From the NCBI GenBank assembly GCA_001770415.1, contig MEQX01000055.1, forward strand, positions 21,828 through 85,827: 64,000 nt of DNA, written 5' to 3'. Every line of letters begins with the position of its first letter. The stretch's first letter is position 1. This stretch comes from Betaproteobacteria bacterium RIFCSPLOWO2_02_FULL_63_19. Its GTDB lineage: Bacteria > Pseudomonadota > Gammaproteobacteria > Burkholderiales > SG8-39. The notes below the pieces were generated by a model. The model did no database searches. It was not told the DNA's origin and saw nothing but the letters and a program-made list of their open reading frames with translations. This document shows, piece by piece, positions 1-64,000 of the stretch. The position numbers and the translations under genes are program-made.

Positions 1-564
1 TCCCCGGAGATCTTCAGCGTCGCGCTCTTGATTCCGGCCACCTCGCCCTCGGATTCCTCGAGTACCTCGATCGAATAGCCCTTGCGCTCGCAGTAGCGTA
101 TGTACATGCGTTCCAGCATGCGCGCCCAATCCTGCGCCTCGGTGCCGCCCGAGCCGGATTGAATGTCCAGAAAGCAGTTGTTCGGATCGGCCGGATTGTT
201 GAACATGCGCCTGAATTCCAGATCGGCCACGTTCTTTTCAATCGCGGCGACGTCGGATTCGACCGCGATCAGGGTGGCATCGTCGCTTTCCGCGCGCGCG
301 AGCGCGAACAGGTCGGCGGCATCGCGCAGCCGTCCGTCGATGCCGCGTATCGATGCGACGGTGCCTTCGAGCTGTTTTTTTTCGCGCCCCAGTTCCTGGG
401 CGCGCTTCGCGTCCTGCCAGACGTCGGGGTTTTCGAGTTCGCGAGCGACTTGCGCTAGGCGCGTCTGCTTGACATCGAAGTCAAAGATACCTCCGCAGTT
501 CCCGCGCCCGAGCGTCGAGATCCGAGAGGAGACTGGCCAGGGAATTGATGCGTTCGGCTTCCAT
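1..564 (-). CDS. prfB: Peptide chain release factor 2, N-terminal part, with programmed +1 frameshift
   Basis: RF2 ends translation at UGA and UAA codons. The start is ATG at 564; the zero frame runs 27 codons and meets TGA at 481-483. The site reads CGGAGG-TAT-CTT-TGA-C, the classical RF2 autoregulatory slip site with an internal Shine-Dalgarno-like CGGAGG just before CTT. Skipping one base continues in the frame starting DFDVKQTRLAQVARELENP, which matches RF2 domain 1 and reads open to the window edge (FLDIQSGSGGTEAQDW is conserved). The gene is cut by the window before the SPF and GGQ motifs. Low RF2 activity should increase frameshifting and so RF2 synthesis. This is a known family mechanism; here it is inferred from the sequence. 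Confidence 0.96.
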
Positions 565-590
565 GATGGTCCGCGAAATTGGAAAACGAG

Positions 591-619
591 ATTATACAAG
601 CTTGCCATTACCGCTTCGG
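591..619 (-). promoter_or_regulatory. Putative sigma-70 promoter of prfB
   Basis: A perfect TATAAT lies on the minus strand at 591-596, 27 bases upstream of the prfB ATG. The matching -35 position (614-619, CCGAAG) is weak, so only the -10 is convincing. Confidence 0.45.
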
Positions 620-678
620 ATACCGCGATCGGTCCGCCGCGTGTCCGGCACGCGGAAGCCCCGGACTTGCCAGAGATT

Positions 679-1380
679 TTATCCCTGAGGCTTGCGCCCT
701 TCGGCGGGCTTGTTGGGCAGCTTGTCCGGCTTGTGCGGACCCCACACGCGGCTGTAGTAGGTATCGGCCAGCTGCAGGGCGCCGACCGGGTTGTGCGCAA
801 GCACCCTGTCCTTGGTGACCAGCGTCGTCACCAGCGCCTTCGAGTGGCGGATGAAAAGGCTGTCGTGCCCGACGCAAAGGCCGACGATCACGTTGAGCTC
901 GCAGCCGGAGCGATCGAGAAGTTCGGCTTGCGAGATCGGGTTGCAGATGGCCTCGTAGGTTCCCGGGCGTATCTTCTCATCGTCCTTCAGTCCGATGTCC
1001 TCTTTCGGAATCCCGCCGTTCTTGCATGCCACCGACGCCACTTCCAGGCCGTGGCTTTCGAGCACGGCACTGAAGACCCGCGCGAGATCCACGAAGCTGA
1101 TGCAGGTCGCAATGCCCAGCTTCCTGAAACCCATCTTCAGTGCGAACTGGCAGATTTCCTCGACCCTGGACCACCTGCAGTAACCCTCGCTCTCCACGAT
1201 GGCGGCAACCTTTGCGACCTTCATCGTGTAGGGGTCGGTTTGCGCGCTCCACGCCTGCTTGATGGCGTCCGGGTCCACTTTCGAGGGGCAGAAGCCGGGA
1301 CCGCGCAGTTCACCCTCTCCCTGGCGGCAGGCGCGCACCGTATCCGGACAATAGGCACAGCCTGGCGATTCATAATCCAT
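679..1380 (-). CDS. DUF1847 family cysteine-rich (putative metal-binding) protein
   Basis: A 233-residue protein of the DUF1847 family, whose function is not established. The start at 1380 is preferred over upstream in-frame codons because AAGGAG lies 8 bases before it and the conserved family sequence begins there. The N-terminus has MDYESPGCAYCP and then further cysteines (about residues 16 and 28), a cluster typical of a metal site. More cysteines follow, including ATCISF, VACKNGG and VGLCVGHDS. No signal peptide or membrane segment is seen, so it is probably cytoplasmic. It lies between prfB and the KTSC gene on the same strand but with gaps above 200 bases on the recJ side, so it is probably its own transcription unit. 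Confidence 0.8.
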   Translation of the reverse strand: MDYESPGCAYCPDTVRACRQGEGELRGPGFCPSKVDPDAIKQAWSAQTDPYTMKVAKVAAIVESEGYCRWSRVEEICQFALKMGFRKLGIATCISFVDLARVFSAVLESHGLEVASVACKNGGIPKEDIGLKDDEKIRPGTYEAICNPISQAELLDRSGCELNVIVGLCVGHDSLFIRHSKALVTTLVTKDRVLAHNPVGALQLADTYYSRVWGPHKPDKLPNKPAEGRKPQG

Positions 1381-1616
1381 GAAAGCCGCTCCTTGGTTGA
1401 GTTGCCCGCTGTCCACCGTCGCCGGAATGATGCCCACGCGCTGCGAATGCGATGAACGTCGGACGCTGCCATTGTCGCGCGCCGACACCGGCGTCGAATT
1501 GTCGAATGTCAAACAAGGTCCACTGCATCCGGTTCCGGTCGGGCGCGATGCGCAGCGTTTGCGGGCCGTGCTGCCGCACGCCCGAGGTCGCCGTTCGGGG
1601 CGGCGGTTCGAGCGCC

Positions 1617-1829
1617 TTACCGCAGCCGCCGGCTGGAGTAGCTCTCGTCGATCTTGTCCTCGAAAAACGACACGGGCGAGGGCGCAGCCATGAACCGCTG
1701 GTGCACTTCGGGCGACACGCCGCTGTAGGCGAGTACCTTGCCGTCGTTGAATTCGACTTCCAGCAGTTGTGACTTCGGGTCGTATCCGACCGCGCGGATC
1801 TTGCTCGAACTGATGCGTTTTCGTTCCAT
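1617..1829 (-). CDS. KTSC domain small protein
   Basis: A 70-residue protein beginning MERKRISSSKIRAVGYD and containing the LEVEFNDGKVLAYSGVSPEV stretch typical of the KTSC domain, a short module whose role is uncertain. The ATG at 1829 is preferred because upstream codons belong to the degraded neighbour. It is the last gene of the recJ transcription unit, six bases beyond the end of the broken cyclophilin-like gene. The C-terminus SYSSRRLR is basic. Confidence 0.72.
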   Translation of the reverse strand: MERKRISSSKIRAVGYDPKSQLLEVEFNDGKVLAYSGVSPEVHQRFMAAPSPVSFFEDKIDESYSSRRLR

Positions 1830-1834
1830 GGCGC

Positions 1835-2205
1835 CTACTCCCTGGTCAGAGTGATCATGTCTCCAGCGCGAATCGTGCCCAGCAACCGGAAATCGCCCTC
1901 GATGCGACCGAGCAGGTTGCAGTGCGTAGCGTGCGCCGTGCGCACGTTGGGTTGTGCGCCGTGCGCACGTTGGGTTGTGCGCCGTGCGCACGTTGGGTGG
2001 TGCGCCGTGCGCACGCCCGGGTCGTGCGCGAAGCGCACGCTACCCGCTTTGCCCGGACAGGAACGTTGAAATAGACCTCCTCGCCCCAGGTGCAGGCACG
2101 CGATTCGAGGGGCAGGGCTTCAATGACCGCACGCCCGGTCGGCGTGTCCTCGATCGTGGCGTTCAGTTCGCCGCGCTTCCATTTGATCCGTATGCGTGTG
2201 CTCAT
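1835..2205 (-). pseudogene. Cyclophilin-like fold protein (DUF369 type), interrupted by a palindromic repeat array
   Basis: The N-terminal part starts with ATG at 2205 overlapping the recJ stop (ATGA) and encodes RIRIKWKRGELNATIEDTPT and then TWGEEVYFNVPV, the first strands of the small TM1367-like cyclophilin fold. The matching C-terminus, CNLLGRIEGDFRLLGTIRAG followed by DMITLTRE, is encoded in a different frame and ends at 1835. Between them sits the repeat array at 1926-2043, which replaces roughly 40-50 residues of the usual middle and shifts the frame. The gene is therefore almost certainly dead; read-through from the N-terminal frame ends at 1855 with low-complexity sequence coded by the repeat. 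Confidence 0.78.
1926..2043. repeat. Palindromic tandem-repeat element, copy 1
   Basis: A 118-bp element bounded by perfect 11-base inverted ends: GTAGCGTGCGC at 1926-1936 and GCGCACGCTAC at 2033-2043. Inside are three 23-base units GTGCGCCGTGCGCACGTTGG plus GTT or GTG (1931-1953, 1954-1976, 1977-1999), a variant 24-base unit at 2000-2023, and a terminal unit with GCGAAGCGC at 2024-2043. Each unit contains its own GTGCGC..GCGCAC palindrome. A shorter copy with the same ends occurs at 41034-41106. It interrupts the cyclophilin-like gene. Confidence 0.88.
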
Positions 2206-3980
2206 GCCGACGTCGGCTGCTCCCAATGCTCGATCACCAATTGCAGGTTCTGCGCGCCGTTGAATTCGTTGACCGAGAGCCGGTAGGCCGCCTGCACGCT
2301 GCCCGGCAACGGGTCGAGCGCGTTGAAATGCATGGCTTCGAAAACGCGCCCGCCGCGCGCGAGGCGAACCTTCAGGTGGCGTTCGCCGACGGTACGCTGA
2401 TTCACGACGTCGAATTCGTCACAGAATACCGGCTGCGGAAAGCCTTGTCCCCATATCTGCGATTCGATCAGCCGCGCAAGATCCAGGTTGATGTACGCCG
2501 ATTCGAGCGAGCCGTCGGTCTCGATGGTGCGCGATAGCTCCGCCGGTGACACGAGTTCGCCGACGGCCTGCTCGAACAGATCCGAGAAGCGCGCAAAATC
2601 GCCGCTGCGAATGGTGAGACCGGCCGCCGCCGCGTGGCCGCCGAAGCGCAGAATCAGTCCGGGCGCGCGCTTGGAGACACGATCCAGCGCGTCGCGCATG
2701 TGCAGTGCGCGGATCGAACGCCCCGAGCCCTTCAGTTCGCCAGGGTCTCCCGGTGCAAACGCGATCACCGGCCGGTGGTGGCGGTCCTTGATCCGTCCCG
2801 CGAGGATGCCGATGACGCCCTGGTGCCACGCAGGGTCGAACAGGCTGATCGAGCAGGAATCGCCTACGGCGAGCGATGCCAACAGGGTTTCCGCCTGCTG
2901 CTGCATCTCGGCCTCGATCGAGCGCCGTTCGCGATTGAGGTCGTCGAGCGTGCGCGCAATGGTGAGCGCGCGGGCCGGATCCTCGGTGATCAGGCATTCG
3001 ATGCCGAGCGCCATGTCATCCAGGCGTCCGGCTGCATTCAGGCGCGGGCCGACCATGAAACCCAGGTCGAAGCTGCTCGCGCGTACGGCCTCGCGTCCCG
3101 CGACCGCGAGCAGCGCACGTATCCCCGGTTGCATGCGTCCGCTGCGGATGCGTTTGAGCCCCTGCGCGACGAGGATGCGGTTGTTGCGGTCGAGCGGGAC
3201 GACGTCGGCCACGGTGCCGAGCGCCACCAAGTCGAGCAGTTCCGCCAGATTCGGTTCCTCGCGCTGCGAGAAGACACCGCGCCGCCTGAGTTCGGCTCCA
3301 GGGGTATGGAACGCGCCTCGCTTCCTGAGCTCGGCGCGTAAGGCAAGGGTCAGATAGAACATCACGCCGACGCCGGCGAGGTGTTTGCTCGCGAAGCCGC
3401 AGCCGGGCTGGTTCGGATCGACGATCGCCGAGGCCACCGGCAGCTCGTCTCCGGGGAGGTGATGATCGGTGATGACGACGTCGATACCCGAGGCACGCGC
3501 GGCCCACACGCCTTCGACGCTGGCGATCCCGTTGTCCACCGTGATGATCACGTCGGGTTTGAGCGGCGCGGTCAATGCGACGACCTCGGGCGACAGGCCG
3601 TAGCCGGTGCGGAACCGGTTCGGAACGAGCCAGTCGCACTCGGCGCCGAAGGCGCGCAGTGCGCGCACGCCCACCGCGCAGGCCGTGGCGCCGTCGCAGT
3701 CGTAATCGGCGACGATGAGCAGCCTCTTCTTCGCCGCAATGGCGTCGGCCAGCAGCGCCGCCGCTTTGTCGATTCCAAGCATCGAATCCGGAGGCAGCAG
3801 GCCGGCGGTCGCATCGTCCAGATCGCTGCGCGCGCTCACCCCGCGCGCAGCCAGTATGCGCGCGAGCACCGGGTGCACTCCCTCGCGTACGAGCCGCTCC
3901 TGCACCGTCAGCGGCACCGGTCGCCTGACCATGAGCGGCGCGTTGATCTCGGACGATCGGCTATCAGCGGACTGTTTCAT
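2202..3980 (-). CDS. recJ: Single-stranded-DNA-specific 5'-3' exonuclease RecJ
   Basis: A 592-residue RecJ. It degrades single-stranded DNA from 5' ends in RecFOR recombination, mismatch repair and base-excision repair. The DHH phosphoesterase domain shows VADYDCDGATA (about residues 75-85), then ITVDNGI and TDHHLPGDELP; the DHHA1 domain carries the GGHAAAAGLT motif, followed by the OB-fold region. The start at 3980 (MKQSADSRSS) is a choice; MVRRPVPL at 3932 is an alternative. Its stop overlaps the start of the broken cyclophilin-like gene, and the RpfE-like gene lies 28 bases upstream, so a joint unit is likely. Confidence 0.95.
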   Translation of the reverse strand: MKQSADSRSSEINAPLMVRRPVPLTVQERLVREGVHPVLARILAARGVSARSDLDDATAGLLPPDSMLGIDKAAALLADAIAAKKRLLIVADYDCDGATACAVGVRALRAFGAECDWLVPNRFRTGYGLSPEVVALTAPLKPDVIITVDNGIASVEGVWAARASGIDVVITDHHLPGDELPVASAIVDPNQPGCGFASKHLAGVGVMFYLTLALRAELRKRGAFHTPGAELRRRGVFSQREEPNLAELLDLVALGTVADVVPLDRNNRILVAQGLKRIRSGRMQPGIRALLAVAGREAVRASSFDLGFMVGPRLNAAGRLDDMALGIECLITEDPARALTIARTLDDLNRERRSIEAEMQQQAETLLASLAVGDSCSISLFDPAWHQGVIGILAGRIKDRHHRPVIAFAPGDPGELKGSGRSIRALHMRDALDRVSKRAPGLILRFGGHAAAAGLTIRSGDFARFSDLFEQAVGELVSPAELSRTIETDGSLESAYINLDLARLIESQIWGQGFPQPVFCDEFDVVNQRTVGERHLKVRLARGGRVFEAMHFNALDPLPGSVQAAYRLSVNEFNGAQNLQLVIEHWEQPTSA

Positions 3981-4008
3981 GTTTCGGTGAGCGCGGCGGC
4001 TGCAATGC

Positions 4009-5043
4009 TCAAGCGACCCAGGCCGCGACCGGCTGCCGCCGACGCCAAAAACGGCGCAAGTCGGAGCGCGTGAGTTCCACATGCAGCGCGCGCTTTCGTC
4101 CGATCAGGTGCGCCGTCAGCATGCCGATTTCGCCACGTTTGAGCGCCGCGAGCAACGGTGCGAACCAGTCGTGTTCCAGATGCTCGAGCGCTCCGACCCA
4201 CTCATCGGGCTGGGCGTAATCGGAGGGCTCGGCAAGCGCGTCGAGTACCGAGAGGCTCACGCCGACGGGGCCTGTCTCCCGCACCCATGTTTGCGCGTTT
4301 GCGCAGGGTTCGCGCGCCTGGGCGCCGGAGGCCTGTGCAAGGCCGCGTACCAGCGGGTCGGATGCCGCGACACACTGGAACGGGCGCGACGAGGGGCGTT
4401 GCAGTCGCCCCGCACCCCAGAGCCAGACGCTGTTGACCGGCAGTTCGCCCCGTTGTTCGCGGGCAAGGTTGACCGGATGATCGTGCAGCAGCATCTGCAG
4501 TTCGTTGGCCACGGCCCGCCAGTGCATCGCGTCGGGTCCCTGCGCCAGCCACGGCTCGATTGCGCCGCCGCGTACCGCCGCGAGCGCCGTGGTTTCGATT
4601 TCAGGACAACTCGGCAGGCGCGCGTACCAGCGATGCGGATGTTGCGGATGGACGACGAGGCTGTCGCCGAAGTGTTCGTTGATGGCCCGGGCCAGCGTTC
4701 CCGCCTCGACATCCGAAATCCGAAAACGCGTGCAGTCCGCGAGCATCAGCCGATTGCGCTCGATGCTCAGGTGCACCGGATCGACACGCATCCATGCGTC
4801 GGACCCGGGCGAGCCGCCGTCGGCGAGCAACGAATACGGCGCCGCCGGCCAGTCGTGCGTGCGCTCGACGCCGAAGCGCTCGAACAGCCAGCGCGTCGTA
4901 CCCATGTCCGTGTCCGCGACCGCCTCGGTGCGCCGGCCTCTCGCGATCAGGGTTTCCAGCGCCTCGGACGCGGGCGAGCGCGAAGGTGCGCCGTGTTCAT
5001 CCTGTGGCCAGTCGAATCCGGGAATCAGAAGATGGCAGTGCAT
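4009..5043 (-). CDS. RpfE-type / phosphoglycerate-mutase-annotated conserved protein
   Basis: A 344-residue protein without a signal peptide, starting MHCHLLIPGFDWP. Proteins of this type sit beside recJ in betaproteobacteria and Xanthomonas (rpfE near recJ and prfB). Databases name them either RpfE-type regulatory protein or phosphoglycerate mutase; neither activity is evident from motifs here. Visible conserved-looking stretches are RNRLMLADCTRFRISDVEAG and the VNSVWLWGAGRLQ region that such proteins share with phosphoglycerate-mutase-like enzymes. It lies directly upstream of recJ, 28 bases apart, and diverges from lolC. The identification rests mainly on synteny, so function should be treated as unknown. 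Confidence 0.6.
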   Translation of the reverse strand: MHCHLLIPGFDWPQDEHGAPSRSPASEALETLIARGRRTEAVADTDMGTTRWLFERFGVERTHDWPAAPYSLLADGGSPGSDAWMRVDPVHLSIERNRLMLADCTRFRISDVEAGTLARAINEHFGDSLVVHPQHPHRWYARLPSCPEIETTALAAVRGGAIEPWLAQGPDAMHWRAVANELQMLLHDHPVNLAREQRGELPVNSVWLWGAGRLQRPSSRPFQCVAASDPLVRGLAQASGAQAREPCANAQTWVRETGPVGVSLSVLDALAEPSDYAQPDEWVGALEHLEHDWFAPLLAALKRGEIGMLTAHLIGRKRALHVELTRSDLRRFWRRRQPVAAWVA

Positions 5044-5206
5044 TGCAGAAGTCTAGCAGTGCTGATGGTCTTCTATCGGAAGCCTGAAGCACGAGCCGGG
5101 TGAGCCGGAGCCCATGGGTAGTTTTCGTTTGGCGCCGCTGTTCGATGCCGCCGATTCGTAGGAGGCCATCGCGCGCGCGCCCTGAACGTGGCCTTGTGGC
5201 ACACTC

Positions 5207-6454
5207 ATGCCGGTGAACTACGAACTTCTGATCGGTTTGCGCTACACGCGCGCGAAGCGCCGCAACCATTTCATTTCCTTCATTTCGATGACCTCGATGC
5301 TGGGCATCGGCCTGGGCGTGGCGGCACTGATCGTGGTGCTCTCGGTGATGAACGGTTTCCAGAAGGAGTTGCGCGCGCGCATTCTCGGGGTCGCTTCGCA
5401 CGTGCAGGTGAGCGGCTCCGGCGGGCGGCTGGAAGATTGGCAGCAGGTTGCACGCAAGTCGGCGGCACATCCCCAGGTCGTCGCGGCTGCGCCGTTTGTC
5501 AACGCCCAGGCCATGCTCACTTTCCGTTCCGCCGTGCGTGGCAGCGCCGTGCGCGGGATTCTGCCGGAGTTGGAGGACAAGGTCGCCGCGATCGGCGCGC
5601 ACATGACGGCCGGTCGCCTGCAGGCGCTCGCTCCCGGGGAATTCGGCATCGTTCTGGGCGCGGAGCTGGCGCGCGCGCTTTCGGTTCGCCTCGGCGAGCG
5701 CGTGACGCTGATTGCGCCGCAGGGCCTGGTGACTCCGGCCGGCGTGCTGCCGCGACTGAAGCAGTTCCGGGTGGTGGGCGTATTCGAGGTGGGCATGTTC
5801 GAATACGACGCGGGACTGGCGCTGGTGCATCTCGCCGACGCACAGCGTCTTTTCCAGATGGGAACGGCGGTGTCCGGCGTGCGCCTGAAGCTTGCCGACC
5901 TGTTTGCTGCGCGCGCCGTCGCGCAAGATCTCGCGGCAGCGGTCGGCGGGAGCCTGTACGTCACGGACTGGACGCGCAGCCACGCCAATTTCTTCCGCGC
6001 CGTTCAGATCGAAAAGAACGTGATGTTCATCATCCTGCTGCTGATTGTCGCAGTGGCCGCATTCAATATCGTCTCCACGCTGGTGATGATGGTGACCGAC
6101 AAGCGGCCCGACATCGCGATCCTGCGCACGCTGGGCGCCACGCCGGGCTCGATCATGAAGATTTTCGTGATCCAGGGCGTGCTGATCGGCGTGATCGGAA
6201 CACTGATAGGCGTGGTGGGCGGGGTGCTGCTGGCGCTCAATATCGAAACCGTAGTGCCGTTTCTGGAACGCCTGTTCAACATCCAGTTTCTCTCGCGGGA
6301 GGTCTACTACATCAGCGAATTGCCGTCGGACCTGCAGCGCGGTGACGTGCTGACGATCGCGGCGGTGTCGCTCGTGCTGTCGCTGGTGGCAACGCTTTAT
6401 CCGAGCTGGCGCGCGTCGCGCGTTCAGCCCGTCGAGGCGCTGCGCTATGAGTGA
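5207..6454 (+). CDS. lolC: Lipoprotein-releasing ABC transporter permease (LolC/LolE/LolF type)
   Basis: A 415-residue inner-membrane permease that helps extract outer-membrane lipoproteins and pass them to LolA. It has the family layout: a first membrane helix (MLGIGLGVAALIVVLSVMNG, about residues 30-50), a large periplasmic MacB-like domain, and three C-terminal helices of the FtsX core (FIILLLIVAVAAFNIV; GVLIGVIGTLIGVVGG; LTIAAVSLVLSLVATL). The ending PVEALRYE is typical. Only one permease gene accompanies lolD, which suggests a homodimeric LolF-like arrangement instead of the LolC-LolE pair of enterobacteria; a second gene elsewhere cannot be excluded. Confidence 0.92.
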   Translation: MPVNYELLIGLRYTRAKRRNHFISFISMTSMLGIGLGVAALIVVLSVMNGFQKELRARILGVASHVQVSGSGGRLEDWQQVARKSAAHPQVVAAAPFVNAQAMLTFRSAVRGSAVRGILPELEDKVAAIGAHMTAGRLQALAPGEFGIVLGAELARALSVRLGERVTLIAPQGLVTPAGVLPRLKQFRVVGVFEVGMFEYDAGLALVHLADAQRLFQMGTAVSGVRLKLADLFAARAVAQDLAAAVGGSLYVTDWTRSHANFFRAVQIEKNVMFIILLLIVAVAAFNIVSTLVMMVTDKRPDIAILRTLGATPGSIMKIFVIQGVLIGVIGTLIGVVGGVLLALNIETVVPFLERLFNIQFLSREVYYISELPSDLQRGDVLTIAAVSLVLSLVATLYPSWRASRVQPVEALRYE

Positions 6455-6529
6455 CCGCATGGTTGATCGAGGACACACTGTTGCGATCCCGTTTAGCTCG
6501 ACCCGCGATGTCATGGGTCACGGAATTCG

Positions 6530-7225
6530 ATGACGGACCCTGTCGTTTCCTGCCGCGGACTTGCGAAGGCCTATTACCAGGGCAAGGTCGCGCTTCCGGT
6601 CCTGCTCGGGGTCGAACTCGACGTGGCGGCCGGCGAACTGGTCGCGATCGTCGGCGCATCCGGTTCGGGCAAGAGCACACTGCTGCATCTGCTGGGCGGA
6701 CTGGACGAGCCGAGTGCGGGCGAAGTAACCGTACTCGGGCGTTCCATCCACCGGATCGACGAGGCCGAACGCAGCCGGCTGCGCAATGAATCGCTCGGCT
6801 TCATCTACCAGTTCCACCATCTGCTGGCGGAATTCACGGCGCTGGAGAACGTGGCGATGCCGCTGCTCGTGCGGCGCATGGCGCCGGCACGGGCGCGCGA
6901 TGCCGCCGCGGCAATCCTCGCCGAGGTCGGGCTGGGGGCGAGGCTCGACCACGTGCCGGGGGAACTCTCCGGCGGCGAACGCCAGCGCGCGGCGCTCGCA
7001 CGGGCACTGGTGAGCTCGCCGGCCTGCGTGCTTGCCGACGAACCTACCGGCAATCTGGACCGCCACAACGCAGAGGCGGTTTTGGAACTGATGCTCGAGT
7101 TGAACCGCGGCCGAGGAACCAGCTTCGTGATCGTGACGCACGAGCCCGCTCTCGCCGCGAGAATGAACCGCGTGCTGAGGCTGCGCGACGGTGTACTCGC
7201 GCCGGAGCGGAACACCGCGCCGTAG
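6530..7225 (+). CDS. lolD: Lipoprotein-releasing system ATP-binding protein LolD
   Basis: A 231-residue ABC ATPase that powers the LolC-type permease. Walker A is GASGSGKST (residues 42-50), the signature [15 protein letters not shown], and Walker [12 protein letters not shown] followed by the H-loop VTHE. The MacB/LolD-type Q-loop region [18 protein letters not shown] is present; its FHHLL motif is characteristic of LolD. It follows lolC after 75 bases, so co-transcription is likely, although the gap is longer than most in this window. Confidence 0.94.
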
Positions 7226-7264
7226 TCGGGCGGCGCACGACGGCGGATATCCAGCTAGCGCGGG

Positions 7265-7810
7265 TCAGCGCCGGTTTCGCTGTTTCGCGCGCCGGCGCCA
7301 GGCGAGAACCACGTAGGCGCGCCATCCGAGCTGCACGAACAGGTATCCCAGTGCCGCGAGCGCGAGGGCGAGCACGACCAGACCGATCGCGAGCGGCTTG
7401 CCCAGCGACAGCATCCATGTCAGGAGCGCTTCCATCCACGTGCCGGGAAGCGACCAGTCCATATCGGGCGGCGGCGCGGCGACGCCCTGTCCTCCGACCA
7501 GCAGCCGGCCGATTTGATAGGCAATCAGATACAGCGGACCGATCGTCAGCGGATTCGTGTAAATGGTGGTGGCCAGCCCGACCGGCAGATTGACCTTGAA
7601 CAGCACGCAAAGAATCGCCGCGGTGAGCATCTGGAACGGACCCGGCACGAGGCCCGCGAACAGGCCGATCGCCACGCCGCCCGCCACGGAATCGCGGTTG
7701 AGGTGCCACAGGTTCGGGTGATGCAGGAAGGAACCAAAGCGCGCGATATGGCGGTTGTTCTTTACCGCTTCGTGGCTGGGCAGAAACTTCCTGAAGTACT
7801 TCCGGGGCAT
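7265..7810 (-). CDS. DUF2062 domain membrane protein
   Basis: A 181-residue inner-membrane protein of the DUF2062 family. It starts MPRKYFRKFLPSHEAVKNN and shows the family core GGVAIGLFAGLVPGPFQ, then YTNPLTIGPLY. About three hydrophobic segments are visible, the last being AIGLVVLALALAALGYLFVQ near the C-terminus, followed by a basic tail (RRRAKQRNRR). Its function is not known. It is convergent with lolD (39 bases between) and divergent from comEC. Confidence 0.82.
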   Translation of the reverse strand: MPRKYFRKFLPSHEAVKNNRHIARFGSFLHHPNLWHLNRDSVAGGVAIGLFAGLVPGPFQMLTAAILCVLFKVNLPVGLATTIYTNPLTIGPLYLIAYQIGRLLVGGQGVAAPPPDMDWSLPGTWMEALLTWMLSLGKPLAIGLVVLALALAALGYLFVQLGWRAYVVLAWRRRAKQRNRR

Positions 7811-7924
7811 CCGGTCGGCGCGGTGCGTTGGGGGGTGATGCTTGACGCTATTGTAGCAACGCTATCAACGCATTCGAGGCCAATGCGTTAACGCAGGCAT
7901 GCCGCCGCCTGGTTTGCCGCCCGC

Positions 7925-10312
7925 ATGCGCCACGCCGTGATCGGCTTTGCCGCGGGCGTCTGGCTGCTTCAGCGTCAAGCGGCGCTTCCGGGAGTCCTGG
8001 TACTTGCGCCGATCGGAGTGGCGGCGGCGGTTGTGGCAGCACTTGCCGGCATTCGCGCCGTTCACCCGTCGGCGCTGCATTCGCCGACCCCGCGGTACCT
8101 GCGGCGGGGAGCGCAGGTGACGCTGTTCGCGCTGCTCGGCTTCGTTTGGGCCGCGCTCTGCGCCGAGGTCCGGATCAGCGACCGACTCGATCCGGCGTCG
8201 GAGGGGGCCGAAGTCCGGATTGCCGGTGTCGTCGCCGGCCTGCCGCAGTTCCTCGAGCGCGGCGTGCGCTTCGAGTTCGATGTCGAATCGGTGTCCCCTG
8301 CGGGGACAAGGGTGCCGTCGCGCATTGTGCTCTCCTGGTATGACGGGCTTACGCTCGAGGAGCATCAGGAAGTGGCGCCGGTGCGCGCCGGGGAGCGCTG
8401 GCGCTTTGGCGTGCGCCTCAAGCGGCCTCACGGGCAGCTGAATCCCGCCGGCTTTGACTACGAAGCCTGGCTGCTCGAACGCGGTATCCGGGCTACCGGG
8501 ACGGTTCTCGTCAACCGCACGGCACCGCCCCCGGTGCGCCTGGAGACGATGGTGGTGCGCCCGGGCTATGGCGTCGAGCGCCTGCGCGAACGGGTGCGCG
8601 AGCGCTTCTGGGATGCACTGCCCGAACACCGCTATGCCGGAATCCTGACCGCGCTCGCGATCGGCGAGCAGCGGGCGATCGAGCCCGAGGACTGGGATGT
8701 TTTCACGCGCACCGGCATCAATCACCTGATGAGCATTTCCGGTCTGCACGTAACCATGGTCTCGAGCCTTGCTGCGGCCCTGGTCATGTTCGCGTGGCGC
8801 CGGTCGCAGGCGCTCGCACTGCGGCTGCCCGCGCAAAAGGCGGCGGCGTTCGCCGGATTCGCTGCGGCCTTCGGGTACTGCCTGATATCGGGATTCGCGA
8901 TACCGGCGCAGCGCACGCTCTATATGGTCGGCGTGGTCGCGCTGGCGCTGGTGTTCGACCGGCTGACGTCGGCCTCGCGGGTGCTCGCGCTGGCGCTTGC
9001 GGTCGTGCTGATATTGGATCCATGGGCCGTGCTCTCGGCTGGTTTCTGGCTTTCGTTCGGTGCGGTGGCGTTGATTTTCTATGTCGGCTCGTGCCGCATC
9101 GGCCCGCGGCACTGGCTCGCGCAGTGGGGTGCGATGCAGTGGGCCGTGACGGTCGGACTCGCACCGATGCTGCTGGTGCTTTTTGGACAGGTGTCGCTTG
9201 CTTCGCCGGTCGCCAATGCGGTCGCCATTCCGGTGGTCAGCGGGCTGATCACGCCGCTCGCGCTCGCCGGTGCGGTACTGCCGTTTGATTTCCCGCTGGA
9301 GCTTGCCCACGTGCTGCTCGAATGGCTGATGTGGCTGCTGCGCGCACTCGCCGGGCTCGACGGCGCGGTATGGGCGCAGCACGCGCCGCAACGCTGGACG
9401 CTGCCGATCGCGGTTCTTGGCATCGCCTGGTTGCTGCTGCCGCGCGGATTTCCTTCGCGCTGGATGGGGGCGCTGCTGCTCATCCCGCTGGCGAGCGTTG
9501 GGCCGCCGCTGCTTGCGCGCGGGGCCGTCTCGCTGACGGTGCTCGACGTCGGTCAGGGGCTGTCGGTACTGGTGCGCACCCGGTCCCATGCGCTGCTTTA
9601 CGATGCAGGTCCCGCCTGGGGCAGCGGGGCCGACAGCGGCAACCGTGTGGTCGTGCCTGTCTTGCGCGCGCTCGGTCTGAAAGCCCTCGACGCGATGATC
9701 ATTTCGCACCACGACAACGATCACGCAGGCGGTGCGCTGTCCGTGATGCGCTCGGTGCCGGCTGCGCTGCTGTATTCGTCGCTGGCGAGTTTCGACCCGA
9801 TCGCACTGTCGGCGCAGTACCGAATTCCATGTGCCGAGTCAGTCAACTGGGTCTGGGACGGCGTGCGATTCGAGTTCCTGCATCCCGAAATGGCGCGCTA
9901 TGCCGACCCGGGCGAGTCGGCCAACAATCTGAGCTGCGTGCTGAAGTTGTCCAGCGCGTTCGGAACCGCGATTATCGCCGGAGATCTGGAGTGGCGCGGC
10001 GAGGCGGCGCTGATAGAGCGGCGCAAGTCCGACCTGGCCGCGCAGGTGCTCGTCGTCCCTCACCATGGCAGCAGCACTTCGTCAACGCCGGCATTTGTGC
10101 GCGCGGTCTCACCGCGAGTTGCGGTCGTTTCGCTCGGCTATCGCAACTGGTTCGGCCATCCGCGGCCCGAGGTGCTCGCGCGCTACCGGGCGCAGGGCAG
10201 CCGCATATTGCGCACCGATCGATCCGGGGCCGTCCATGGCGTGTTCGACCCTCAGGGCGTGGCGGTGCGCGGACAACGCGAAAGGGTGCCGCGCTATTGG
10301 CACGGACAGTGA
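7925..10312 (+). CDS. comEC: DNA internalization competence protein ComEC/Rec2
   Basis: A 795-residue polytopic membrane protein forming the inner-membrane channel for incoming single-stranded DNA in natural transformation. The order is two short helices, a DUF4131 OB-like domain (about 20-190), the Competence domain with many helices (about 220-500; RTGINHLMSISGLHVTM is the family hallmark), and a C-terminal metallo-beta-lactamase-like domain (about 530-770) with LDVGQGLSVLV, the metal motif SHHDNDHAGG and VPHHGSSTSS. The metal-binding histidines and aspartates are intact, consistent with the nuclease-type version. The start at 7925 gives the usual short N-terminus. Confidence 0.93.
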   Translation: MRHAVIGFAAGVWLLQRQAALPGVLVLAPIGVAAAVVAALAGIRAVHPSALHSPTPRYLRRGAQVTLFALLGFVWAALCAEVRISDRLDPASEGAEVRIAGVVAGLPQFLERGVRFEFDVESVSPAGTRVPSRIVLSWYDGLTLEEHQEVAPVRAGERWRFGVRLKRPHGQLNPAGFDYEAWLLERGIRATGTVLVNRTAPPPVRLETMVVRPGYGVERLRERVRERFWDALPEHRYAGILTALAIGEQRAIEPEDWDVFTRTGINHLMSISGLHVTMVSSLAAALVMFAWRRSQALALRLPAQKAAAFAGFAAAFGYCLISGFAIPAQRTLYMVGVVALALVFDRLTSASRVLALALAVVLILDPWAVLSAGFWLSFGAVALIFYVGSCRIGPRHWLAQWGAMQWAVTVGLAPMLLVLFGQVSLASPVANAVAIPVVSGLITPLALAGAVLPFDFPLELAHVLLEWLMWLLRALAGLDGAVWAQHAPQRWTLPIAVLGIAWLLLPRGFPSRWMGALLLIPLASVGPPLLARGAVSLTVLDVGQGLSVLVRTRSHALLYDAGPAWGSGADSGNRVVVPVLRALGLKALDAMIISHHDNDHAGGALSVMRSVPAALLYSSLASFDPIALSAQYRIPCAESVNWVWDGVRFEFLHPEMARYADPGESANNLSCVLKLSSAFGTAIIAGDLEWRGEAALIERRKSDLAAQVLVVPHHGSSTSSTPAFVRAVSPRVAVVSLGYRNWFGHPRPEVLARYRAQGSRILRTDRSGAVHGVFDPQGVAVRGQRERVPRYWHGQ

Positions 10313-10406
10313 CGCGACGCGTCTATACTCGCCGCTGCGATGAATCGAGCGCATGCGTCGGCAAAGGATTGCCGACCTACGGTATCAGCGACGGATGGAG
10401 AAGCAA

Positions 10407-11267
10407 ATGACCGAACCGTTTCGCCGCCACAAGGTGCAGTTTCTCGCCCCCGGCGGGCTGCACAGTATGGCTTATCTGGAGTGGGGCGAGGCCGAAAATC
10501 CTCACGTGCTCGTTTGCGTGCACGGGCTGACGCGCTGCGCGCGCGACTTCGATTTCCTCGCGCGGGAAATGAGCAGCCATTACCGCGTGGTGTGCCCCGA
10601 TGTGCCCGGCCGCGGGGATTCGGACTGGCTGAAGAACCCGATGGACTACGCTATGCCGACGTACCTGAACGCGATGGTCGCGCTGATTGCGCGCTTGGGC
10701 GTCGAAACCGTACGCTGGGTGGGAACCTCGATGGGCGGGCTAATCGGCATGGCGCTCGCGTCGCTCGCGCAGACGCCGATCAACCGGCTGGTGCTAAACG
10801 ATGTCGGTCCCGTGATCACCGCGGCGTCGCTGGATCGCATCGGGACTTACGTCGGCATGGCACCGCGGTTCCCCAGCGTGGAGGCGGCCGAGCAGTACCT
10901 GCGCGCCGTCAGCGCGCCCTTCGGCCCGCACAGCGATGCGCAATGGCGCTTTCTGACCGAGCATGCGCTGCGCGCCGACGCCGCAGGCGGCTACCGCATG
11001 CATTACGACCCCGCCATCGCCGTTCCGTTCAACGCGGAGAGGAACCGCAACGACATCGATCTGTGGGGCGTCTACGACGTCATCGGCTGCCCGACGCTGC
11101 TGCTGCGCGGCGAACACTCCGATTTGCTCACACGCGAGACGGCCGCGCAAATGGCCGCGCGCGGCCCGCGCGCCAAGCTCGCCGAAATCAAAGGCGTCGG
11201 TCATGCGCCCACACTGATGCACGCGGAGCAGATCGAACTCGTGCGGGAGTTCCTGCTTTCAGGCTGA
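10407..11267 (+). CDS. Alpha/beta hydrolase
   Basis: A 286-residue soluble hydrolase. The ATG at 10407 is preferred because GGAG lies six bases before it; an in-frame ATG at 10395 is possible. The alpha/beta fold signature is clear: oxyanion region VCVHGLTRCARDFDFLA, nucleophile elbow GTSMGG (Ser near residue 110), likely acid in RGEHSDLL, and catalytic His in GVGHAPTLM. The substrate cannot be told; related enzymes include esterases and C-C bond hydrolases. It stands 94 bases after comEC and converges on the DUF4010 gene. Confidence 0.82.
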   Translation: MTEPFRRHKVQFLAPGGLHSMAYLEWGEAENPHVLVCVHGLTRCARDFDFLAREMSSHYRVVCPDVPGRGDSDWLKNPMDYAMPTYLNAMVALIARLGVETVRWVGTSMGGLIGMALASLAQTPINRLVLNDVGPVITAASLDRIGTYVGMAPRFPSVEAAEQYLRAVSAPFGPHSDAQWRFLTEHALRADAAGGYRMHYDPAIAVPFNAERNRNDIDLWGVYDVIGCPTLLLRGEHSDLLTRETAAQMAARGPRAKLAEIKGVGHAPTLMHAEQIELVREFLLSG

Positions 11268-11313
11268 CGCGGACTTGTTCCCCGCTCGCGTTGCCGCATC
11301 AGCGCGGCAAGAT

Positions 11314-12579
11314 TCAAATCAGCACGACGCCGATGGCACCGGCGGCGAAGATCGCGCCGGTGCCGCCCAGGATCTTGCGCCGCAGACTGGTGGTGGCCAG
11401 CACGGCCACCATTCCGGCTTTGACCGTGGTGTTGGCGAGCGAAGCGATGACGATCGAGGTGACGGCGATGTCGGGGTCGCCGCTGAGGCCGTACTCGGCC
11501 ATCGACAGCGTGATGGCATCCACATCGGTCAGTCCCGCCAGCAACGCGACCACGTAGAAGCCCTCACCGGGAAAATACTGCTGCACCAGCTTGACCACGA
11601 GCAGCACGACCGCAAAGAAGGCGCCGAACTTGATCGCCTCGGTAAGACTGAATGGGTTCTTCAGCGGCACCTCTCGCGTCGTGGTCGCCTGCTGCCCGCC
11701 TCCGCGCACGGCGAACAACCACGCCAGCGCGCCGGAGGTCACGCCCATCGCGACGAACGGAATCAGCAGGCGCGGCACGAGCGAGGCGTTGACCACCAGC
11801 ACTTCGACGACCACGCGCACGAACATGATTCCCCATGCGAGCAGAATGCCGCTGGCGAGAGCGAAATCGGGAATCCGGTTGTCGGCGTCGCGGCTCTGGC
11901 GCGAAAAGGAAAGCGTCACGGCGGTGGAGGACACCAGTCCGCCCGCCAGTCCGGTAACCGCCGCTCCTTTCTGATGTCCGAGCCAGATCGTCGCCACGTA
12001 TCCGATCAGCGACAAGCTGGAGATCAGGATCACCAGCAACCAGAGCGAATACGGCTTGAGCGCGCCCCAGGGATCGATTGCACCGTGCGGCAGCAGCGGC
12101 AGGACGACAAAGGTGGCGATGGCAAGGCGCAGGCCGGCGAAGACGTCATCCCAGCTGACCTTTTCCACCATGCTTTGCAGCGAGCGCTTGTATGCGAGCG
12201 CCGCTGCCGCCACCACCGCCAGCATGATGGCCAGTTCCCGGTGACCCAGCATGGTCAGACCGGCGAGCATGCAGACCGCGATCGCGGCCACTTCGGTGGT
12301 GATGCCCTGGGCTTCGACCTGTCCGCGCCCGCCCATCACGTAGGCCGCAACGATCGTTGCCGTGACCGCGCCGAGCGCGGTCAACATATAGCCTGGCGCC
12401 TCGAGCGACCGGGCAAGCCAGCCGCCCACCGCACCGACGAGCGCGACCAGGATGAAGGTGCGCAAGCCCATGCCGCTTTCATCCTGCTCGTCGATCTTGC
12501 GCTTTTCCCGCTCCAGCCCGATCAGCGCGCCGATCGCGAGGGCCGTGACGAAACTCTGAACCGCGTCCATATCGAGCAT
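11314..12579 (-). CDS. MgtC/SapB-DUF4010 family membrane protein
   Basis: A 421-residue polytopic membrane protein. The N-terminal third is a MgtC-like module (FVTALAIGALIGLEREKRK, then MGLRTFILVALVGAVGG), and the rest is the DUF4010 domain with GLAGGLVSSTAVTLSFSRQS and ALLAGLTDVDAITLSMAE. About 11-12 hydrophobic segments are visible. The family function is not established; roles in ion or small-molecule transport are guesses. The start at 12579 removes 27 upstream residues that do not look like the family; MDAVQSF at 12570 is an alternative. It diverges from the cyclase-domain gene. Confidence 0.85.
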   Translation of the reverse strand: MLDMDAVQSFVTALAIGALIGLEREKRKIDEQDESGMGLRTFILVALVGAVGGWLARSLEAPGYMLTALGAVTATIVAAYVMGGRGQVEAQGITTEVAAIAVCMLAGLTMLGHRELAIMLAVVAAAALAYKRSLQSMVEKVSWDDVFAGLRLAIATFVVLPLLPHGAIDPWGALKPYSLWLLVILISSLSLIGYVATIWLGHQKGAAVTGLAGGLVSSTAVTLSFSRQSRDADNRIPDFALASGILLAWGIMFVRVVVEVLVVNASLVPRLLIPFVAMGVTSGALAWLFAVRGGGQQATTTREVPLKNPFSLTEAIKFGAFFAVVLLVVKLVQQYFPGEGFYVVALLAGLTDVDAITLSMAEYGLSGDPDIAVTSIVIASLANTTVKAGMVAVLATTSLRRKILGGTGAIFAAGAIGVVLI

Positions 12580-12877
12580 GGGGTGCCCTTTTGCGGAAAC
12601 TTTTCGGATCTCCCGGCCGTGCCTGCAGGAACTGCCGGGGCGCCCGTGCGGCGCGCCCAATCCATTACGCGGGGGAGCAGCCGATAATCACCATGATACG
12701 CGGCGCCGCGGCACGGACGAAATCGTTTTTCACCCACTCGCGGCGATTCGGGCGTGCGCCGCCAGCCGGGGGGCAGGTGAGCCGCGATTGCGGCAGAATC
12801 CCGGCCAGAGAGTTTCGACCGCACTTCGATCCAGGATCCGGCGCGCCCGGAAAGACCAAGCTTTCGGGAAATCTTCC

Positions 12878-13471
12878 ATGAACACCTTTTTCGACCTGAT
12901 CGACGATCTGACCCGCTGCCCGCAGTCCGAAGCTGCGTCGCGCGAACAGCGCATACGGGAGCTGTTCGAAACGGAGAAGACCGTGCTTGCGCTCGACATG
13001 AGCGGCTTTACCGTTTCAGTGCGGCGCGAGGGCATCATCGCGCACCTTTGCAAGATCAGGCGCATGCAACTATCGGTGATGCCGCTGATCGGCGAACACC
13101 GCGGGGAACTGGTCAAGTGCGAAGCGGACAACGCGCTGGCGGTGTTCGACGATTCGAATCACGCCGTGTCGGCTGCTCTTGCCATCAACCGCGAGATCAT
13201 CGGGCTGCAGCAGCGTCTGGGCGAAGACAGCGTCGCGCCTGTCGGCATCGGTATCGATTCCGGGCCATTGCTCCTGATCCCGGGCAGGGACTGTTACGGC
13301 GATCCGGTCAACATCGCATTCAAACTTGCCGAGGACATCGCCCGACCGACTGAGATCCTGATCACCGAAACCGTGCAACGCATGCTTGCACCGACGGCGG
13401 CGTTCAGAACCGAGCGGCAGGCGTTGTCGATCTCGGGCATGGCGATCGCGGCGTACCGGGTACTGCGCTAG
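12878..13471 (+). CDS. Stand-alone adenylate/guanylate cyclase catalytic-domain protein
   Basis: A 197-residue soluble protein consisting of little more than one class III nucleotidyl cyclase homology domain. LALDMSGFTVSVRREG gives the first metal-binding region (a single aspartate is clear), CEADNALAVFDD the second, and GIGIDSGPLL and GDPVNIAFKLAED the region that normally holds the transition-state Asn and Arg. The Asn of VNIAFKL is present while the usual Arg following it is Lys in this copy. Activity is therefore uncertain. No receptor or membrane domain is attached and no partner gene is next to it. Confidence 0.75.
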   Translation: MNTFFDLIDDLTRCPQSEAASREQRIRELFETEKTVLALDMSGFTVSVRREGIIAHLCKIRRMQLSVMPLIGEHRGELVKCEADNALAVFDDSNHAVSAALAINREIIGLQQRLGEDSVAPVGIGIDSGPLLLIPGRDCYGDPVNIAFKLAEDIARPTEILITETVQRMLAPTAAFRTERQALSISGMAIAAYRVLR

Positions 13472-13523
13472 GGCCTGTTGATATTCAGCACGTGAGTGCG
13501 ACGGCGGCGGGCGGGGAGGAGGG

Positions 13524-14300
13524 CTACTCAGTTCTGTTTGAGGCCGGCAGCACGCCGGCCGGATCCTGCCGGTAGAACTGCGCCAGCCGCTCGTACAGTT
13601 CGGGATAATCGCGCGCGAGCAACCCCGAGTCGGTGAAGAAGGTCTCGCTCGTCACCGCGAAGAATTCCGCCGGGTGCTCGGCGGCGTAGGGGTCGATGAT
13701 GGTCGGCTTGCCCGCGTCGATCTGGGCGCAAAAGCGCGCATAGGCCCGCTCGAGCGCGTCTCGCCATGCAGCGGCATCGGCTCCCGCCGGCGGCCGAGGA
13801 AAACCGTCGTCGTCGCCGTGCAGCATATGCAGCTTGTGGGCGAATTCGTGGATGACCACGTTGTAGCCCGACTCCGACATGCCGGCATCCTGCCATGATA
13901 GGATCACCGGCCCGCCTGGCCACGCCTCGCCCGAGAGGTCCGCATCGATGGTGTGCACCACGCCGTGCCCGTCCATTTCCTCCTTTTGCACCCGGAACTG
14001 GCCCGGATAGACGACGATTCCGACCCATCCTTCATACCAGTCCAACCCCAGGTTGAGCACCGGCAGGCAGGCCTGGACCGCGATGGACAGGCGCATCGCG
14101 TCGGTGAGGTCCAGTCCTTGAGCACCATGCATCTGTTTTTCCGACAAAAACAGCTTGGACAATTCGCGCAGCCGCGCCCGTTCTTCGTCGGACAGTCCCC
14201 TCAGGAACGGCAACGTGGCACTGACCTGCTGCCACAATGCCGGATCGATCCGCGTGCGGGCGAGGACGCGCCGGCGGCGCCAGGAACGTAGAAGTCCCAC
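13524..14300 (-). CDS. mtfA: MtfA-like zinc-dependent peptidase (M90 family)
   Basis: A 258-residue protein of the MtfA family. In E. coli MtfA is a cytosolic zinc aminopeptidase that also binds the repressor Mlc. The zinc site is visible as VIHEFAHKLHMLHGDDDG (HExxH), with a likely third ligand in PAEFFAVTSETFF. I place the start at GTG 14300, one base after the stop of the upstream DMT gene, since in-frame codons further upstream lie inside that gene and read as low-complexity sequence. This arrangement implies translational coupling with the DMT exporter. Confidence 0.84.
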   Translation of the reverse strand: MGLLRSWRRRRVLARTRIDPALWQQVSATLPFLRGLSDEERARLRELSKLFLSEKQMHGAQGLDLTDAMRLSIAVQACLPVLNLGLDWYEGWVGIVVYPGQFRVQKEEMDGHGVVHTIDADLSGEAWPGGPVILSWQDAGMSESGYNVVIHEFAHKLHMLHGDDDGFPRPPAGADAAAWRDALERAYARFCAQIDAGKPTIIDPYAAEHPAEFFAVTSETFFTDSGLLARDYPELYERLAQFYRQDPAGVLPASNRTE

Positions 14301-14301
14301 C

Positions 14302-15210
14302 TCAGCGCCTTGCCGTGAGCACGAGCCCTGCCAGCACCAACACGAACCCGAGTACGTGGTATCCGTGAATCCGCTCGCCGAGCACGAGTACCGCCGCGAG
14401 CGCCCCGAAGACCGGGTTGAGCGGATTGAAGAACGCCGCAACATTCGGCCCGACAACCGGTACCGCGTGGCTCCAGCACAGGTACGCGACCACCGACGGA
14501 AACAGCGCAATGTATCCGATCGCCGAAACGGTGCGCAGAGTGACCGGGAAGGTGCCGCCAGTGATGATGTCCCAGGCGTAGAACGGCGTACTGCACAGTA
14601 CTGCGACGATGATGCAGAACAGCGTGAAGGAGAGCGGATGCATGGGGGGGCGCCGGTCCAGCATCACCGTATAGAGGGCCCAAAGCGCCACCGCGCCCAG
14701 GATCAACAGGTCCCCCGGGTTGAGCGCGAGCGCGGCGATCGCAGCCGGGTCGCCCGCGCTGACGATGGCCAGCGATCCGGCCAGGGACATCGCGAGTCCT
14801 ACCAGTTGCCGTCGGCCCACGGTGTGGCGGCGCGCAATCCACGCCATCGGAATGATGAACAGCGGCAGCGAGGCGTTCAACAGCGATGCGTTGATCGCAG
14901 TCGTATGGCGCAGCCCCATGTAACCAAGCATTGGATAGGCGGCGGCGCCGACCATGCCGAAGAAGACGATCCATCGCCAGCTCTTGCGTGCCTCGGCCAG
15001 GTCCGCCCGGGCATGCCGGGCAGCGAACGGGAGCAGGATGACGACCGCGCCGGCCCAGCGCCAGAACACCAGCGCGAATGGCGTGACTTCCGCGTGGACG
15101 GCCCGCGCCGGAGCCCAGCTCGATCCCCAGGAGGCCATCGCGACGACCAGCAGCGCGTAGGCCGCGAGGCGCGATGACTGCGGATTCGGCGGATTTTCGG
15201 GCGCGGGCAT
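14302..15210 (-). CDS. DMT superfamily (EamA) permease
   Basis: A 302-residue membrane protein with two EamA repeats and about ten helices: the first repeat begins AAYALLVVAMASWGSSWAP and the second GDLLILGAVALWALYTVML. Such proteins export or import small metabolites; the substrate cannot be inferred. The start at 15210 (MPAPENPPNP) leaves a short hydrophilic N-terminus before the first helix. The stop TGA at 14302-14304 is followed one base later by the GTG of the MtfA-like gene. Confidence 0.86.
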   Translation of the reverse strand: MPAPENPPNPQSSRLAAYALLVVAMASWGSSWAPARAVHAEVTPFALVFWRWAGAVVILLPFAARHARADLAEARKSWRWIVFFGMVGAAAYPMLGYMGLRHTTAINASLLNASLPLFIIPMAWIARRHTVGRRQLVGLAMSLAGSLAIVSAGDPAAIAALALNPGDLLILGAVALWALYTVMLDRRPPMHPLSFTLFCIIVAVLCSTPFYAWDIITGGTFPVTLRTVSAIGYIALFPSVVAYLCWSHAVPVVGPNVAAFFNPLNPVFGALAAVLVLGERIHGYHVLGFVLVLAGLVLTARR

Positions 15211-15408
15211 GGGCGGGCGGTGCAGCTGCGCATTATGGCGAAGGCCCCGGCATGGCGCCAGAGTCATCGGATCTGTACAATGGTGAAGCATAGCTGCATG
15301 AAACGGCGGGTACCCCCCTTATCCTGGGGTGAAGCGTTTGGCACAAACCTTCTACGTCAGGTGGCGATTCCGCGCCGGCATCGCCGGTACCGCGGCCACG
15401 CGAGCTCA

Positions 15409-17640
15409 ATGGTCTCTGTCACTGCAGTCAATCCGCCGTTAGCCGACGCATCGATCGGGGCGATCGCGAGCGGGCTCGCCGATTCCGACGGCGAGCGTAT
15501 TGAACGCGCGCTGGAATTCGCGCGGCACATCTACCAGCGCAGGCTGCTGGGTACTGGCGAGCCGGCGCTCGAGCACGCGCTCGGCCAGGCCCAGATCATT
15601 TCCGAGCTCAGGCTCGACGCCGATGCGCGGGCCGCCGCGTTGCTGTTCGCCGTTCCGTCGTATCGGGAGAACAGCGGTGAAATCCTCGAGGAGACGTTCG
15701 GTGAACATGTCGCCGCACTGGTGCACGGCATCACGCAGCTGAACCGGTTGCGCGTGATCACGCGCAGCGTCGTGACGGAAAACAAGGGGGCGGCGCGCCA
15801 GTCGCAGGCCGAGGTTCTGCGCAAGATGCTGCTCGCGATGGTGGCCGACATCCGCGTGGTGTTGCTCCGCCTGGCCAGCCGGACACAGACGCTGCGCCAT
15901 ATGACACGCGCGGATGAGGATTCGTCGCGGCGCCAGGTCGCGCAGGAGACAATGGACATCTACGCGCCGCTGGCCAACCGACTGGGCGTGTGGCAACTGA
16001 AGTGGGAACTGGAGGATTTGTCGTTCCGGTTCCTGGAGCCGAGCGTCTACAAGCGCATCGCCGGCATGCTCGACGAGCGCCGCGGCGAGCGCGAGCGGTT
16101 CATCGATGAGGCGATCGGGCAGCTTACGCGCGCGTTGTCCGCCACGGGGATGGAGGCGCAAATCAGCGGGCGTCCGAAGCACATCTTCAGCATTTACAAC
16201 AAGATGCGCGAGAAGGCGCTCAATTTCGATCAGCTGCACGACTTGCGCGGCCTGCGGGTACTGGTGGACGGCGTCAGAGACTGCTACACCGCGCTGGGGG
16301 TCGTCCATGACCTCTGGCAGCCCGTCCCGAACGAGTTCGACGATTACATATCGCGGCCGAAGGGCAACTTGTATCGCTCGTTGCACACGGCCGTGGTCGG
16401 GCCGCAGGGACGCACGCTCGAGGTTCAGATCCGCACCCATGAGATGCACCGTCATGCGGAACTGGGGGTTGCAGCGCACTGGCGCTACAAGGAAGGCGAA
16501 TTTGCCGGGCGCTCGGGGAGCGGTGCCGACGGCGCGCCGCGCAAGGCCCCGCGCGGCCGTAGCGATGCCTCGGGCGACAGGATCGCGTTCCTGCGCCAAG
16601 TGCTTGCGTGGCGCGACGAGATCGTCGATTCCAGCGACTGGGTCGAACAGTCCAAGAAGTCGGCGCTTGACGACACGGTGTACGTGGTGACGCCCCAGGG
16701 CCGCGTGATCGATCTGCCGCAAGGCGCCACGCCGATCGATTTTGCCTATGCCCTGCACACTGATCTGGGGCATCACTGCCGCGGTGCCAAGGTCGACGGT
16801 GCGATCGTTCCGCTCGACTATCGTCTGAAGAACGGCCAGCGGGTCGAAATCATCGCCGCGAAGACCGGCGGCCCCAGCCGCGATTGGATGAGTCCGGCGC
16901 TCGGCTACATCAGAAGTTCGCGTGCGCGTAACAAGGTTCGCCAGTGGTTCAACAGCCAGGAACTCGGACAGACCATTGCCGCCGGCCGCGCGCTGGTTGA
17001 GCGCGAACTGCACCGGGAAGGACAGACGGGAACGGCACTCGATCAGCTCGCGGCTCGTCTGGGCTTTGCAAAGACCGAGGAGTTCTTCGCCGCCGTGGGG
17101 CGCGAGGACATCGGCGTGCGCCAGATTCAGGTGGCGCTGCGCGGCCCCGAGGAGGCGCAAGCGGTCTCGCAAGTGCAAACACACCGCAGCAAGGCGGCAT
17201 CGGGCGGTATTCTGATCGTCGGGGTGGACCGTCTGCTGACACAGCTCGCTCGCTGCTGCAAGCCCGTGCCGCCCGATGCGATCGTCGGTTTCGTGACGCG
17301 GGGGCGCGGCGTGTCCATTCACCGGGCCGATTGCGCCAGCCTCTCTCAGCTGAGGGCGAGGCTGCCCGAGCGCATGATAGACGCGCAATGGGGCGTACAG
17401 GAAGGACAGGTATTTCCGGTGGACATCGTGGTGCGAGGGAGTGACCGGCACGGGCTGTTGCGAGATGTTTCCGAGGTCCTCTCGCGCGAGCAGTTGAATG
17501 TCACGGCGGCACATACCCAATCCAAGGGCGGGACCGCGAGGATGTTCTTCACCGTCGAGGTCGACGGCGCAGCGCGCTTGCAGCACACGCTGGCGCTTGT
17601 CGAGCAGATACGTGGCGTTGACGAGGCGGCGCGGCGCTGA
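15409..17640 (+). CDS. relA: GTP pyrophosphokinase RelA (RSH family, degenerate hydrolase domain)
   Basis: A 743-residue long RSH protein making (p)ppGpp in the stringent response. Order: a pseudo-HD hydrolase domain (about 25-190), the synthetase domain (about 225-370; HIFSIYNKMREKALNFDQLHD, LRGLRVLVDGVRDCYTALG, then VQIRTHEMHRHAELGVAAHW), TGS (about 420-485; DTVYVVTPQGRVIDLPQGAT), helical/zinc-finger region with RCCKPVPPDAIVGFVTRGRG, and ACT (about 665-743). The HD pair needed for ppGpp hydrolysis is absent (DADARAAALLFAVPSYREN), which marks RelA and not SpoT. The usual KPNGYQSLHT reads KGNLYRSLHT. Start at 15409 precedes the conserved region; upstream in-frame codons look non-coding. Confidence 0.92.
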   Translation: MVSVTAVNPPLADASIGAIASGLADSDGERIERALEFARHIYQRRLLGTGEPALEHALGQAQIISELRLDADARAAALLFAVPSYRENSGEILEETFGEHVAALVHGITQLNRLRVITRSVVTENKGAARQSQAEVLRKMLLAMVADIRVVLLRLASRTQTLRHMTRADEDSSRRQVAQETMDIYAPLANRLGVWQLKWELEDLSFRFLEPSVYKRIAGMLDERRGERERFIDEAIGQLTRALSATGMEAQISGRPKHIFSIYNKMREKALNFDQLHDLRGLRVLVDGVRDCYTALGVVHDLWQPVPNEFDDYISRPKGNLYRSLHTAVVGPQGRTLEVQIRTHEMHRHAELGVAAHWRYKEGEFAGRSGSGADGAPRKAPRGRSDASGDRIAFLRQVLAWRDEIVDSSDWVEQSKKSALDDTVYVVTPQGRVIDLPQGATPIDFAYALHTDLGHHCRGAKVDGAIVPLDYRLKNGQRVEIIAAKTGGPSRDWMSPALGYIRSSRARNKVRQWFNSQELGQTIAAGRALVERELHREGQTGTALDQLAARLGFAKTEEFFAAVGREDIGVRQIQVALRGPEEAQAVSQVQTHRSKAASGGILIVGVDRLLTQLARCCKPVPPDAIVGFVTRGRGVSIHRADCASLSQLRARLPERMIDAQWGVQEGQVFPVDIVVRGSDRHGLLRDVSEVLSREQLNVTAAHTQSKGGTARMFFTVEVDGAARLQHTLALVEQIRGVDEAARR

Positions 17641-17861
17641 CCGGCACATGGCGCAATCGATCGATGAAGTGACGATCAGAGCGACTCGCGAGAAAAGGGG
17701 ATGGCAAATGCAGCCCACGGGCCGGTATTCAGCCATGGCGCCTGAGGCTCCTGCGGCCCGCGCAGGCGCACCATGGCGCCCGGTGGTACAGGGGTTCGCA
17801 AGGGGGATGACAGGCAAGGGGGGAACAGGCTGTCCGAATGCAGCCGCGGCGGTTTAGAACC

Positions 17862-19379
17862 ATGGAAACCGAAATCAAGCTGCTCGTCGCGCCCGAAAAC
17901 CTGGGTCGAATTCTTCGATCGAAGGCGCTCAGGCGTTGCACACAGGACCGCGCCCGGACCAGCATGCTCACCAGTATCTATTTCGATACACCGCGTTTCG
18001 ATTTGCGCGACGCGCGCCTGGCGCTGCGGCTGCGGCGCATCCGCAGCGGCTCGGATCTGCGCTGGCTGCAGGCGCTGAAGGGCGGCGCTGCGAGCACGGC
18101 CGGCCTCACGCAGCGCGAGGAATACGAATGGCCTGTTCCTGCACGTCGCATCGAGCTTGCGTTGCTCGACACCACGCCGTACGCGGCGGTGTTTGCCAAG
18201 CGGCGCGTGCGCGAGTCGCTGCGCGCGGTATTCACGACACGTTTTAGGCGTTCGGTCGCGCAGCTGCTGCTTGCCGACGGTTCACGGGCGGAACTGTGCG
18301 CCGACCGCGGCGAGATAAGCATCGGACGCGCGCGCGCGCCGATTTCCGAGGTCGAGATCGAACTGAAAGGCGGAAATCCGCGTGCGCTTTTCGAGTTCGC
18401 CTCTGAACTGCTGCGCGAAGTGCCGCTGCGCCTGGGTACGATGTCCAAGGCCGAGCGCGGTTATGCGCTGAAACGCCATACGCCGCCGCGCAAGGCGCAT
18501 GCCGTCGCGCTGCGGCCCGAGATGAGCCGCGCCGAGGCGCTGCAGACGGTAGCGCGCGGCTGCCTGGCGCAGATCCATGCCAATGAACAGGGATTCCTCA
18601 GCGGGAGGGATCCCGAATTCCTGCATCAGTTGCGCGTAGGATTCCGGCGCCTGCGCGTTGCGCTTGCGATGCCTGACGATCCGGCGTGGCGCGAGGCCCT
18701 CGAGCCTGTGCGCGCGGAGATGCGATGGCTGTTCTCGGTGCTCGGTCCGGTGCGGAACTGGGATGTTTTCATATCGGAGATTCTGCCACCTCTGATGCAA
18801 CATTTCGGCGACGAAGAGGGGCTGTCTGCGCTGCGTGCGCGCTGCCTGCGATTGCGTCGTCGCCGTCTCGCGCTGGCGCGGCAAGCCGTCAGCAGTCCGC
18901 GCTATGCGGCATTGTTGCTGGCCGTCGGCGCGCTGCTCTACGGCAGCCCTCCTGCCGAGCCGCCGAGCGATGCGCCGGCGCAGGCCTTCGCGCGCGAATT
19001 CATCGGACGCCGCGCGCGCGTGCTGCGCAAGCGCGGCGCCGGATTGGCCACCGCCGGGCCGCAGGAGCGGCACCGGGTGCGCATCGCGGCGAAGAAGCTG
19101 CGCTACAGCGCGGAGTTCTTCGCGGCGCTGCATCCGAGCAAGAGGCTCAAACGCTATGTCGATGCGCTTGCCGAACTTCAGGACGTGCTCGGGGCGATCA
19201 ATGATGCGGCGTTGGGTGCGACCATGATTGCCGAGCTGGGATCGGGCGCCCGTCTTGACCCCCGCCTTATCGGCATGGCACAGGGTTGGATCGCTGCCGG
19301 CGAGGCCCCGGCGATCGAGCGACTGTCGCGGGCCTGGGACGCATTCAAGCGTTGCCGGAGCCTGCTTCGGCGTGACTGA
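17862..19379 (+). CDS. CYTH-CHAD domain protein (inorganic triphosphatase-like)
   Basis: A 505-residue two-domain protein. The N-terminal CYTH domain starts METEIKLLV, giving the ExExK motif, and carries RLALRLRRIRSG and EVEIELKGGN, typical of triphosphate tunnel enzymes that hydrolyse inorganic triphosphate. The C-terminal CHAD domain (about 220-500) is alpha-helical with LHQLRVGFRRLRVAL and HRVRIAAKKLRYSAEFF; CHAD domains bind polyphosphate. ATG 17862 is preferred because the motif must be near the N-terminus. It lies between relA and the polyphosphate:AMP phosphotransferase, both on the same strand, which supports a role in polyphosphate metabolism. Confidence 0.88.
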   Translation: METEIKLLVAPENLGRILRSKALRRCTQDRARTSMLTSIYFDTPRFDLRDARLALRLRRIRSGSDLRWLQALKGGAASTAGLTQREEYEWPVPARRIELALLDTTPYAAVFAKRRVRESLRAVFTTRFRRSVAQLLLADGSRAELCADRGEISIGRARAPISEVEIELKGGNPRALFEFASELLREVPLRLGTMSKAERGYALKRHTPPRKAHAVALRPEMSRAEALQTVARGCLAQIHANEQGFLSGRDPEFLHQLRVGFRRLRVALAMPDDPAWREALEPVRAEMRWLFSVLGPVRNWDVFISEILPPLMQHFGDEEGLSALRARCLRLRRRRLALARQAVSSPRYAALLLAVGALLYGSPPAEPPSDAPAQAFAREFIGRRARVLRKRGAGLATAGPQERHRVRIAAKKLRYSAEFFAALHPSKRLKRYVDALAELQDVLGAINDAALGATMIAELGSGARLDPRLIGMAQGWIAAGEAPAIERLSRAWDAFKRCRSLLRRD

Positions 19380-19527
19380 TGCAAGCGCGAAGGCCGCGGA
19401 TTTTGCCGGACGGATAGCGAATCGGAGCGCCCAGCACGATTTCCGTCAACGGCCCTATGCTGCGAAGGGCGCCCGCCGGCGTCTGAATTGATCGTGCAAG
19501 GCGCGTAAAACGCAATGGGGAGGTCAA

Positions 19528-21003
19528 ATGTTCGAGTCTGCGGATCTGGACCATAAGGTTAGTAAGGAAGAGTACAAGCGAGAGGAACCCAAGCTGCGCG
19601 AGGCACTTCTCAACGCGCAGTTCGACCTCGGAGCACAGAAGGATTTCGCCGTGCTGATCATCATCGGCGGTGTGGATGGCGCGGGAAAGGGCGAAACCGT
19701 CAATCTCCTGAACGAATGGATGGATCCGCGGCATATCGTCACCTATGCGTTCGGCCCGCCCTCGGACGAGGAGGCCGCCCGCCCGCCCATGTGGCGATTC
19801 TGGCGTGCACTTCCCCCGAGGGGCAAGATCGGGGTGTTCTTCGGTTCCTGGTACACCGAACCGATCGTCAACCGCGTGCTCGGCAAATGCACCGACAACG
19901 ATCTGCAAAAGTACCTGGACGAAATTTTTCGTCACGAGAAAATGCTCGTCGACGAAGGCGTACTGCTGCTGAAATTCTGGTTCAATCTTTCCAAGGATCA
20001 GCAGAGGAAGCGCCTGAAGGCGCTCGAATCCGATCCGAAGACGAAGTGGCGCGTCACCAAGGAGGATTGGCGCCGATTCAAAGTCTATGACCGGTTCCGT
20101 GAGATTTCGGAGCACGCGCTGCGCGAGACGAGCACCGCGGGCGCGCCGTGGATAGTCGTGCCCGGGGCCGACCCGCGCTTCCGCAGCCTGACCGCCGGCC
20201 GCATCTTGCTCGAAGCGCTCAAGAAGCGCCTGGCCGAAGGCGAACGCAGAGAAAAGAGGGCCGATGCCGTTCCGCCGATGCCGCAGTTGGACAACCTGAG
20301 GCTGCTGCGCTCGCTGGACATGACGCAGCGTCTGGAGAAAAAACGCTACGAGAAGCTGCTGGAGAGATATCAGGGCGAGCTGAACGTGTACTCGCGAAGC
20401 AAGAAAGTGCGCAAGCACTCGGTCATTCTGGTGTTCGAGGGCTGGGATGCGGGGGGCAAGGGATCGGCCGTTCGCAGGATTACCAGCGCGCTGGATGCGC
20501 GCCAGTACCGTATTGTTCCTATCGCTGCGCCGACAGAGGAGGAACGCGCGCAGCCTTATCTCTGGCGTTTCTGGCGCCATGTTCCGGGTCTTGGCGGAAT
20601 CACCATTTTCGACCGTTCCTGGTACGGACGGGTCCTGGTGGAGCGCGTCGAGGGATTCTGTTCGCAGGCCGACTGGATGCGTGCCTACTCCGAGATCAAC
20701 GATTTCGAGGAACAACTGGTTCAAAATGGCGCCGTCATGTTCAAGTATTGGCTGCATATCACCAAGGACGAGCAGTTGCGCCGGTTCAAGGAACGCCAGA
20801 AGACCTCTTTCAAACGCTTCAAGATCACCGACGAGGACTGGCGCAACCGCGACAAGTGGGCCGACTACGAAGCGGCGGTATGCGATATGGTGGACAGAAC
20901 CTCCACGGAAATCTCTCCGTGGACCATCGTCGAGGCGCAGGACAAGCCCTTTGCGCGAATCAAGCTGCTGAAATCGCTGGTCGAGAAGTTCCGCACGCTT
21001 TGA
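19528..21003 (+). CDS. pap: Polyphosphate:AMP phosphotransferase (two-domain PPK2, class II)
   Basis: A 491-residue enzyme with two fused PPK2 domains, the architecture of polyphosphate:AMP phosphotransferase, which makes ADP from AMP using polyphosphate. Both halves keep a Walker A-like loop: GGVDGAGKGET at 47-57 and EGWDAGGKGSA near 304-314. Both lids are present: PMWRFWRALPPRGKIGVFFG and PYLWRFWRHVPGLGGITIFD. In known two-domain members only the C-terminal half is catalytic; here both P-loops look intact, so this should not be assumed. The start is the ATG at 19528, preceded by GGGGAGG seven bases upstream. Confidence 0.92.
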   Translation: MFESADLDHKVSKEEYKREEPKLREALLNAQFDLGAQKDFAVLIIIGGVDGAGKGETVNLLNEWMDPRHIVTYAFGPPSDEEAARPPMWRFWRALPPRGKIGVFFGSWYTEPIVNRVLGKCTDNDLQKYLDEIFRHEKMLVDEGVLLLKFWFNLSKDQQRKRLKALESDPKTKWRVTKEDWRRFKVYDRFREISEHALRETSTAGAPWIVVPGADPRFRSLTAGRILLEALKKRLAEGERREKRADAVPPMPQLDNLRLLRSLDMTQRLEKKRYEKLLERYQGELNVYSRSKKVRKHSVILVFEGWDAGGKGSAVRRITSALDARQYRIVPIAAPTEEERAQPYLWRFWRHVPGLGGITIFDRSWYGRVLVERVEGFCSQADWMRAYSEINDFEEQLVQNGAVMFKYWLHITKDEQLRRFKERQKTSFKRFKITDEDWRNRDKWADYEAAVCDMVDRTSTEISPWTIVEAQDKPFARIKLLKSLVEKFRTL

Positions 21004-21394
21004 TGCCGGGATACGCAGCCGCTAGAGTCGGTCCGACGGATCTTCTGGCGCGGGGCACGGCACTCTTTCCCGGCCGCCAACGAAAGGATGCTTTCTCGGC
21101 AACGCCCACCGATCGGTTCTGCGCTCTGGCAAAATACGTGCTGCATTGGCGGTGTCCGGCATCGTTCAGACCTTGTTATGGGTTGCTGACCTGCGGGCGT
21201 ACGGTTAAGGATTGCGGCGAAGAATCCGGTCTATGCGTCTTGCCATCTTGTCCCATGGGGACCTTGCAGCGGCCCAAGCTCGGGGCAGCAACGGCATCAT
21301 CGTGAGGCAGGCCATCCGATCAGGCATGTTTGGACGGGGGACATTTCCGCGATGCGTGTATAGAAAGCTTTATCATTAAGCGTCTACATTCACC
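21004..21394. other. Non-coding gap upstream of surE
   Basis: 391 bases between pap and surE. Short open frames here lack family features. The last 40 bases before surE are AT-richer (TATAGAAAGC, TTTATCATTAAG) and are the likely promoter zone of the surE-pcm-nlpD-rpoS unit, but no good -35/-10 pair with correct spacing stands out. No tRNA or clear terminator was found. Confidence 0.5.
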
Positions 21395-22144
21395 TTGAGA
21401 ATCTTGATCAGCAACGACGACGGCTACTTCGCCCCCGGCATAGAGATTCTCGCAAAGGCGCTAGCCGGGCTTGGGGATGTCACTGTGGTAGCCCCGGAGC
21501 GCGACCGCAGCGGAGCATCCAATTCGCTCACACTTGACCGTCCGCTGACGGTGCGTCAGTCGGCCAACGGCTTTCTGTTCGTCAACGGCACACCCACCGA
21601 TTGTGTCCACTTGGCGGTAACCGGATTGCTGAAGGAACTGCCCGACATTGTTGTTTCGGGGATCAACCTTGGAGCCAACATGGGCGATGACACCATCTAT
21701 TCGGGAACCGTTGCAGCCGCAACCGAAGGCTATCTGCTGGGTATCCCGTCGCTTGCGGTTTCGCTCGCGAGCAAGACCGGGAGTCATTTCGAGACGGCGG
21801 CCCGCGTTGCCTTCGAGATGGTGGAGCGATTTCAGAAGGCGCCGCCGGGAGAGCCCATGATGCTCAACGTCAATGTTCCCGACGTGCCTGCGGCGGAATT
21901 GGGCGCGCTCGAAGTGACGCGCCTGGGCAAGCGGCACAAGGCCGAGCCGGTCGTCAATACCACGACGCCGCGGGGCGAACAGGTGTACTGGATCGGGGCG
22001 GCAGGAAGTGCGCAGGACGCGGGGCCTGGTACGGATTTTTTTGCCGTGGCATCGAACCGGGTTTCGGTCACACCCCTTCAAATGGACCTGACGTATCAAC
22101 CGCAGATCGCCGTGGTTCGCAACTGGCTGGGCTCGTTCAAGTGA
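21395..22144 (+). CDS. surE: 5'-nucleotidase / stationary-phase survival protein SurE
   Basis: A 249-residue SurE, a metal-dependent nucleoside monophosphatase. It begins with the conserved metal loop [16 protein letters not shown], then [29 protein letters not shown] and [20 protein letters not shown], all SurE hallmarks. The only start in register with the family N-terminus is TTG at 21395; no Shine-Dalgarno is visible before it, which is unusual in this window. The stop TGA overlaps the pcm ATG. Order surE-pcm-nlpD-rpoS is conserved in proteobacteria. Confidence 0.94.
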
Positions 22145-22809
22145 TGCTCTCCAGGACTCGCGGTATCGGCATGACCTCGCAGCGCACGCGCGACCGGATG
22201 ATCGAGCGGCTCAGGGAGAAGGGGATCACCGATGAGGTCGTGCTCGGTGCGATGGCGGTCGTACCGCGGCATCTGTTCGTCGAGGAGGCGCTGGCGAGCC
22301 GCGCGTACGAGGACACGGCACTGCCGATCGGCTTCGGGCAGACGATCTCGCAGCCGTTCGTTGTTGCTTTCATGATCCAGGCGGTGCGAGCGGGCAGGCA
22401 GCTTGAACGCGTGCTCGATATTGGCGCCGGGTGCGGCTATCAGGCCGCGGTGCTGGCGCAGATCGCCCGCGAAGTCTTTTCGATCGAGCGCATCTCGGGG
22501 CTGCTGGAGAAGGCGCGCGCCAACCTGAGGGAGCTGCGCCTGTCGAACCTGCGGACCGTCCACGGCGACGGGGCGCACGGACTTCCGGAGGCCGCGCCGT
22601 TCGACGCGATTATCATCAGTGCAGCCGCCCCGCAGCTTCCCGATGCGCTGATGGCGCAACTGGTGCCGGGCGGGCGACTGATTGCTCCGATCGGAATAAG
22701 GGACCAGGCATTGTGCCTGATTACTCGCAGTGCATCGGGTCCGGCCGGATTCAGCGAACAATGGCTTGATCCGGTACATTTCGTGCCGATGAGGATGGGA
22801 AAACAATGA
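22144..22809 (+). CDS. pcm: Protein-L-isoaspartate O-methyltransferase
   Basis: A 221-residue enzyme that methylates L-isoaspartyl residues in damaged proteins using S-adenosylmethionine. The SAM-binding motif is [18 protein letters not shown], and the active-site segment [17 protein letters not shown] is present (family consensus has GxGQTISQP). The start overlaps the surE stop by one base (TGATG). The C-terminus ends [11 protein letters not shown], and its stop overlaps the nlpD start by four bases. Confidence 0.93.
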
Positions 22810-23792
22810 GCCCGACTATCATGACGCTGGCGACGACAGCGAGGCCGGTGACGGCGAGGTCCGCGGCGCGAACGGCTCTGTTTCTGGCCGCCGCCGCGAT
22901 GGTCTTGTTAGGCGGTTGCGCCAGTCGGCAATCGGCGCCGGTGGTCGAGCGCGCTCCCGGTCCTCTGACGCCTGCAGTACCGGTCAAGCCTGCCGTACGT
23001 GCCGTGGAGGCGCGGCCCGGGACCCATATCGTCAGGCGGGGCGAGACGCTCTACGGCATTGCTCTGGATAACGGGCTGGACTACCGGGAACTGGCCCAGT
23101 GGAACGGAATTACCAAACCGAACATGATCCGCGTCGGCGATACGCTGCGACTGCGACCTCCGCTGCCGGTGTCGGCAGCGGAGGAGGGCGGCGTCCAGGT
23201 GAAACCCGTCATCGTCGCGGGTGCGGTCGAGTCGCGCCCGCTTGGGCCGGAACCGCAGCCGCAGCGCCAACCGCAGCCGGCGAAAGCGGTGAAGAAGACG
23301 GACGAAATTACGATCGCGCGCATCGAACCGCGAAACCGCGAACTCAAGCCCGAGCCGGTTGCGAAACCCGAGTCTGCTCCTCCTGCGCCGCGGACGGAGG
23401 GACAGGGAGACGACCCGGACAGGATCGACTGGTCATGGCCGGTGGAAGGAAAAGTCGTGGCTACATTTGTCGATCCGGGCAACAAGGGCGTGGACATCGC
23501 TGCCGGGCTCGGTGACCCGGTGCATGCCTCGGCACCGGGCCGCGTGGTATACAGCGGTTCGGGCTTGCGCGGCTACGGCAAGCTGATCATCATCAAGCAC
23601 AATCCGACATATCTGTCGGCCTACGCGCACAACAGTCAGATTCTGGTCAAGGAAGGACAGAACGTTGCCAAGGGGCAGAAGATCGGCGAGGTGGGAGCAA
23701 CGGATGCCGACTCGCCCAAGCTGCATTTCGAAATCCGGCGCCTCGGCAAGCCGGTCGATCCGCTCAAGTTCCTGCCGGAACGCCCATCGTGA
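22806..23792 (+). CDS. nlpD: Murein hydrolase activator NlpD (LysM + degenerate LytM lipoprotein)
   Basis: A 328-residue outer-membrane lipoprotein. The signal peptide ends in the lipobox LLGGC (Cys near residue 38), followed by a proline-rich linker, a LysM domain (about 75-118; [16 protein letters not shown]), a second Pro/Gln-rich linker, and a C-terminal M23/LytM domain (about 205-325). The metal ligands of active M23 enzymes are missing: NKGVDIAAG instead of HxGxD and KLHFEIR instead of HLHFE, the pattern of NlpD, which activates the amidase AmiC and does not cut peptidoglycan itself. Start ATG overlaps the pcm stop; rpoS starts in its last codons. Confidence 0.93.
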
Positions 23793-24847
23793 GTTCCAAG
23801 GGCGCGAAGGGGCGAGAGGCCAAACAGACCTCTGGCGAGGGTGCGCCTTCCGGGGACATCCGTTGGAATGAGGGAGGCGGGCCGGGCCGCGTGGAAAATG
23901 AGGCGTTTCCCGAGGAGCAGTCGACGGAGGCGTTTGCGCAGGACGCCGACGAACGGTCCGGGGAGGGTGGAGAGTCCGTGGAAGACGGGCTCGCCGAAAA
24001 TTCTTCCGAAGGCGAGAACCTATCGGACTCGACGCAGGCCTATCTGCACCAAATCGGCCTGAAGGCGTTGCTTACGCCGGAGGAGGAACGAATTACCGCG
24101 CGGCTTGCTGCCGGAGGGGATTTCGCGGCAAGGCAAAAGATGATCGAGCACAACCTGCGCTTGGTGGTCAACATCGCGAAGCACTACCTGAACCGGGGCG
24201 TATCACTGCTTGATCTCATCGAGGAGGGAAACCTGGGGTTGATGCACGCGCTGGAAAAATTCGACCCCGAGCGGGGGTTCCGGTTTTCAACCTATGCGAC
24301 ATGGTGGATACGACAAAACGTCGAACGCGCCATCATGAACCAGTCGCGCACCATCAGGCTGCCGGTGCACGTAATCAAGGAACTGAACATCGCGCTGCGG
24401 GCGCGGCGCTACTTGGAAACGCACTCAGATCGCGAACCCACGATCGAGGATATCGCCCATTTTACCGAGCGCTCGACCGAGGAGGTCCGGCGAATACTGA
24501 AGCACAACGAGCACACGGCGTCGCTCGATGCGCCTTTGGACATCGATCCGATGCTGTCGGTGGGCGAGTCCATCGCCGACGAGCAGTCGGCGGGTCCGGA
24601 AGCGCTGCTCGCTGCGCACGAAACCGAATCGCTCGTGCGCGAGTGGCTCGCGCAGTTGAACGACAAGCAGCGCATCGTCATCGAGCGGCGCTTCGGCCTG
24701 AATGGACAGGAGGTCTTTACGCTCGAAGCGCTGGCTTCGGAATTGAACCTCACGCGCGAGCGCGTGAGGCAGATTCAGCTTGAAGCTCTGGGCGCGCTGC
24801 GCCGCCTGCTGAGGCGCCGCGGTTTGTCCAGGGACGCGTTGCTTTGA
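23789..24847 (+). CDS. rpoS: RNA polymerase sigma factor RpoS (sigma-38)
   Basis: A 352-residue stationary-phase/general-stress sigma factor. After an acidic, low-complexity N-terminus of about 75 residues come region 1.2 ([21 protein letters not shown]), region 2 ([39 protein letters not shown]), region 3, and region 4.2 ([20 protein letters not shown]). The start is GTG at 23789, overlapping the nlpD stop (GTGA), so it is coupled to nlpD. As in other species, a further promoter inside nlpD is likely but was not located. The acidic extension is longer than in E. coli RpoS. Confidence 0.94.
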
Positions 24848-25239
24848 GTGAGGGAGGGATAGATCCTATGTAGGGCCGCGTGGATTACCCTCTGGTGGCT
24901 TTCTCAACCAAAATACGCCGATTCCCCGGCTGCGCTTGACCCGTCTTCGAGCAAGGCGTGCCGATCCGGCATCGAGCGACGATCAAGCATGACGAACCTG
25001 GATTTGCCCGACCGGGTATTGTCGCCCGTCGACGACATCAAAAAAGAAAGCCAAAACAGGCAATTCGGTCATTTCCCGCGAGATGACCGTCGTCCTGAAG
25101 TGACAAATCGGCTGCGCGTTTCATCGCTTGTTGTCCTTAACGCCCTGATCCGATTGACCGATCAAGCATGGCATGGCGTTTGCTTTGTCCCGAAGAGCTT
25201 GAGGCAGGACGTTCAAAATCACAGCCCTGGAGATTCCCA
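24848..25239. other. Non-coding gap after rpoS
   Basis: 392 bases with lower GC than the genes beside it. An 84-codon open frame at 24989 has no ribosome binding site and no recognisable features. No tRNA, repeat or clear terminator hairpin with a T-run was seen. Confidence 0.5.
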
Positions 25240-25542
25240 ATGAGAAAAACGCCCGCAATATTATCGCGTGTCCTCTTCGCGTTATCGGGGCAAGTGTTCG
25301 CGCAGCGCGCGGCACCGGGTTCGGCAGCTGCCGCCGAGGCTCGAATCGCCACGGCATTGTTCGCGACATCGGAGAACCCCGCCAGCCCCCGAAACACGGG
25401 AACCACCGGCACCACGGGAACGACGCGGACCTGCTCCCACCGAGGTGATGCGGCATTGCGTGGCACGGTTGCGAGTTGCGAGAAGACCTCCTCCGTTGCG
25501 GCGAACTGTCCGTGCCGGAGCGCCGCGTCGCTTTTCCACTAG
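25240..25542 (+). CDS. Possible small secreted protein
   Basis: A 100-codon open frame beginning MRKTPAILSRVLFALSGQVFAQ, which could be a short signal peptide ending at VFAQ. GGAG lies eight bases before the ATG, so the start is plausible. The rest is low-complexity (TGTTGTTGTT, several Cys and Arg) and looks like no family I know. It is followed 13 bases later by the DUF4382 lipoprotein. It may be real, or a leader, or chance. Confidence 0.3.
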   Translation: MRKTPAILSRVLFALSGQVFAQRAAPGSAAAAEARIATALFATSENPASPRNTGTTGTTGTTRTCSHRGDAALRGTVASCEKTSSVAANCPCRSAASLFH

Positions 25543-25555
25543 AAGGGGTGCGCCA

Positions 25556-26761
25556 ATGGCCAATTTCCTAATGAAGTTACGGTATCGAAAAGCTATTGCG
25601 AGTGCGTTTGCAGCCGCGAGTCTGCTTGCGGGTTGCGGCGGCGGAGGTGGTGGAGATTCTCCCGCGATGCCGACGGGCACCCTGCGTCTTGCCCTCACCG
25701 ATATGCCAGCCTGTGGCTACGACGCGGTCAACGTGACAATAGAGAAGGTGCGTGTGCACCAGAGCGATGGGGCGGGTGATTCTGCTTCCGGCTGGTCGGA
25801 GGTGGTATTGGAACCGGCGAAGCGCGTTGAACTCCTCACGTTGACCAACGGTGTGCTCGAAGAGCTCGGGCAGACCCCCCTCCCGACAGGCAAGTACACT
25901 CAGATGCGGCTCGTGCTGGCGGCAAACGATGCCACGACGCCACTTGCCAATTCGGTCACGCCGACCGGAGGCACCGAAACTGCTTTGGCGACACCAAGCG
26001 CCGTGCAGAGCGGACTGAAGATCAACATTGACATCGATGTCACGGCCGACAAAGTGGCGGATTTCGTTCTCGACTTCGATGCCTGCCGGTCGGTTGTCAA
26101 AGCAGGAGGTTCCGGGCGCTACAACCTCAAGCCGGTCGTGAGCGTGATCCCCCGGTTGTCCGATGCGGCCAATCGGATTGTCGGCTACGTGCCGCTCGGA
26201 CTCGTTGCGGGGACGACTGGCGTTTCCGCGCAGACGGATGGCGTACCGGTCAAATCGACTACGCCTGATGCGACGGGCAAGTTTGTCCTTTCCCCGCTTC
26301 CCGAGGGTGGATACGACGTCGTGATTTCGGCCGATGGCCGCAGGACGGCGAGCATAACGGGCGTCCCTGTCACGAGTACGGAGAACACCGTGCTCAACTC
26401 GGACGCGACGCCGATCGACCCGCCGGCCGCCACCATGCGCACGGCCTCGGGCACGGTGACCATCACCCCCACGCCCTCGTCCATTGACGCCGTCGTCGTC
26501 GTCCATAAGGCGTACACCGGCGGACCCACGGTTGAAGTGGCGGGCGGCCCGGTGGATGCGGTGACGGGCAGTTTCTCCTACACGCTTCCTGCAGAGGCGC
26601 CCGTCAAGGCACCATACGGTGCCGCACTGACGTTCGCGGAGGACGGCGCATCTCCGGCAGGCGTCTATACGCTCGTCGCCACATCCGGCACAGCCACGAA
26701 GAGCGCCGATATCGATGTCACGACGGCAGACAAGACGGACGTGGTGATCGCCTTTCCGTGA
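25556..26761 (+). CDS. DUF4382 domain lipoprotein
   Basis: A 401-residue exported protein. The signal peptide ends in LLAGCGGGGGG, a lipobox with Cys near residue 25 followed by a glycine tract. Residues about 40-200 are a DUF4382 domain (GTLRLALTDMPACGYDAVNV, then VTIEKVRVHQ), followed by a carboxypeptidase-regulatory-like beta-sandwich (about 210-280; GKFVLSPLPEGGYDVVISA) and further beta-rich repeats rich in Thr and Val. The role is unknown; such proteins are usually surface or periplasmic. AAGGGG lies 8 bases before the ATG at 25556. No enzyme motif is visible. Confidence 0.8.
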   Translation: MANFLMKLRYRKAIASAFAAASLLAGCGGGGGGDSPAMPTGTLRLALTDMPACGYDAVNVTIEKVRVHQSDGAGDSASGWSEVVLEPAKRVELLTLTNGVLEELGQTPLPTGKYTQMRLVLAANDATTPLANSVTPTGGTETALATPSAVQSGLKINIDIDVTADKVADFVLDFDACRSVVKAGGSGRYNLKPVVSVIPRLSDAANRIVGYVPLGLVAGTTGVSAQTDGVPVKSTTPDATGKFVLSPLPEGGYDVVISADGRRTASITGVPVTSTENTVLNSDATPIDPPAATMRTASGTVTITPTPSSIDAVVVVHKAYTGGPTVEVAGGPVDAVTGSFSYTLPAEAPVKAPYGAALTFAEDGASPAGVYTLVATSGTATKSADIDVTTADKTDVVIAFP

Positions 26762-27217
26762 GTACGTGCGCTTTGGCCTATCCGCCGGCATCCTCGGGCG
26801 CCGGCGCGATCCACTTCGCTGGCTTGTGGCCGGCCGTGATTCTGCGGCCGGTTGTCGTCGGCCGCCGCCGGCTGAAACGAGCCCTTGCCCGGACCCACGC
26901 CGAGCGCGCTGACTCAGTGGTATAAGGCGCGTTTCGCCGGCGCGGGCCTGCGCATGCGCCGCATCGGTATCGTTGCGCTCGCACGCCGATTGCTCATTGC
27001 GCTGTGGCGTTACCTCACGGACGGCGTGATTCCAGAGGGTGCGCGGCTCATCGCATCTGAGATCTGAACACATAAGACAGTTCAACACACCGATCCGTGG
27101 CATATCGCTGTCACGCGGCGCGGGAATCTCGGAACCTGTCCATGTTCGACTGCGGTGCATTACAAAATTCGACGTGCCGCACCCTCGATGGCGTCAAGGC
27201 GGTATTGCTTGTCCGGC
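26762..27217. other. Gap holding an IS110-type remnant
   Basis: 456 bases between the DUF4382 gene and the convergent yhhQ gene. The only recognisable content is the transposase tail at about 26885-27067. The first 120 bases are GC-rich with no convincing reading frame. Confidence 0.5.
26885..27067 (+). pseudogene. C-terminal remnant of an IS110-family transposase
   Basis: This stretch encodes WYKARFAGAGLRMRRIGIVA followed by LARRLLIALWRYLTDGVIPEGA, the tail of IS110/IS116/IS902-family transposases. The DEDD catalytic domain and the central serine region are missing upstream, and no terminal repeats were found. It is a decayed fragment. Confidence 0.6.
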
Positions 27218-27925
27218 TCAGGTCCTCAGAGTGAACGGATTGAAGTTCGTATGCCTGTCGTAGTAGTCCTCGTGCTCGGCGCGCTTGAGCGCCGCGACCA
27301 GCTTGTATGTCAGCGGCGTGAACACGATCTCGACGCCCACCTTGCCCAGGAACTGCGCCAGCATGATGCCGGGCAGGCGCTCGTCCGGGATCAGCCCTCC
27401 GCCGTAGAAGGCCAGCGGATAGAACAGCAGCGAATCGATTCCTTCGCCGAAGATCGTCGAGCCTATCGTTCGCGTCCAGAGCCAGCGCCCGCTGGTCCAG
27501 ATCTTCATTCTTGCCAGAACGTAGGAATTGACGAACTCGCCGCATACGAATGCGATGAGCGAGGCGAGCGCGATACGCCAGGTGGAGCCAAACGCGATAT
27601 CGTAGGCCGGTTGGTTCTGCCAGAACGGCGCCGGTGGCAATGCCACCACGACGTAGGACATGAATGATGCGAATGCCAGCCCGCCGAAACCGGCCCAGAT
27701 TACGCGGCGTGAGCGCGCGTAGCCGTAGACCTCGGTGAGGATGTCGCCGAAGACGTAGGTAATGGGAAAGAACAGTACGCCCGCGCCAAATGTGATTGCA
27801 CCCACCATCGGCACATCGATCTGCGCAACCTTTGCCGGTCCGACCAAGTTGGAGCAAATCAGCACCGTAACAAACGCCGCCATTACGAATTCGTAGTAGC
27901 GGTACTGGCGGCTTGGTGTCGTCAT
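27218..27925 (-). CDS. yhhQ: Queuosine precursor transporter (YhhQ/QPTR, VUT family)
   Basis: A 235-residue membrane protein with about six helices that takes up queuine precursors (preQ0/preQ1) for tRNA modification. Family segments are ITYVFGDILTEVYGYARSRR, ALASLIAFVCGEFVNSYVLA and the TIGSTIFGEGIDSLLFYPLA region. GGAGG lies just upstream of the ATG at 27925. That ATG overlaps the mltB stop (ATGA), so translation is coupled to a peptidoglycan hydrolase gene, an odd partnership. No preQ1 riboswitch can apply because the gene is internal to the unit. Confidence 0.88.
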   Translation of the reverse strand: MTTPSRQYRYYEFVMAAFVTVLICSNLVGPAKVAQIDVPMVGAITFGAGVLFFPITYVFGDILTEVYGYARSRRVIWAGFGGLAFASFMSYVVVALPPAPFWQNQPAYDIAFGSTWRIALASLIAFVCGEFVNSYVLARMKIWTSGRWLWTRTIGSTIFGEGIDSLLFYPLAFYGGGLIPDERLPGIMLAQFLGKVGVEIVFTPLTYKLVAALKRAEHEDYYDRHTNFNPFTLRT

Positions 27926-28947
27926 GGCGCCTCCGCGGCAATGGCACCCGCGAGTTCCACCACGGCGATGGCATAGAAACTCGATCGGTTGTAGCGTGTC
28001 AGGACGTAGAAGTTGCGCAGTCCCACCCAGTATTCCGAAGCTTGACCGGGTGTTTCCAGTTCGATCAATGCGCATCCGGCATCGGGCGGCAGCGCCGGGG
28101 TGCCGGTTCCGCCGCGCACGGTGACCCCGAAAGCTGGGAGATCGACGACCCGGTACACGGGTCTGATCCCCGCATCGATCAGCGAGCGGAAAGCCTCGCC
28201 GCTAACCTGGGCTCGCACCGCTATCGGTTTTCCAGTGCTCCAGCCATGTGACCTGAGGAAATTTGCAACGCTGCCGATCGCATCCGCCGGGCTCGAGTTC
28301 AGGTCGCTGCGTCCGTCGCCATCATAGTCGAGTGCATAGCGGCGGTAGCTGCCCGGCATGAACTGGGGTATCCCTAACGCGCCCGCATAGGAACCTCGTG
28401 CGGCAAATACGTCGATGCCGTTTTCACGCGCGTACAGCAGGAAATGCACCAGTTCGGCACGGAAGAATTCACTGCGGCTCGGAAAGTCGAATGCAAGGGT
28501 TGCGAGGGCATCGATCACGCGGTGCGTGCCCGTATTGCGCCCGTAGACCGTTTCCACGCCGAGGATGGCGACGATGATTTCGGCCGGAACGCCGAACTCC
28601 TGCACCGCACGCGCAAGAGCTTCGCCGTGGCGTTTGCGAAAACCTATCCCGGCTTCGATTCTTTCGCGGTTGACGAACAGGCCGCGGTAGACCTGCCAGG
28701 ATCTGACGGGCGCCTCCGGCGGCGGGGTCATGGCGCGTACGATCGCCTGCCGGTAATGCACCTTGGAAAAGAGCGTTCGCAACTCGCGAGCGACGAAGCC
28801 GTGCCGTTCGACCATTTCCATGATGAACTCCTGCACGTCCGCACGCTTTCCGTAATTGCCCGGGCCGGAGCCGGGCGTCCGGGATGCGAAGGTTCCGGAC
28901 GCCGCGATCATTAGCAGCGCAATGCCTGCCAAAACCGACCGTATCAT
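27922..28947 (-). CDS. mltB: Membrane-bound lytic murein transglycosylase B
   Basis: A 341-residue periplasmic lytic transglycosylase that cleaves peptidoglycan glycan strands to 1,6-anhydromuropeptides. A signal peptide (MIRSVLAGIALLMIAASGTFA) lacks a lipobox Cys at the cleavage point, so it may be soluble and not lipid-anchored. The catalytic Glu lies in ILGVETVYGRNTG; the SLT-like fold continues with AGALGIPQFMPGSYRRYALDY and DGDGRSDL, the latter a calcium-type loop. Start overlaps the tgpA stop by four bases. Confidence 0.91.
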   Translation of the reverse strand: MIRSVLAGIALLMIAASGTFASRTPGSGPGNYGKRADVQEFIMEMVERHGFVARELRTLFSKVHYRQAIVRAMTPPPEAPVRSWQVYRGLFVNRERIEAGIGFRKRHGEALARAVQEFGVPAEIIVAILGVETVYGRNTGTHRVIDALATLAFDFPSRSEFFRAELVHFLLYARENGIDVFAARGSYAGALGIPQFMPGSYRRYALDYDGDGRSDLNSSPADAIGSVANFLRSHGWSTGKPIAVRAQVSGEAFRSLIDAGIRPVYRVVDLPAFGVTVRGGTGTPALPPDAGCALIELETPGQASEYWVGLRNFYVLTRYNRSSFYAIAVVELAGAIAAEAP

Positions 28948-30881
28948 GGGTGAAACGCCCTGACCAGCGATCGCAACCGCGCCACCGATCCCTTATCCGC
29001 GTCCTTGCCGTAGCGCAGTTCCACGTACAGGCCGGCGATCGCGTGCACCGCGTCCGCGCGCTCGGGGAGCCGCGCCGCAGCCCGGGCGCCGAAAGCAAGC
29101 GGGCCTTCCGACTTGCTTCGCACGACGCCCGCGCGTCCGAGTTTGCGGCAAAAGGCAAGCCAGACCCTTTGTGTCGGGTCCGCGGTTCTGTAGCGCGCGA
29201 ACAGCCATAGCGCGACGATTCCGATCACCGAGCCCACGCTCCAGAACAGGGCCATCGCCAGAGACTGCCAGGATGGAGAACGCACGCCGAACCAGGACAT
29301 CATCTCGCGCTGGCGATCCGGGTTATACCCCAGTACCCACTGATTCCACTTGTTGCCGAGCGCGTCCCAGTTGTCGCGCAGCGTCCTCAGCCAGTTCAGG
29401 CGCGTGCGCATGAGCAGTGGCGCGCTCTGCGGCGCAGCGGCAGCGATGCCCGCGTTCACCCGCAGCGGAATCGCCACTGCGGTGGGGTCGACCCTGACCC
29501 AGCCGCGGTTTCCCAGCCAGACTTCGGCCCAGGCGTGCGCGTCTGCTTGCCGAACCACCATGTAGCCATCGACCGGATTCATTTCTCCACCCTGGTACCC
29601 GGTGACAATGCGCGCGGGTACCCCGGCGGCACGCATCAGGAACACGAAACCCGAGGAAAAGTGCTCGCAGAACCCCTCCTTGGTGTCAAACAGGAACTCG
29701 TCCACGGAATTCGCGCCCAGCAGGGGCGGCTGCAGGGTGTAGCCGTACCTGCCCGTGCGCAGAAAATCGATTGCCTGGAGCAGGATTGCCTCGTCGTTGC
29801 CCAAGGTACGGCGCCATTCCCTGGCCAGACGTTGCGCGCGCGGATTGAAGCCACGGGGATATGAAAGCGCCAGGCGGATATCTTCCGGATCCGCGCCCGC
29901 TGTCGCACGGTATGACGGATAGGAGCGCAACTGGTAGCGCATGCGGGTTCGTATGGGTCGCACCGAAAGCAGCACGTAGTCGATACTGATTCTCGTCCTG
30001 GGCGGCAGCCGTCCCGGCAGGTCGAGCGCGAACATCCACCGTCGATTGTGCGGCTCGAGAGTGATCTCGTAGTCCACCGGCGCGTCGAGCGACTCGAACT
30101 TCACGCCACGCTGCAGAAGCGGAAGTCCGCCGGGCCGCCAGGTAACGCCGTCGAATTCCCAGAATACCGGCCCGCGCCAGTACAACCGCGGTCTCGGCGG
30201 CGGCTTATCGTCGAACTTCACCCGGAAAGCGATCGCGTCCGATTGAGACAGCCTGCTGATCGAACCCGGGGACATGGTGTCCGAGAGTCCGGTCACGCCG
30301 GCGAAGGCGTCCTGCGGCATTCCCCAAAAAGGCCCATCGACGCGGGGAAAAAGAAAGAACAACAGCAGCATCACCGGGCCCGCCTGCAGGAACAGCGCGC
30401 CCGCCGTACGCAGGTTTTCGACGGGGCGGCACGTCGGTGCATTGAACCCTATAAGACCTGCCGTGACGACATACACGGTGAAAAGCATCAGCACGGCCGT
30501 TGGTATCGTCTGCGAATAGAAAAAGTTCGTCAGAGCCAGAAAATAGGAAAGGAAAGTGACGACGTAGATTTCGCGCTGCGAGCGCAGTTCCATCAATTTC
30601 AGGGCGAGCAGCAGCACCAGCAGCGTGACGCCCGCGTCGCGGCCGAAGATAGTGCGATAGGTGAGGATATCGCCCGCGATTGCCGCTATCGTTGCGGTGA
30701 CCGTGACGAACTTCGACGGCAGTGGCAGCCCCTTCCAGGAAATCGCAAGGCGCCACAGGAACAGGATTGCCGCCGTCGCGCTCGCCCACAACGGCAGATG
30801 CAACACATGCGGCAGCGCGGCGAGCGCGAGGCCGGCTAGAAGCACCGCCAGATTAAGCGGCGGCAGCGTTGTCGGCGTCAT
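28944..30881 (-). CDS. tgpA: TgpA-like transglutaminase membrane protein (DUF3488)
   Basis: A 645-residue inner-membrane protein. About six N-terminal helices (residues 10-190, DUF3488) precede a periplasmic transglutaminase-like domain with the catalytic triad visible: Cys in TKEGFCEHFSSGFVFLMR, His in QADAHAWAEVWLGN and Asp in WVRVDPTA. A further helix (MALFWSVGSVIGIVALWLFA, about 550) and a DUF4129 cytoplasmic tail follow. Pseudomonas TgpA is essential and probably acts in the envelope; its substrate is not settled. The gene starts 29 bases inside the end of the DUF58 gene. Confidence 0.9.
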   Translation of the reverse strand: MTPTTLPPLNLAVLLAGLALAALPHVLHLPLWASATAAILFLWRLAISWKGLPLPSKFVTVTATIAAIAGDILTYRTIFGRDAGVTLLVLLLALKLMELRSQREIYVVTFLSYFLALTNFFYSQTIPTAVLMLFTVYVVTAGLIGFNAPTCRPVENLRTAGALFLQAGPVMLLLFFLFPRVDGPFWGMPQDAFAGVTGLSDTMSPGSISRLSQSDAIAFRVKFDDKPPPRPRLYWRGPVFWEFDGVTWRPGGLPLLQRGVKFESLDAPVDYEITLEPHNRRWMFALDLPGRLPPRTRISIDYVLLSVRPIRTRMRYQLRSYPSYRATAGADPEDIRLALSYPRGFNPRAQRLAREWRRTLGNDEAILLQAIDFLRTGRYGYTLQPPLLGANSVDEFLFDTKEGFCEHFSSGFVFLMRAAGVPARIVTGYQGGEMNPVDGYMVVRQADAHAWAEVWLGNRGWVRVDPTAVAIPLRVNAGIAAAAPQSAPLLMRTRLNWLRTLRDNWDALGNKWNQWVLGYNPDRQREMMSWFGVRSPSWQSLAMALFWSVGSVIGIVALWLFARYRTADPTQRVWLAFCRKLGRAGVVRSKSEGPLAFGARAAARLPERADAVHAIAGLYVELRYGKDADKGSVARLRSLVRAFHP

Positions 30882-31830
30882 GTAGCGCGAGTGCCTGGAG
30901 GCACGCCTTACGGTGATCGTCGCTGGATCCGAGGGGCACTTCGACGCCGGGCAGTTTCACGCCGAACCGCAGGCCGTTTGCATGCGCGAGCAGCACCCAG
31001 CGAGCCAGGCGCGACAGTCTCGCCTCGGTACCCAGTCGTGGTGGAAGATCGTTCCAGTCGAACCACATTTCCATCGCCGCACGCCCGGCAAATACCTTGG
31101 TGAGCAGGACCTCGCCGCGCGCGACGGCTTTCCACGCGATATGGCGCGGCGAGTCGCCGGACTGGTAGGCGCGCAGCCCGGAAAAGTCGTCGGTACCGGT
31201 TCCTGCATTCATCGCGTCCCCCGTGCCGTGGGAAAGCCGCGGCATGGGCAGCAACGCATCGTCGGGCTTGGGATAGATGATCGCGCGCACGTCCGGCCGT
31301 ACGTATGCCCACGCGCGGAACAGCCCCATCGGAAACCGGGTTTCCATGGTGACTCGCGGCAGCTGCAACCAGCCTCGGCGCGCTGCCTTGACAGGAATAG
31401 TGACCGTTTCAACGCGGTTCGGCGGAACCTCGCAATTTGTCGTGCTTCCGGCGCAGGCAAGCAGGACCGAGTGCCGGGGCACGTCGCGCCGGTTTTCCAG
31501 ATGCAGCTCGAACCGGACCGTGTCGCCCGCGAACACCGGCTCGACACGCCCGGCGCTCACGTAAAGGTGCGCGAGGTTGCGAAAAGTATGGAGGATGGAA
31601 ACAATGCCCATTCCGGCCAGCATGAAGGTCAGCACGTAGCCCAGCGACAGGCTGTAATTTATTGAGCCGATCAACATCAGCACAAGGGCAAGCGCGAACG
31701 TGAACCCCTGGCGTGTGGGGAGAATGTAGACGCGCCTCTGCGCGAGGAATATCGTTCCTGTCTCAGGCTGGTGGGGTCGCACGAGCAGATTGTAGATCTG
31801 CGAGTGGCGGAGAATTCTGTCCCAGTTCAT
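30853..31830 (-). CDS. DUF58 domain protein
   Basis: A 325-residue protein with two N-terminal helices (about 40-85; FALALVLMLIGSINYSLSLG) and a DUF58 domain holding the family motif FSGLRAYQSGDSPRHIAWKA. Such proteins carry a von Willebrand A-like fold and almost always travel with MoxR ATPases and transglutaminases, as here. They are thought to be partners or substrates of MoxR chaperone-like activity. The last 29 bases overlap the tgpA start. Confidence 0.9.
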   Translation of the reverse strand: MNWDRILRHSQIYNLLVRPHQPETGTIFLAQRRVYILPTRQGFTFALALVLMLIGSINYSLSLGYVLTFMLAGMGIVSILHTFRNLAHLYVSAGRVEPVFAGDTVRFELHLENRRDVPRHSVLLACAGSTTNCEVPPNRVETVTIPVKAARRGWLQLPRVTMETRFPMGLFRAWAYVRPDVRAIIYPKPDDALLPMPRLSHGTGDAMNAGTGTDDFSGLRAYQSGDSPRHIAWKAVARGEVLLTKVFAGRAAMEMWFDWNDLPPRLGTEARLSRLARWVLLAHANGLRFGVKLPGVEVPLGSSDDHRKACLQALALHDADNAAAA

Positions 31831-31898
31831 GGCGTCCGATTGGCACGTGGGCCTATGTCCAGGGGCCTGAAGCCGTCTTGCTCAGTCGCCTCCGGTCT

Positions 31899-31942
31899 CT
31901 CGATTTCGGACCGTTGCGTCTTTGCGACGGGCCGAAATCGAG
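31899..31942. repeat. Intergenic hairpin between moxR and the DUF58 gene
   Basis: Perfect 11-base arms CTCGATTTCGG (31899-31909) and CCGAAATCGAG (31932-31942), with an inner CCGT/ACGG stem (31911-31914 with 31927-31930) around the TTTGCG loop region. It lies in the 169-base gap of the moxR operon and has no T-run on either side. It resembles the hairpin at 37095-37146. Confidence 0.6.
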
Positions 31943-31999
31943 CGATGAATACAAAGCCAAATTGTGCTCCAGAACGGCCAACGCTGAATGCGCCGATGA

Positions 32000-32920
32000 C
32001 TAAGGTATCGGAACCGAGCGCATCAGATCTTCCGCGGTGTCGATGGCGGAGCTGCGCACCCCATCGTGAACAGGACGCAGCCGGTGCCCGGCGATGCCGG
32101 GCAGCACGGCTTGCACGTCCTCCGGTACGACCTTGTCGCGACCTTCGAGCAGCGCCCAGGCGCGCGCGCAATGGAGCAGCGAGAGAGCGGCGCGTGGAGA
32201 AAGTCCAGTGACGTAGTCTGGCGAACGACGCGTGTGTTCGACGAGCGCCTGAACATAGTCGATGAGCGGCGGCGCGGCATGCACCGTGCGCACGCTGGCC
32301 TGAAGCTCGGCGAGCTCTGCGGGCTCGAGGTGCGGCCGCAGCGCCGAGATGATGTCGCGGCGCTCCGTGCCCTGCAGCAACGCCCGCTCCGCGTCATGGT
32401 CAGGATAGCCGATTTCGATGCGCATCATGAAACGGTCCAGCTGGGATTCCGGCAGCGGAAAGGTGCCGACCTGATGGGACGGGTTTTGCGTCGCGATGAC
32501 GAAGAATGGTTCGGGCAGCCGGCGTGTCTCGCCCTCCATCGTCACTTGGTGCTCCTCCATCGCCTCGAGCAACGCCGACTGAGTCTTGGGCGTCGCGCGA
32601 TTTACCTCGTCGGCCAGGATAAGCTGCGCAAATACCGGGCCGGGATGGAACTTGAACTCACCTGTATCGCGATCGTAGACCGAAACACCGATGATATCCG
32701 CGGGCAACATGTCGCTGGTGAACTGAATGCGGTGGAAGTTCAGGCCGAGCAGCCTCGCCAGCGCTTGTGCCAGCGTCGTCTTGCCCACGCCCGGTAGATC
32801 TTCGATCAGCAGGTGTCCGCGCGCAAGCAGGCAGGCGAGCGCCAGACGGATCTGCCTCTCCTTGCCCAGGATGACGGTTGATGCTTCACGGATGACCGGC
32901 TGGATGATTGATGATGACAT
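32000..32920 (-). CDS. MoxR-family AAA+ ATPase
   Basis: A 306-residue AAA+ ATPase of the MoxR group, chaperone-like proteins that help mature or remodel partner complexes. Walker A is DLPGVGKTTLAQALA (about residues 37-51), Walker B LILADEVNRATPKTQSALLE, sensor 1 FVIATQNPSHQVGTFPLPES, then sensor 2 in GLSPRAALSLLHCARAWALL. ATG 32920 is chosen because SSSIIQPVIREAST is the normal family start. It leads the MoxR-DUF58-TgpA set and diverges from the deacetylase-like gene. Confidence 0.92.
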   Translation of the reverse strand: MSSSIIQPVIREASTVILGKERQIRLALACLLARGHLLIEDLPGVGKTTLAQALARLLGLNFHRIQFTSDMLPADIIGVSVYDRDTGEFKFHPGPVFAQLILADEVNRATPKTQSALLEAMEEHQVTMEGETRRLPEPFFVIATQNPSHQVGTFPLPESQLDRFMMRIEIGYPDHDAERALLQGTERRDIISALRPHLEPAELAELQASVRTVHAAPPLIDYVQALVEHTRRSPDYVTGLSPRAALSLLHCARAWALLEGRDKVVPEDVQAVLPGIAGHRLRPVHDGVRSSAIDTAEDLMRSVPIP

Positions 32921-33140
32921 GAATTTTCTTTTGTTCGGTTGAAGGTGCACGTCCGCGTTGTATTTCGCGATGAACGGAACTGTTCCATGATGCATTCCCC
33001 GGCGCAGAGTTCACAGATACCCGTTGCGAAACGCGGGCCCCGAGCTTCGTTGCAACACGCAGGTACGCACTTCCTCACGGCTTCTCCGACCGGCGCTTCA
33101 AGGGGCTGCGCCGGGAATAGCGGATCAGTTCCCGGACACG

Positions 33141-33169
33141 TTCTCAGTTTACTGGAATCCCGCTATGAT
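33141..33169 (+). promoter_or_regulatory. Putative sigma-70 promoter of the deacetylase-like gene
   Basis: TTCTCA at 33141-33146 and TATGAT at 33164-33169, separated by exactly 17 bases, 38 bases before the ATG at 33208. The -10 is good and the -35 shares four of six consensus bases. Confidence 0.5.
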
Positions 33170-33207
33170 GGATGCGGGAAATGCCGGAAATCCACGGGAA
33201 AGCACTC

Positions 33208-34131
33208 ATGGCAACAGCGTTCATTACTCACGACGATTGCATGAAGCATACTATGGGCGAATACCATCCCGAGCGGCCCGCACGACTCGCCGCGATTCAC
33301 GACCAGCTTATTACGTCGGGAATCGCCGGGTTCGTCAAACATCACGAGGCGCCGCTTGCGAAGATGGTCGAACTGGGCCGGGTTCATCCGGCCGAGTACG
33401 TGGAGTCGGTGCGCATGACGGTGCCAGAGCGTGGGATCGTGCACCTCGATCCTGATACCGCCCTGTGCCCACAAACCTGGGATGCTGCTTTGCGAGCCGC
33501 CGGGGCGGTCGTACTCGGCACCGACCTCGTGATGGCGAAGGGTTCGAAGAGCGCGTTCTGTGCGGTTCGCCCGCCGGGGCATCACGCGACGCGTGGCAGG
33601 GCCATGGGTTTCTGCATTTTCAACAATGTTGCCGTCGGCGCGAAGCACGCTCTGGAGCACCACGGACTGGAACGTGTCGCGATTGCGGATTTCGACGTGC
33701 ATCATGGCAATGGCACCGAGGATATTTTCAGCGACGATCCACGGGTTCTGATGGTGGGCACGTTCCAGCATCCGTTCTATCCCTACAGCGGCACCGACAA
33801 TCCGGCCTCGAACATGGCGAATGTGCCTCTGCCTGCGGGTACAGGCAGCCAGGGTTTTCGCGCGGCCGTCGAACGGGTCTGGCTGCCGGCGCTGGAGCGC
33901 TTCAAGCCGCAGATGATCTTCATCTCGGCAGGATTCGATGCTCACGTCGAGGACGAAATGGCGATGTTGCGCATCACGGAGTCCGATTATGGCTGGGTAA
34001 CCACGCAGCTAAAGGCGATCGCGGACCGGTATGGCGAGGGAAGAATTGTTTCGGTGCTCGAAGGCGGGTACGCATTGTCCGCATTGGGCCGCAGCGTAGT
34101 GGCGCATCTCCGGGCTTTGGGCGGTTTCTGA
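33208..34131 (+). CDS. Histone deacetylase family (class II-like) protein
   Basis: A 307-residue zinc-dependent deacetylase-fold enzyme. Bacterial relatives act on acetylpolyamines, acetoin or other small amides. Catalytic and metal motifs are intact: RPPGHHATRGRAMGFCIFNN, the zinc ligands in IADFDVHHGNGTEDIF, ISAGFDAHVEDEM, and the final LEGGYALSALGRS. The substrate cannot be told. The ATG at 33208 is preferred over 33172 because MATAFITHDDCMKH is the usual family N-terminus. It stands alone between two minus-strand units. Confidence 0.9.
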   Translation: MATAFITHDDCMKHTMGEYHPERPARLAAIHDQLITSGIAGFVKHHEAPLAKMVELGRVHPAEYVESVRMTVPERGIVHLDPDTALCPQTWDAALRAAGAVVLGTDLVMAKGSKSAFCAVRPPGHHATRGRAMGFCIFNNVAVGAKHALEHHGLERVAIADFDVHHGNGTEDIFSDDPRVLMVGTFQHPFYPYSGTDNPASNMANVPLPAGTGSQGFRAAVERVWLPALERFKPQMIFISAGFDAHVEDEMAMLRITESDYGWVTTQLKAIADRYGEGRIVSVLEGGYALSALGRSVVAHLRALGGF

Positions 34132-34187
34132 CGGAAGAGCGCGGAGACCGGACCGGATTGGCGGGTTCCGGTCTTAGAACCTGGTTC

Positions 34188-34685
34188 TTACTCAAGATTC
34201 CACGGTTCGCAGTGGCCGGCGTAGGAATTGCCGGGCAGGGCGAGGAAAGAGCGGTCCGGATCCACGTGCACCGACCGGTCGAAATGCCACGTGACGACTG
34301 CGCCGTACCGGGTGCACTTGCGGGCTTCGCCGCGGTCGTTCCAGGTTTCGCAGTCGAGCATCGTCGTGACAATCACGCTGTCGTTCACGTCCTCTACGAA
34401 ATGAACCCGAGTGTCCGGAGCGTAGACGCGCGCCGGCTTCGGTCCGACGGAGCGGCTCGAGATCACGCTTGCCGATCCCGGGTCGACGCCAATGCCTTCA
34501 ATGATGACCATCAGGTCATCTGCCCGTTGCGGCGCGCGGTCGACCAGGGAACTCGGACCGCTCTTGTGAAACGAGCAGATCACGTCACGCGCCAGCACCA
34601 GCTGATCGAGCATCGGCGCTGCTGCAGCGCCGGGTGCGCACAGCCACGAGGCGAGCAGCAACGCGTTAGGAACCCGTGAGCGCAT
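34188..34685 (-). CDS. Hypothetical exported protein
   Basis: A 165-residue protein that I do not recognise. A Sec signal peptide is clear (MRSRVPNALLLASWLCAPGA, likely cleaved after AAA), and the mature part starts PMLDQLVLARDVICSFHKSG. Three or four cysteines (VICSF, LDCETW, KCTRY, HCEPW) suggest disulfides in the periplasm. Beta-strand-like segments such as ARVYAPDTRVHFVEDVNDS follow. Its start lies 20 bases inside the end of selU, so it belongs to the tesA-selU unit. Confidence 0.65.
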   Translation of the reverse strand: MRSRVPNALLLASWLCAPGAAAAPMLDQLVLARDVICSFHKSGPSSLVDRAPQRADDLMVIIEGIGVDPGSASVISSRSVGPKPARVYAPDTRVHFVEDVNDSVIVTTMLDCETWNDRGEARKCTRYGAVVTWHFDRSVHVDPDRSFLALPGNSYAGHCEPWNLE

Positions 34686-35751
34686 GCGCGGATTCCTTGA
34701 ACATGCTCGAGATCAGTTCCCCGGCGGCGGCGTCGATGCCGTCGGGCGAGAGACGTTCGACGAAAAGGACCCTGGCATCGGAGAGGTCGGGGTAATTCCT
34801 GAGCGTCGAGCGGCGATATGCCGGATCGTAGTGGTCGAGCAGCAGGTCGGTCACGAGTTCGTCCCAGGAGCCTGTATCCACCAGCGCCGCCCAGCGCCGG
34901 ATCACGTCATTCCCATGGAGACCGGTAAGACACTCGATCCGCGCCTTGAGTTCCATTGGATCGTCGAGAAAATGGCGGTATTCCTCGATAAGAAAACGCA
35001 CTCGTTCTGGGACGCTCGCCCGCACCACGATGCAACGACCTTCGCGCATGCGTTCGAGCAGCGCCGAGGGAACCTGCAGCTGACCGATCTTCTTGCTTTC
35101 GGCCTCGACGAACACGGGCTGGGCCCCATCAAACTTGCGCAGCCTGTCCCACAGCAGGCTGTCGAACAGGCGTTGGCTCGGCTGCGGGTCGCCGGGCAGG
35201 TTGCCGAGCACCGAACCGCGGTGACGGGCCAACCGCTCCAGATCGAGGACCTGGGCTCCGCGCGCGGCCAGCCGTTCGAGCAGCCGGCTCTTGGCCGAGC
35301 CGGTCGCTCCGCAGACGACGCGGTAGTCGAAGTGGCGGGGAAGTGCCTGCAATTGCGCCATCACGTCGCGGCGATACGACTTGTACCCGCCTTGCAACTG
35401 CGCCGCGTTCCAGCCGATCTCACGCAGGACATGCGCCATGGCCGCGGAGCGCTGGCCGCCGCGCCAGCAATAGACGAGCGGCCGCCATTGGCGCTCGTGC
35501 GCGATGAAACGGGTCTCGATGTGCCGCGCGATGTTGCGCGCTACCAGCGCCGCGCCGAGTTTCCTTGCGTCGAACGGTGAGACCTGCGTGTAGAGCGTGC
35601 CGACGCGGGCGCGTTCCTCGTCGTCGAGCACCGGGCAGTTGACCGAGCCCGGGACATGATCCAACGCGTATTCCGAGGGCGAGCGCACGTCGATGACCTG
35701 GTCGAAGTCATCGACTTGTTCAATCGTGACAATGAGCGGGCGTTTCCTCAT
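34666..35751 (-). CDS. selU: tRNA 2-selenouridine synthase (MnmH/SelU)
   Basis: A 361-residue enzyme that geranylates and then selenates 2-thiouridine at the wobble position of certain tRNAs. The N-terminal rhodanese domain (about 5-130) has its active Cys95 in LVYCWRGGQRSAAM. The second domain has a P-loop-like CGATGSAKSRLLERLA (about 147-162). The selenium donor (selD) is not in this window, so a geranyl-only role is possible. Start overlaps the tesA stop (ATGA), and the exported hypothetical gene overlaps its 3' end. Confidence 0.92.
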   Translation of the reverse strand: MRKRPLIVTIEQVDDFDQVIDVRSPSEYALDHVPGSVNCPVLDDEERARVGTLYTQVSPFDARKLGAALVARNIARHIETRFIAHERQWRPLVYCWRGGQRSAAMAHVLREIGWNAAQLQGGYKSYRRDVMAQLQALPRHFDYRVVCGATGSAKSRLLERLAARGAQVLDLERLARHRGSVLGNLPGDPQPSQRLFDSLLWDRLRKFDGAQPVFVEAESKKIGQLQVPSALLERMREGRCIVVRASVPERVRFLIEEYRHFLDDPMELKARIECLTGLHGNDVIRRWAALVDTGSWDELVTDLLLDHYDPAYRRSTLRNYPDLSDARVLFVERLSPDGIDAAAGELISSMFKESAHALTGS

Positions 35752-36359
35752 TTGAGCAATGGCGCAAGTCCCTTCCAGACGTTCTCCAGGATCAGCGGCT
35801 GTACTTGCGCCGTCGGATGAAGATTGTCGTCAAGGAAGTTTTCCCTCTTGTCCGCGATTCCCTCCAGCAAAAACGGAACGAACACGGTCTTGTGCTGCTT
35901 CGCCAGCGACGCGAACGCCTTTTCGAAATCGCTCGTGTAGCGTGGCCCGTAGTTGGGTGGCATTTTCATGCCCACCAGCAGTACGCGGCTTCCCGCCTTC
36001 TGAGCGGCACGAATGATGGCGTCGAGATTGTCGCGCATTTGTGCAACCGGGAGTCCGCGCAGGCCGTCGTTGGCCCCCAGCGCAAGGATCAGGATTCCCG
36101 GCTTGTGTTGCTTGAGGGTTGCTCCAATGCGCGCGGCCCCGCCGCTGGACGTTTCGCCGCTGATGCTGGCATTGGCCACGGTATAATCGAGTCGTTTTTG
36201 CCGCACGCGCCGATCGAGCAGCGTCACCCATCCGTCGTTCTGGGCGATGCCGTAGGCAGCCGCGAGACTGTCCCCGTAGACGAGCAGGGTCGGCCCGGCT
36301 TCTGCCGTTCCGGCAAATCCGGCGCACATCAGCGCAAGCGCATATACGAGTTTTCGCAA
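35748..36359 (-). CDS. tesA: Arylesterase / lysophospholipase TesA (SGNH hydrolase)
   Basis: A 203-residue periplasmic GDSL/SGNH hydrolase acting on acyl-CoA, lysophospholipids or aryl esters. Block I is LLVYGDSLAAAYG (nucleophile Ser), block III ALGANDGLRG, and block V DNLHPTAQ with the catalytic Asp/His. I place the start at TTG 36359, which gives a clean signal peptide (M-RKLVYALALMCAGFAG, cut near AEA). An ATG at 36386 would overlap the divergent ABC gene by 26 bases. The divergent tesA-ybbA arrangement matches E. coli. Confidence 0.88.
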   Translation of the reverse strand: MRKLVYALALMCAGFAGTAEAGPTLLVYGDSLAAAYGIAQNDGWVTLLDRRVRQKRLDYTVANASISGETSSGGAARIGATLKQHKPGILILALGANDGLRGLPVAQMRDNLDAIIRAAQKAGSRVLLVGMKMPPNYGPRYTSDFEKAFASLAKQHKTVFVPFLLEGIADKRENFLDDNLHPTAQVQPLILENVWKGLAPLLK

Positions 36360-36360
36360 T

Positions 36361-37047
36361 ATGGCGGCAATCAACGCGAACCCCATACTCAAGGCGGCAG
36401 GCCTCTCGAAAAACGTGCCCAGCGGGGCGCAAACACTCACCATTCTGCAGGATATCGAACTGGCGGTCATGCCGGGCGAAGCGCTCGCCGTGCTGGGCGC
36501 CTCGGGTTCGGGCAAATCGACCCTGCTCGGGCTGCTGGCGGGGTTGGATGCTCCCAGCCTGGGAAGCGTCTGGCTGGACGGCCATGAGCTGTTCAAGCTT
36601 GACGAGGATGGCCGCGCGGTGTTGCGGGCCAAGCTGCTGGGATTCGTTTTTCAGTCCTTCCAGCTGTTGCCGGCGCTCAACGCCCAGGAGAACGTGATGC
36701 TGCCGCTCGAACTCGCGGGCAGCAGGAACGCGGCGGCGCTTGCGACGGCGATGTTGGAGCGGGTGGGCCTTGGCGCTCGCCTGCACCACTACCCGAAACA
36801 TCTGTCCGGAGGCGAACAGCAGCGCGTGGCACTGGCTCGCGCCTTCGTCATGCAGCCCAAACTCCTGCTCGCCGACGAGCCTACCGGCAATCTGGATGCA
36901 GCGACCGGTGCCGGGATCATTGAGCTGATGTTTCAGCTCAACGCCGAGCACGGGACTACGCTGGTGCTGGTTACGCACGACGAAATGCTTGCCCGCCGCT
37001 GCACTCGGCAGATCCGCCTCGCCGGCGGACGCATCATGGCGGGCTGA
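36361..37047 (+). CDS. ybbA: ABC transporter ATP-binding protein (YbbA-like)
   Basis: A 228-residue ABC ATPase of the MacB/LolD type. Walker [12 protein letters not shown], signature [15 protein letters not shown], Walker [12 protein letters not shown] and the H-loop VTHDE are complete; the Q-loop region is [18 protein letters not shown]. It diverges from tesA with a single base between the predicted starts and is followed by the permease gene, so it pairs with that protein as YbbA-YbbP. The transported substrate is unknown. Confidence 0.9.
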
Positions 37048-37094
37048 TTGCTGGTGAATCCAAGTCGGAACGTGAAGAACTGGGTTTTGTATAC

Positions 37095-37146
37095 GTCTCG
37101 CGATTTCGAGCAGTTGCATACTGCGCAACTGCTCGAAATCGCGAGA
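37095..37146. repeat. Long perfect hairpin inside the ybbA-ybbP operon
   Basis: Perfect 22-base arms (37096-37117 and 37125-37146) around a 7-base loop ATACTGC. The left arm reads TCTCGCGATTTCGAGCAG then TTGC. No T-run follows, so it is not a classical intrinsic terminator. It sits in the 155-base gap before the permease gene. Confidence 0.75.
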
Positions 37147-37202
37147 TCTGGAACAAGCAGCATGAGCGCTTCGGTTTCAATCCGGCTTCGGCGTCCGTTG
37201 AC

Positions 37203-39710
37203 ATGCTCCCGCTGTCGCTGAAAATGCTCGGGCGCGACTGGCGCGCAGGGGAGCTGCGCGTACTTGCGCTTGCGCTGGTGGTCGCGGTGGCCAGCGTAAC
37301 CAGCGTCGGCTTCTTCGCCGATCGCGTGCGTCAGGCACTCGCACGCGAAGCCCACCAGCTGCTGGGCGCCGACTTGGTCCTGCGCGCCGACCATGGGTGG
37401 CCGGACGAGGTGCGCGAGGAAATTGTCCGCAGGGGCCTCGCACGCGCGGAGACGCTGAACTTCGTCAGCATGGTGAGAGGCTCGGCCCAGGCCCAGCTCG
37501 CCAGCATCAAGGCGGTATCGCGCGGCTATCCGCTGCGCGGGACGCTGCGCGTGGCGCAGCGAATGAACGCACCCGACGCAGCGACCCGTGAGGTTCCGAG
37601 GCGAGGCACCGTTTGGATAGACGAACGCATGGCGCTGGCGTTGGGAGTCACCGGCAGGCTCGACAATAATGCCGTGATCGAGCTCGGCAACGTGACATTT
37701 ACCGTGGACGCGATACTGACCATGGAGCCCGACAGGGGCGTATCGTTCTTCAACATAGCCCCACGCCTGATGATGAATCTGGCGGACGTGCCAGCGACCG
37801 GCCTGGTGCAGACAGGAAGCCGGGTCGTCTATCAGTTGCTCGCCTCGGGCGAGCGGGAAGAAGTCGATGCATTCGAGAAATGGCTTTCGCCGCGCCTTGC
37901 ACGAGGCGAGCGTCTGCGCAGCCTGGCCAATGCTCGCCCGGAGATACGTGCATCGCTGGAGCGGGCGCAGAAGTTCATAGGACTGACCGCCATGCTGGCG
38001 GTCGTTCTGGCGGCGGTGGCGGTGTCCCTTGCCACCCGGCGTTACACGCAAAGGCATCTGGATGCTTATGCGGTGATGCGCTGCCTGGGCGCCACCCAGA
38101 CAAGCTTGTTTTCGCTGTTCGCCGGTGAATTCCTTGGGCTGGGCGTTCTCGCGTGCGCTGTCGGATGCGCGGCCGGCTATGTCGCGCAGCTGGTCATTGC
38201 GTCGTTGGTCGCAAACCTGGTCGTCGTGCCGCTGCCGCCGCCCTCGCTATTGCCTGCAGTGCAGGGATTGGTCATCGGCATCGTGCTCCTGCTCGGTTTC
38301 GCGCTGCCGCCGCTGCTGCAACTGAAGGGCGTGCCGGCGTTGCGGGTTATTCGCCGTGAACTGGGCCCGCCGGCGGAAACTGCGCTGATGGCGTACGCGG
38401 CAGGCGCGCTGACTATCGGCGCGCTGCTGGTCTGGCAGGCCGATGAAGTACGGCTTGGAATGATCGTGATGGGAGGATTTTCACTCGCGCTTGCGGTATT
38501 CAGCTTGGCTGCTTTCGGCGCGCTGAGATTTCTGGGCCGCGCAGTGCGCGGACGCGCGACGCTGCACGGTAGCATCGCATGGCGCTACGGTCTGGCGAGC
38601 CTGGCGAGGCGCACGCGCACGAACGTGGTGCAGATTCTGGCGTTGAGTCTCGGGCTTACCGCTATCCTGCTGCTTACTTTCACGCGCGGGGATCTGCTCG
38701 CCACATGGCAGGCCAGGATCCCAGAAAATGCACCGAACAGGTTCATCGTCAATATCCAGCCGGAACAACGCGCGCCGCTGATGAAGTTCTTCAGTGACAA
38801 TACCGTCGCGGAGCCGCAGGTCTACCCGATGGTTCGCGGCCGCTATATGGCGAAGAACGGAGTTCCGGTCGACGTCGATCAGTTCGAAGCGCGGGCCCGC
38901 AGAATGGTGGAGCGGGAATTCAATCTGTCGTATATGGAAACGATGCCCGGGCACAACCGGATAGTCGAGGGACGACCGTTCGAACGCACAGAACTGGAAA
39001 GCGGTGGCCTGTCAGTGGAGGAGGGCATCGCGAAGACCCTCGGTTGGAACGTCGGGGACCGTCTCACCTGGGAAGTCGCAGGTCAGTCAATCACCGCGCC
39101 GGTGACCAGCGTACGAAAGCTCGAGTGGGACTCGATGCAGGTAAATTTTTTCGTCATCGCAACGCCGGGGTTGCTCGCGGGCGCGCCGACCTCGTTCATC
39201 ACCAGTTTTTATCTGCCTCACTCGCTGGCGCCGCTGAGCAACCGGCTTTCGCAACGCTTCCCGAACATGACGGTAGTCGACCTGAGCGCCATCATGCGCC
39301 AGCTGCAGGACGTAACGAACCAGGTAATCCGCGCTGTCCAATTCGTATTTCTGTTCGCCGTTGGCGCCGGGCTGCTCGTACTCTATTCGGCGCTGCTGTC
39401 GACCCAGGATGAGCGCGTCCAGGAGGCGGCGGTGATGCGCGCGCTCGGCGCGACTCGAACGCAGGTGCTCAACGCGCAGCGCTCGGAGTTCATCGCATTG
39501 GGCCTGATTGCGGGAGGGCTCGCCGCCTGCGGCGCCACCGGAATCGGCTACGCAATTGCAGCGTTCGTATTTCAGTTTCCGTTTCATTTGAATCACTGGG
39601 TCTGGCTTGCCGGGCCGGCGCTCGGACTGGCCTGCCTCCTGATCAACGCGTTCGCGGCGGCGCGCTCGCTATTGCGGCAGCCGCCCATAATGGCTCTGCG
39701 CGAGCTGTAG
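37203..39710 (+). CDS. ybbP: ABC transporter permease with two FtsX domains (YbbP-like)
   Basis: An 835-residue membrane protein. After a first helix (about 15-35) come a periplasmic domain, a three-helix FtsX-like block (about 260-385; RYTQRHLDAYAVMRCLGAT), a central helical region, a second periplasmic domain, and a C-terminal FtsX block (about 715-830; EAAVMRALGATRTQVLNAQR). The paired MRCLGAT and MRALGAT motifs mark the two FtsX units. E. coli YbbP is a putative metabolite or envelope exporter; the function here is unproven. It follows ybbA after a hairpin-containing gap. Confidence 0.9.
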   Translation: MLPLSLKMLGRDWRAGELRVLALALVVAVASVTSVGFFADRVRQALAREAHQLLGADLVLRADHGWPDEVREEIVRRGLARAETLNFVSMVRGSAQAQLASIKAVSRGYPLRGTLRVAQRMNAPDAATREVPRRGTVWIDERMALALGVTGRLDNNAVIELGNVTFTVDAILTMEPDRGVSFFNIAPRLMMNLADVPATGLVQTGSRVVYQLLASGEREEVDAFEKWLSPRLARGERLRSLANARPEIRASLERAQKFIGLTAMLAVVLAAVAVSLATRRYTQRHLDAYAVMRCLGATQTSLFSLFAGEFLGLGVLACAVGCAAGYVAQLVIASLVANLVVVPLPPPSLLPAVQGLVIGIVLLLGFALPPLLQLKGVPALRVIRRELGPPAETALMAYAAGALTIGALLVWQADEVRLGMIVMGGFSLALAVFSLAAFGALRFLGRAVRGRATLHGSIAWRYGLASLARRTRTNVVQILALSLGLTAILLLTFTRGDLLATWQARIPENAPNRFIVNIQPEQRAPLMKFFSDNTVAEPQVYPMVRGRYMAKNGVPVDVDQFEARARRMVEREFNLSYMETMPGHNRIVEGRPFERTELESGGLSVEEGIAKTLGWNVGDRLTWEVAGQSITAPVTSVRKLEWDSMQVNFFVIATPGLLAGAPTSFITSFYLPHSLAPLSNRLSQRFPNMTVVDLSAIMRQLQDVTNQVIRAVQFVFLFAVGAGLLVLYSALLSTQDERVQEAAVMRALGATRTQVLNAQRSEFIALGLIAGGLAACGATGIGYAIAAFVFQFPFHLNHWVWLAGPALGLACLLINAFAAARSLLRQPPIMALREL

Positions 39711-39791
39711 CCAGAAGTCGCGACGCGGGACCGCCGGCGGTGGCGTGGCCCGCACAACGGCTACAATGAACCTCATCCGACAGTCAACGCC

Positions 39792-41030
39792 ATGATCGAA
39801 CTGGCAATCGCAGCCGTCGTAGCGGCACTCGTGATCCTCGCCTGGCTCGCGTGGCGGCTGCTGTCGCTCGAGCGCCGTATCGAGCAAATGCCGGTCGTGC
39901 TTGAGCAGGGCCTGGAGGCGAAACACCGGACCATGCTCATGGATCTGCACGCCGGACTGACGCAGCAGGGAGATCGGGTCGGCAGCCACGTCGCGGAATC
40001 GGGGGAACGGCTGCGCGGCGCAGTGGCCGAGGAACTGCGGCAGACGCGTGACACGCTGCACGCACTGCGCCTGTCGTTGGCGCAGGAACTCGGCCAGAGC
40101 CGGGAAGCGATGGCACAGAAGCTCACCGACTCGACGCAGGCGCTGACTGCGAAGGTCGAGGAAAGACTCGATCAGATCTCTGGCAAGGTGAGTGAACGGC
40201 TCGACGAGGGATTCAAGAAGACCAACGAAACGTTCGTCAGCGTAATGCAGCGGCTGGCAACCATCGACGAGGCGCAGAAGAAGATCGAAAGTCTGACCGG
40301 CAGCGTCGTCAGCCTGCAGGAACTGCTCGGGGACAAGCGCTCGCGCGGTGCGTTCGGGGAGGTCCAACTGGAAGCACTGGTACGCAATGTGTTGCCCACG
40401 TCGGCGTTCGACATGCAGTACACGCTCTCGAATGGCAGCCGCGCAGATTGCGTGATAAGGCTGCCGGATCCGACTGGTATGGTCGCAGTGGACTCGAAAT
40501 TTCCGCTGGAAAACTATCACCGCATGTTCGACCGTGACGCGAGCGAGGCGGACCGGGGAGTAGCGCAGAAGGCCTTCAAGCAGGACATACGGCGTCATGT
40601 CGATGCGATCGCAGGCAAATACATTATTGCCAACGAAACCTCGGACGGAGCGGTGATGTTCGTTCCGGCCGAGGCAGTGTTTGCGGAGATTCACGCCTAT
40701 CACGCCGATGTCGTCGATTACGCGACAGGCAAGCACGTCTGGATCGTTTCTCCGACGACGCTGATGGCGGTACTGAACACGGCGCGCGCCGTTCTGAAGG
40801 ACGTGGAAACGCGCAAACAGGTGCATGTGATCAAGGAGGCGCTGGCGCGCCTGGGCGCGGACTTCAGGCGTTTTGACGAGCGCATGAAAAGGCTCGCCGA
40901 CCACATACGCCAAGCGCATCAGGACGCCGAAGACGTTCAGACCAGCAGCCGCAAGATTACGCAACAGTTTGCCCGGATCGAGGCAGCGGAGATCGATCAG
41001 ACGCCCGAAATCGAGGATAGATCGAGCTAG
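39792..41030 (+). CDS. rmuC: DNA recombination protein RmuC
   Basis: A 412-residue protein. A single N-terminal helix (MIELAIAAVVAALVILAWLA) anchors a long coiled coil (about 50-180, rich in Gln, Glu, Arg), followed by the RmuC domain (about 180-400; SLQELLGDKRSRGAFGEVQL, then VDSKFPLENYHRM and VWIVSPTTLMAVLNTARAV). RmuC limits recombination at inverted repeats in E. coli; its nuclease fold is predicted. The stop TAG at 41028-41030 lies four bases before the palindromic repeat. Confidence 0.92.
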   Translation: MIELAIAAVVAALVILAWLAWRLLSLERRIEQMPVVLEQGLEAKHRTMLMDLHAGLTQQGDRVGSHVAESGERLRGAVAEELRQTRDTLHALRLSLAQELGQSREAMAQKLTDSTQALTAKVEERLDQISGKVSERLDEGFKKTNETFVSVMQRLATIDEAQKKIESLTGSVVSLQELLGDKRSRGAFGEVQLEALVRNVLPTSAFDMQYTLSNGSRADCVIRLPDPTGMVAVDSKFPLENYHRMFDRDASEADRGVAQKAFKQDIRRHVDAIAGKYIIANETSDGAVMFVPAEAVFAEIHAYHADVVDYATGKHVWIVSPTTLMAVLNTARAVLKDVETRKQVHVIKEALARLGADFRRFDERMKRLADHIRQAHQDAEDVQTSSRKITQQFARIEAAEIDQTPEIEDRSS

Positions 41031-41033
41031 CCG

Positions 41034-41106
41034 GTAGCGTGCGCCGTGCGCACGTTGGGATCGTGCGCCGTGCGCACGTTGGGATCGTGCGCGAAGCGCA
41101 CGCTAC
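41034..41106. repeat. Palindromic tandem-repeat element, copy 2
   Basis: A 73-bp element with the same perfect ends as the copy at 1926-2043: GTAGCGTGCGC at the start and GCGCACGCTAC at the end. It holds two 24-base units GTGCGCCGTGCGCACGTTGG plus GATC and the same terminal unit with GCGAAGCGC. It fills the convergent rmuC-apt junction, and the apt stop codon TAG (41103-41105) is part of the element's end. Confidence 0.88.
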
Positions 41107-41624
41107 AAGTACTCGAAGAACGAAAACACGCTCAGGCCCCGCTTCTCGAGCCGCTTGCGGCCGCCAAGCTCGACAATTTCCTGAACGTAGCAGCATTCCA
41201 CCACTTCGGCCCCCGTGTCTTTAACGAGCGTGAGCGCAGCTTCGCTGAGCGCGCCCGTCGCCAGCAAATCATCCACGAATACCACGCGATCGCCCTTCGC
41301 GATCGCATCGGCGCTCATCTGCAGGCGCTCCGAGACCGGCCCGACATCCTGCGCTCGGCTGAGGGTTCCCCCGGGCAGCGCGCCCAGTGAACGGACGGGG
41401 ACGAAACCCGCGCCGAGCCGGTAGGCAAGTGCCGCGCCGATCACGAACCCGCGCCACTCCATGCAGACGAACTTGCGAATGTCAAGTTGCCCATAGCGCA
41501 CGGCGAGCTCGTCGATCAAGGCGTGAAACCCCGCGCCGTCCATCAGCAGCGTGGTCAGGTCGTAGTAGACCGCTCCGCGGCTCGGGTAGTCGGGGATCTT
41601 GCGGATCAGCGAGCGCGTGTCCAT
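41103..41624 (-). CDS. apt: Adenine phosphoribosyltransferase-like protein
   Basis: A 173-residue type I phosphoribosyltransferase that salvages adenine to AMP with PRPP. The start is SLIRKIPDYPSRGAVYYDLT, and the PRPP motif is VVFVDDLLATGAL. It differs from typical Apt at several conserved points: EWRG for EARG, RSLGALP for RKPGKLP, AQDVGPVSE for YDLEYG, and GAL for GGT after the PRPP motif. It may be a divergent member with altered purine preference. The TAG stop comes from the adjoining repeat element, and the protein ends FFEYL. Confidence 0.8.
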   Translation of the reverse strand: MDTRSLIRKIPDYPSRGAVYYDLTTLLMDGAGFHALIDELAVRYGQLDIRKFVCMEWRGFVIGAALAYRLGAGFVPVRSLGALPGGTLSRAQDVGPVSERLQMSADAIAKGDRVVFVDDLLATGALSEAALTLVKDTGAEVVECCYVQEIVELGGRKRLEKRGLSVFSFFEYL

Positions 41625-41763
41625 AGGGTGTTAGATCACATTGTTTCGTGCAGGATACAACAGCCACCGACCGTTCGCACGCCGCATCGGTCGGCGTCGG
41701 CCCCGTGGCATGCGAATCGCGAGCGTGTGATGCGTCGGTTCGACACCAAACAGCAACGTGTGA

Positions 41764-42081
41764 TACTTTGCCCCATGGCGCAAGGCCAATCGTGACAGCG
41801 TAATCGGCTTTCTGAAGGGCCTGATCGATGCGACACGCTGGTTGTTCGATCCGGCGACGTCGCAGCAGGCGATGCGGCAGATGTCCGCGGGCGGGGCCGA
41901 CGGCGCGAAGTTCGCCGAGGCCCTCGACCGGGTTCCGCGCGAACTTGTTCTTGACCGCGACGGCCTCGGGGTCGTGCTCGAGCTGCGCGTGTGTTTCGGA
42001 ATGACCCCGAGCCAGGGGAGCGATCTGGCGAGCTATGTGGATACATCCTACGCCGAAGAAGCGATCAGGACGACGCATTGA
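41764..42081 (+). pseudogene. C-terminal fragment of an ABC-type solute-binding protein (NMT1/TauA-like)
   Basis: Open from 41764, the frame encodes FAPWRKANRDSVIGFLKGLI, then DATRWLFDPATSQQAM, and ends LDLASYVDTSY-like sequence (GSDLASYVDTSYAEEAIRTT). This matches the C-terminal third of NMT1-type binding proteins, where the chain reads WakANRdavigFL..ATRWL. The first two thirds and signal peptide are missing, with a stop at 41761. It probably represents a decayed transporter gene. Confidence 0.6.
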
Positions 42082-42111
42082 GACTGTGGTGTTCAACGGA
42101 AGGAGGAAACT

Positions 42112-43053
42112 ATGAAAGCACATCGATGGATCACGACTGCCGTCGCGGCGGCGGCGCTCGGATGCGCCGCAAGCGCATTGGCGGCATATCCGGAGAAAAA
42201 CATCAAGCTGATCATCCCGACGCCGCCGGGAGGCGGTTTCCATGTCTATGCTCAGGCAGTCGCGCCGTATCTGGCCAAGTACCTGGGCAACGACATCAAG
42301 GTCGTGCTCGAGAACATGCCGGGTTCGGGATTTCGCCGCGCCACCAGCGCGCTCTATAACGCGAAACCCGACGGCTACACCATCGGCCTGGTCGGCATAG
42401 GCATTACGCTGCTGCCGCAGGTGAAGGGCGACAAGCTCGACTACGACCTGCACAAGTTCACGTGGATCGGACGGCTCGCCTATGATGGACTCGCCATAGG
42501 TGTCAAGAAGGATTCGCCGATCAACAGCATCGCGGACCTGAAGGCGCTCAATCGGCCGATCAAGTGGCCGCATACGCAGCGCTTCTATCCTGGCGTGTTC
42601 GCCGCAGCGCTCGGCTACCCGATACAGGTCATAACGGGCTACAAGGGCGGCCGTGATTACATCACCGCTGTCGTGCGCGGCGACGGTGAGGCATTCGTGC
42701 ATGTCCCGAGTTCGACGCGCGGTTTTATCAAGTCGGGCAAGGTGAAACTGATCGCGCTGTTCGACGATCGATACAAGAAGGAGTTTCCCGGCATCCCCAC
42801 GGCCGACGATCTCGGACACCCGGAACTCAAGAAAGTGACCACGGAGCGGCTGCTCGCGGGCCCTCCGGGCATGCCGACAGACATCACCCAGAAGCTGGTT
42901 ACCGCGCTCGAGAAGTCGATCGCGGACCCGGAACTGCAGGCGTGGTCGAAAAAGGCGAAACGCCCGTTTCAGCCGCTGACACCCAAGGGGGTCAAGGCGG
43001 TCGTCGACGGACAGTTCGAGTTCTTCGAACCGTTCAAGAAATTGATCGATTGA
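42112..43053 (+). CDS. tctC: Tripartite tricarboxylate transporter substrate-binding protein (Bug/TctC family)
   Basis: A 313-residue periplasmic binding protein with a signal peptide (MKAHRWITTAVAAAALGCAA, cut near ALA). The Bug-family hallmarks are YPEKNIKLIIPTPPGGGFHV and ENMPGSGFRRATSALYNAKP (canonical PGGG.D and N.PGAGG..A). A strong AAGGAGG lies eight bases before the ATG. The substrate is probably a carboxylate but cannot be named. It is followed by tctA and tctB, so the three-component set is complete. Confidence 0.9.
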   Translation: MKAHRWITTAVAAAALGCAASALAAYPEKNIKLIIPTPPGGGFHVYAQAVAPYLAKYLGNDIKVVLENMPGSGFRRATSALYNAKPDGYTIGLVGIGITLLPQVKGDKLDYDLHKFTWIGRLAYDGLAIGVKKDSPINSIADLKALNRPIKWPHTQRFYPGVFAAALGYPIQVITGYKGGRDYITAVVRGDGEAFVHVPSSTRGFIKSGKVKLIALFDDRYKKEFPGIPTADDLGHPELKKVTTERLLAGPPGMPTDITQKLVTALEKSIADPELQAWSKKAKRPFQPLTPKGVKAVVDGQFEFFEPFKKLID

Positions 43054-43083
43054 ACGGTAGTCCTGTCAACGGGGGACGCACCG

Positions 43084-43110
43084 GATGCCCGTGACCCATC
43101 GGGTCGCATC
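43084..43110 (+). promoter_or_regulatory. Small intercistronic hairpin between tctC and tctA
   Basis: GATGC (43084-43088) pairs with GCATC (43106-43110), and GACCC (43093-43097) with GGGTC (43101-43105). Such a structure could protect the upstream binding-protein message; this is inference. Confidence 0.35.
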
Positions 43111-43163
43111 GGCGTCTCCCGGTCCATCCGTTTCCAAGGTTTGCGATGTTCGGATGCTGATGC

Positions 43164-44654
43164 ATGCTTGAATTGTCTCTCGACGCGCTGGCACTGCTGT
43201 GCACGGTCAAGGGCCTGACGTTCCTGACCGCCGGTACTCTGGTAGGACTGCTGTTCGGCGCGATTCCGGGTCTGGGCGGAGCAACGGCGCTGGCGCTGCT
43301 GATCCCGCTCACGTTTGGCATGGAACCGCGCTCGGCGATGTTTCTGATCGGCGGTGTGCTTGGCTCGGTGGCCTTCGGCGGATCGATCACCGCCATTCTG
43401 CTGAATACGCCCGGCATGGCGCCGAATGCCGCGACCGTGTTCGACGGTTATCCGATGGCGCAGCAGGGCCGCGCCGGTGCCGCGATAGGCGCCGCAGCGA
43501 CCGCCTCATCGCTGGGCGGGTTGCTCGGCGTGGTCATCCTGGTGGCAATCATGCCGGTGGCCGAGGCAATTGTGCTCGCATTCGGACCGCCGGAATTTTT
43601 CGTGCTTGCACTGCTGGGACTGTGCGCAATCGCGGTGTCCACGATGGGCCATACGCTGCGCGGCCTGGTGGTCGCGGGCGTCGGGCTGCTGCTGTCGTAC
43701 GTCGGCGTGGACGCGGTATCGGGACTGCCGCGATACACGCTGGATTACGAATACCTGCGCGACGGTATTCCGGTCATTCCAGCCCTGATCGGGCTGTTCG
43801 CAATTTCCGAAATGATCCATCTGTCGGTCAAGGGCGGGACGGTGGCGGCCGACCGCGAAATGGTCCGGATCACGCGCATCCGCGACGGCATCTTTGCCGT
43901 CTTCAAGCAGTACCCGACCCTGCTGCGCGGTTCGGCGATCGGCGCGTTCATCGGCGCGGTTCCGGGACTCGGCGGCACGGTGGCATCGTTTCTCGCCTAT
44001 TCGGCGACGGTGAGCATGTCGCGCGACAAGCAGAGTTTCGGCAAGGGAAACATCCAGGGTGTCATCGCGCCCGAGAGCGCCAACAACGCCAAGGACGGCG
44101 GTGCGCTGATTCCGACGCTCGCGTTCGGAATTCCGGGCAGCGCGGAAATGGGCGTGTTCATGGGCGTGCTGATCATGCACGGCATGGACCCGGGGCCGAT
44201 GCTGCTTATCGACAGCAAAGAGGTGATCGTTGCGTTGATCCTGGCGCTTTCCGTCGCATGCGTGCTGGCCTCGGTCATCGGCCTGGCCTGCGCCCGATGG
44301 CTTGCGCTGATCACGCTGGTTGACGTACGCATTCTCGTGCCGATCGTCGTGGCGACAGCCATGGTCGGTGCCTACGCGCTGCACTCGAGCGTTGAAGATG
44401 TCGTCGTGGCGCTGATATTTGGAGTGTTGGGCTACCTGATGACGCGCTTGGAGTACCCCAAGCTGCCGATGGTGATTGCATTGATACTCGGTGAAACGGC
44501 CGAGCGCAATCTGGCGCAGGCGCTGGCGATCAGTGACGGCCGCTGGAGTATCTTCATCGAGCGTCCGGTGTCGCTGACCCTGATCGTGTTGACGCTCGCG
44601 TTTCTCGCCTTCCCGGTTGTTGTGTCGACCTTGGATCGACGCAGGTCCCGTTGA
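43164..44654 (+). CDS. tctA: Tripartite tricarboxylate transporter large permease TctA
   Basis: A 496-residue permease with about 12 helices. The family signatures are GLLFGAIPGLGGATALALLI, the GSVAFGGSITAILLNTPGMA segment (GSI..ILLN.PG is diagnostic), and a repeat of the same motif type at AVPGLGGTVASFLAYSATV. PESANNAKDGGALIPTLAFG is the second hallmark. It starts 110 bases after tctC and is followed by tctB one base after its stop. Confidence 0.93.
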   Translation: MLELSLDALALLCTVKGLTFLTAGTLVGLLFGAIPGLGGATALALLIPLTFGMEPRSAMFLIGGVLGSVAFGGSITAILLNTPGMAPNAATVFDGYPMAQQGRAGAAIGAAATASSLGGLLGVVILVAIMPVAEAIVLAFGPPEFFVLALLGLCAIAVSTMGHTLRGLVVAGVGLLLSYVGVDAVSGLPRYTLDYEYLRDGIPVIPALIGLFAISEMIHLSVKGGTVAADREMVRITRIRDGIFAVFKQYPTLLRGSAIGAFIGAVPGLGGTVASFLAYSATVSMSRDKQSFGKGNIQGVIAPESANNAKDGGALIPTLAFGIPGSAEMGVFMGVLIMHGMDPGPMLLIDSKEVIVALILALSVACVLASVIGLACARWLALITLVDVRILVPIVVATAMVGAYALHSSVEDVVVALIFGVLGYLMTRLEYPKLPMVIALILGETAERNLAQALAISDGRWSIFIERPVSLTLIVLTLAFLAFPVVVSTLDRRRSR

Positions 44655-44655
44655 C

Positions 44656-45144
44656 ATGGCACGACGACCCGAATCGATATCGAAATTCATCGCCCCGGGC
44701 GTGATTTGCGCCTTCGCGGTGTTGATGCTCGTCTGGACCTACGAGTACCAGCCGGCGATGCGCAGACTGCCGCTGCTGGTCGCGTGGTCGACCATCTTTT
44801 TCGCGATCCTCGACGGATTGAGCCGCACCGATTCAAAAATGGGACGGGCGATCAACGGGCTGTTTTCCTGGGGATTCGGCATGCCGGACATCTCCGGCCG
44901 AATCTCGCCGTCGCTGCGCACCGAAGTGCGGTCCATTGCGTGGATCGCCGGCTTCGTGGCACTTGTCGCGGCGGCCGGTTTCTACGCCGCGATTCCGATT
45001 TATATTCTGCTGGCGACCCGCCTGCAGGCTCGCGCCGGGTGGCTCACATCGGCCGCAGCGGCGCTGGCCGTGCTCGGCGCGGTCTGGGCACTGTTTTCGG
45101 GCCTGTTGGACTACCACATCTACAGCGGCTTGCTGTTCCGCTGA
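44656..45144 (+). CDS. tctB: Tripartite tricarboxylate transporter small permease TctB
   Basis: A 162-residue membrane protein with four hydrophobic segments (FIAPGVICAFAVLMLVW; LPLLVAWSTIFFAIL; IAWIAGFVALVAAAGFYAAI; SAAAALAVLGAVWALFSGLL), the pattern of TctB small subunits. Sequence conservation in this family is low, and identification rests largely on size, topology and position. ATG 44656 begins one base after the tctA stop. The C-terminus ends YHIYSGLLFR. Confidence 0.85.
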   Translation: MARRPESISKFIAPGVICAFAVLMLVWTYEYQPAMRRLPLLVAWSTIFFAILDGLSRTDSKMGRAINGLFSWGFGMPDISGRISPSLRTEVRSIAWIAGFVALVAAAGFYAAIPIYILLATRLQARAGWLTSAAAALAVLGAVWALFSGLLDYHIYSGLLFR

Positions 45145-45263
45145 GTCGATGATCTGCAGCCCGGCCTGACGGGAGGGCAGCGGCGCACGACCTCGTGGAC
45201 GCGATGCCGCATGACACCCGAAATCGCGGTTTCGAACCACGCGGCCCATTGTGTCCGGAGCTG

Positions 45264-46499
45264 TTAGCGCCGGGCGCTGAACTTCTGCACCACCAGGCTG
45301 CCGACCATGTCGCCCTCCACGTTGACGGCGGTGCGGAACGTGTCGAGCAGGCGGTCCACGGGCAGCAGGATCGCGATAGCCTCCACCGGCAGCCCGACCG
45401 ATTGCAGAACGATCAGCATGGTCACCATGCCGGCGCTCGGAATGCCCGGCGCGCCTATCGCCCCGAGCATCGCAGTCAGAAACACGATCATCTGCTGCAT
45501 GACGTTGAGGTCGATGCCGGCCAGATTGGCGACAAACAATGCGGCCGCGGCTTCGTAGAGCGCGGTCCCGTCCATGTTCATGGTTGCGCCCAGCGGCAGC
45601 ACGAAACCGCCGACGCTGCGATTGACGTGCAGGTGCTGCTCCGCGCAGCGCATCGTCACCGGAAGTGTGGCCGAACTCGAACTGGTGGCAAATGCCATCA
45701 CCAGTGCTTCCCGCGCGCCGCGCCAGAAATGCAGCGGCGTCATTCCGGTAACCAGGTACAGGATGAGTGGCAGCACGACCACGCCGTGCAGCAGCGTCGT
45801 ACCGATGACGACCGCGATGAACTTTGTCATCGTTGCGAGCAGTGCGATGTCCTGAGTCGCGGCCAGTTTCAGCAGCAGCGCCATGATTCCGAGCGGCGCC
45901 AATCGCATGATCCAGCCGACGATGAGCAGCGTCAATTCGAGAAGTTCCTGCAGCAGCAGCAGCAGGTTCCTGTAACGTTCTCCGCCCACGACCAGTGCGA
46001 TTCCAAGAATCAGCGCGAACATCACGACCGACAGCACCTTGCCTTGCGCCAGTGCCGCCACCGGATTCTGGAACAAGCTGTGCAGAAAGTGGGCAAAAAA
46101 CTCCGACAGCGGCATTTGCCTCGCTTCGAACGCCCGCGTCGCGTCTGCGAACATCGCCAGCTGCATGCCCTCACCCGGTCGGAACAGGTTGGCGGCCGAC
46201 AACCCCAGCACGACCGCCAGTGCCATCGAAAGTGCGAAGAAGCCAAGCGTCGCCACCCATGTTCGGTGGATCTGATCGTGTGCGCGCAAATTGGCCACGC
46301 CCACCGAAATGGACGCGAACACCAGGGGAATCAGGACCATTTTCAGCAGATCGATGAACAGCGTGCCGATCAGACCGGCAACGTATAAGCTCTGTTGCGC
46401 GACGCTTGTATCCTTCCCCAGAACAGCCAGCGCGGCGCCCAGCGCGATGCCCAGAATCGCTGCCAGAAGTATTTGCGTATTCAGCGACCGCAGCTGCAT
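45264..46499 (-). CDS. Dicarboxylate/amino-acid:cation symporter (DAACS family)
   Basis: A 411-residue membrane symporter of the GltP/DctA type. Signature segments are FASSSSATLPVTMRCAEQHL (the serine-rich re-entrant loop is ATSSSSATLPVT), FVLPLGATMNMDGTALYEAA and GAIGAPGIPSAGMVTMLIVL, which are the substrate- and sodium-binding hairpins. The family moves glutamate, aspartate or C4-dicarboxylates; the exact substrate is unknown. It is convergent with tctB. No cofactor or regulator gene is linked. Confidence 0.92.
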   Translation of the reverse strand: MQLRSLNTQILLAAILGIALGAALAVLGKDTSVAQQSLYVAGLIGTLFIDLLKMVLIPLVFASISVGVANLRAHDQIHRTWVATLGFFALSMALAVVLGLSAANLFRPGEGMQLAMFADATRAFEARQMPLSEFFAHFLHSLFQNPVAALAQGKVLSVVMFALILGIALVVGGERYRNLLLLLQELLELTLLIVGWIMRLAPLGIMALLLKLAATQDIALLATMTKFIAVVIGTTLLHGVVVLPLILYLVTGMTPLHFWRGAREALVMAFATSSSSATLPVTMRCAEQHLHVNRSVGGFVLPLGATMNMDGTALYEAAAALFVANLAGIDLNVMQQMIVFLTAMLGAIGAPGIPSAGMVTMLIVLQSVGLPVEAIAILLPVDRLLDTFRTAVNVEGDMVGSLVVQKFSARR

Positions 46500-46665
46500 T
46501 TCCGCCTCCAGTACCGTTACGTACGGCGGACATCTTCGGCAGCGGAACCCGGTTCACGCGGAATTCCTACCCGAAGAGTCGTTGTCAAGTCAAGGGCATA
46601 CCTCCCCGTATACCCTGGTGCAACCCACCGCAAAATAATGCCTCTTGCAACGGGCCCGATAGCCG

Positions 46666-47958
46666 CTAGACCAACCCGTCCATCAGCATGACATCGACCG
46701 GGTCGCCGGCCTTGACGTTGCCCTGCTCGTGTCCGAGCACGACGAAGCAGTTGGCCTCGGACATCGATCGCAGTATGCCCGAGCCCTGCGCGCCAGTAAG
46801 CCGCACGGTCCACTCGCCGTTCCTGTGCTCCAGGATTCCGCGCTGATATTCGGTGCGGCCTGGTCGTTTGCGCAGGTCCATTTGTGCTTTCACCGGGAAC
46901 AGCGGCGGTTCGGTGTCTGCACGTCCCATCATGAACAACAGCGCGCTGCGCACGAAGTGGTAGAACGTGACCATCACCGCAACCGGGTTGCCGGGCAGTC
47001 CGAACAGGTACGCGTTGTTTCCGTCGGCCTGGATGCGTCCGAAGGCCATCGGCCGGCCCGGCCGCATGGCGATTTTCCAGAACACTACTTCACCCAGTTT
47101 CGCCATCATCTGTTTGGTGTAGTCGGCTTCACCCACCGACACGCCCCCGGAGGTGATCACTGCGTCGGCAAGCTGCGCGGCTTTCCTGAAGGCGGCTTCC
47201 AGCAGCACCGGATCGTCGCGCACCACACCCATGTCGATGATTTCGCATCCAAGCCGCGTAAGCACTCCGTGCAGCGTGTACCGGTTGCTGTCGTAGACCT
47301 CGCCGGCTCCCAGTTGCTCGCCCGCCGGGCGACCGCCGTCGTCAATCGAGCGCAGCTCGTCGCCGGTCGAAAAGAACGCCACGCGCAGGCGGCGGCGCAC
47401 GCTGACTTCGGCGATTCCCAGCGAGGCGATCATTCCGAGTTCCGCGGGGCGGATCAGAGTGCCCGCCCGGAGCGCGGAGCCTCCCTTGCGCAGGTCTTCG
47501 CCGGCGAGGCGCCGATTCTGGCCGTGCTCTTGACCGGGCGGTATGGTTATGTGCCCGCCCTCGGCTGCGGTGACTTCCTGAATGACCACCGTGTCGGTGC
47601 CTCGGGGCATGACTGCGCCGGTCATGATGCGTACGCACTGGCCTGCGCCGACCTCTGCGTTGAATTCCTTGCCCGCCAGCGCGACGCCGATCTCCAGCAA
47701 CGCAACCGGCTTGTCCGAGGCAAGATCGGCTGCGCGTACCGCATAGCCGTCCATCGCCGAATTGTCGTGCGCGGGGACGTTGATCGGCGAGACGATGTCC
47801 TCGGCGAGCACGCGGTCGAGCGAGGAGCGCAGGGAGAGCGTTTCGACGCCGGAGATGGGCGTGACAAAAGAGCGGATGACCTCTTTCGCGCGCGCCACCG
47901 GCAACGCGTCCGGATCGTAGTCGCTGATACAGCTGATGATGTCGGCGAGCGTGCTCAT
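46666..47958 (-). CDS. moeA: Molybdopterin molybdotransferase MoeA (copy 1)
   Basis: A 430-residue MoeA, which inserts molybdate (or tungstate) into adenylylated molybdopterin. Conserved parts are [70 protein letters not shown], and FGLPGNPVAVMVTFYHFVRS. Its stop is TAG at 46666-46668 and its ATG overlaps the mobA stop by four bases. A second moeA lies at 58174, raising the possibility of separate Mo and W forms. Confidence 0.94.
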   Translation of the reverse strand: MSTLADIISCISDYDPDALPVARAKEVIRSFVTPISGVETLSLRSSLDRVLAEDIVSPINVPAHDNSAMDGYAVRAADLASDKPVALLEIGVALAGKEFNAEVGAGQCVRIMTGAVMPRGTDTVVIQEVTAAEGGHITIPPGQEHGQNRRLAGEDLRKGGSALRAGTLIRPAELGMIASLGIAEVSVRRRLRVAFFSTGDELRSIDDGGRPAGEQLGAGEVYDSNRYTLHGVLTRLGCEIIDMGVVRDDPVLLEAAFRKAAQLADAVITSGGVSVGEADYTKQMMAKLGEVVFWKIAMRPGRPMAFGRIQADGNNAYLFGLPGNPVAVMVTFYHFVRSALLFMMGRADTEPPLFPVKAQMDLRKRPGRTEYQRGILEHRNGEWTVRLTGAQGSGILRSMSEANCFVVLGHEQGNVKAGDPVDVMLMDGLV

Positions 47959-48536
47959 GCCGCGGCTTCGAACGCCTTCAACTCATCGCTGGTGTTGATG
48001 TTGGAAAAGGCATGCTCCTGACCGTCGAACGCGACTTCTGCGACCCGCAGCCGGTCGTACCAGGCGCAGACCGTGCGGCCGCCTCCCTCGAGAAAACTCG
48101 TGAGCTGAGGCAATAGCGCGGTTCGGGCAAGCGCGAACACCTGATGCGACTGCGAACCGGTCGTCGCCATTGCAAGGTCCGATTGCTGCGCATCCAGCGC
48201 GCCGTACAGGCGCTCGGCGAGGTCCAGAGGCAGAAAGGGGGAATCGCAGGGCACCATCAGCACGAAAGGCTGATGCGCAGCCTTCATTCCTGCCTGCAAT
48301 CCGGCGAGCGGACCCGCGAAGTCGCGGATGTTGTCGCTGACCACCGGATAGCCGAATTCCCGGTAGCTTTCCAGGTTCTGATTCGCGTTGATCAGCAGTT
48401 CGCCGACCTGCGGTGCGAAGCGCTCGATGACCCAGGCCACCATCGGCCGCCCGCGCAGCCGCGCGAGGCCCTTGTCCACGCCGCCCATGCGGCGACCTTG
48501 GCCGCCGGCAAGCACCAGGCCGGTGATCTCCCGCAT
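47955..48536 (-). CDS. mobA: Molybdenum cofactor guanylyltransferase MobA
   Basis: A 193-residue nucleotidyltransferase that joins GMP to Moco to form the bis-MGD used by DMSO-reductase family enzymes such as formate dehydrogenases. The N-terminal motif is LVLAGGQGRRMGGVDKGLA, then PRLRGRPMV-like loop (ARLRGRPMVAWV), the DNIRDFAGPLAGLQAGMKAA segment, and MVPCDSPFLP for metal binding. ATG 48536 overlaps the fdhD stop (TGATG). Its stop overlaps the start of moeA. Confidence 0.93.
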   Translation of the reverse strand: MREITGLVLAGGQGRRMGGVDKGLARLRGRPMVAWVIERFAPQVGELLINANQNLESYREFGYPVVSDNIRDFAGPLAGLQAGMKAAHQPFVLMVPCDSPFLPLDLAERLYGALDAQQSDLAMATTGSQSHQVFALARTALLPQLTSFLEGGGRTVCAWYDRLRVAEVAFDGQEHAFSNINTSDELKAFEAAA

Positions 48537-49384
48537 CAGGCGACCATCGTGGGTAACTCGGTCTTCACGAACCGGCGCCTGCCGGTGAACAGCAGGTAGT
48601 GCCTGTTTACTGCGCGGCCGATCATGGTTATGCCGATGCGGCTTGCAATCTCGTGACCCATCTTGGTGAGGCCGGAGCGCGAGACGAGAAACGGGATTTG
48701 CATCTGTGCTGCTTTGATCACCATCTCGGAGGTGAGCCGTCCGGTGGTGTAGAAGACCATGTTCGAGCCGTCCACCTCGTCGAGCCACATCTGGCCGGCG
48801 ATGGCATCCACCGCGTTGTGCCTGCCGACATCCTCGACGAAATAGACGATCTGCGACCCGCCCTGCGCCGCCGCGGTCGCAAGTGCGCAGCCATGCACTG
48901 CGCCGGCCGCCTTGTAGGTCGTTTCGCGGCGCCGCACCGCTTCGAGCAAACCGTAAAGCGCCTCCTCGGTGAGTGAGACGTCTTCGCGCAGCGCGATCGA
49001 GTCAATTTCCTCCATCAGGTCGCCGAATACCGTTCCCTGGCCGCATCCGGTGGTTACCGTGCGCTTGCCCATACGCGCGCGCGTCTTCTTATCCATGCGA
49101 CGCCTACGGGTCGTCACGGCCACGGAATCGGTCTCCCAGTCCACCTGCACCGCAGCGATATCTTCGATGCGCTTTACCAGGCGCTGATTGCGCAGATAGC
49201 CGAGCGCGAGCGCTTCGGGCGCCTGGCCCAGGGTCATCAGGGTCACGACTTCTCGCTTGTCCAGGTACAGCGTCAGCGGACGCTCGCCCGCGATCGGCGT
49301 GGCCAGGGACTCGCCGCGTTCATTGATCGCCTCGACCTCGAACGTGAGTGGAAGCGAGGCATGGGTGATTTCGGGCCGGCTCAC
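48536..49384 (-). CDS. fdhD: Formate dehydrogenase accessory sulfurtransferase FdhD
   Basis: A 282-residue protein that carries sulfur from a cysteine desulfurase to Mo- or W-bisPGD for formate dehydrogenase. It has the family segments GYLRNQRLVKRIEDI, CALATAAAQGGSQIVYFVED, VGRHNAVDAIAGQM and SRSGLTKMGHEIASRIGI. The loop that holds CxxC in E. coli reads TTGCGQGTVFG, so only one cysteine (Cys114) remains. This single-Cys variant exists in other lineages, to my knowledge. It is coupled to mobA. Confidence 0.92.
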   Translation of the reverse strand: MSRPEITHASLPLTFEVEAINERGESLATPIAGERPLTLYLDKREVVTLMTLGQAPEALALGYLRNQRLVKRIEDIAAVQVDWETDSVAVTTRRRRMDKKTRARMGKRTVTTGCGQGTVFGDLMEEIDSIALREDVSLTEEALYGLLEAVRRRETTYKAAGAVHGCALATAAAQGGSQIVYFVEDVGRHNAVDAIAGQMWLDEVDGSNMVFYTTGRLTSEMVIKAAQMQIPFLVSRSGLTKMGHEIASRIGITMIGRAVNRHYLLFTGRRRFVKTELPTMVA

Positions 49385-49453
49385 CTGCGCTCCGAATTCG
49401 GGTACCGCTTACTGTCCCCGATGCTTCTCCAGTATCGCCGACGGTACACTCGC

Positions 49454-50536
49454 CTAGCCCCCGATGTAGGACATTTCCACCTTGCGCAACGACGCGGTTT
49501 CCGCGGTGCGGATCTCCGAGTAACGGTCCGCGCGCAGGTTCCAGATGGAGCCGATTGCCCCCGCAAGGTCTGCGTCGGAGGCGCCGGCGCGCACCAGCGC
49601 CCGCAGGTCGTAGCCCTGAGTTGCGAACAGGCAGGTATAGAGCAACCCGTCGGTAGACAGGCGCACACGCGTGCAGTCACGGCAAAACGCTTGCGTCACC
49701 GACGAAATCACGCCGATTTCGCCCTCGCCGTCGCGGTAACGCCAGCGCTGCGCAACTTCTCCCCGGTAATTCGGATCGACCGGCTGCAGCGGAAATTCCG
49801 CGTCGATTTTGCTGATCACCTCCGCCGATGGCATGACCGATTCCATGCGCCAGCCGTTGGTTGCGCCCACGTCCATGAACTCGATGAATCGCACGATGTG
49901 TCCGCTTCCCTTGAAGTGGCGCGCCATCGGGACAACCGAGTCTTCGTTGACGCCTCGCTTGACGACCACGTTGATCTTGATGGGTCCGAGTCCGGCCGCC
50001 GCTGCCGCGTCGATGCCTTCGAGGACTTTCGAAACGGAAAAGTCGACATCGTTCATCGCGCGGAACACCCGGTCGTCGAGCGAATCAAGGCTTACCGTGA
50101 TTCGCTTCAGGCCCGCGGCCCTGAGCGCGGACGCTTTCTTTGCCAGGATCGAACCATTGGTGGTCAGCGTCAGGTCCAGTCCAGGTATCTGCGCGATCAT
50201 CGCGATAAGCCGGTCAAGATCCTTTCTCAGCAGCGGTTCCCCACCGGTGAGCCGCACCTTTTCCAGCCCATGGCGCTTGAACGCGCGCACCAGCCGCGTG
50301 ATTTCCTCGAAACTCAGCAATTCGCTGCGTGCCAGGAATTTGTGGTCCGGCCCGAATACCTCTTTCGGCATGCAGTAGATGCAGCGGAAGTTACACCGGT
50401 CGGTCACGGAGACGCGCAGGTCTCGGATTTGCCGGCCCAACCTGTCGCGGATGGTGCCGGGTTCGCCCGATGACCCTGACTGGGGCAGGGCTTTCGCGTT
50501 GCGCCCGTCGGCGATGGCGATGATTCGATCGGTCAT
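49454..50536 (-). CDS. moaA: GTP 3',8-cyclase MoaA
   Basis: A 360-residue radical SAM enzyme, first step of molybdopterin synthesis from GTP. The N-terminal [4Fe-4S] site is [10 protein letters not shown] (CxxxCxxC), and the C-terminal cluster is [20 protein letters not shown] (CxxCx13C). It ends SYIGG, the conserved GG tail. The first ~30 residues form a variable extension ([20 protein letters not shown]). It leads the minus-strand arm with a 69-base gap to fdhD and diverges from the ModE-type regulator. Confidence 0.95.
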
Positions 50537-50883
50537 GCTCTAAATTATGCGCAATTTGACTAATATGGGTACGCGGCAGTAACCCTGTGCCCGTCCAGGA
50601 ATTCCGGTCCGACTCGCGCTCCGGATTTCACGCGCCACGGCGCGTCGCGCATGATACGACATCGGGCCTTGCGATGAAGTATAGCGTCAATCATGCTGCA
50701 GCCCCGACTTTGCGCCACTGCAGCAATGTGGAGATGACGCGACTGCAACGTTCGTGGTTCGACTTCGCAGCGCATGATCGTCGAGTACGCATGTTGAACA
50801 TGCTCCGCTTGCCAACGCTCGACTATACTGATGCCTCGCCAAACACGATAAGCGCGGTTTGGGCCGCTAAGCTTAGTCAGATC
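50537..50883. other. Divergent regulatory gap between moaA and the ModE-type regulator
   Basis: 347 bases. Open sequence upstream of the regulator does not resemble protein of the family. A TATACT lies at 50824-50829 on the plus strand without a properly spaced -35. No Moco riboswitch-like pattern was recognised by eye. Confidence 0.45.
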
Positions 50884-51240
50884 ATGCCACGACTGGTTCC
50901 CAAGATACGCATTCTGGTGGGCGCTGTTATCGCGATCGGTCCGGGGAAGGCCAATCTGCTGCAGGCTATCGAGGAGCACGGTTCCATCTCCGCGGCAGCC
51001 CGCGGAATGGGGATGTCCTATCGGCGCGCGTGGCTGCTGGTGGAGAGCGCGAACAGCGCTTTCAGGTGCCCGCTGGTCGAAACGCTGACCGGTGGAGACG
51101 GCGGCGGCGGGGCGCGGCTGACGGATACAGGAAAGGAAGTCCTGCGCCGCTATCGCGCCATGGAAGCCAAAGCGGCGCGCTCGGTGGCGGTCGATCTGCG
51201 CGGTTTTTCCAAGCTGCTGCGACGCGCCTCCCGCCGCTGA
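50884..51240 (+). CDS. ModE-type N-terminal winged-helix regulator (no MOP domain)
   Basis: A 118-residue regulator consisting of the LysR-like winged helix of ModE: ANLLQAIEEHGSISAAARGM, then GMSYRRAWLLVESANSAF and the GGARLTDTGKEVLRRYRAME wing. The C-terminal molybdate-binding (MOP/TOBE) domains of full ModE are absent. It may act as an Mo-independent repressor, or sense the oxyanion through another protein. It lies 88 bases upstream of modA, whose start carries a ModE-like box. ATG 50884 begins the conserved part; no clear Shine-Dalgarno. Confidence 0.8.
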   Translation: MPRLVPKIRILVGAVIAIGPGKANLLQAIEEHGSISAAARGMGMSYRRAWLLVESANSAFRCPLVETLTGGDGGGGARLTDTGKEVLRRYRAMEAKAARSVAVDLRGFSKLLRRASRR

Positions 51241-51285
51241 CGCCCGGTTTCTCCTCCGCGGGCGGTACAAACGACAGCCGGACTT

Positions 51286-51313
51286 TTGCATTAGAATTGC
51301 GCAGCGTTATATT
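51286..51313 (+). promoter_or_regulatory. Possible modABC promoter
   Basis: TTGCAT (51286-51291) and TATATT (51308-51313) are 16 bases apart. The -10 would overlap the ModE-like box, giving a simple repression geometry; the resulting leader would be very short. Confidence 0.4.
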
Positions 51314-51328
51314 CCATAGGATATACCG
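51305..51328 (+). promoter_or_regulatory. ModE-like operator at the modA start
   Basis: CGTTATAT (51305-51312) and ATATACCG (51321-51328) form an imperfect palindrome with eight bases between, ending one base before the modA ATG. It resembles the E. coli ModE consensus of CGNTATAT half sites. AGGA at 51317-51320 inside the box serves as the ribosome binding site. Confidence 0.65.
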
Positions 51329-52156
51329 ATGGCGCAGGTGACATCATCGATGCCGGTAGCGGTGCGGCTATCGCTCAGCGGTCTGATCGCGCTGCTCGGC
51401 GGGCTGCTTTTGCTTGCGCCCCGCCCGGGGCCCGTGCGTGCCGCCGAGGTACCGGTGGTGGCGGCAGCAGCGGACTTGCAATTCGCGCTTGCCGAGGTCG
51501 CCGAGGCGTTTTCCCGTGCGACCAGTCTTAGAGTGAGGCTTGCGCTGGGCTCCTCGGGTAACTTCACGCGCCAGATCATTCAGGGAGCCCCATTCGAGGT
51601 TTTCTTCTCCGCCGATGAGGGCTATGTACGCGAGCTCGCCGAGCGTTCGCTGACTGCGGATAACGGTCGCATCTATGCCATCGGCAGACTGGTGTTGTAC
51701 GCGCCCACGGGTTCCCCGGTGCAGGCCGACCCGGATATGGACGATCTTGCGGCAGCCGTGGCCGATGGCCGTCTGCGCAAGCTCGCCATCGCCAATCCCG
51801 ATCATGCGCCCTATGGACGCGCGGCCCGCGCCGCGCTGACGCGCAAAGGGCTTTGGGAGAAGCTACAGGGACGCCTTGTGTTCGGCGAGAACATCTCCCA
51901 GGCGGCACAGTTTGCGCTCTCCGGCACGGTCGAGGCAGGCGTAATCGCGCAATCGCTGGCAATTTCGGATCGGATGGCGCGCGCGGGCACTTTCGCCGTC
52001 CTGCACCCGAGCCTGTATCCGCCGCTGCGGCAGAAGATGGTCCTGTTGCGTGGTGCCGGTCAGACGGCGCGCCGGTTCTACGAATATGTGCAGAGCGAGC
52101 CCGCGCGCGCCGCGTTCGAGCGCTATGGGTTCGCCTTGCCAACGAAGGCAGACTAG
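51329..52156 (+). CDS. modA: Molybdate-binding periplasmic protein ModA
   Basis: A 275-residue binding protein. The signal peptide runs to about GPVRA, then AEVPVVAAAADLQFALAEVA begins the mature protein. Ligand-binding family segments include LGSSGNFTRQIIQGAPFEVF and FFSADEGYVREL, IANPDHAPYGRAA and ENISQAAQFALSGTVEAGVI. The ATG at 51329 follows the operator; MPVAVRL at 51350 is a possible alternative. modB starts two bases after the stop. Confidence 0.92.
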   Translation: MAQVTSSMPVAVRLSLSGLIALLGGLLLLAPRPGPVRAAEVPVVAAAADLQFALAEVAEAFSRATSLRVRLALGSSGNFTRQIIQGAPFEVFFSADEGYVRELAERSLTADNGRIYAIGRLVLYAPTGSPVQADPDMDDLAAAVADGRLRKLAIANPDHAPYGRAARAALTRKGLWEKLQGRLVFGENISQAAQFALSGTVEAGVIAQSLAISDRMARAGTFAVLHPSLYPPLRQKMVLLRGAGQTARRFYEYVQSEPARAAFERYGFALPTKAD

Positions 52157-52158
52157 CC

Positions 52159-52821
52159 GTGGACTGGATCGCGCTGCGGCTGTCTCTGGAACTTGCCGCG
52201 TGGACGGCTGCGGTGTTGCTGCCACTGGGCATGCTGATCGCGCGCGAACTGGCGTGGCGGCCTCGTGCAGGTCGGGCCTGGTTCGAGGCGATGGTCGCGT
52301 TGCCGCTGGTGCTGCCGCCGACGGTACTCGGGTACTACCTGCTCAGCATGTTCGGCGGCACCACCTGGATTGGACAGGCGTACCAGGCGCTCGTCGGCCG
52401 GCCGCTGGCATTCAGTTTTCAGGGTCTGCTGCTCGCGTCGGTCGTGTTCAACCTTCCTTTCGCGGTGCAGCCGATGCAGCGCGCGTTCGAGGCGATTCCT
52501 CGCGATGTGCGCGAAGCGGCATGGGTGAGCGGGCTGTCGCACTGGCGCACGTTCTGGCGGGTCGAATTGCCGCTCGCCTGGACCGGCGTTGTTTCCTCGA
52601 TGGTGCTCACCGTTGCACACACCGTAGGGGAATTTGGCGTGGTGTTGATGATGGGTGGCAACATTCCGGGACAGACGCGAACGATCTCGATCGCGATCTA
52701 CGACCGCGTGCAGGCGTTCGATGACCGCGCTGCGGCGCTCATGTCCGCGCTGCTGCTCGGGTTTTCGCTGGTCGCGATCGCCGTTGTCTATGGGCTCTCG
52801 GACCGCAGGGCGCGCGCATGA
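52159..52821 (+). CDS. modB: Molybdate ABC transporter permease ModB
   Basis: A 220-residue permease with five or six helices and the ABC EAA-like loop DVREAAWVSGLSHWRTFWRV. PLVLPPTVLGYYLLSMFGG and MVLTVAHTVGEFGVVLMMGG are family segments. The GTG at 52159, two bases after modA, gives the right length. The stop overlaps the modC start by four bases. Confidence 0.92.
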   Translation: MDWIALRLSLELAAWTAAVLLPLGMLIARELAWRPRAGRAWFEAMVALPLVLPPTVLGYYLLSMFGGTTWIGQAYQALVGRPLAFSFQGLLLASVVFNLPFAVQPMQRAFEAIPRDVREAAWVSGLSHWRTFWRVELPLAWTGVVSSMVLTVAHTVGEFGVVLMMGGNIPGQTRTISIAIYDRVQAFDDRAAALMSALLLGFSLVAIAVVYGLSDRRARA

Positions 52822-53948
52822 GCGAAGGCCTGTATGCCCGGTTCGAGCAGAGCGGACCGATTCCGCTGGCCACCGAGCTGCGGTGTGCGCCCGGAGAACT
52901 GGTTGCGCTCGTCGGTCCGTCGGGCAGCGGCAAGTCGACCATACTGCGTGGCATAGCCGGGCTGTACCGACCGCGTGCCGGTGAGGTGCGCTGCGCGGGT
53001 GAGACCTGGTTCGATGGCGTCGTCGATCTGTCCCCGCAGCGGCGACGCTGCGGCCTGGTGTTTCAAAACTATGCGCTGTTTCCACATCTCTCGGCGCTGG
53101 CCAACGTGACGCTGGCCGCCGGGCATGTGCCGCCGGGCGAGCGCGATACGCGCGGTCGGGAGTTGCTGGAGCTGGCGAACCTGGCCGGGCTGGAGGCGCG
53201 GCGGCCTGCGCAGCTCTCGGGCGGGCAGCAGCAGCGCGTGGCGCTCGCGAGGGCGCTTGCGCGCGATCCGCAGGTGCTGCTGCTCGATGAACCGTTCGCT
53301 GCCGTGGACCGCGTCACCCGGCGCAAGTTGCAGCGCGAACTCGCGTTGCTGCGCAAGCGCGTGCGCATCCCGATCGTTCTGGTCACGCATGACCTGGACG
53401 AAGCGCGCGTGCTCGGAGACAGCATGAGCATCCTGCATCATGGCCATACGCTGCAATGCGGGTCTCCGGTGGAGGTCATGACGCGACCGGCGAGCGCCGA
53501 GGTCGCGCGGCTGCTCGATCTGGGCAACCTGTTCGAGGGCGTGGTGCGGGAACACCGAGCCGAACGGAATCGCACGCTCATCGGCTGGGGCGACTACCAG
53601 CTCGAAGCGGTGCATGCACCACGCTTGAAACCGGGCGATCCGGTGAACTGGGTCATCGCCCCCGAATATGTCGTCCTGCACCGCCGCGACCGGCCGTCGC
53701 AGGGCGAGCGGGAGAATCCGGTATCCGGAGTGGTCCAGGACTGCGTTTCACTCGGCGAAACCACCAGCGTAAGCATCCGCATCGGTGGCCGGATCGGTGA
53801 GCAGCTTGCGATGAACATCGCCACGCATCACGCACGGCGCAACAAACTGGCCCCCGGCGAGTCGATCACAGTGACGCTGCTCGGCGAAGGCATACACCTC
53901 ATGCCCTGGGGCGGGCGGCACGCGCCGCCTGCAACCGATTCAGCGTGA
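52818..53948 (+). CDS. modC: Molybdate ABC transporter ATP-binding protein ModC
   Basis: A 376-residue ATPase. Walker A GPSGSGKSTILRGIAG, signature [18 protein letters not shown], Walker B VLLLDEPFAAVD and H-loop THDLDEA are complete. Residues about 235-376 form a regulatory region with a TOBE/MOP-like domain near the C-terminus (NPVSGVVQDCVSLGETTSVS), which in other ModC proteins senses molybdate. Its last nine bases overlap the convergent regulator gene. Confidence 0.92.
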   Translation: MSEGLYARFEQSGPIPLATELRCAPGELVALVGPSGSGKSTILRGIAGLYRPRAGEVRCAGETWFDGVVDLSPQRRRCGLVFQNYALFPHLSALANVTLAAGHVPPGERDTRGRELLELANLAGLEARRPAQLSGGQQQRVALARALARDPQVLLLDEPFAAVDRVTRRKLQRELALLRKRVRIPIVLVTHDLDEARVLGDSMSILHHGHTLQCGSPVEVMTRPASAEVARLLDLGNLFEGVVREHRAERNRTLIGWGDYQLEAVHAPRLKPGDPVNWVIAPEYVVLHRRDRPSQGERENPVSGVVQDCVSLGETTSVSIRIGGRIGEQLAMNIATHHARRNKLAPGESITVTLLGEGIHLMPWGGRHAPPATDSA

Positions 53949-55004
53949 GGCCGCGCCCTTCAGAGCAGTCACGCGCGCGAGCTTTCCCGCCTCGGCCAGT
54001 TCGTAACCGACGAGGCCGGACGTTGCAGCGCGGAATGCCGCGCTCGCCATGAGCTTGCGAAGCGCGACGACAGGCTTGGTCTTGAGCCGCGCAAGGCGGC
54101 ACGCGAGCAGGTATTCCTCCGATGCGATCGGGATGAAGCCCAGCCCGTGTCGCGTTGCCGCAGCCTCGATGCCGAAGGCGACATCGGCCATGCCACTGGC
54201 GACGGTCGCCGCGACCGCCGAGTGGGTATATTCCACCACGGCGTAACCGCGAATCTGCTGCGGCCGCACGCCGGCGCCGCGCAGCAACCCGTCGAGCAGT
54301 ACGCGCGTGCCGGAGCCCTCCTGCCGGTTTACGAAGCGGACGCTGGCACGAACCAGATCCGACAGGGTTCGAATCCGCTTCGGATTGCCGGGCTTGACCA
54401 TCAGGCCCTGTGTGCGGGTCGCAAAGCGCAGGATCGCGTCCCGGCGCGGGTCCAGCCAGTGACGCAGGTCGAGATCGGGCCGGCCGGGCGTCAGATGGAA
54501 TCCCGCCAGATCGCATTCGTCACGGGCATGGGCCGCGAGGCTTTCGCTGCTCCCGCGAACCTGGAGATCGACGGCGAGGTTGCGCTCGATCGCCAGATCG
54601 CGCAACTGCAGCAGCGCCAGATCATGGCTTGCGACGATGCGCAACGCCGGCACGGCCCGGCCGAACGAGGTTCCCAGATCGCGTTCGAGTTCGGCGCACA
54701 GGCGGCTCAGTACCGGCTCGAGCCGGTGCCGGACGCGCAACTCCGCGTCGAGCAGCTTTTCGCCCAGCGGTGAGAGTGAGGCGCCGCGGCCCCGTTCGAG
54801 AATGACGACCTTGCCCGCGAACAGCCCTTCCCAGCGGCTGAGCGTTCCCCAGGCGTGCCGGTACGAGACGCGTGCGGATTTTGCAGCGCCGGCGACCGAA
54901 CCGGTGGCGCGGATCCCGGCCAGCAATTGCATCAGCAGCCGGTCGCCGCCGTTTCCGGCGCCCGGGGGGGCAAGCCAACTCATTTCGAAGCGGATCGACG
55001 ACAT
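53940..55004 (-). CDS. ModE-like winged-helix regulator fused to a periplasmic-binding-protein-like domain
   Basis: A 354-residue regulator. Residues about 1-110 form a ModE/LysR-type winged helix (AAKSARVSYRRYHAWG-type region: SARVSYRHAWGTLSRWEGLF). Residues about 120-330 resemble a molybdate/tungstate-binding domain (PF12727-like; RFVNRQEGSGTRVLLDGLLR, then VEYTHSAVAATVASGMADVA). It could sense molybdate or tungstate directly without MOP domains. AGGA lies seven bases before ATG 55004; a GTG at 55010 is the alternative. Operator-like palindromes sit at its start and before tupB, consistent with autoregulation and control of tup. Confidence 0.82.
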   Translation of the reverse strand: MSSIRFEMSWLAPPGAGNGGDRLLMQLLAGIRATGSVAGAAKSARVSYRHAWGTLSRWEGLFAGKVVILERGRGASLSPLGEKLLDAELRVRHRLEPVLSRLCAELERDLGTSFGRAVPALRIVASHDLALLQLRDLAIERNLAVDLQVRGSSESLAAHARDECDLAGFHLTPGRPDLDLRHWLDPRRDAILRFATRTQGLMVKPGNPKRIRTLSDLVRASVRFVNRQEGSGTRVLLDGLLRGAGVRPQQIRGYAVVEYTHSAVAATVASGMADVAFGIEAAATRHGLGFIPIASEEYLLACRLARLKTKPVVALRKLMASAAFRAATSGLVGYELAEAGKLARVTALKGAASR

Positions 55005-55022
55005 ATGCACATCCTAACATAT
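55003..55022. promoter_or_regulatory. Operator-like palindrome at the regulator start
   Basis: ATATG (55003-55007) and CATAT (55018-55022) are separated by exactly ten bases. The site covers the ATG and the AGGA ribosome binding site of the minus-strand regulator. The same half sites and spacing recur at 55068-55089. Confidence 0.55.
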
Positions 55023-55067
55023 TGAGCCCACGTCCTCCTCTGGGATAATTCGCAACTCTCCAGGAAA

Positions 55068-55089
55068 TATATGCGTACTTGCACATATA
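55068..55089. promoter_or_regulatory. Operator-like palindrome upstream of tupB
   Basis: TATATG (55068-55073) and CATATA (55084-55089), again separated by ten bases, 28 bases before the tupB ATG. It matches the palindrome at the regulator start. Confidence 0.58.
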
Positions 55090-55117
55090 ACCGATCGACT
55101 CGCGGGCTCCGGGCGGG

Positions 55118-55822
55118 ATGGGCACGATAGGGCCCGCTGTGTCGCAGGCGGCGGTGATGATCGCCGGACTCGACCCGCAGTTGGTTCGGATCGTCGCGCT
55201 CAGCCTCGGCGTGAGCCTCTCGGCGGTGCTGATCGCCACGCTCGTCGGGATGCCCATCGGCGCAAGCATTGCCGTGGCGCGTTTCCCGGGCCGGCAGGCC
55301 ACGATCGTCCTGCTCAATGCGCTGCTCGGCCTGCCCGCGGTCGGTGTCGGGCTGCTCGTCTACCTGCTGCTCTCGCGCGCCGGGCCGCTGGGCGAGTTCG
55401 GGATACTGTTCACTCCGGCGGCCATGGTCGTGGCTCAGGCCATCCTGGTGGCACCGATCATCGCGGCGTTTTCGCGCCAGGCGGTCGAGGATGCGTGGCG
55501 GGAGTACCGCGAGCAGCTCGACTCGCTGGGGGCCGGACCCTTTCAGGCAGCATTGACGCTGCTCTGGGACTGCCGGTTTTCACTGCTGACCACGGTGCTT
55601 GCCGGCTTTGGGCGCGCAGTGGCCGAGGTCGGCACGGTGATGATCGTCGGCGGAAACATCGACGGGGTTACCCGCGTGATGACCACCGCGATCGCACTCG
55701 AAACCAGCAAGGGCGACCTGCCGCTTGCACTGGGTCTGGGCATCATTCTGATGGGCCTGGTGCTGGCGCTGAATGCGACTGCGCACGCGGTCACCGAGTT
55801 TGCCAAGCGGCACTATGGATGA
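55118..55822 (+). CDS. tupB: Tungstate ABC transporter permease TupB
   Basis: A 234-residue permease with about six helices of the TupB type (family also includes WtpB-like and phosphate-type permeases). Family segments are ALLGLPAVGVGLLVYLLLSR and the EAA-like region ALTLLWDCRFSLLTTVLAGF, then GRAVAEVGTVMIVGGNIDGV. ATG 55118 is used; it follows a spacer containing an operator-like palindrome. The stop overlaps the next gene. Confidence 0.88.
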   Translation: MGTIGPAVSQAAVMIAGLDPQLVRIVALSLGVSLSAVLIATLVGMPIGASIAVARFPGRQATIVLLNALLGLPAVGVGLLVYLLLSRAGPLGEFGILFTPAAMVVAQAILVAPIIAAFSRQAVEDAWREYREQLDSLGAGPFQAALTLLWDCRFSLLTTVLAGFGRAVAEVGTVMIVGGNIDGVTRVMTTAIALETSKGDLPLALGLGIILMGLVLALNATAHAVTEFAKRHYG

Positions 55823-55829
55823 GGCATCG

Positions 55830-56552
55830 ATGAGGGCGCCGACATCGCTGCTGCCGTTACGCCTCGAAAACGTGCGCTTCGAGGCCGGCGGCCGCCGCAT
55901 CATCGACGGCATATCGCTTGAAATAGGGCACGGCGGGCGTACCGTGATCCTCGGTCCGAACGGTGCCGGCAAGAGCGTGCTGTTGCGCCTGTGTCACGGG
56001 CTGCTGGCGCCGAGCGCCGGGCGTGTGACCTGGAATTTGCAGCAGCCGTCCAACGGCCGGCACCGGCAGGCCATGGTGTTTCAGCGACCGGTCATGCTGC
56101 GGCGATCGGCATTGGCGAACGTCGCGTACGGGCTGAAGCTTGCGGGCATCGGGGCGCGCGAGGACCATGCACGGGCGTCGAAGGCGCTTGCGGCCGTGGG
56201 GCTTGAACACCTGGCGGGGCGCTCCGCGCGCGTGCTCTCCGGAGGCGAGCAGCAGCGCGTGGCGCTCGCGCGCGCGTGGGCGCTGGAGCCGGAAGTGCTG
56301 TTCCTAGACGAGCCGACGGCGAATCTCGATCCCGCTGCGACGCGTGAGGTCGAAGCGGCGATCGCGGCGATCGGCGACGCAGGGACCAAGATCATCATGG
56401 TGACCCACGACCTCGGTGAAGCGAAGCGGCTGGCCGACGAGATCATTTTCATTCACGAGGGCCGAGTGCTGGAACGAGCCGGGGCGGAACGGTTCTTCTC
56501 CGCTCCGACTTCGCGCGAGGCAGCCGTCTTCATTAATGGAGAACTGCTATGA
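55830..56552 (+). CDS. tupC: Tungstate ABC transporter ATP-binding protein TupC
   Basis: A 240-residue ATPase. Walker A GPNGAGKSVLLRLCHG, signature [16 protein letters not shown], Walker B LFLDEPTANLDP and H-loop VTHDLGEA are complete. It lacks the C-terminal MOP domain of ModC, so it is a different subfamily. The start at 55830 is preferred for the GAGG six bases upstream; ATG at 55815, overlapping tupB by eight bases, is an alternative. The stop overlaps tupA by four bases. Confidence 0.88.
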   Translation: MRAPTSLLPLRLENVRFEAGGRRIIDGISLEIGHGGRTVILGPNGAGKSVLLRLCHGLLAPSAGRVTWNLQQPSNGRHRQAMVFQRPVMLRRSALANVAYGLKLAGIGAREDHARASKALAAVGLEHLAGRSARVLSGGEQQRVALARAWALEPEVLFLDEPTANLDPAATREVEAAIAAIGDAGTKIIMVTHDLGEAKRLADEIIFIHEGRVLERAGAERFFSAPTSREAAVFINGELL

Positions 56553-57379
56553 ATGCCATTCGACGTCTGCTGATCTGTTCGGTGCTGCTTGCCGCATGCG
56601 GTGCCGGGATGCCGAGCGCCGCGCAAGAGGAATTCATCGTGGTCGCATCGACGACTTCAACGCAGAATTCGGGTCTGTTCGGCTACATGCTGCCGAAATT
56701 CACCGCCAAGACCGGAATCCAGGTGCGGGTGGTCGCGCAGGGCACCGGGCAGGCGCTCGCCACCGGACGGCGGGGCGACGCAGACGTCGTGTTCGTGCAC
56801 GACGAGCTTGCCGAAGCCAAGTTCATCAAAGGAGGATTTGGTGTCGGGCGCAAGGACGTGATGTACAACGACTTCGTTCTGATCGGACCGAAGGGCGACC
56901 CGGCGCAGGTGGCCGGCGGCAAGGACATCGTCGCGGCGCTTAAGAAGGTGCACGCCGTGAAGGCGCCGTTCGTCTCGCGTGGCGACAAGAGCGGTACCAA
57001 CGCCGCCGAACTGCGGCTGTGGAAGGTCGCGGGCATCGATCCGGTGACCGGCCGCGGCGCGTGGTACCGCGAGACCGGTTCCGGAATGGGGCCTTCGCTC
57101 AATACAGCTTCAGCCATGGACGCCTACATATTTTCGGACCGTGGCACCTGGCTCAACTTCAAGAACCGGGGCGACTTGACGGTCCTCGTCGAGGGCGACG
57201 GGCGCTTGTTCAACCAGTATGGCGTGATGCTCGTCAACCCGGCAAAGCATCCGCACGTGAAAAGAGATCTCGGGCAGGCATTCATCGACTGGCTGGTGTC
57301 CGATGAAGGCCAGAAGACCATCGCCTCCTACAAAGTCGGCGGCGAGCCGCTGTTCTTTCCCAACGCCAACGGCGGCTGA
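56549..57379 (+). CDS. tupA: Tungstate-binding periplasmic protein TupA
   Basis: A 276-residue binding protein. The signal peptide contains LLAAC (Cys17), a possible lipobox; cleavage near SAA is the alternative. The mature protein begins FIVVASTTSTQNSGLFGYML with the TTST motif that contacts the oxyanion in TupA, then FVSRGDKSGTNAAELRLWKV, where the RGD-SGT region completes the site. TupA proteins strongly prefer tungstate over molybdate, so this is the main evidence for tungstate uptake here. Confidence 0.92.
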   Translation: MNAIRRLLICSVLLAACGAGMPSAAQEEFIVVASTTSTQNSGLFGYMLPKFTAKTGIQVRVVAQGTGQALATGRRGDADVVFVHDELAEAKFIKGGFGVGRKDVMYNDFVLIGPKGDPAQVAGGKDIVAALKKVHAVKAPFVSRGDKSGTNAAELRLWKVAGIDPVTGRGAWYRETGSGMGPSLNTASAMDAYIFSDRGTWLNFKNRGDLTVLVEGDGRLFNQYGVMLVNPAKHPHVKRDLGQAFIDWLVSDEGQKTIASYKVGGEPLFFPNANGG

Positions 57380-57679
57380 ACCGGACTCGACGGCCCGACC
57401 AGGCCGTCGTGTGTCCCCGATGCCCTGTACGGCGTGGACGACGGCCAAGTGTCCTTCGGGCGTCTATCGCGCTATCGTACGGGGATTCCGCTAGGTCGTA
57501 CCGGTTCCGTCGTGCCGGAGCCATAGCGCTGTCATGATACCCGTGAAGCGTCCCGCGTTCGGCCGTTGCGCGACTGGTAGAATGCACAGCTTCGCATTTG
57601 GAACCGTCCTGAAGCCACGCTCTGGCCCGTCGCCATGAGAACCGGCCGCGCAGGGGGGCCGATCTCTCGCTGGGAAACG
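57380..57679. other. Gap after tupA with a small hairpin
   Basis: 300 bases between tupA and mobB. CGACGGCC (57388-57395) and GGCCGTCG (57402-57409) form an eight-base hairpin just after tupA, without a T-run. No other feature was found. Confidence 0.5.
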
Positions 57680-58177
57680 ATGAAGGTATTTGGATTTGCA
57701 GGATGGTCGGGCAGCGGCAAGACCACGCTGATCGAACAGCTCATACCGCGGTTTGTGGGCCGGGGCCTGTCCGTATCGGTGATCAAGCACGCACATCACG
57801 AGTTCGACGTAGACCGGCCCGGCAAGGATTCATACCGTCATCGGCACGCCGGATGTACCGAGGTGCTGGTGACGTCGGACCTGCGCTGGGCGCTGATGCA
57901 CGAAATGCGCGGTGCTCCGGAGCAGTCGCTCGAGCAGCATCTTGCACGCATGACGCCGGTCGACCTGTTGCTGGTTGAAGGCTGGAAATGGCAACCAATG
58001 CCGAAGTTAGAGGTCTATCGTGAAGCGAATGGAAAGCCGCTGTTGCACCCCGATGATGCGCATATCGTTGCCATCGCGAGCGACGTGGACCTGCCGACCA
58101 GGCTGCCGCGCTTTGCGATCGACGACCACGAGCGCATTGTCGCGTTCGTGCTTGAATCGGTGGGGTTGAAGAAATGA
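57680..58177 (+). CDS. mobB: Molybdopterin-guanine dinucleotide biosynthesis adapter MobB
   Basis: A 165-residue P-loop GTPase-like protein that assists MobA in making MGD. It starts MKVFGFAGWSGSGKTTLIEQ with a complete P-loop, then SVIKHAHHEFDVDRPGKDSY and the LLVEGWKWQPMPKLEVYREA segment, both conserved. The ATG at 57680 removes 15 upstream residues that do not fit. moeA starts in its last bases (ATGA). Confidence 0.92.
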   Translation: MKVFGFAGWSGSGKTTLIEQLIPRFVGRGLSVSVIKHAHHEFDVDRPGKDSYRHRHAGCTEVLVTSDLRWALMHEMRGAPEQSLEQHLARMTPVDLLLVEGWKWQPMPKLEVYREANGKPLLHPDDAHIVAIASDVDLPTRLPRFAIDDHERIVAFVLESVGLKK

Positions 58178-59406
58178 ACCAGGGAATTCTTTCGGTCGAC
58201 GAAGCGCTCACGCAGTTGCTCGACGGTGCGCAATCGCTCGTCGAGATCGAGAACGTCGCCACGCTGGCGGCTACGGGCAGGGTGCTCGCGAAGCCCCAGC
58301 ATTCGAACATCGACGTGCCGCCGCTGGACAACACCGCGATGGACGGCTATGCGGTTCGAGCCGCCGAGTGCGCGCGCGGCGAGACGCGCCTCGCCGTTTC
58401 GCAGCGAATTCCGGCGGGAAGCATTCCCGGGCCGCTGGTCACAGGTACCGCGGCGCGGATCTTTACTGGAGCCCCGATCCCTCCCGGGGCCGACGCTGTG
58501 GTCATGCAGGAGATGTGCTCGTCCGAGGACGATCACGTCGTCATTCGACACAAGCCGAAACCCGGCGACTGGATACGCCGCGTCGGAGAGGATATCCGCG
58601 CCGGCGGCCGGATACTGGAGGCGGGTGTGAAGCTGCGGCCTCAGGACGCGGGCATTGCCGCGTCGGTCGGCATCGCGACGCTGCCGGTGGTCCGGCGCCT
58701 AAAGATCGCGGTGTTCTTCACCGGCAATGAACTGGTGATGCCCGGCGACCCGCTGCCGCGGGGGGCGATATACAACTCCAATCGCTTCACCATCACGGGC
58801 ATGTTGCAGCAGTTGGGCTGCGAGGTGAGCGATTTCGGCATCGTGCCCGACAGCCTCGAGGCAACCCGCGACACGCTGCGGCGCGCGGCGGCGGCGAACG
58901 ACTTGGTCGTTACCAGCGGCGGCGTGTCGGTCGGCGACGAGGACCACGTGAAACCGGCCGTGGAGGCCGAAGGGCAGCTGCAGATGTGGAAGATCGCCGT
59001 CAAACCCGGTAAGCCGCTGGCGTTCGGGCGCATCGGTCCGAAGGCGCCGCCGGGACGACCCGGCAGCGCCGCGTTCATCGGTCTGCCGGGCAACCCGGTT
59101 TCGGTATTCGTCACGCTCGCCATACTGGTGCGGCCGTTCATACTGCGAATGCAGGGCGTGGCGCAGGTCGAGCCGACGGCCTGCTCGGTGCGCGCCGATT
59201 TCGACTGGGCGAAGCCGGACGCGAGAAGGGAATTTCTGCGTGTAAAATCGAATGCTGAGGGCGGGCTCGACCTGTTCGCGAATCAGAGTTCCGGCGTGCT
59301 CACGTCGGCGGCCTGGGCCGACGGGCTCGTCGACAACCCGCCGAAGCAGGCGATCAGGCGCGGCGACATGGTGCGGTTTCTGCCCTTTTCCGAATTGCTT
59401 CATTGA
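58174..59406 (+). CDS. moeA: Molybdopterin molybdotransferase MoeA (copy 2)
   Basis: A 410-residue MoeA with complete conserved blocks: VPPLDNTAMDGYAVRAAECA, FTGAPIPPGADAVVMQEM, FTGNELVMPGDPLPRGAIYN, TSGGVSVGDEDHVKPAVEAE and FIGLPGNPVSVFVTLAILVR. It is clearly a diverged paralogue of the copy at 46666-47958, differing throughout, not a recent duplicate. It is coupled to mobB and followed by moaD after seven bases. Confidence 0.93.
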   Translation: MNQGILSVDEALTQLLDGAQSLVEIENVATLAATGRVLAKPQHSNIDVPPLDNTAMDGYAVRAAECARGETRLAVSQRIPAGSIPGPLVTGTAARIFTGAPIPPGADAVVMQEMCSSEDDHVVIRHKPKPGDWIRRVGEDIRAGGRILEAGVKLRPQDAGIAASVGIATLPVVRRLKIAVFFTGNELVMPGDPLPRGAIYNSNRFTITGMLQQLGCEVSDFGIVPDSLEATRDTLRRAAAANDLVVTSGGVSVGDEDHVKPAVEAEGQLQMWKIAVKPGKPLAFGRIGPKAPPGRPGSAAFIGLPGNPVSVFVTLAILVRPFILRMQGVAQVEPTACSVRADFDWAKPDARREFLRVKSNAEGGLDLFANQSSGVLTSAAWADGLVDNPPKQAIRRGDMVRFLPFSELLH

Positions 59407-59413
59407 GGGCGCG

Positions 59414-59665
59414 ATGAAGGTTCTGTATTTTGCGAAGCTGCGCGATGACCTCGGATGCGCCGAGGAGACCATCGCGCTGCCGCCGGAGGTCACAACGGTT
59501 GCCGGCTTGCGCGCACATCTGATGGCGCGAGGCAGTGTCTGGCAGCAGGCCCTGGCGCCGGGAAGCGAACTGGGTGTGGCGGTCAATCAGGACATGGCGC
59601 GGCCCGATACGCCGGTTGCGCCGGAGGACGAGGTGGCGTTCTTCCCGCCGGTAACGGGAGGCTGA
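59414..59665 (+). CDS. moaD: Molybdopterin synthase sulfur carrier subunit MoaD
   Basis: An 83-residue ubiquitin-fold protein. It carries sulfur as a C-terminal thiocarboxylate to MoaE; the required tail PPVTGG ends the protein. The start MKVLYFAKLRDDLG is typical. It is seven bases after moeA and eight before moaE. Confidence 0.94.
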   Translation: MKVLYFAKLRDDLGCAEETIALPPEVTTVAGLRAHLMARGSVWQQALAPGSELGVAVNQDMARPDTPVAPEDEVAFFPPVTGG

Positions 59666-59673
59666 GTCCTTAT

Positions 59674-60198
59674 ATGGCGGTGCGCGTACAGAGTGAAGAT
59701 TTCGATGCCGGAGCCGAGATCGCGCGCCTGCGACAGGGCGACCCGAAGGTAGGGGCGGTCGCCGCTTTCATCGGCGTTGCGCGCGACGTGAACGATGGCG
59801 CTGCCGTGGCCACCCTGTCGCTCGAATACTATCCGGGCATGACTGAAAAGGCGCTCGAAGGCATCGTCGCCGAGGCGCGATCGCGCTGGCGGCTGATCGA
59901 CGTACTGGTTGTTCATCGCGTCGGGGAACTGAAACCGACCGACCAGATCGTGCTCGTCGCCGTGACCAGCGAGCACCGCGGCGATGCCTTCGCGGCGTGC
60001 GAATTCCTCATGGACTATCTCAAGACGCGCGCGCCCTTCTGGAAGAAGGAGGCGACGACCGGGGGCGAACGCTGGGTCGAGGCGCGCGGCAGCGATGACC
60101 GGGCCGCGTCCCGCTGGAATTCGGACGGTAGCGGCGAGCGCAACGCTGAAGGGCAGAACACCGCACCGGAGCAGACGCGCAAGACCCATGTCGGCTAG
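59674..60198 (+). CDS. moaE: Molybdopterin synthase catalytic subunit MoaE
   Basis: A 174-residue subunit that converts cyclic pyranopterin to molybdopterin with MoaD. Conserved regions are [55 protein letters not shown] and the catalytic [17 protein letters not shown]. The last ~35 residues after ERWVEAR are a low-complexity hydrophilic tail longer than usual for MoaE. The crcB gene begins 11 bases before the stop, in another frame. Confidence 0.94.
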
Positions 60199-60571
60199 CG
60201 CCTTCGCCGCGGTAGGCGTTGGCGCAGCCTTCGGCGCGTGGCTGCGCTGGGCCCTCGGGAGCGCATTGAACCCGGTGTTTCCGACGCTGCCGCTCGGCAC
60301 CCTGGCGGCCAATCTTCTCGGCGGTTACCTGATCGGGCTCGCGGTCGCCTTCTTTACCGCGAATACGAGCATACCGCCTGAGATCCGGCTGCTTACCATC
60401 ACCGGGTTTCTGGGCGGTCTGACCACGTTTTCCACGTTTTCCGCCGAAGCGGTCACGCTGCTCATGAGAGCACAATACGGATGGGGGATGGCGTTGGTTC
60501 TGGGCCATCTCGCCGGCTCGATGATCATGACGCTGCTTGGCATCATGACGTTCAATTGGATGAAAGGCTGA
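60188..60571 (+). CDS. crcB: Fluoride channel CrcB/Fluc
   Basis: A 127-residue four-helix protein that forms a dual-topology fluoride export channel. Family motifs are GAWLRWALG (about 16-24), [14 protein letters not shown] with the conserved Asn, and [15 protein letters not shown] with the TFSTF fluoride/sodium motif. Only one crcB is visible, so it would act as a homodimer. It begins inside the end of moaE and its stop overlaps the DUF190 start, tying fluoride resistance to the Moco operon. No fluoride riboswitch can sit directly upstream. Confidence 0.92.
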
Positions 60572-60915
60572 TGGCCGGCACCATACTGCGGTTCTTCATG
60601 CAAGAGGCGGAGCGCCGGCGAGGCGAACTGTTATTTGAATGGCTGCTTGAGGAAGCCAAGCGCCTGGGAGTCCCCGGCGGGTCGGCGTTTCGAGCCGTCG
60701 CCGGATACGGCCGGAACGGGGTGCTGCACGAACAGACCTTCTTCGAACTTGCGGGGCAACTGCCAGTCGAGGTAGTGTTCGTCACCAGCGCCGAACATGC
60801 CGATCGACTCCTTGAACGTCTTTCGGAGCAGGGAGTCGTTCTTTTTTTTGCGCGGTCGGAAGCGCAGTTCGGCGTAACCGGCGCGGGGAAAGTGCAGGGG
60901 GGAGGGGACCTGTAG
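60571..60915 (+). CDS. DUF190 family protein
   Basis: A 114-residue protein of the DUF190 family, often found beside crcB. Segments LEEAKRLGVPGGSAFRAVAG and LPVEVVFVTSAEHADRLLER fit the family, whose role is unknown; a link to fluoride export is inferred from neighbourhood. ATG overlaps the crcB stop (TGATG). The C-terminus ends in the glycine-rich KVQGGGDL. Confidence 0.85.
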   Translation: MAGTILRFFMQEAERRRGELLFEWLLEEAKRLGVPGGSAFRAVAGYGRNGVLHEQTFFELAGQLPVEVVFVTSAEHADRLLERLSEQGVVLFFARSEAQFGVTGAGKVQGGGDL

Positions 60916-60919
60916 AGGT

Positions 60920-60995
60920 CCCCGGGCCGCGCCGCTCGCAAAGTCCAGCTAGGAGGAGGAGGAGGGCTGGGGCGATTCGAGCGGCGCGGCCGGGG
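60920..60995. terminator. Long imperfect inverted repeat at the DUF190/DUF3563 convergent junction
   Basis: Arms at 60920-60938 and 60978-60995 pair over 18 bases with one bulged G (CCCCGGGCCGCGCCGCTCG against its near complement). The 39-base loop holds a GGA-rich purine run (AGGAGGAGGAGGA). It lies between two convergent genes and probably stops transcription from both sides, though it has no T-run. Confidence 0.5.
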
Positions 60996-61014
60996 ATCAG
61001 ACGCGCGTCGTGCG

Positions 61015-61362
61015 CTAGCGGCTGCCGCAGTCGGTCCAGTTGATCAGATTGCGTCGATTCATGTCGCGCATGCGCTGCTCGAGTTCCGCGTGATCGCAGG
61101 ACCCGGCAAGATAAGCCTCGACCCTGCGGTAATGCGCTTCCCGCGATTTTGCATCGATCCAGAGAAAGATCGAGCGAACGGCATTCCACGCTGACCGGAG
61201 GGTGATCTTCAGACCCTCGCGTTCGGCCGTAGCGAGGTCGGGGAGGTTGTTGAATGAAGGTGCGGGTACCGGGCGCCCAATGCGCTCCCTTACCGAGGCG
61301 TTGCTGCGATGCAACGCATGGATGACGCGATGCCCGTCCTGGAATACTGTGCTGTAACTCAT
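61015..61362 (-). CDS. DUF3563-like small protein
   Basis: A 115-residue basic protein of unknown function. The C-terminal part RRVEAYLAGSCDHAELEQRM matches the DUF3563 pattern (AYLA.S.D..ELE.RMR) found in betaproteobacteria. The N-terminal 45 residues, starting MSYSTVFQDGHRVIHALHRS, are less clear. There is no signal peptide. It diverges from the LysR gene across an AT-rich region. Confidence 0.6.
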   Translation of the reverse strand: MSYSTVFQDGHRVIHALHRSNASVRERIGRPVPAPSFNNLPDLATAEREGLKITLRSAWNAVRSIFLWIDAKSREAHYRRVEAYLAGSCDHAELEQRMRDMNRRNLINWTDCGSR

Positions 61363-61763
61363 GAGCCGCTCCTGTTCGACTTTGGCGAGGCGTTTGAGTC
61401 GCCCCGTACGGATACCGTTATACGGGCGGGAAAATTAAAACTCAAATATTAAAAACAAAAGGTTAATATCCGTTTTGGTTATCGTCTAAATAACCTGTTG
61501 CTGCGACGCAATATTTTTTCTCGGGGGCCGTTATACTGTCGTCAGCGATGAACGTGACGGCAGCGGATTTGAGGCGGAATTTCGCGTCAGCGTTTCGCCG
61601 GCCGCGCGCCTTCGCACCGCACTGCCTTGAGTTCGATGTCGCAGCGGCGGCGGCGCAACCCGTGCGTGGTGGCGGGTCCGACTAATAAGAATTGGCGTGC
61701 GTCCCGGGCACCGGAGCGCACCGGGAGGCGGCAGATGATCTTCCGCCGCATGATTGGGAACAT
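61363..61763. other. AT-rich divergent regulatory region
   Basis: 401 bases. The segment 61430-61485 is strikingly AT-rich (AAAATTAAAACTC, AAATATTAAAAAC, GGTTAATATCC) in an otherwise GC-rich window, suggesting promoters or a regulator site. A TATACT lies at 61532-61537 on the plus strand. Confidence 0.5.
61548..61685 (+). CDS. Possible 45-residue small protein
   Basis: An ATG 11 bases after a TATACT starts a frame encoding MNVTAADLRRNFASAFRRPR and ending in GGGSD. No ribosome binding site or known family; it may be chance sequence upstream of the LysR gene. Confidence 0.15.
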   Translation: MNVTAADLRRNFASAFRRPRAFAPHCLEFDVAAAAAQPVRGGGSD

Positions 61764-62657
61764 ATGGAGCTCTATCAACTGAAAACGTTTGCGGCAGTGG
61801 CCGAGACGGGACACCTGACCCGAGCGGCAGACCGCCTGCATATCAGTCAGCCGGCAGTCAGCGCACAGATCAAGGCGCTGGAGGAAACGCTGGATGTGCG
61901 ACTGTTCGAGCGCGGGCCCGGCGGCATGACATTGACCGGCGCAGGCGCACGCTTGCTGGAGCAGGCGTCGAAAGTGCTCGCGGCTGCCGAAGAAATGAGG
62001 AACGTCGCCAAATCGCTGAAGGGAGAAATCGCCGGCAGGCTGCGCATCGGGACCATCGGTGCTCCGGAGTTCATACGGCTGGGCGAGTTTTCCAGCCGCG
62101 CGGTGGAACGATTTCCGATGCTGGAGCTGGAATTTCACGCCGAAGTATCCGGCGCCGCGCTGGAAGCGGTCCGCGACGGCACATTCGACGCGAGCTTCTA
62201 CGTCGGCGATCTGGTGCATCCGAATGTCGGCGGTGTGAGACTGCGCCAGATGACGTTTCGCGTGGTCGGACCGGCCGCGTGGGCGAGTCGGGTCCAGCAC
62301 GCCGATTGGCCGGCCCTGGCGGCGATGCCATGGATACTGATGCCCCAGATCAGCACCCATAGCCAGTTGGCGCGGACGCTGTTCCGCGAGCATGGCGTCG
62401 AACCGATCAACGTCATCGAAGCTGATCAGGAATCGCTGATCGCGAACCTCGTCGTTTCGGGGGTGGGCATATCGCTGCTGCCAGATCCGCTCGTGCTGGA
62501 CATGCAGAGCGCGGGTCGCGTGTGCATTTCCGAAAAGACCGTTACACCGGCGACGCTCTGGTTCATCTATCTGCGCGAGCGCGCGAACGACCCGCTGATC
62601 AAGGGCGTCGTCGAGGTGATCCGGGCGCTGTGGAATAACGGTTCCAACCCGGTCTAG
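61764..62657 (+). CDS. LysR-family transcriptional regulator
   Basis: A 297-residue regulator. The winged helix is ELYQLKTFAAVAETGHLTRA, then ADRLHISQPAVSAQIKALEE (residues 2-60); the effector-binding domain starts near residue 90 (GRLRIGTIGAPEFIRLGEFS). LysR proteins usually regulate a divergent gene, which here is the DUF3563-like gene, but no operon of enzymes is adjacent, so the target is unknown. The ATG at 61764 is chosen by family N-terminus; GGGAA lies just upstream. Confidence 0.9.
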   Translation: MELYQLKTFAAVAETGHLTRAADRLHISQPAVSAQIKALEETLDVRLFERGPGGMTLTGAGARLLEQASKVLAAAEEMRNVAKSLKGEIAGRLRIGTIGAPEFIRLGEFSSRAVERFPMLELEFHAEVSGAALEAVRDGTFDASFYVGDLVHPNVGGVRLRQMTFRVVGPAAWASRVQHADWPALAAMPWILMPQISTHSQLARTLFREHGVEPINVIEADQESLIANLVVSGVGISLLPDPLVLDMQSAGRVCISEKTVTPATLWFIYLRERANDPLIKGVVEVIRALWNNGSNPV

Positions 62658-62712
62658 CGGGCTCGTCAAGGGTTCGCGGAGCGGGCCCGGAGATCCCGGA
62701 ACAAATCATCGC

Positions 62713-63762
62713 TCAGTGCGGTTCATCGATCTCGGCCGCCGACGCGCTGAATCCTTCGGTCAGTGCAAGTGCCACGGCGAGCAGCACAGGACCGAGGAAA
62801 ATACCGACAAAACCGAATGCGATCGCGCCGCCGAACACGCCCAGCGCAATCAGCAGGATCGGCAGACTGGCCGAACGGCTTATCAGCATCGGCTTGAGGA
62901 AGTTGTCCACGCTGCTGATCGCGAGCAGTCCCCAGGCGACCATGAACACCGCCCACCCCGTCGCGCCCTGGTCGTACAGCCAGAGAGCCGCGCCCCCCCA
63001 CACCAGAGGCGGCCCGATCGGGATCATCGATAGAAAGAACGTTGCGGCGGCCAGCAACATCGGCACCGGAACGCCCGCGATAAGAAAGCCGAGCAACGCC
63101 ACCAGCGCCTGGGCCGCGGCCGTGCCCACGATGCCGATCATGACGCCATTGACTGTGTTCTGCGTGAGCACCAGCATCTGCTCGCCCAGATCGCCGCCGA
63201 GCTTCTGGCTGAGCACGCGCAGCCGCGCGGCGAGCGTATTCCCGTCTCGATAAAGGAAGAATGCGACGAACAGCACCAATACGAGTTGCAGAAAGCCTTC
63301 TCCCGCAAGCGCGCCGGCGACGAGCAGGAACCGGCGAGTCGGATCGTATACCTGGCGCAGCAGCTGATAGAGTTCTTCGCGGCTATCGATAAGGCTTTGC
63401 CAGTAGGCATGAATCTGATCGCCGAACAGCGGTATGCTCCGTATCCACTCCGGCGGCGCGGTCTGAGCCCGTTCGATGAGCACACGAATGTTGGCGATCA
63501 GGGTGGGTGTGATCTCGGTCAAGCTCGCCGCGAGCAGCGCGGTCGGCAGCACCACCACCAGCGTCAGAAGCAGCGTCATCAGCAGCGCCGCAAGCCAGGC
63601 CCGATACTTCAGACGCGCGAGCAGCCAAGTGTACAACGGCCAGGACGTGATGCAGACGACCCCGGCGAAAAGTATCGCCGCGACGAACGGCTGCAGGATC
63701 AGCGCGCAGCCGATCGCCAGCAATGCAACCAATGCGATTCGGGCGAGCCGTCGGTTGTCCAT
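62713..63762 (-). CDS. AI-2E family (PerM-like) membrane protein
   Basis: A 349-residue membrane protein with about eight helices (ARIALVALLAIGCALILQPF at the start; LPTALLAASLTEITPTLIAN leads the periplasmic loop). The family motif region GVMIGIVGTAAAQALVALLG and the SMIPIGPPLVWGGAALWLYD segment are visible. Members are described as transporters of autoinducers, sodium or other solutes, but the substrate here is unknown. No partner gene is nearby; the 3' neighbour is the LysR gene, convergent. Confidence 0.85.
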   Translation of the reverse strand: MDNRRLARIALVALLAIGCALILQPFVAAILFAGVVCITSWPLYTWLLARLKYRAWLAALLMTLLLTLVVVLPTALLAASLTEITPTLIANIRVLIERAQTAPPEWIRSIPLFGDQIHAYWQSLIDSREELYQLLRQVYDPTRRFLLVAGALAGEGFLQLVLVLFVAFFLYRDGNTLAARLRVLSQKLGGDLGEQMLVLTQNTVNGVMIGIVGTAAAQALVALLGFLIAGVPVPMLLAAATFFLSMIPIGPPLVWGGAALWLYDQGATGWAVFMVAWGLLAISSVDNFLKPMLISRSASLPILLIALGVFGGAIAFGFVGIFLGPVLLAVALALTEGFSASAAEIDEPH

Positions 63763-64000
63763 TTGGCGGGGTTCAGACTCAACTCAACTGAGCAAGCGGC
63801 ACGAGGCGCAAATCCGCTGCGCGGTCCGCTGCAGATCGGCGCGCCAAGGCCGCAGCGCGATTCTACCGCAGCACCCGCGCAGTCGCGCCGGTGGCTTCTC
63901 TCGGGGGGCTGCCACGTCTTGAAAAGCCCGAAAACAACCCCAGCTAGGTTCCAGCGATCCCGCATCAAGTGCCCAGCCCTAAAACCTGACACCCAACGGA
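63763..64000. other. Right-hand edge, no feature seen
   Basis: 238 bases upstream of the AI-2E gene. No reading frame, RNA gene or repeat could be supported; it may hold that gene's promoter. Confidence 0.4.

Follow-up and report, generated by a model that had tools for sequence, protein, structure and literature searches.

A small GTAG-type REP family in a betaproteobacterial genome, with a REP pair of variable hairpin number that supplies the stop codon of apt

The 64-kb window (the whole stretch of DNA analysed, 64,000 nucleotides of Betaproteobacteria bacterium RIFCSPLOWO2_02_FULL_63_19) contains a 73-bp element at positions 41034 to 41106, located between the convergent genes rmuC and apt (Table 1). 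As stated in the original prediction, the element fills this junction: the rmuC stop codon (41028-41030) lies just outside it, and apt, on the minus strand, takes its stop codon (TAG, 41105-41103) from the element's terminal GTAG head.

Table 1. Features of the rmuC-apt junction, the second window copy, and other genes that end at a REP (positions without a prefix are those of the window)
Feature	Position	Strand	Comment
REP pair, REPIN/BIME-like	41034..41106	.	Heads outward; one extra internal palindrome
REP unit	41034..41054	+	GTAG head, 7-bp stem CGTGCGC, loop CGT
Internal palindrome	41062..41078	.	No GTAG head; loop CGT
Inverted REP unit	41086..41106	-	Head GTAG read on minus; loop GAA on plus, TTC on minus
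TAG stop codon of apt	41103..41105	-	Within the GTAG head
apt-type adenine phosphoribosyltransferase gene	41103..41624	-	173 aa
rmuC-family gene	39792..41030	+	Ends 3 bases short of the element; VV[R/K]L tail of relatives missing
Second window copy	1926..2043	.	Same ends; three internal headless palindromes
Cyclophilin-like gene, 5' part	1926..2205	-	Runs into the 1926 copy, apparently interrupted; PF04126 profile positions about 2-54 of 120
WecA-like gene (PF00953)	L026:452-1504		Ends at TAG of a REP
Epimerase gene (PF01370)	L013:8215-9192		Ends at TAG of a REP
Wzc-like gene (PF02706)	L013:4093-6372		Ends at TAA of a REP headed by GTAA

The element begins with GTAG at 41034, ends with CTAC at 41106, and has the layout GTAG-CGTGCGC-CGT-GCGCACG ... 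CGTGCGC-GAA-GCGCACG-CTAC, with one further palindrome in between. Its 21-bp ends, GTAGCGTGCGCCGTGCGCACG and the inward-facing partner CGTGCGCGAAGCGCACGCTAC, are identical to those of the copy at 1926-2043. Both copies are thus built of two inverted REPs with outward heads that are able to pair, the arrangement known as REPIN or BIME. The 41034 copy contains three palindromes of the form GTGCGC-NNN-GCGCAC (at 41039, 41063, and 41087, with loops CGT, CGT, and GAA), and the 1926 copy contains five (at 1931, 1954, 1977, 2000, and 2024, with four CGT loops followed by GAA). The predicted identity of the ends and of the terminal unit is borne out, and the predicted numbers of full internal units, two and four, hold when the first, GTAG-headed unit is included in the count. 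The copies were also said to differ only in unit number, which is incorrect, as their linkers differ too: GTTGGGATC appears twice in the 41034 copy (period 24), and GTTGGGTT, GTTGGGTT, GTTGGGTG, and GCCCGGGTC follow each other in the 1926 copy (periods 23, 23, 23, and 24). The linker start TTGGG is common to both. With up to one mismatch allowed, the window contains no matches beyond these eight palindromes; in 100 shuffles of the window, the mean count was 1.69 and the maximum 6. Folding of the element is also stronger than in shuffled sequences, with z values for the two strands of -6.2 and -7.3 as DNA and of -4.7 and -7.0 as RNA. A CRISPR-like or structural tandem repeat was considered and rejected, since the units are palindromes with GTAG ends that are found genome-wide.

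Comparison with relatives indicates that the apt product is hardly altered. The nearest ortholog (64% identical; G017, L054), which lacks the element, ends in LEKRGLSVFTLWSD and the window protein in LEKRGLSVFSFFEYL; the respective C termini, SVFTLWSD and SVFSFFEYL, differ in length by one residue. Homologs at 44 to 50% identity mostly end in CEFEGD or similar, about two residues later, so the apparent change is one to two residues, in a direction that depends on the comparison. The original prediction that insertion had reset the end of this protein is therefore not supported as stated: the element supplies the stop codon, but the nearest element-free ortholog is only one residue shorter. Truncation of apt was rejected as an interpretation, because that ortholog stops earlier, not later. 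The change appears clearer on the rmuC side: a VV[R/K]L tail is found in 10 of 10 readable orthologs from the same genus or family (L109-L115 and L118-L120; L108 and L116 are cut by contig ends and were left out) and is missing from the window rmuC, whose tailless end region spans 41008-41030. The motif is also missing in seven rmuC orthologs from the same order (L117 and L121-L126).

At the other window copy, the 55 residues that precede the element match the N-terminal half of PF04126. Pfam searches give no support for a downstream fragment, and no frame detectably continues the domain. Thus, this cyclophilin-like frame is apparently interrupted by the five-palindrome copy.

The pattern GTAGCGTGCGCNNNGCGCACG, a short palindrome with a 7-bp stem and a 3-nt loop preceded by GTAG, has 29 exact matches in the 4.65-Mb genome, versus none for the reversed-pattern control. 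With at most one mismatch, there are 34 copies at 16 sites (grouped by eye), so the ends are conserved among further copies, as the original prediction needed them to be. The copies are mainly extragenic, many of them lying just past gene ends, and at least two are inside genes; two opposed intact heads are found at only 4 of the 16 sites (again by eye). Fifteen of the 34 copies reside on a single 11.8-kb contig (binomial P of 2e-30, for matches that include REPs in arrays and so are not independent). Among exopolysaccharide-type genes, REPs are arrayed in tandem at periods of about 64 and 46 bp, at 6369-6640 and 9189-9360 of L013 (contig C51) and near 87-368 of L026. The exact REP is present in 2 of the 80 relatives searched, in one copy each, and in none of the three same-genus genomes among those searched; the family thus appears to be largely confined to this genome among the genomes searched. 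A pattern scan of genome contigs for two adjacent palindromes, in a set that possibly did not include the source genome of the window, yielded just two records, both of them two-hairpin pairs whose loops are different, and no named genome with the multi-palindrome form.

Inspection of the flanking open reading frames shows that a REP head supplies the stop codon at 4 of the 16 sites, namely, TAG at apt and two TAG and one TAA at the other three (Table 1). Further genes stop a little ahead of a REP, at a distance of 3 bases for rmuC, 12 for a LeuB-like gene, 18 for a thiolase gene, and 21 for an EamA transporter gene. Two minus-strand genes, one of the MarC family (L041:1416-2138) and one encoding an MFS protein (L046:1493-2773), appear to read through a REP from the other side and to have acquired unusual C-terminal tails, in stretches that both include masked runs of N. 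According to Di Nocera et al. (2013, PMC3733652), GTAG REPs often supply a TAG stop to flanking ORFs and are located, for the most part, no more than 20 bp from 3' ends, with the neighboring genes convergent or unidirectional. What seemed odd, a stop codon lying in the repeat, is inherent in the GTAG head and has been described before.

The contig that is rich in REPs encodes a RAYT (TnpA-REP) on its minus strand (L013:6668-7312), the matching transposase whose presence had been proposed as a check. The protein scores 179.8 bits (cut-off, 80) against the NCBIfam profile NF047646 (REP_Tyr_transpos), and the alignment places its HMH and YIHWNPVKHG motifs at positions matching those of other RAYTs; the HUH motif, the catalytic Tyr, and the RAYT signature are thus recognized from profile score and alignment together. 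As in a REPtron, the gene is surrounded by cognate REPs, at 6606, 7325, and 7363. One more REP is located within the gene, in frame, at L013:6958-6978, between the HUH and tyrosine halves, where the linker is roughly 25 to 30 residues longer than in other RAYTs. Because the REP and the extra residues separate its two halves, this RAYT may be inactive. RAYT matches, at E values up to 1e-15, are found in 9 of the 80 relatives, the best with 60% identity over part of the protein.

Linkers are informative as to how the number of units changes. For 27 linkers at 11 of the 16 sites (the other five are the pair at C51:7325/7363 and four sites that have just one intact palindrome), the mean normalized edit distance is 0.18 within sites and 0.62 between them, and none of 5,000 label shuffles gave a value as low. 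For the short linkers alone, the values are 0.21 and 0.39, reached by 53 of 5,000 shuffles, a moderate result from 10 linkers at four sites. Linkers of one site are thus nearly the same, and those of different sites are not. As the internal palindromes of both window copies also have no GTAG head, the simplest reading is tandem duplication in place, through slippage or unequal recombination, as the most likely way in which unit number changed. The original prediction placed expansion or contraction inside a mobile cassette, which this pattern of homogeneity per site and difference across sites does not support. A multi-hairpin element that moves as one cassette and changes its unit number during transposition, for example, by the rolling-circle mechanism proposed for BIMEs, would account for the exact 21-bp ends and the TTGGG linker start of both window copies, and a rolling-circle model for amplification of BIME modules has been published (PMC2817692). 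It is nevertheless quite unlikely, given that linkers differ between the two copies while being the same or nearly so within each, and that the internal units lack the head on which RAYT cleavage strongly depends in two studied species: Escherichia coli TnpA-REP is reported to need GTAG for cleavage, and mutation of GTAG to severely reduce cleavage in Stenotrophomonas maltophilia (PMC8266576). A more speculative proposal, which we regard as doubtful, is that the element represents a sub-type of REPIN whose two GTAG-headed ends enclose headless palindromes that multiply, yielding a variable hairpin array per RAYT target pair, in a genome whose RAYT took up its own REP in frame, possibly a self-limiting step. 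Literature titles and the beginnings of abstracts contain no matching description of headless internal palindromes or of unit number within REPINs, which is weak evidence of absence.

Taken jointly, the element is best explained (probability of about 0.92) as an inverted pair of GTAG-type REPs, that is, a REPIN or simple BIME, made by RAYT, with a head that supplies the stop codon and palindromes added later by duplication. The pair was most likely produced by the RAYT, a single-strand Tyr/HUH transposase encoded elsewhere in the genome; in studied species, this transposase recognizes the GTAG head plus the hairpin. As the outward heads hold TAG, a copy that settles at the 3' end of a gene would close the frame in one case out of three, and it would be tolerated there since the gene loses little of its coding sequence. 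Later tandem duplication of the 23- to 24-bp hairpin-plus-linker unit, by unequal recombination or replication slippage, is the most likely source of the extra headless palindromes. In the transcripts of the convergent genes rmuC and apt, the element would fold into a single long hairpin that shields their 3' ends or keeps them apart. Counting against this explanation, 34 copies are few for a REP family, two opposed intact heads are found at a minority of sites, the RAYT may be inactive, and the short-linker result is moderate. A hairpin that is strong in both directions at a convergent junction would also be expected of a bidirectional transcription terminator or mRNA-stabilizing structure kept by selection, but a purely regulatory hairpin with no mobile origin is very improbable: the same sequence is found at 16 sites, within the RAYT gene, clustered around it, and interrupting the cyclophilin-like frame, and no T-run follows either end of the element in the sequence inspected. 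The element could instead be a rearrangement joint, at which rmuC was joined to apt and had its tail trimmed, either by recombination of two REP copies or by a deletion that ended at a REP copy. The missing tail fits such an event, as does gene order, since rmuC and apt are adjacent in 0 of 19 other rmuC loci and 0 of 29 other apt loci; yet several of these loci are cut by contig ends, gene order in relatives may be fluid anyway, the rmuC stop is outside the element, and the end of apt has normal length, which makes a joint unlikely. Because no empty rmuC-apt junction was found among these loci and no second strain was found, we can only infer that the REP pair was inserted at 41034. The gain is modest: a small REP family from a lineage that has been little studied is now well resolved, with evidence for hairpin number changing in place and a RAYT that carries its own REP.

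Among known systems, the REPINs of Bertels and Rainey (2011, PMC3116915) similarly consist of two inverted REPs that form one hairpin, with copies clustered beside a RAYT gene. They are far more numerous than the copies in this genome, and their ordered clusters repeat entire REPINs, flanks included, in tandem, whereas here the extra palindromes lie inside the pair. The group 3 REPtron of S. maltophilia (PMC8266576) has a short perfect palindrome of 8 bp, compared with 7 bp here, and shares the 3-nt loop and the GTAG head, a likeness of REP sequence. Also close are the GTAG REP families as presented in the text of Di Nocera et al. (PMC3733652). That text describes spacers with small stem-loops but apparently not headless palindromes between two REPs. 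In other respects, these families resemble the one described here: they have a GTAG head, a 6- to 13-bp stem, and a 2- to 3-nt loop; they form dimers with heads outward, including heterodimers with different loops; and they are found at 3' ends and between convergent genes, provide TAG stops for flanking ORFs, and include intragenic copies and a RAYT nearby. The present family is thus a small, new GTAG REP/REPIN family in a little-studied lineage, of a known kind and with known habits.
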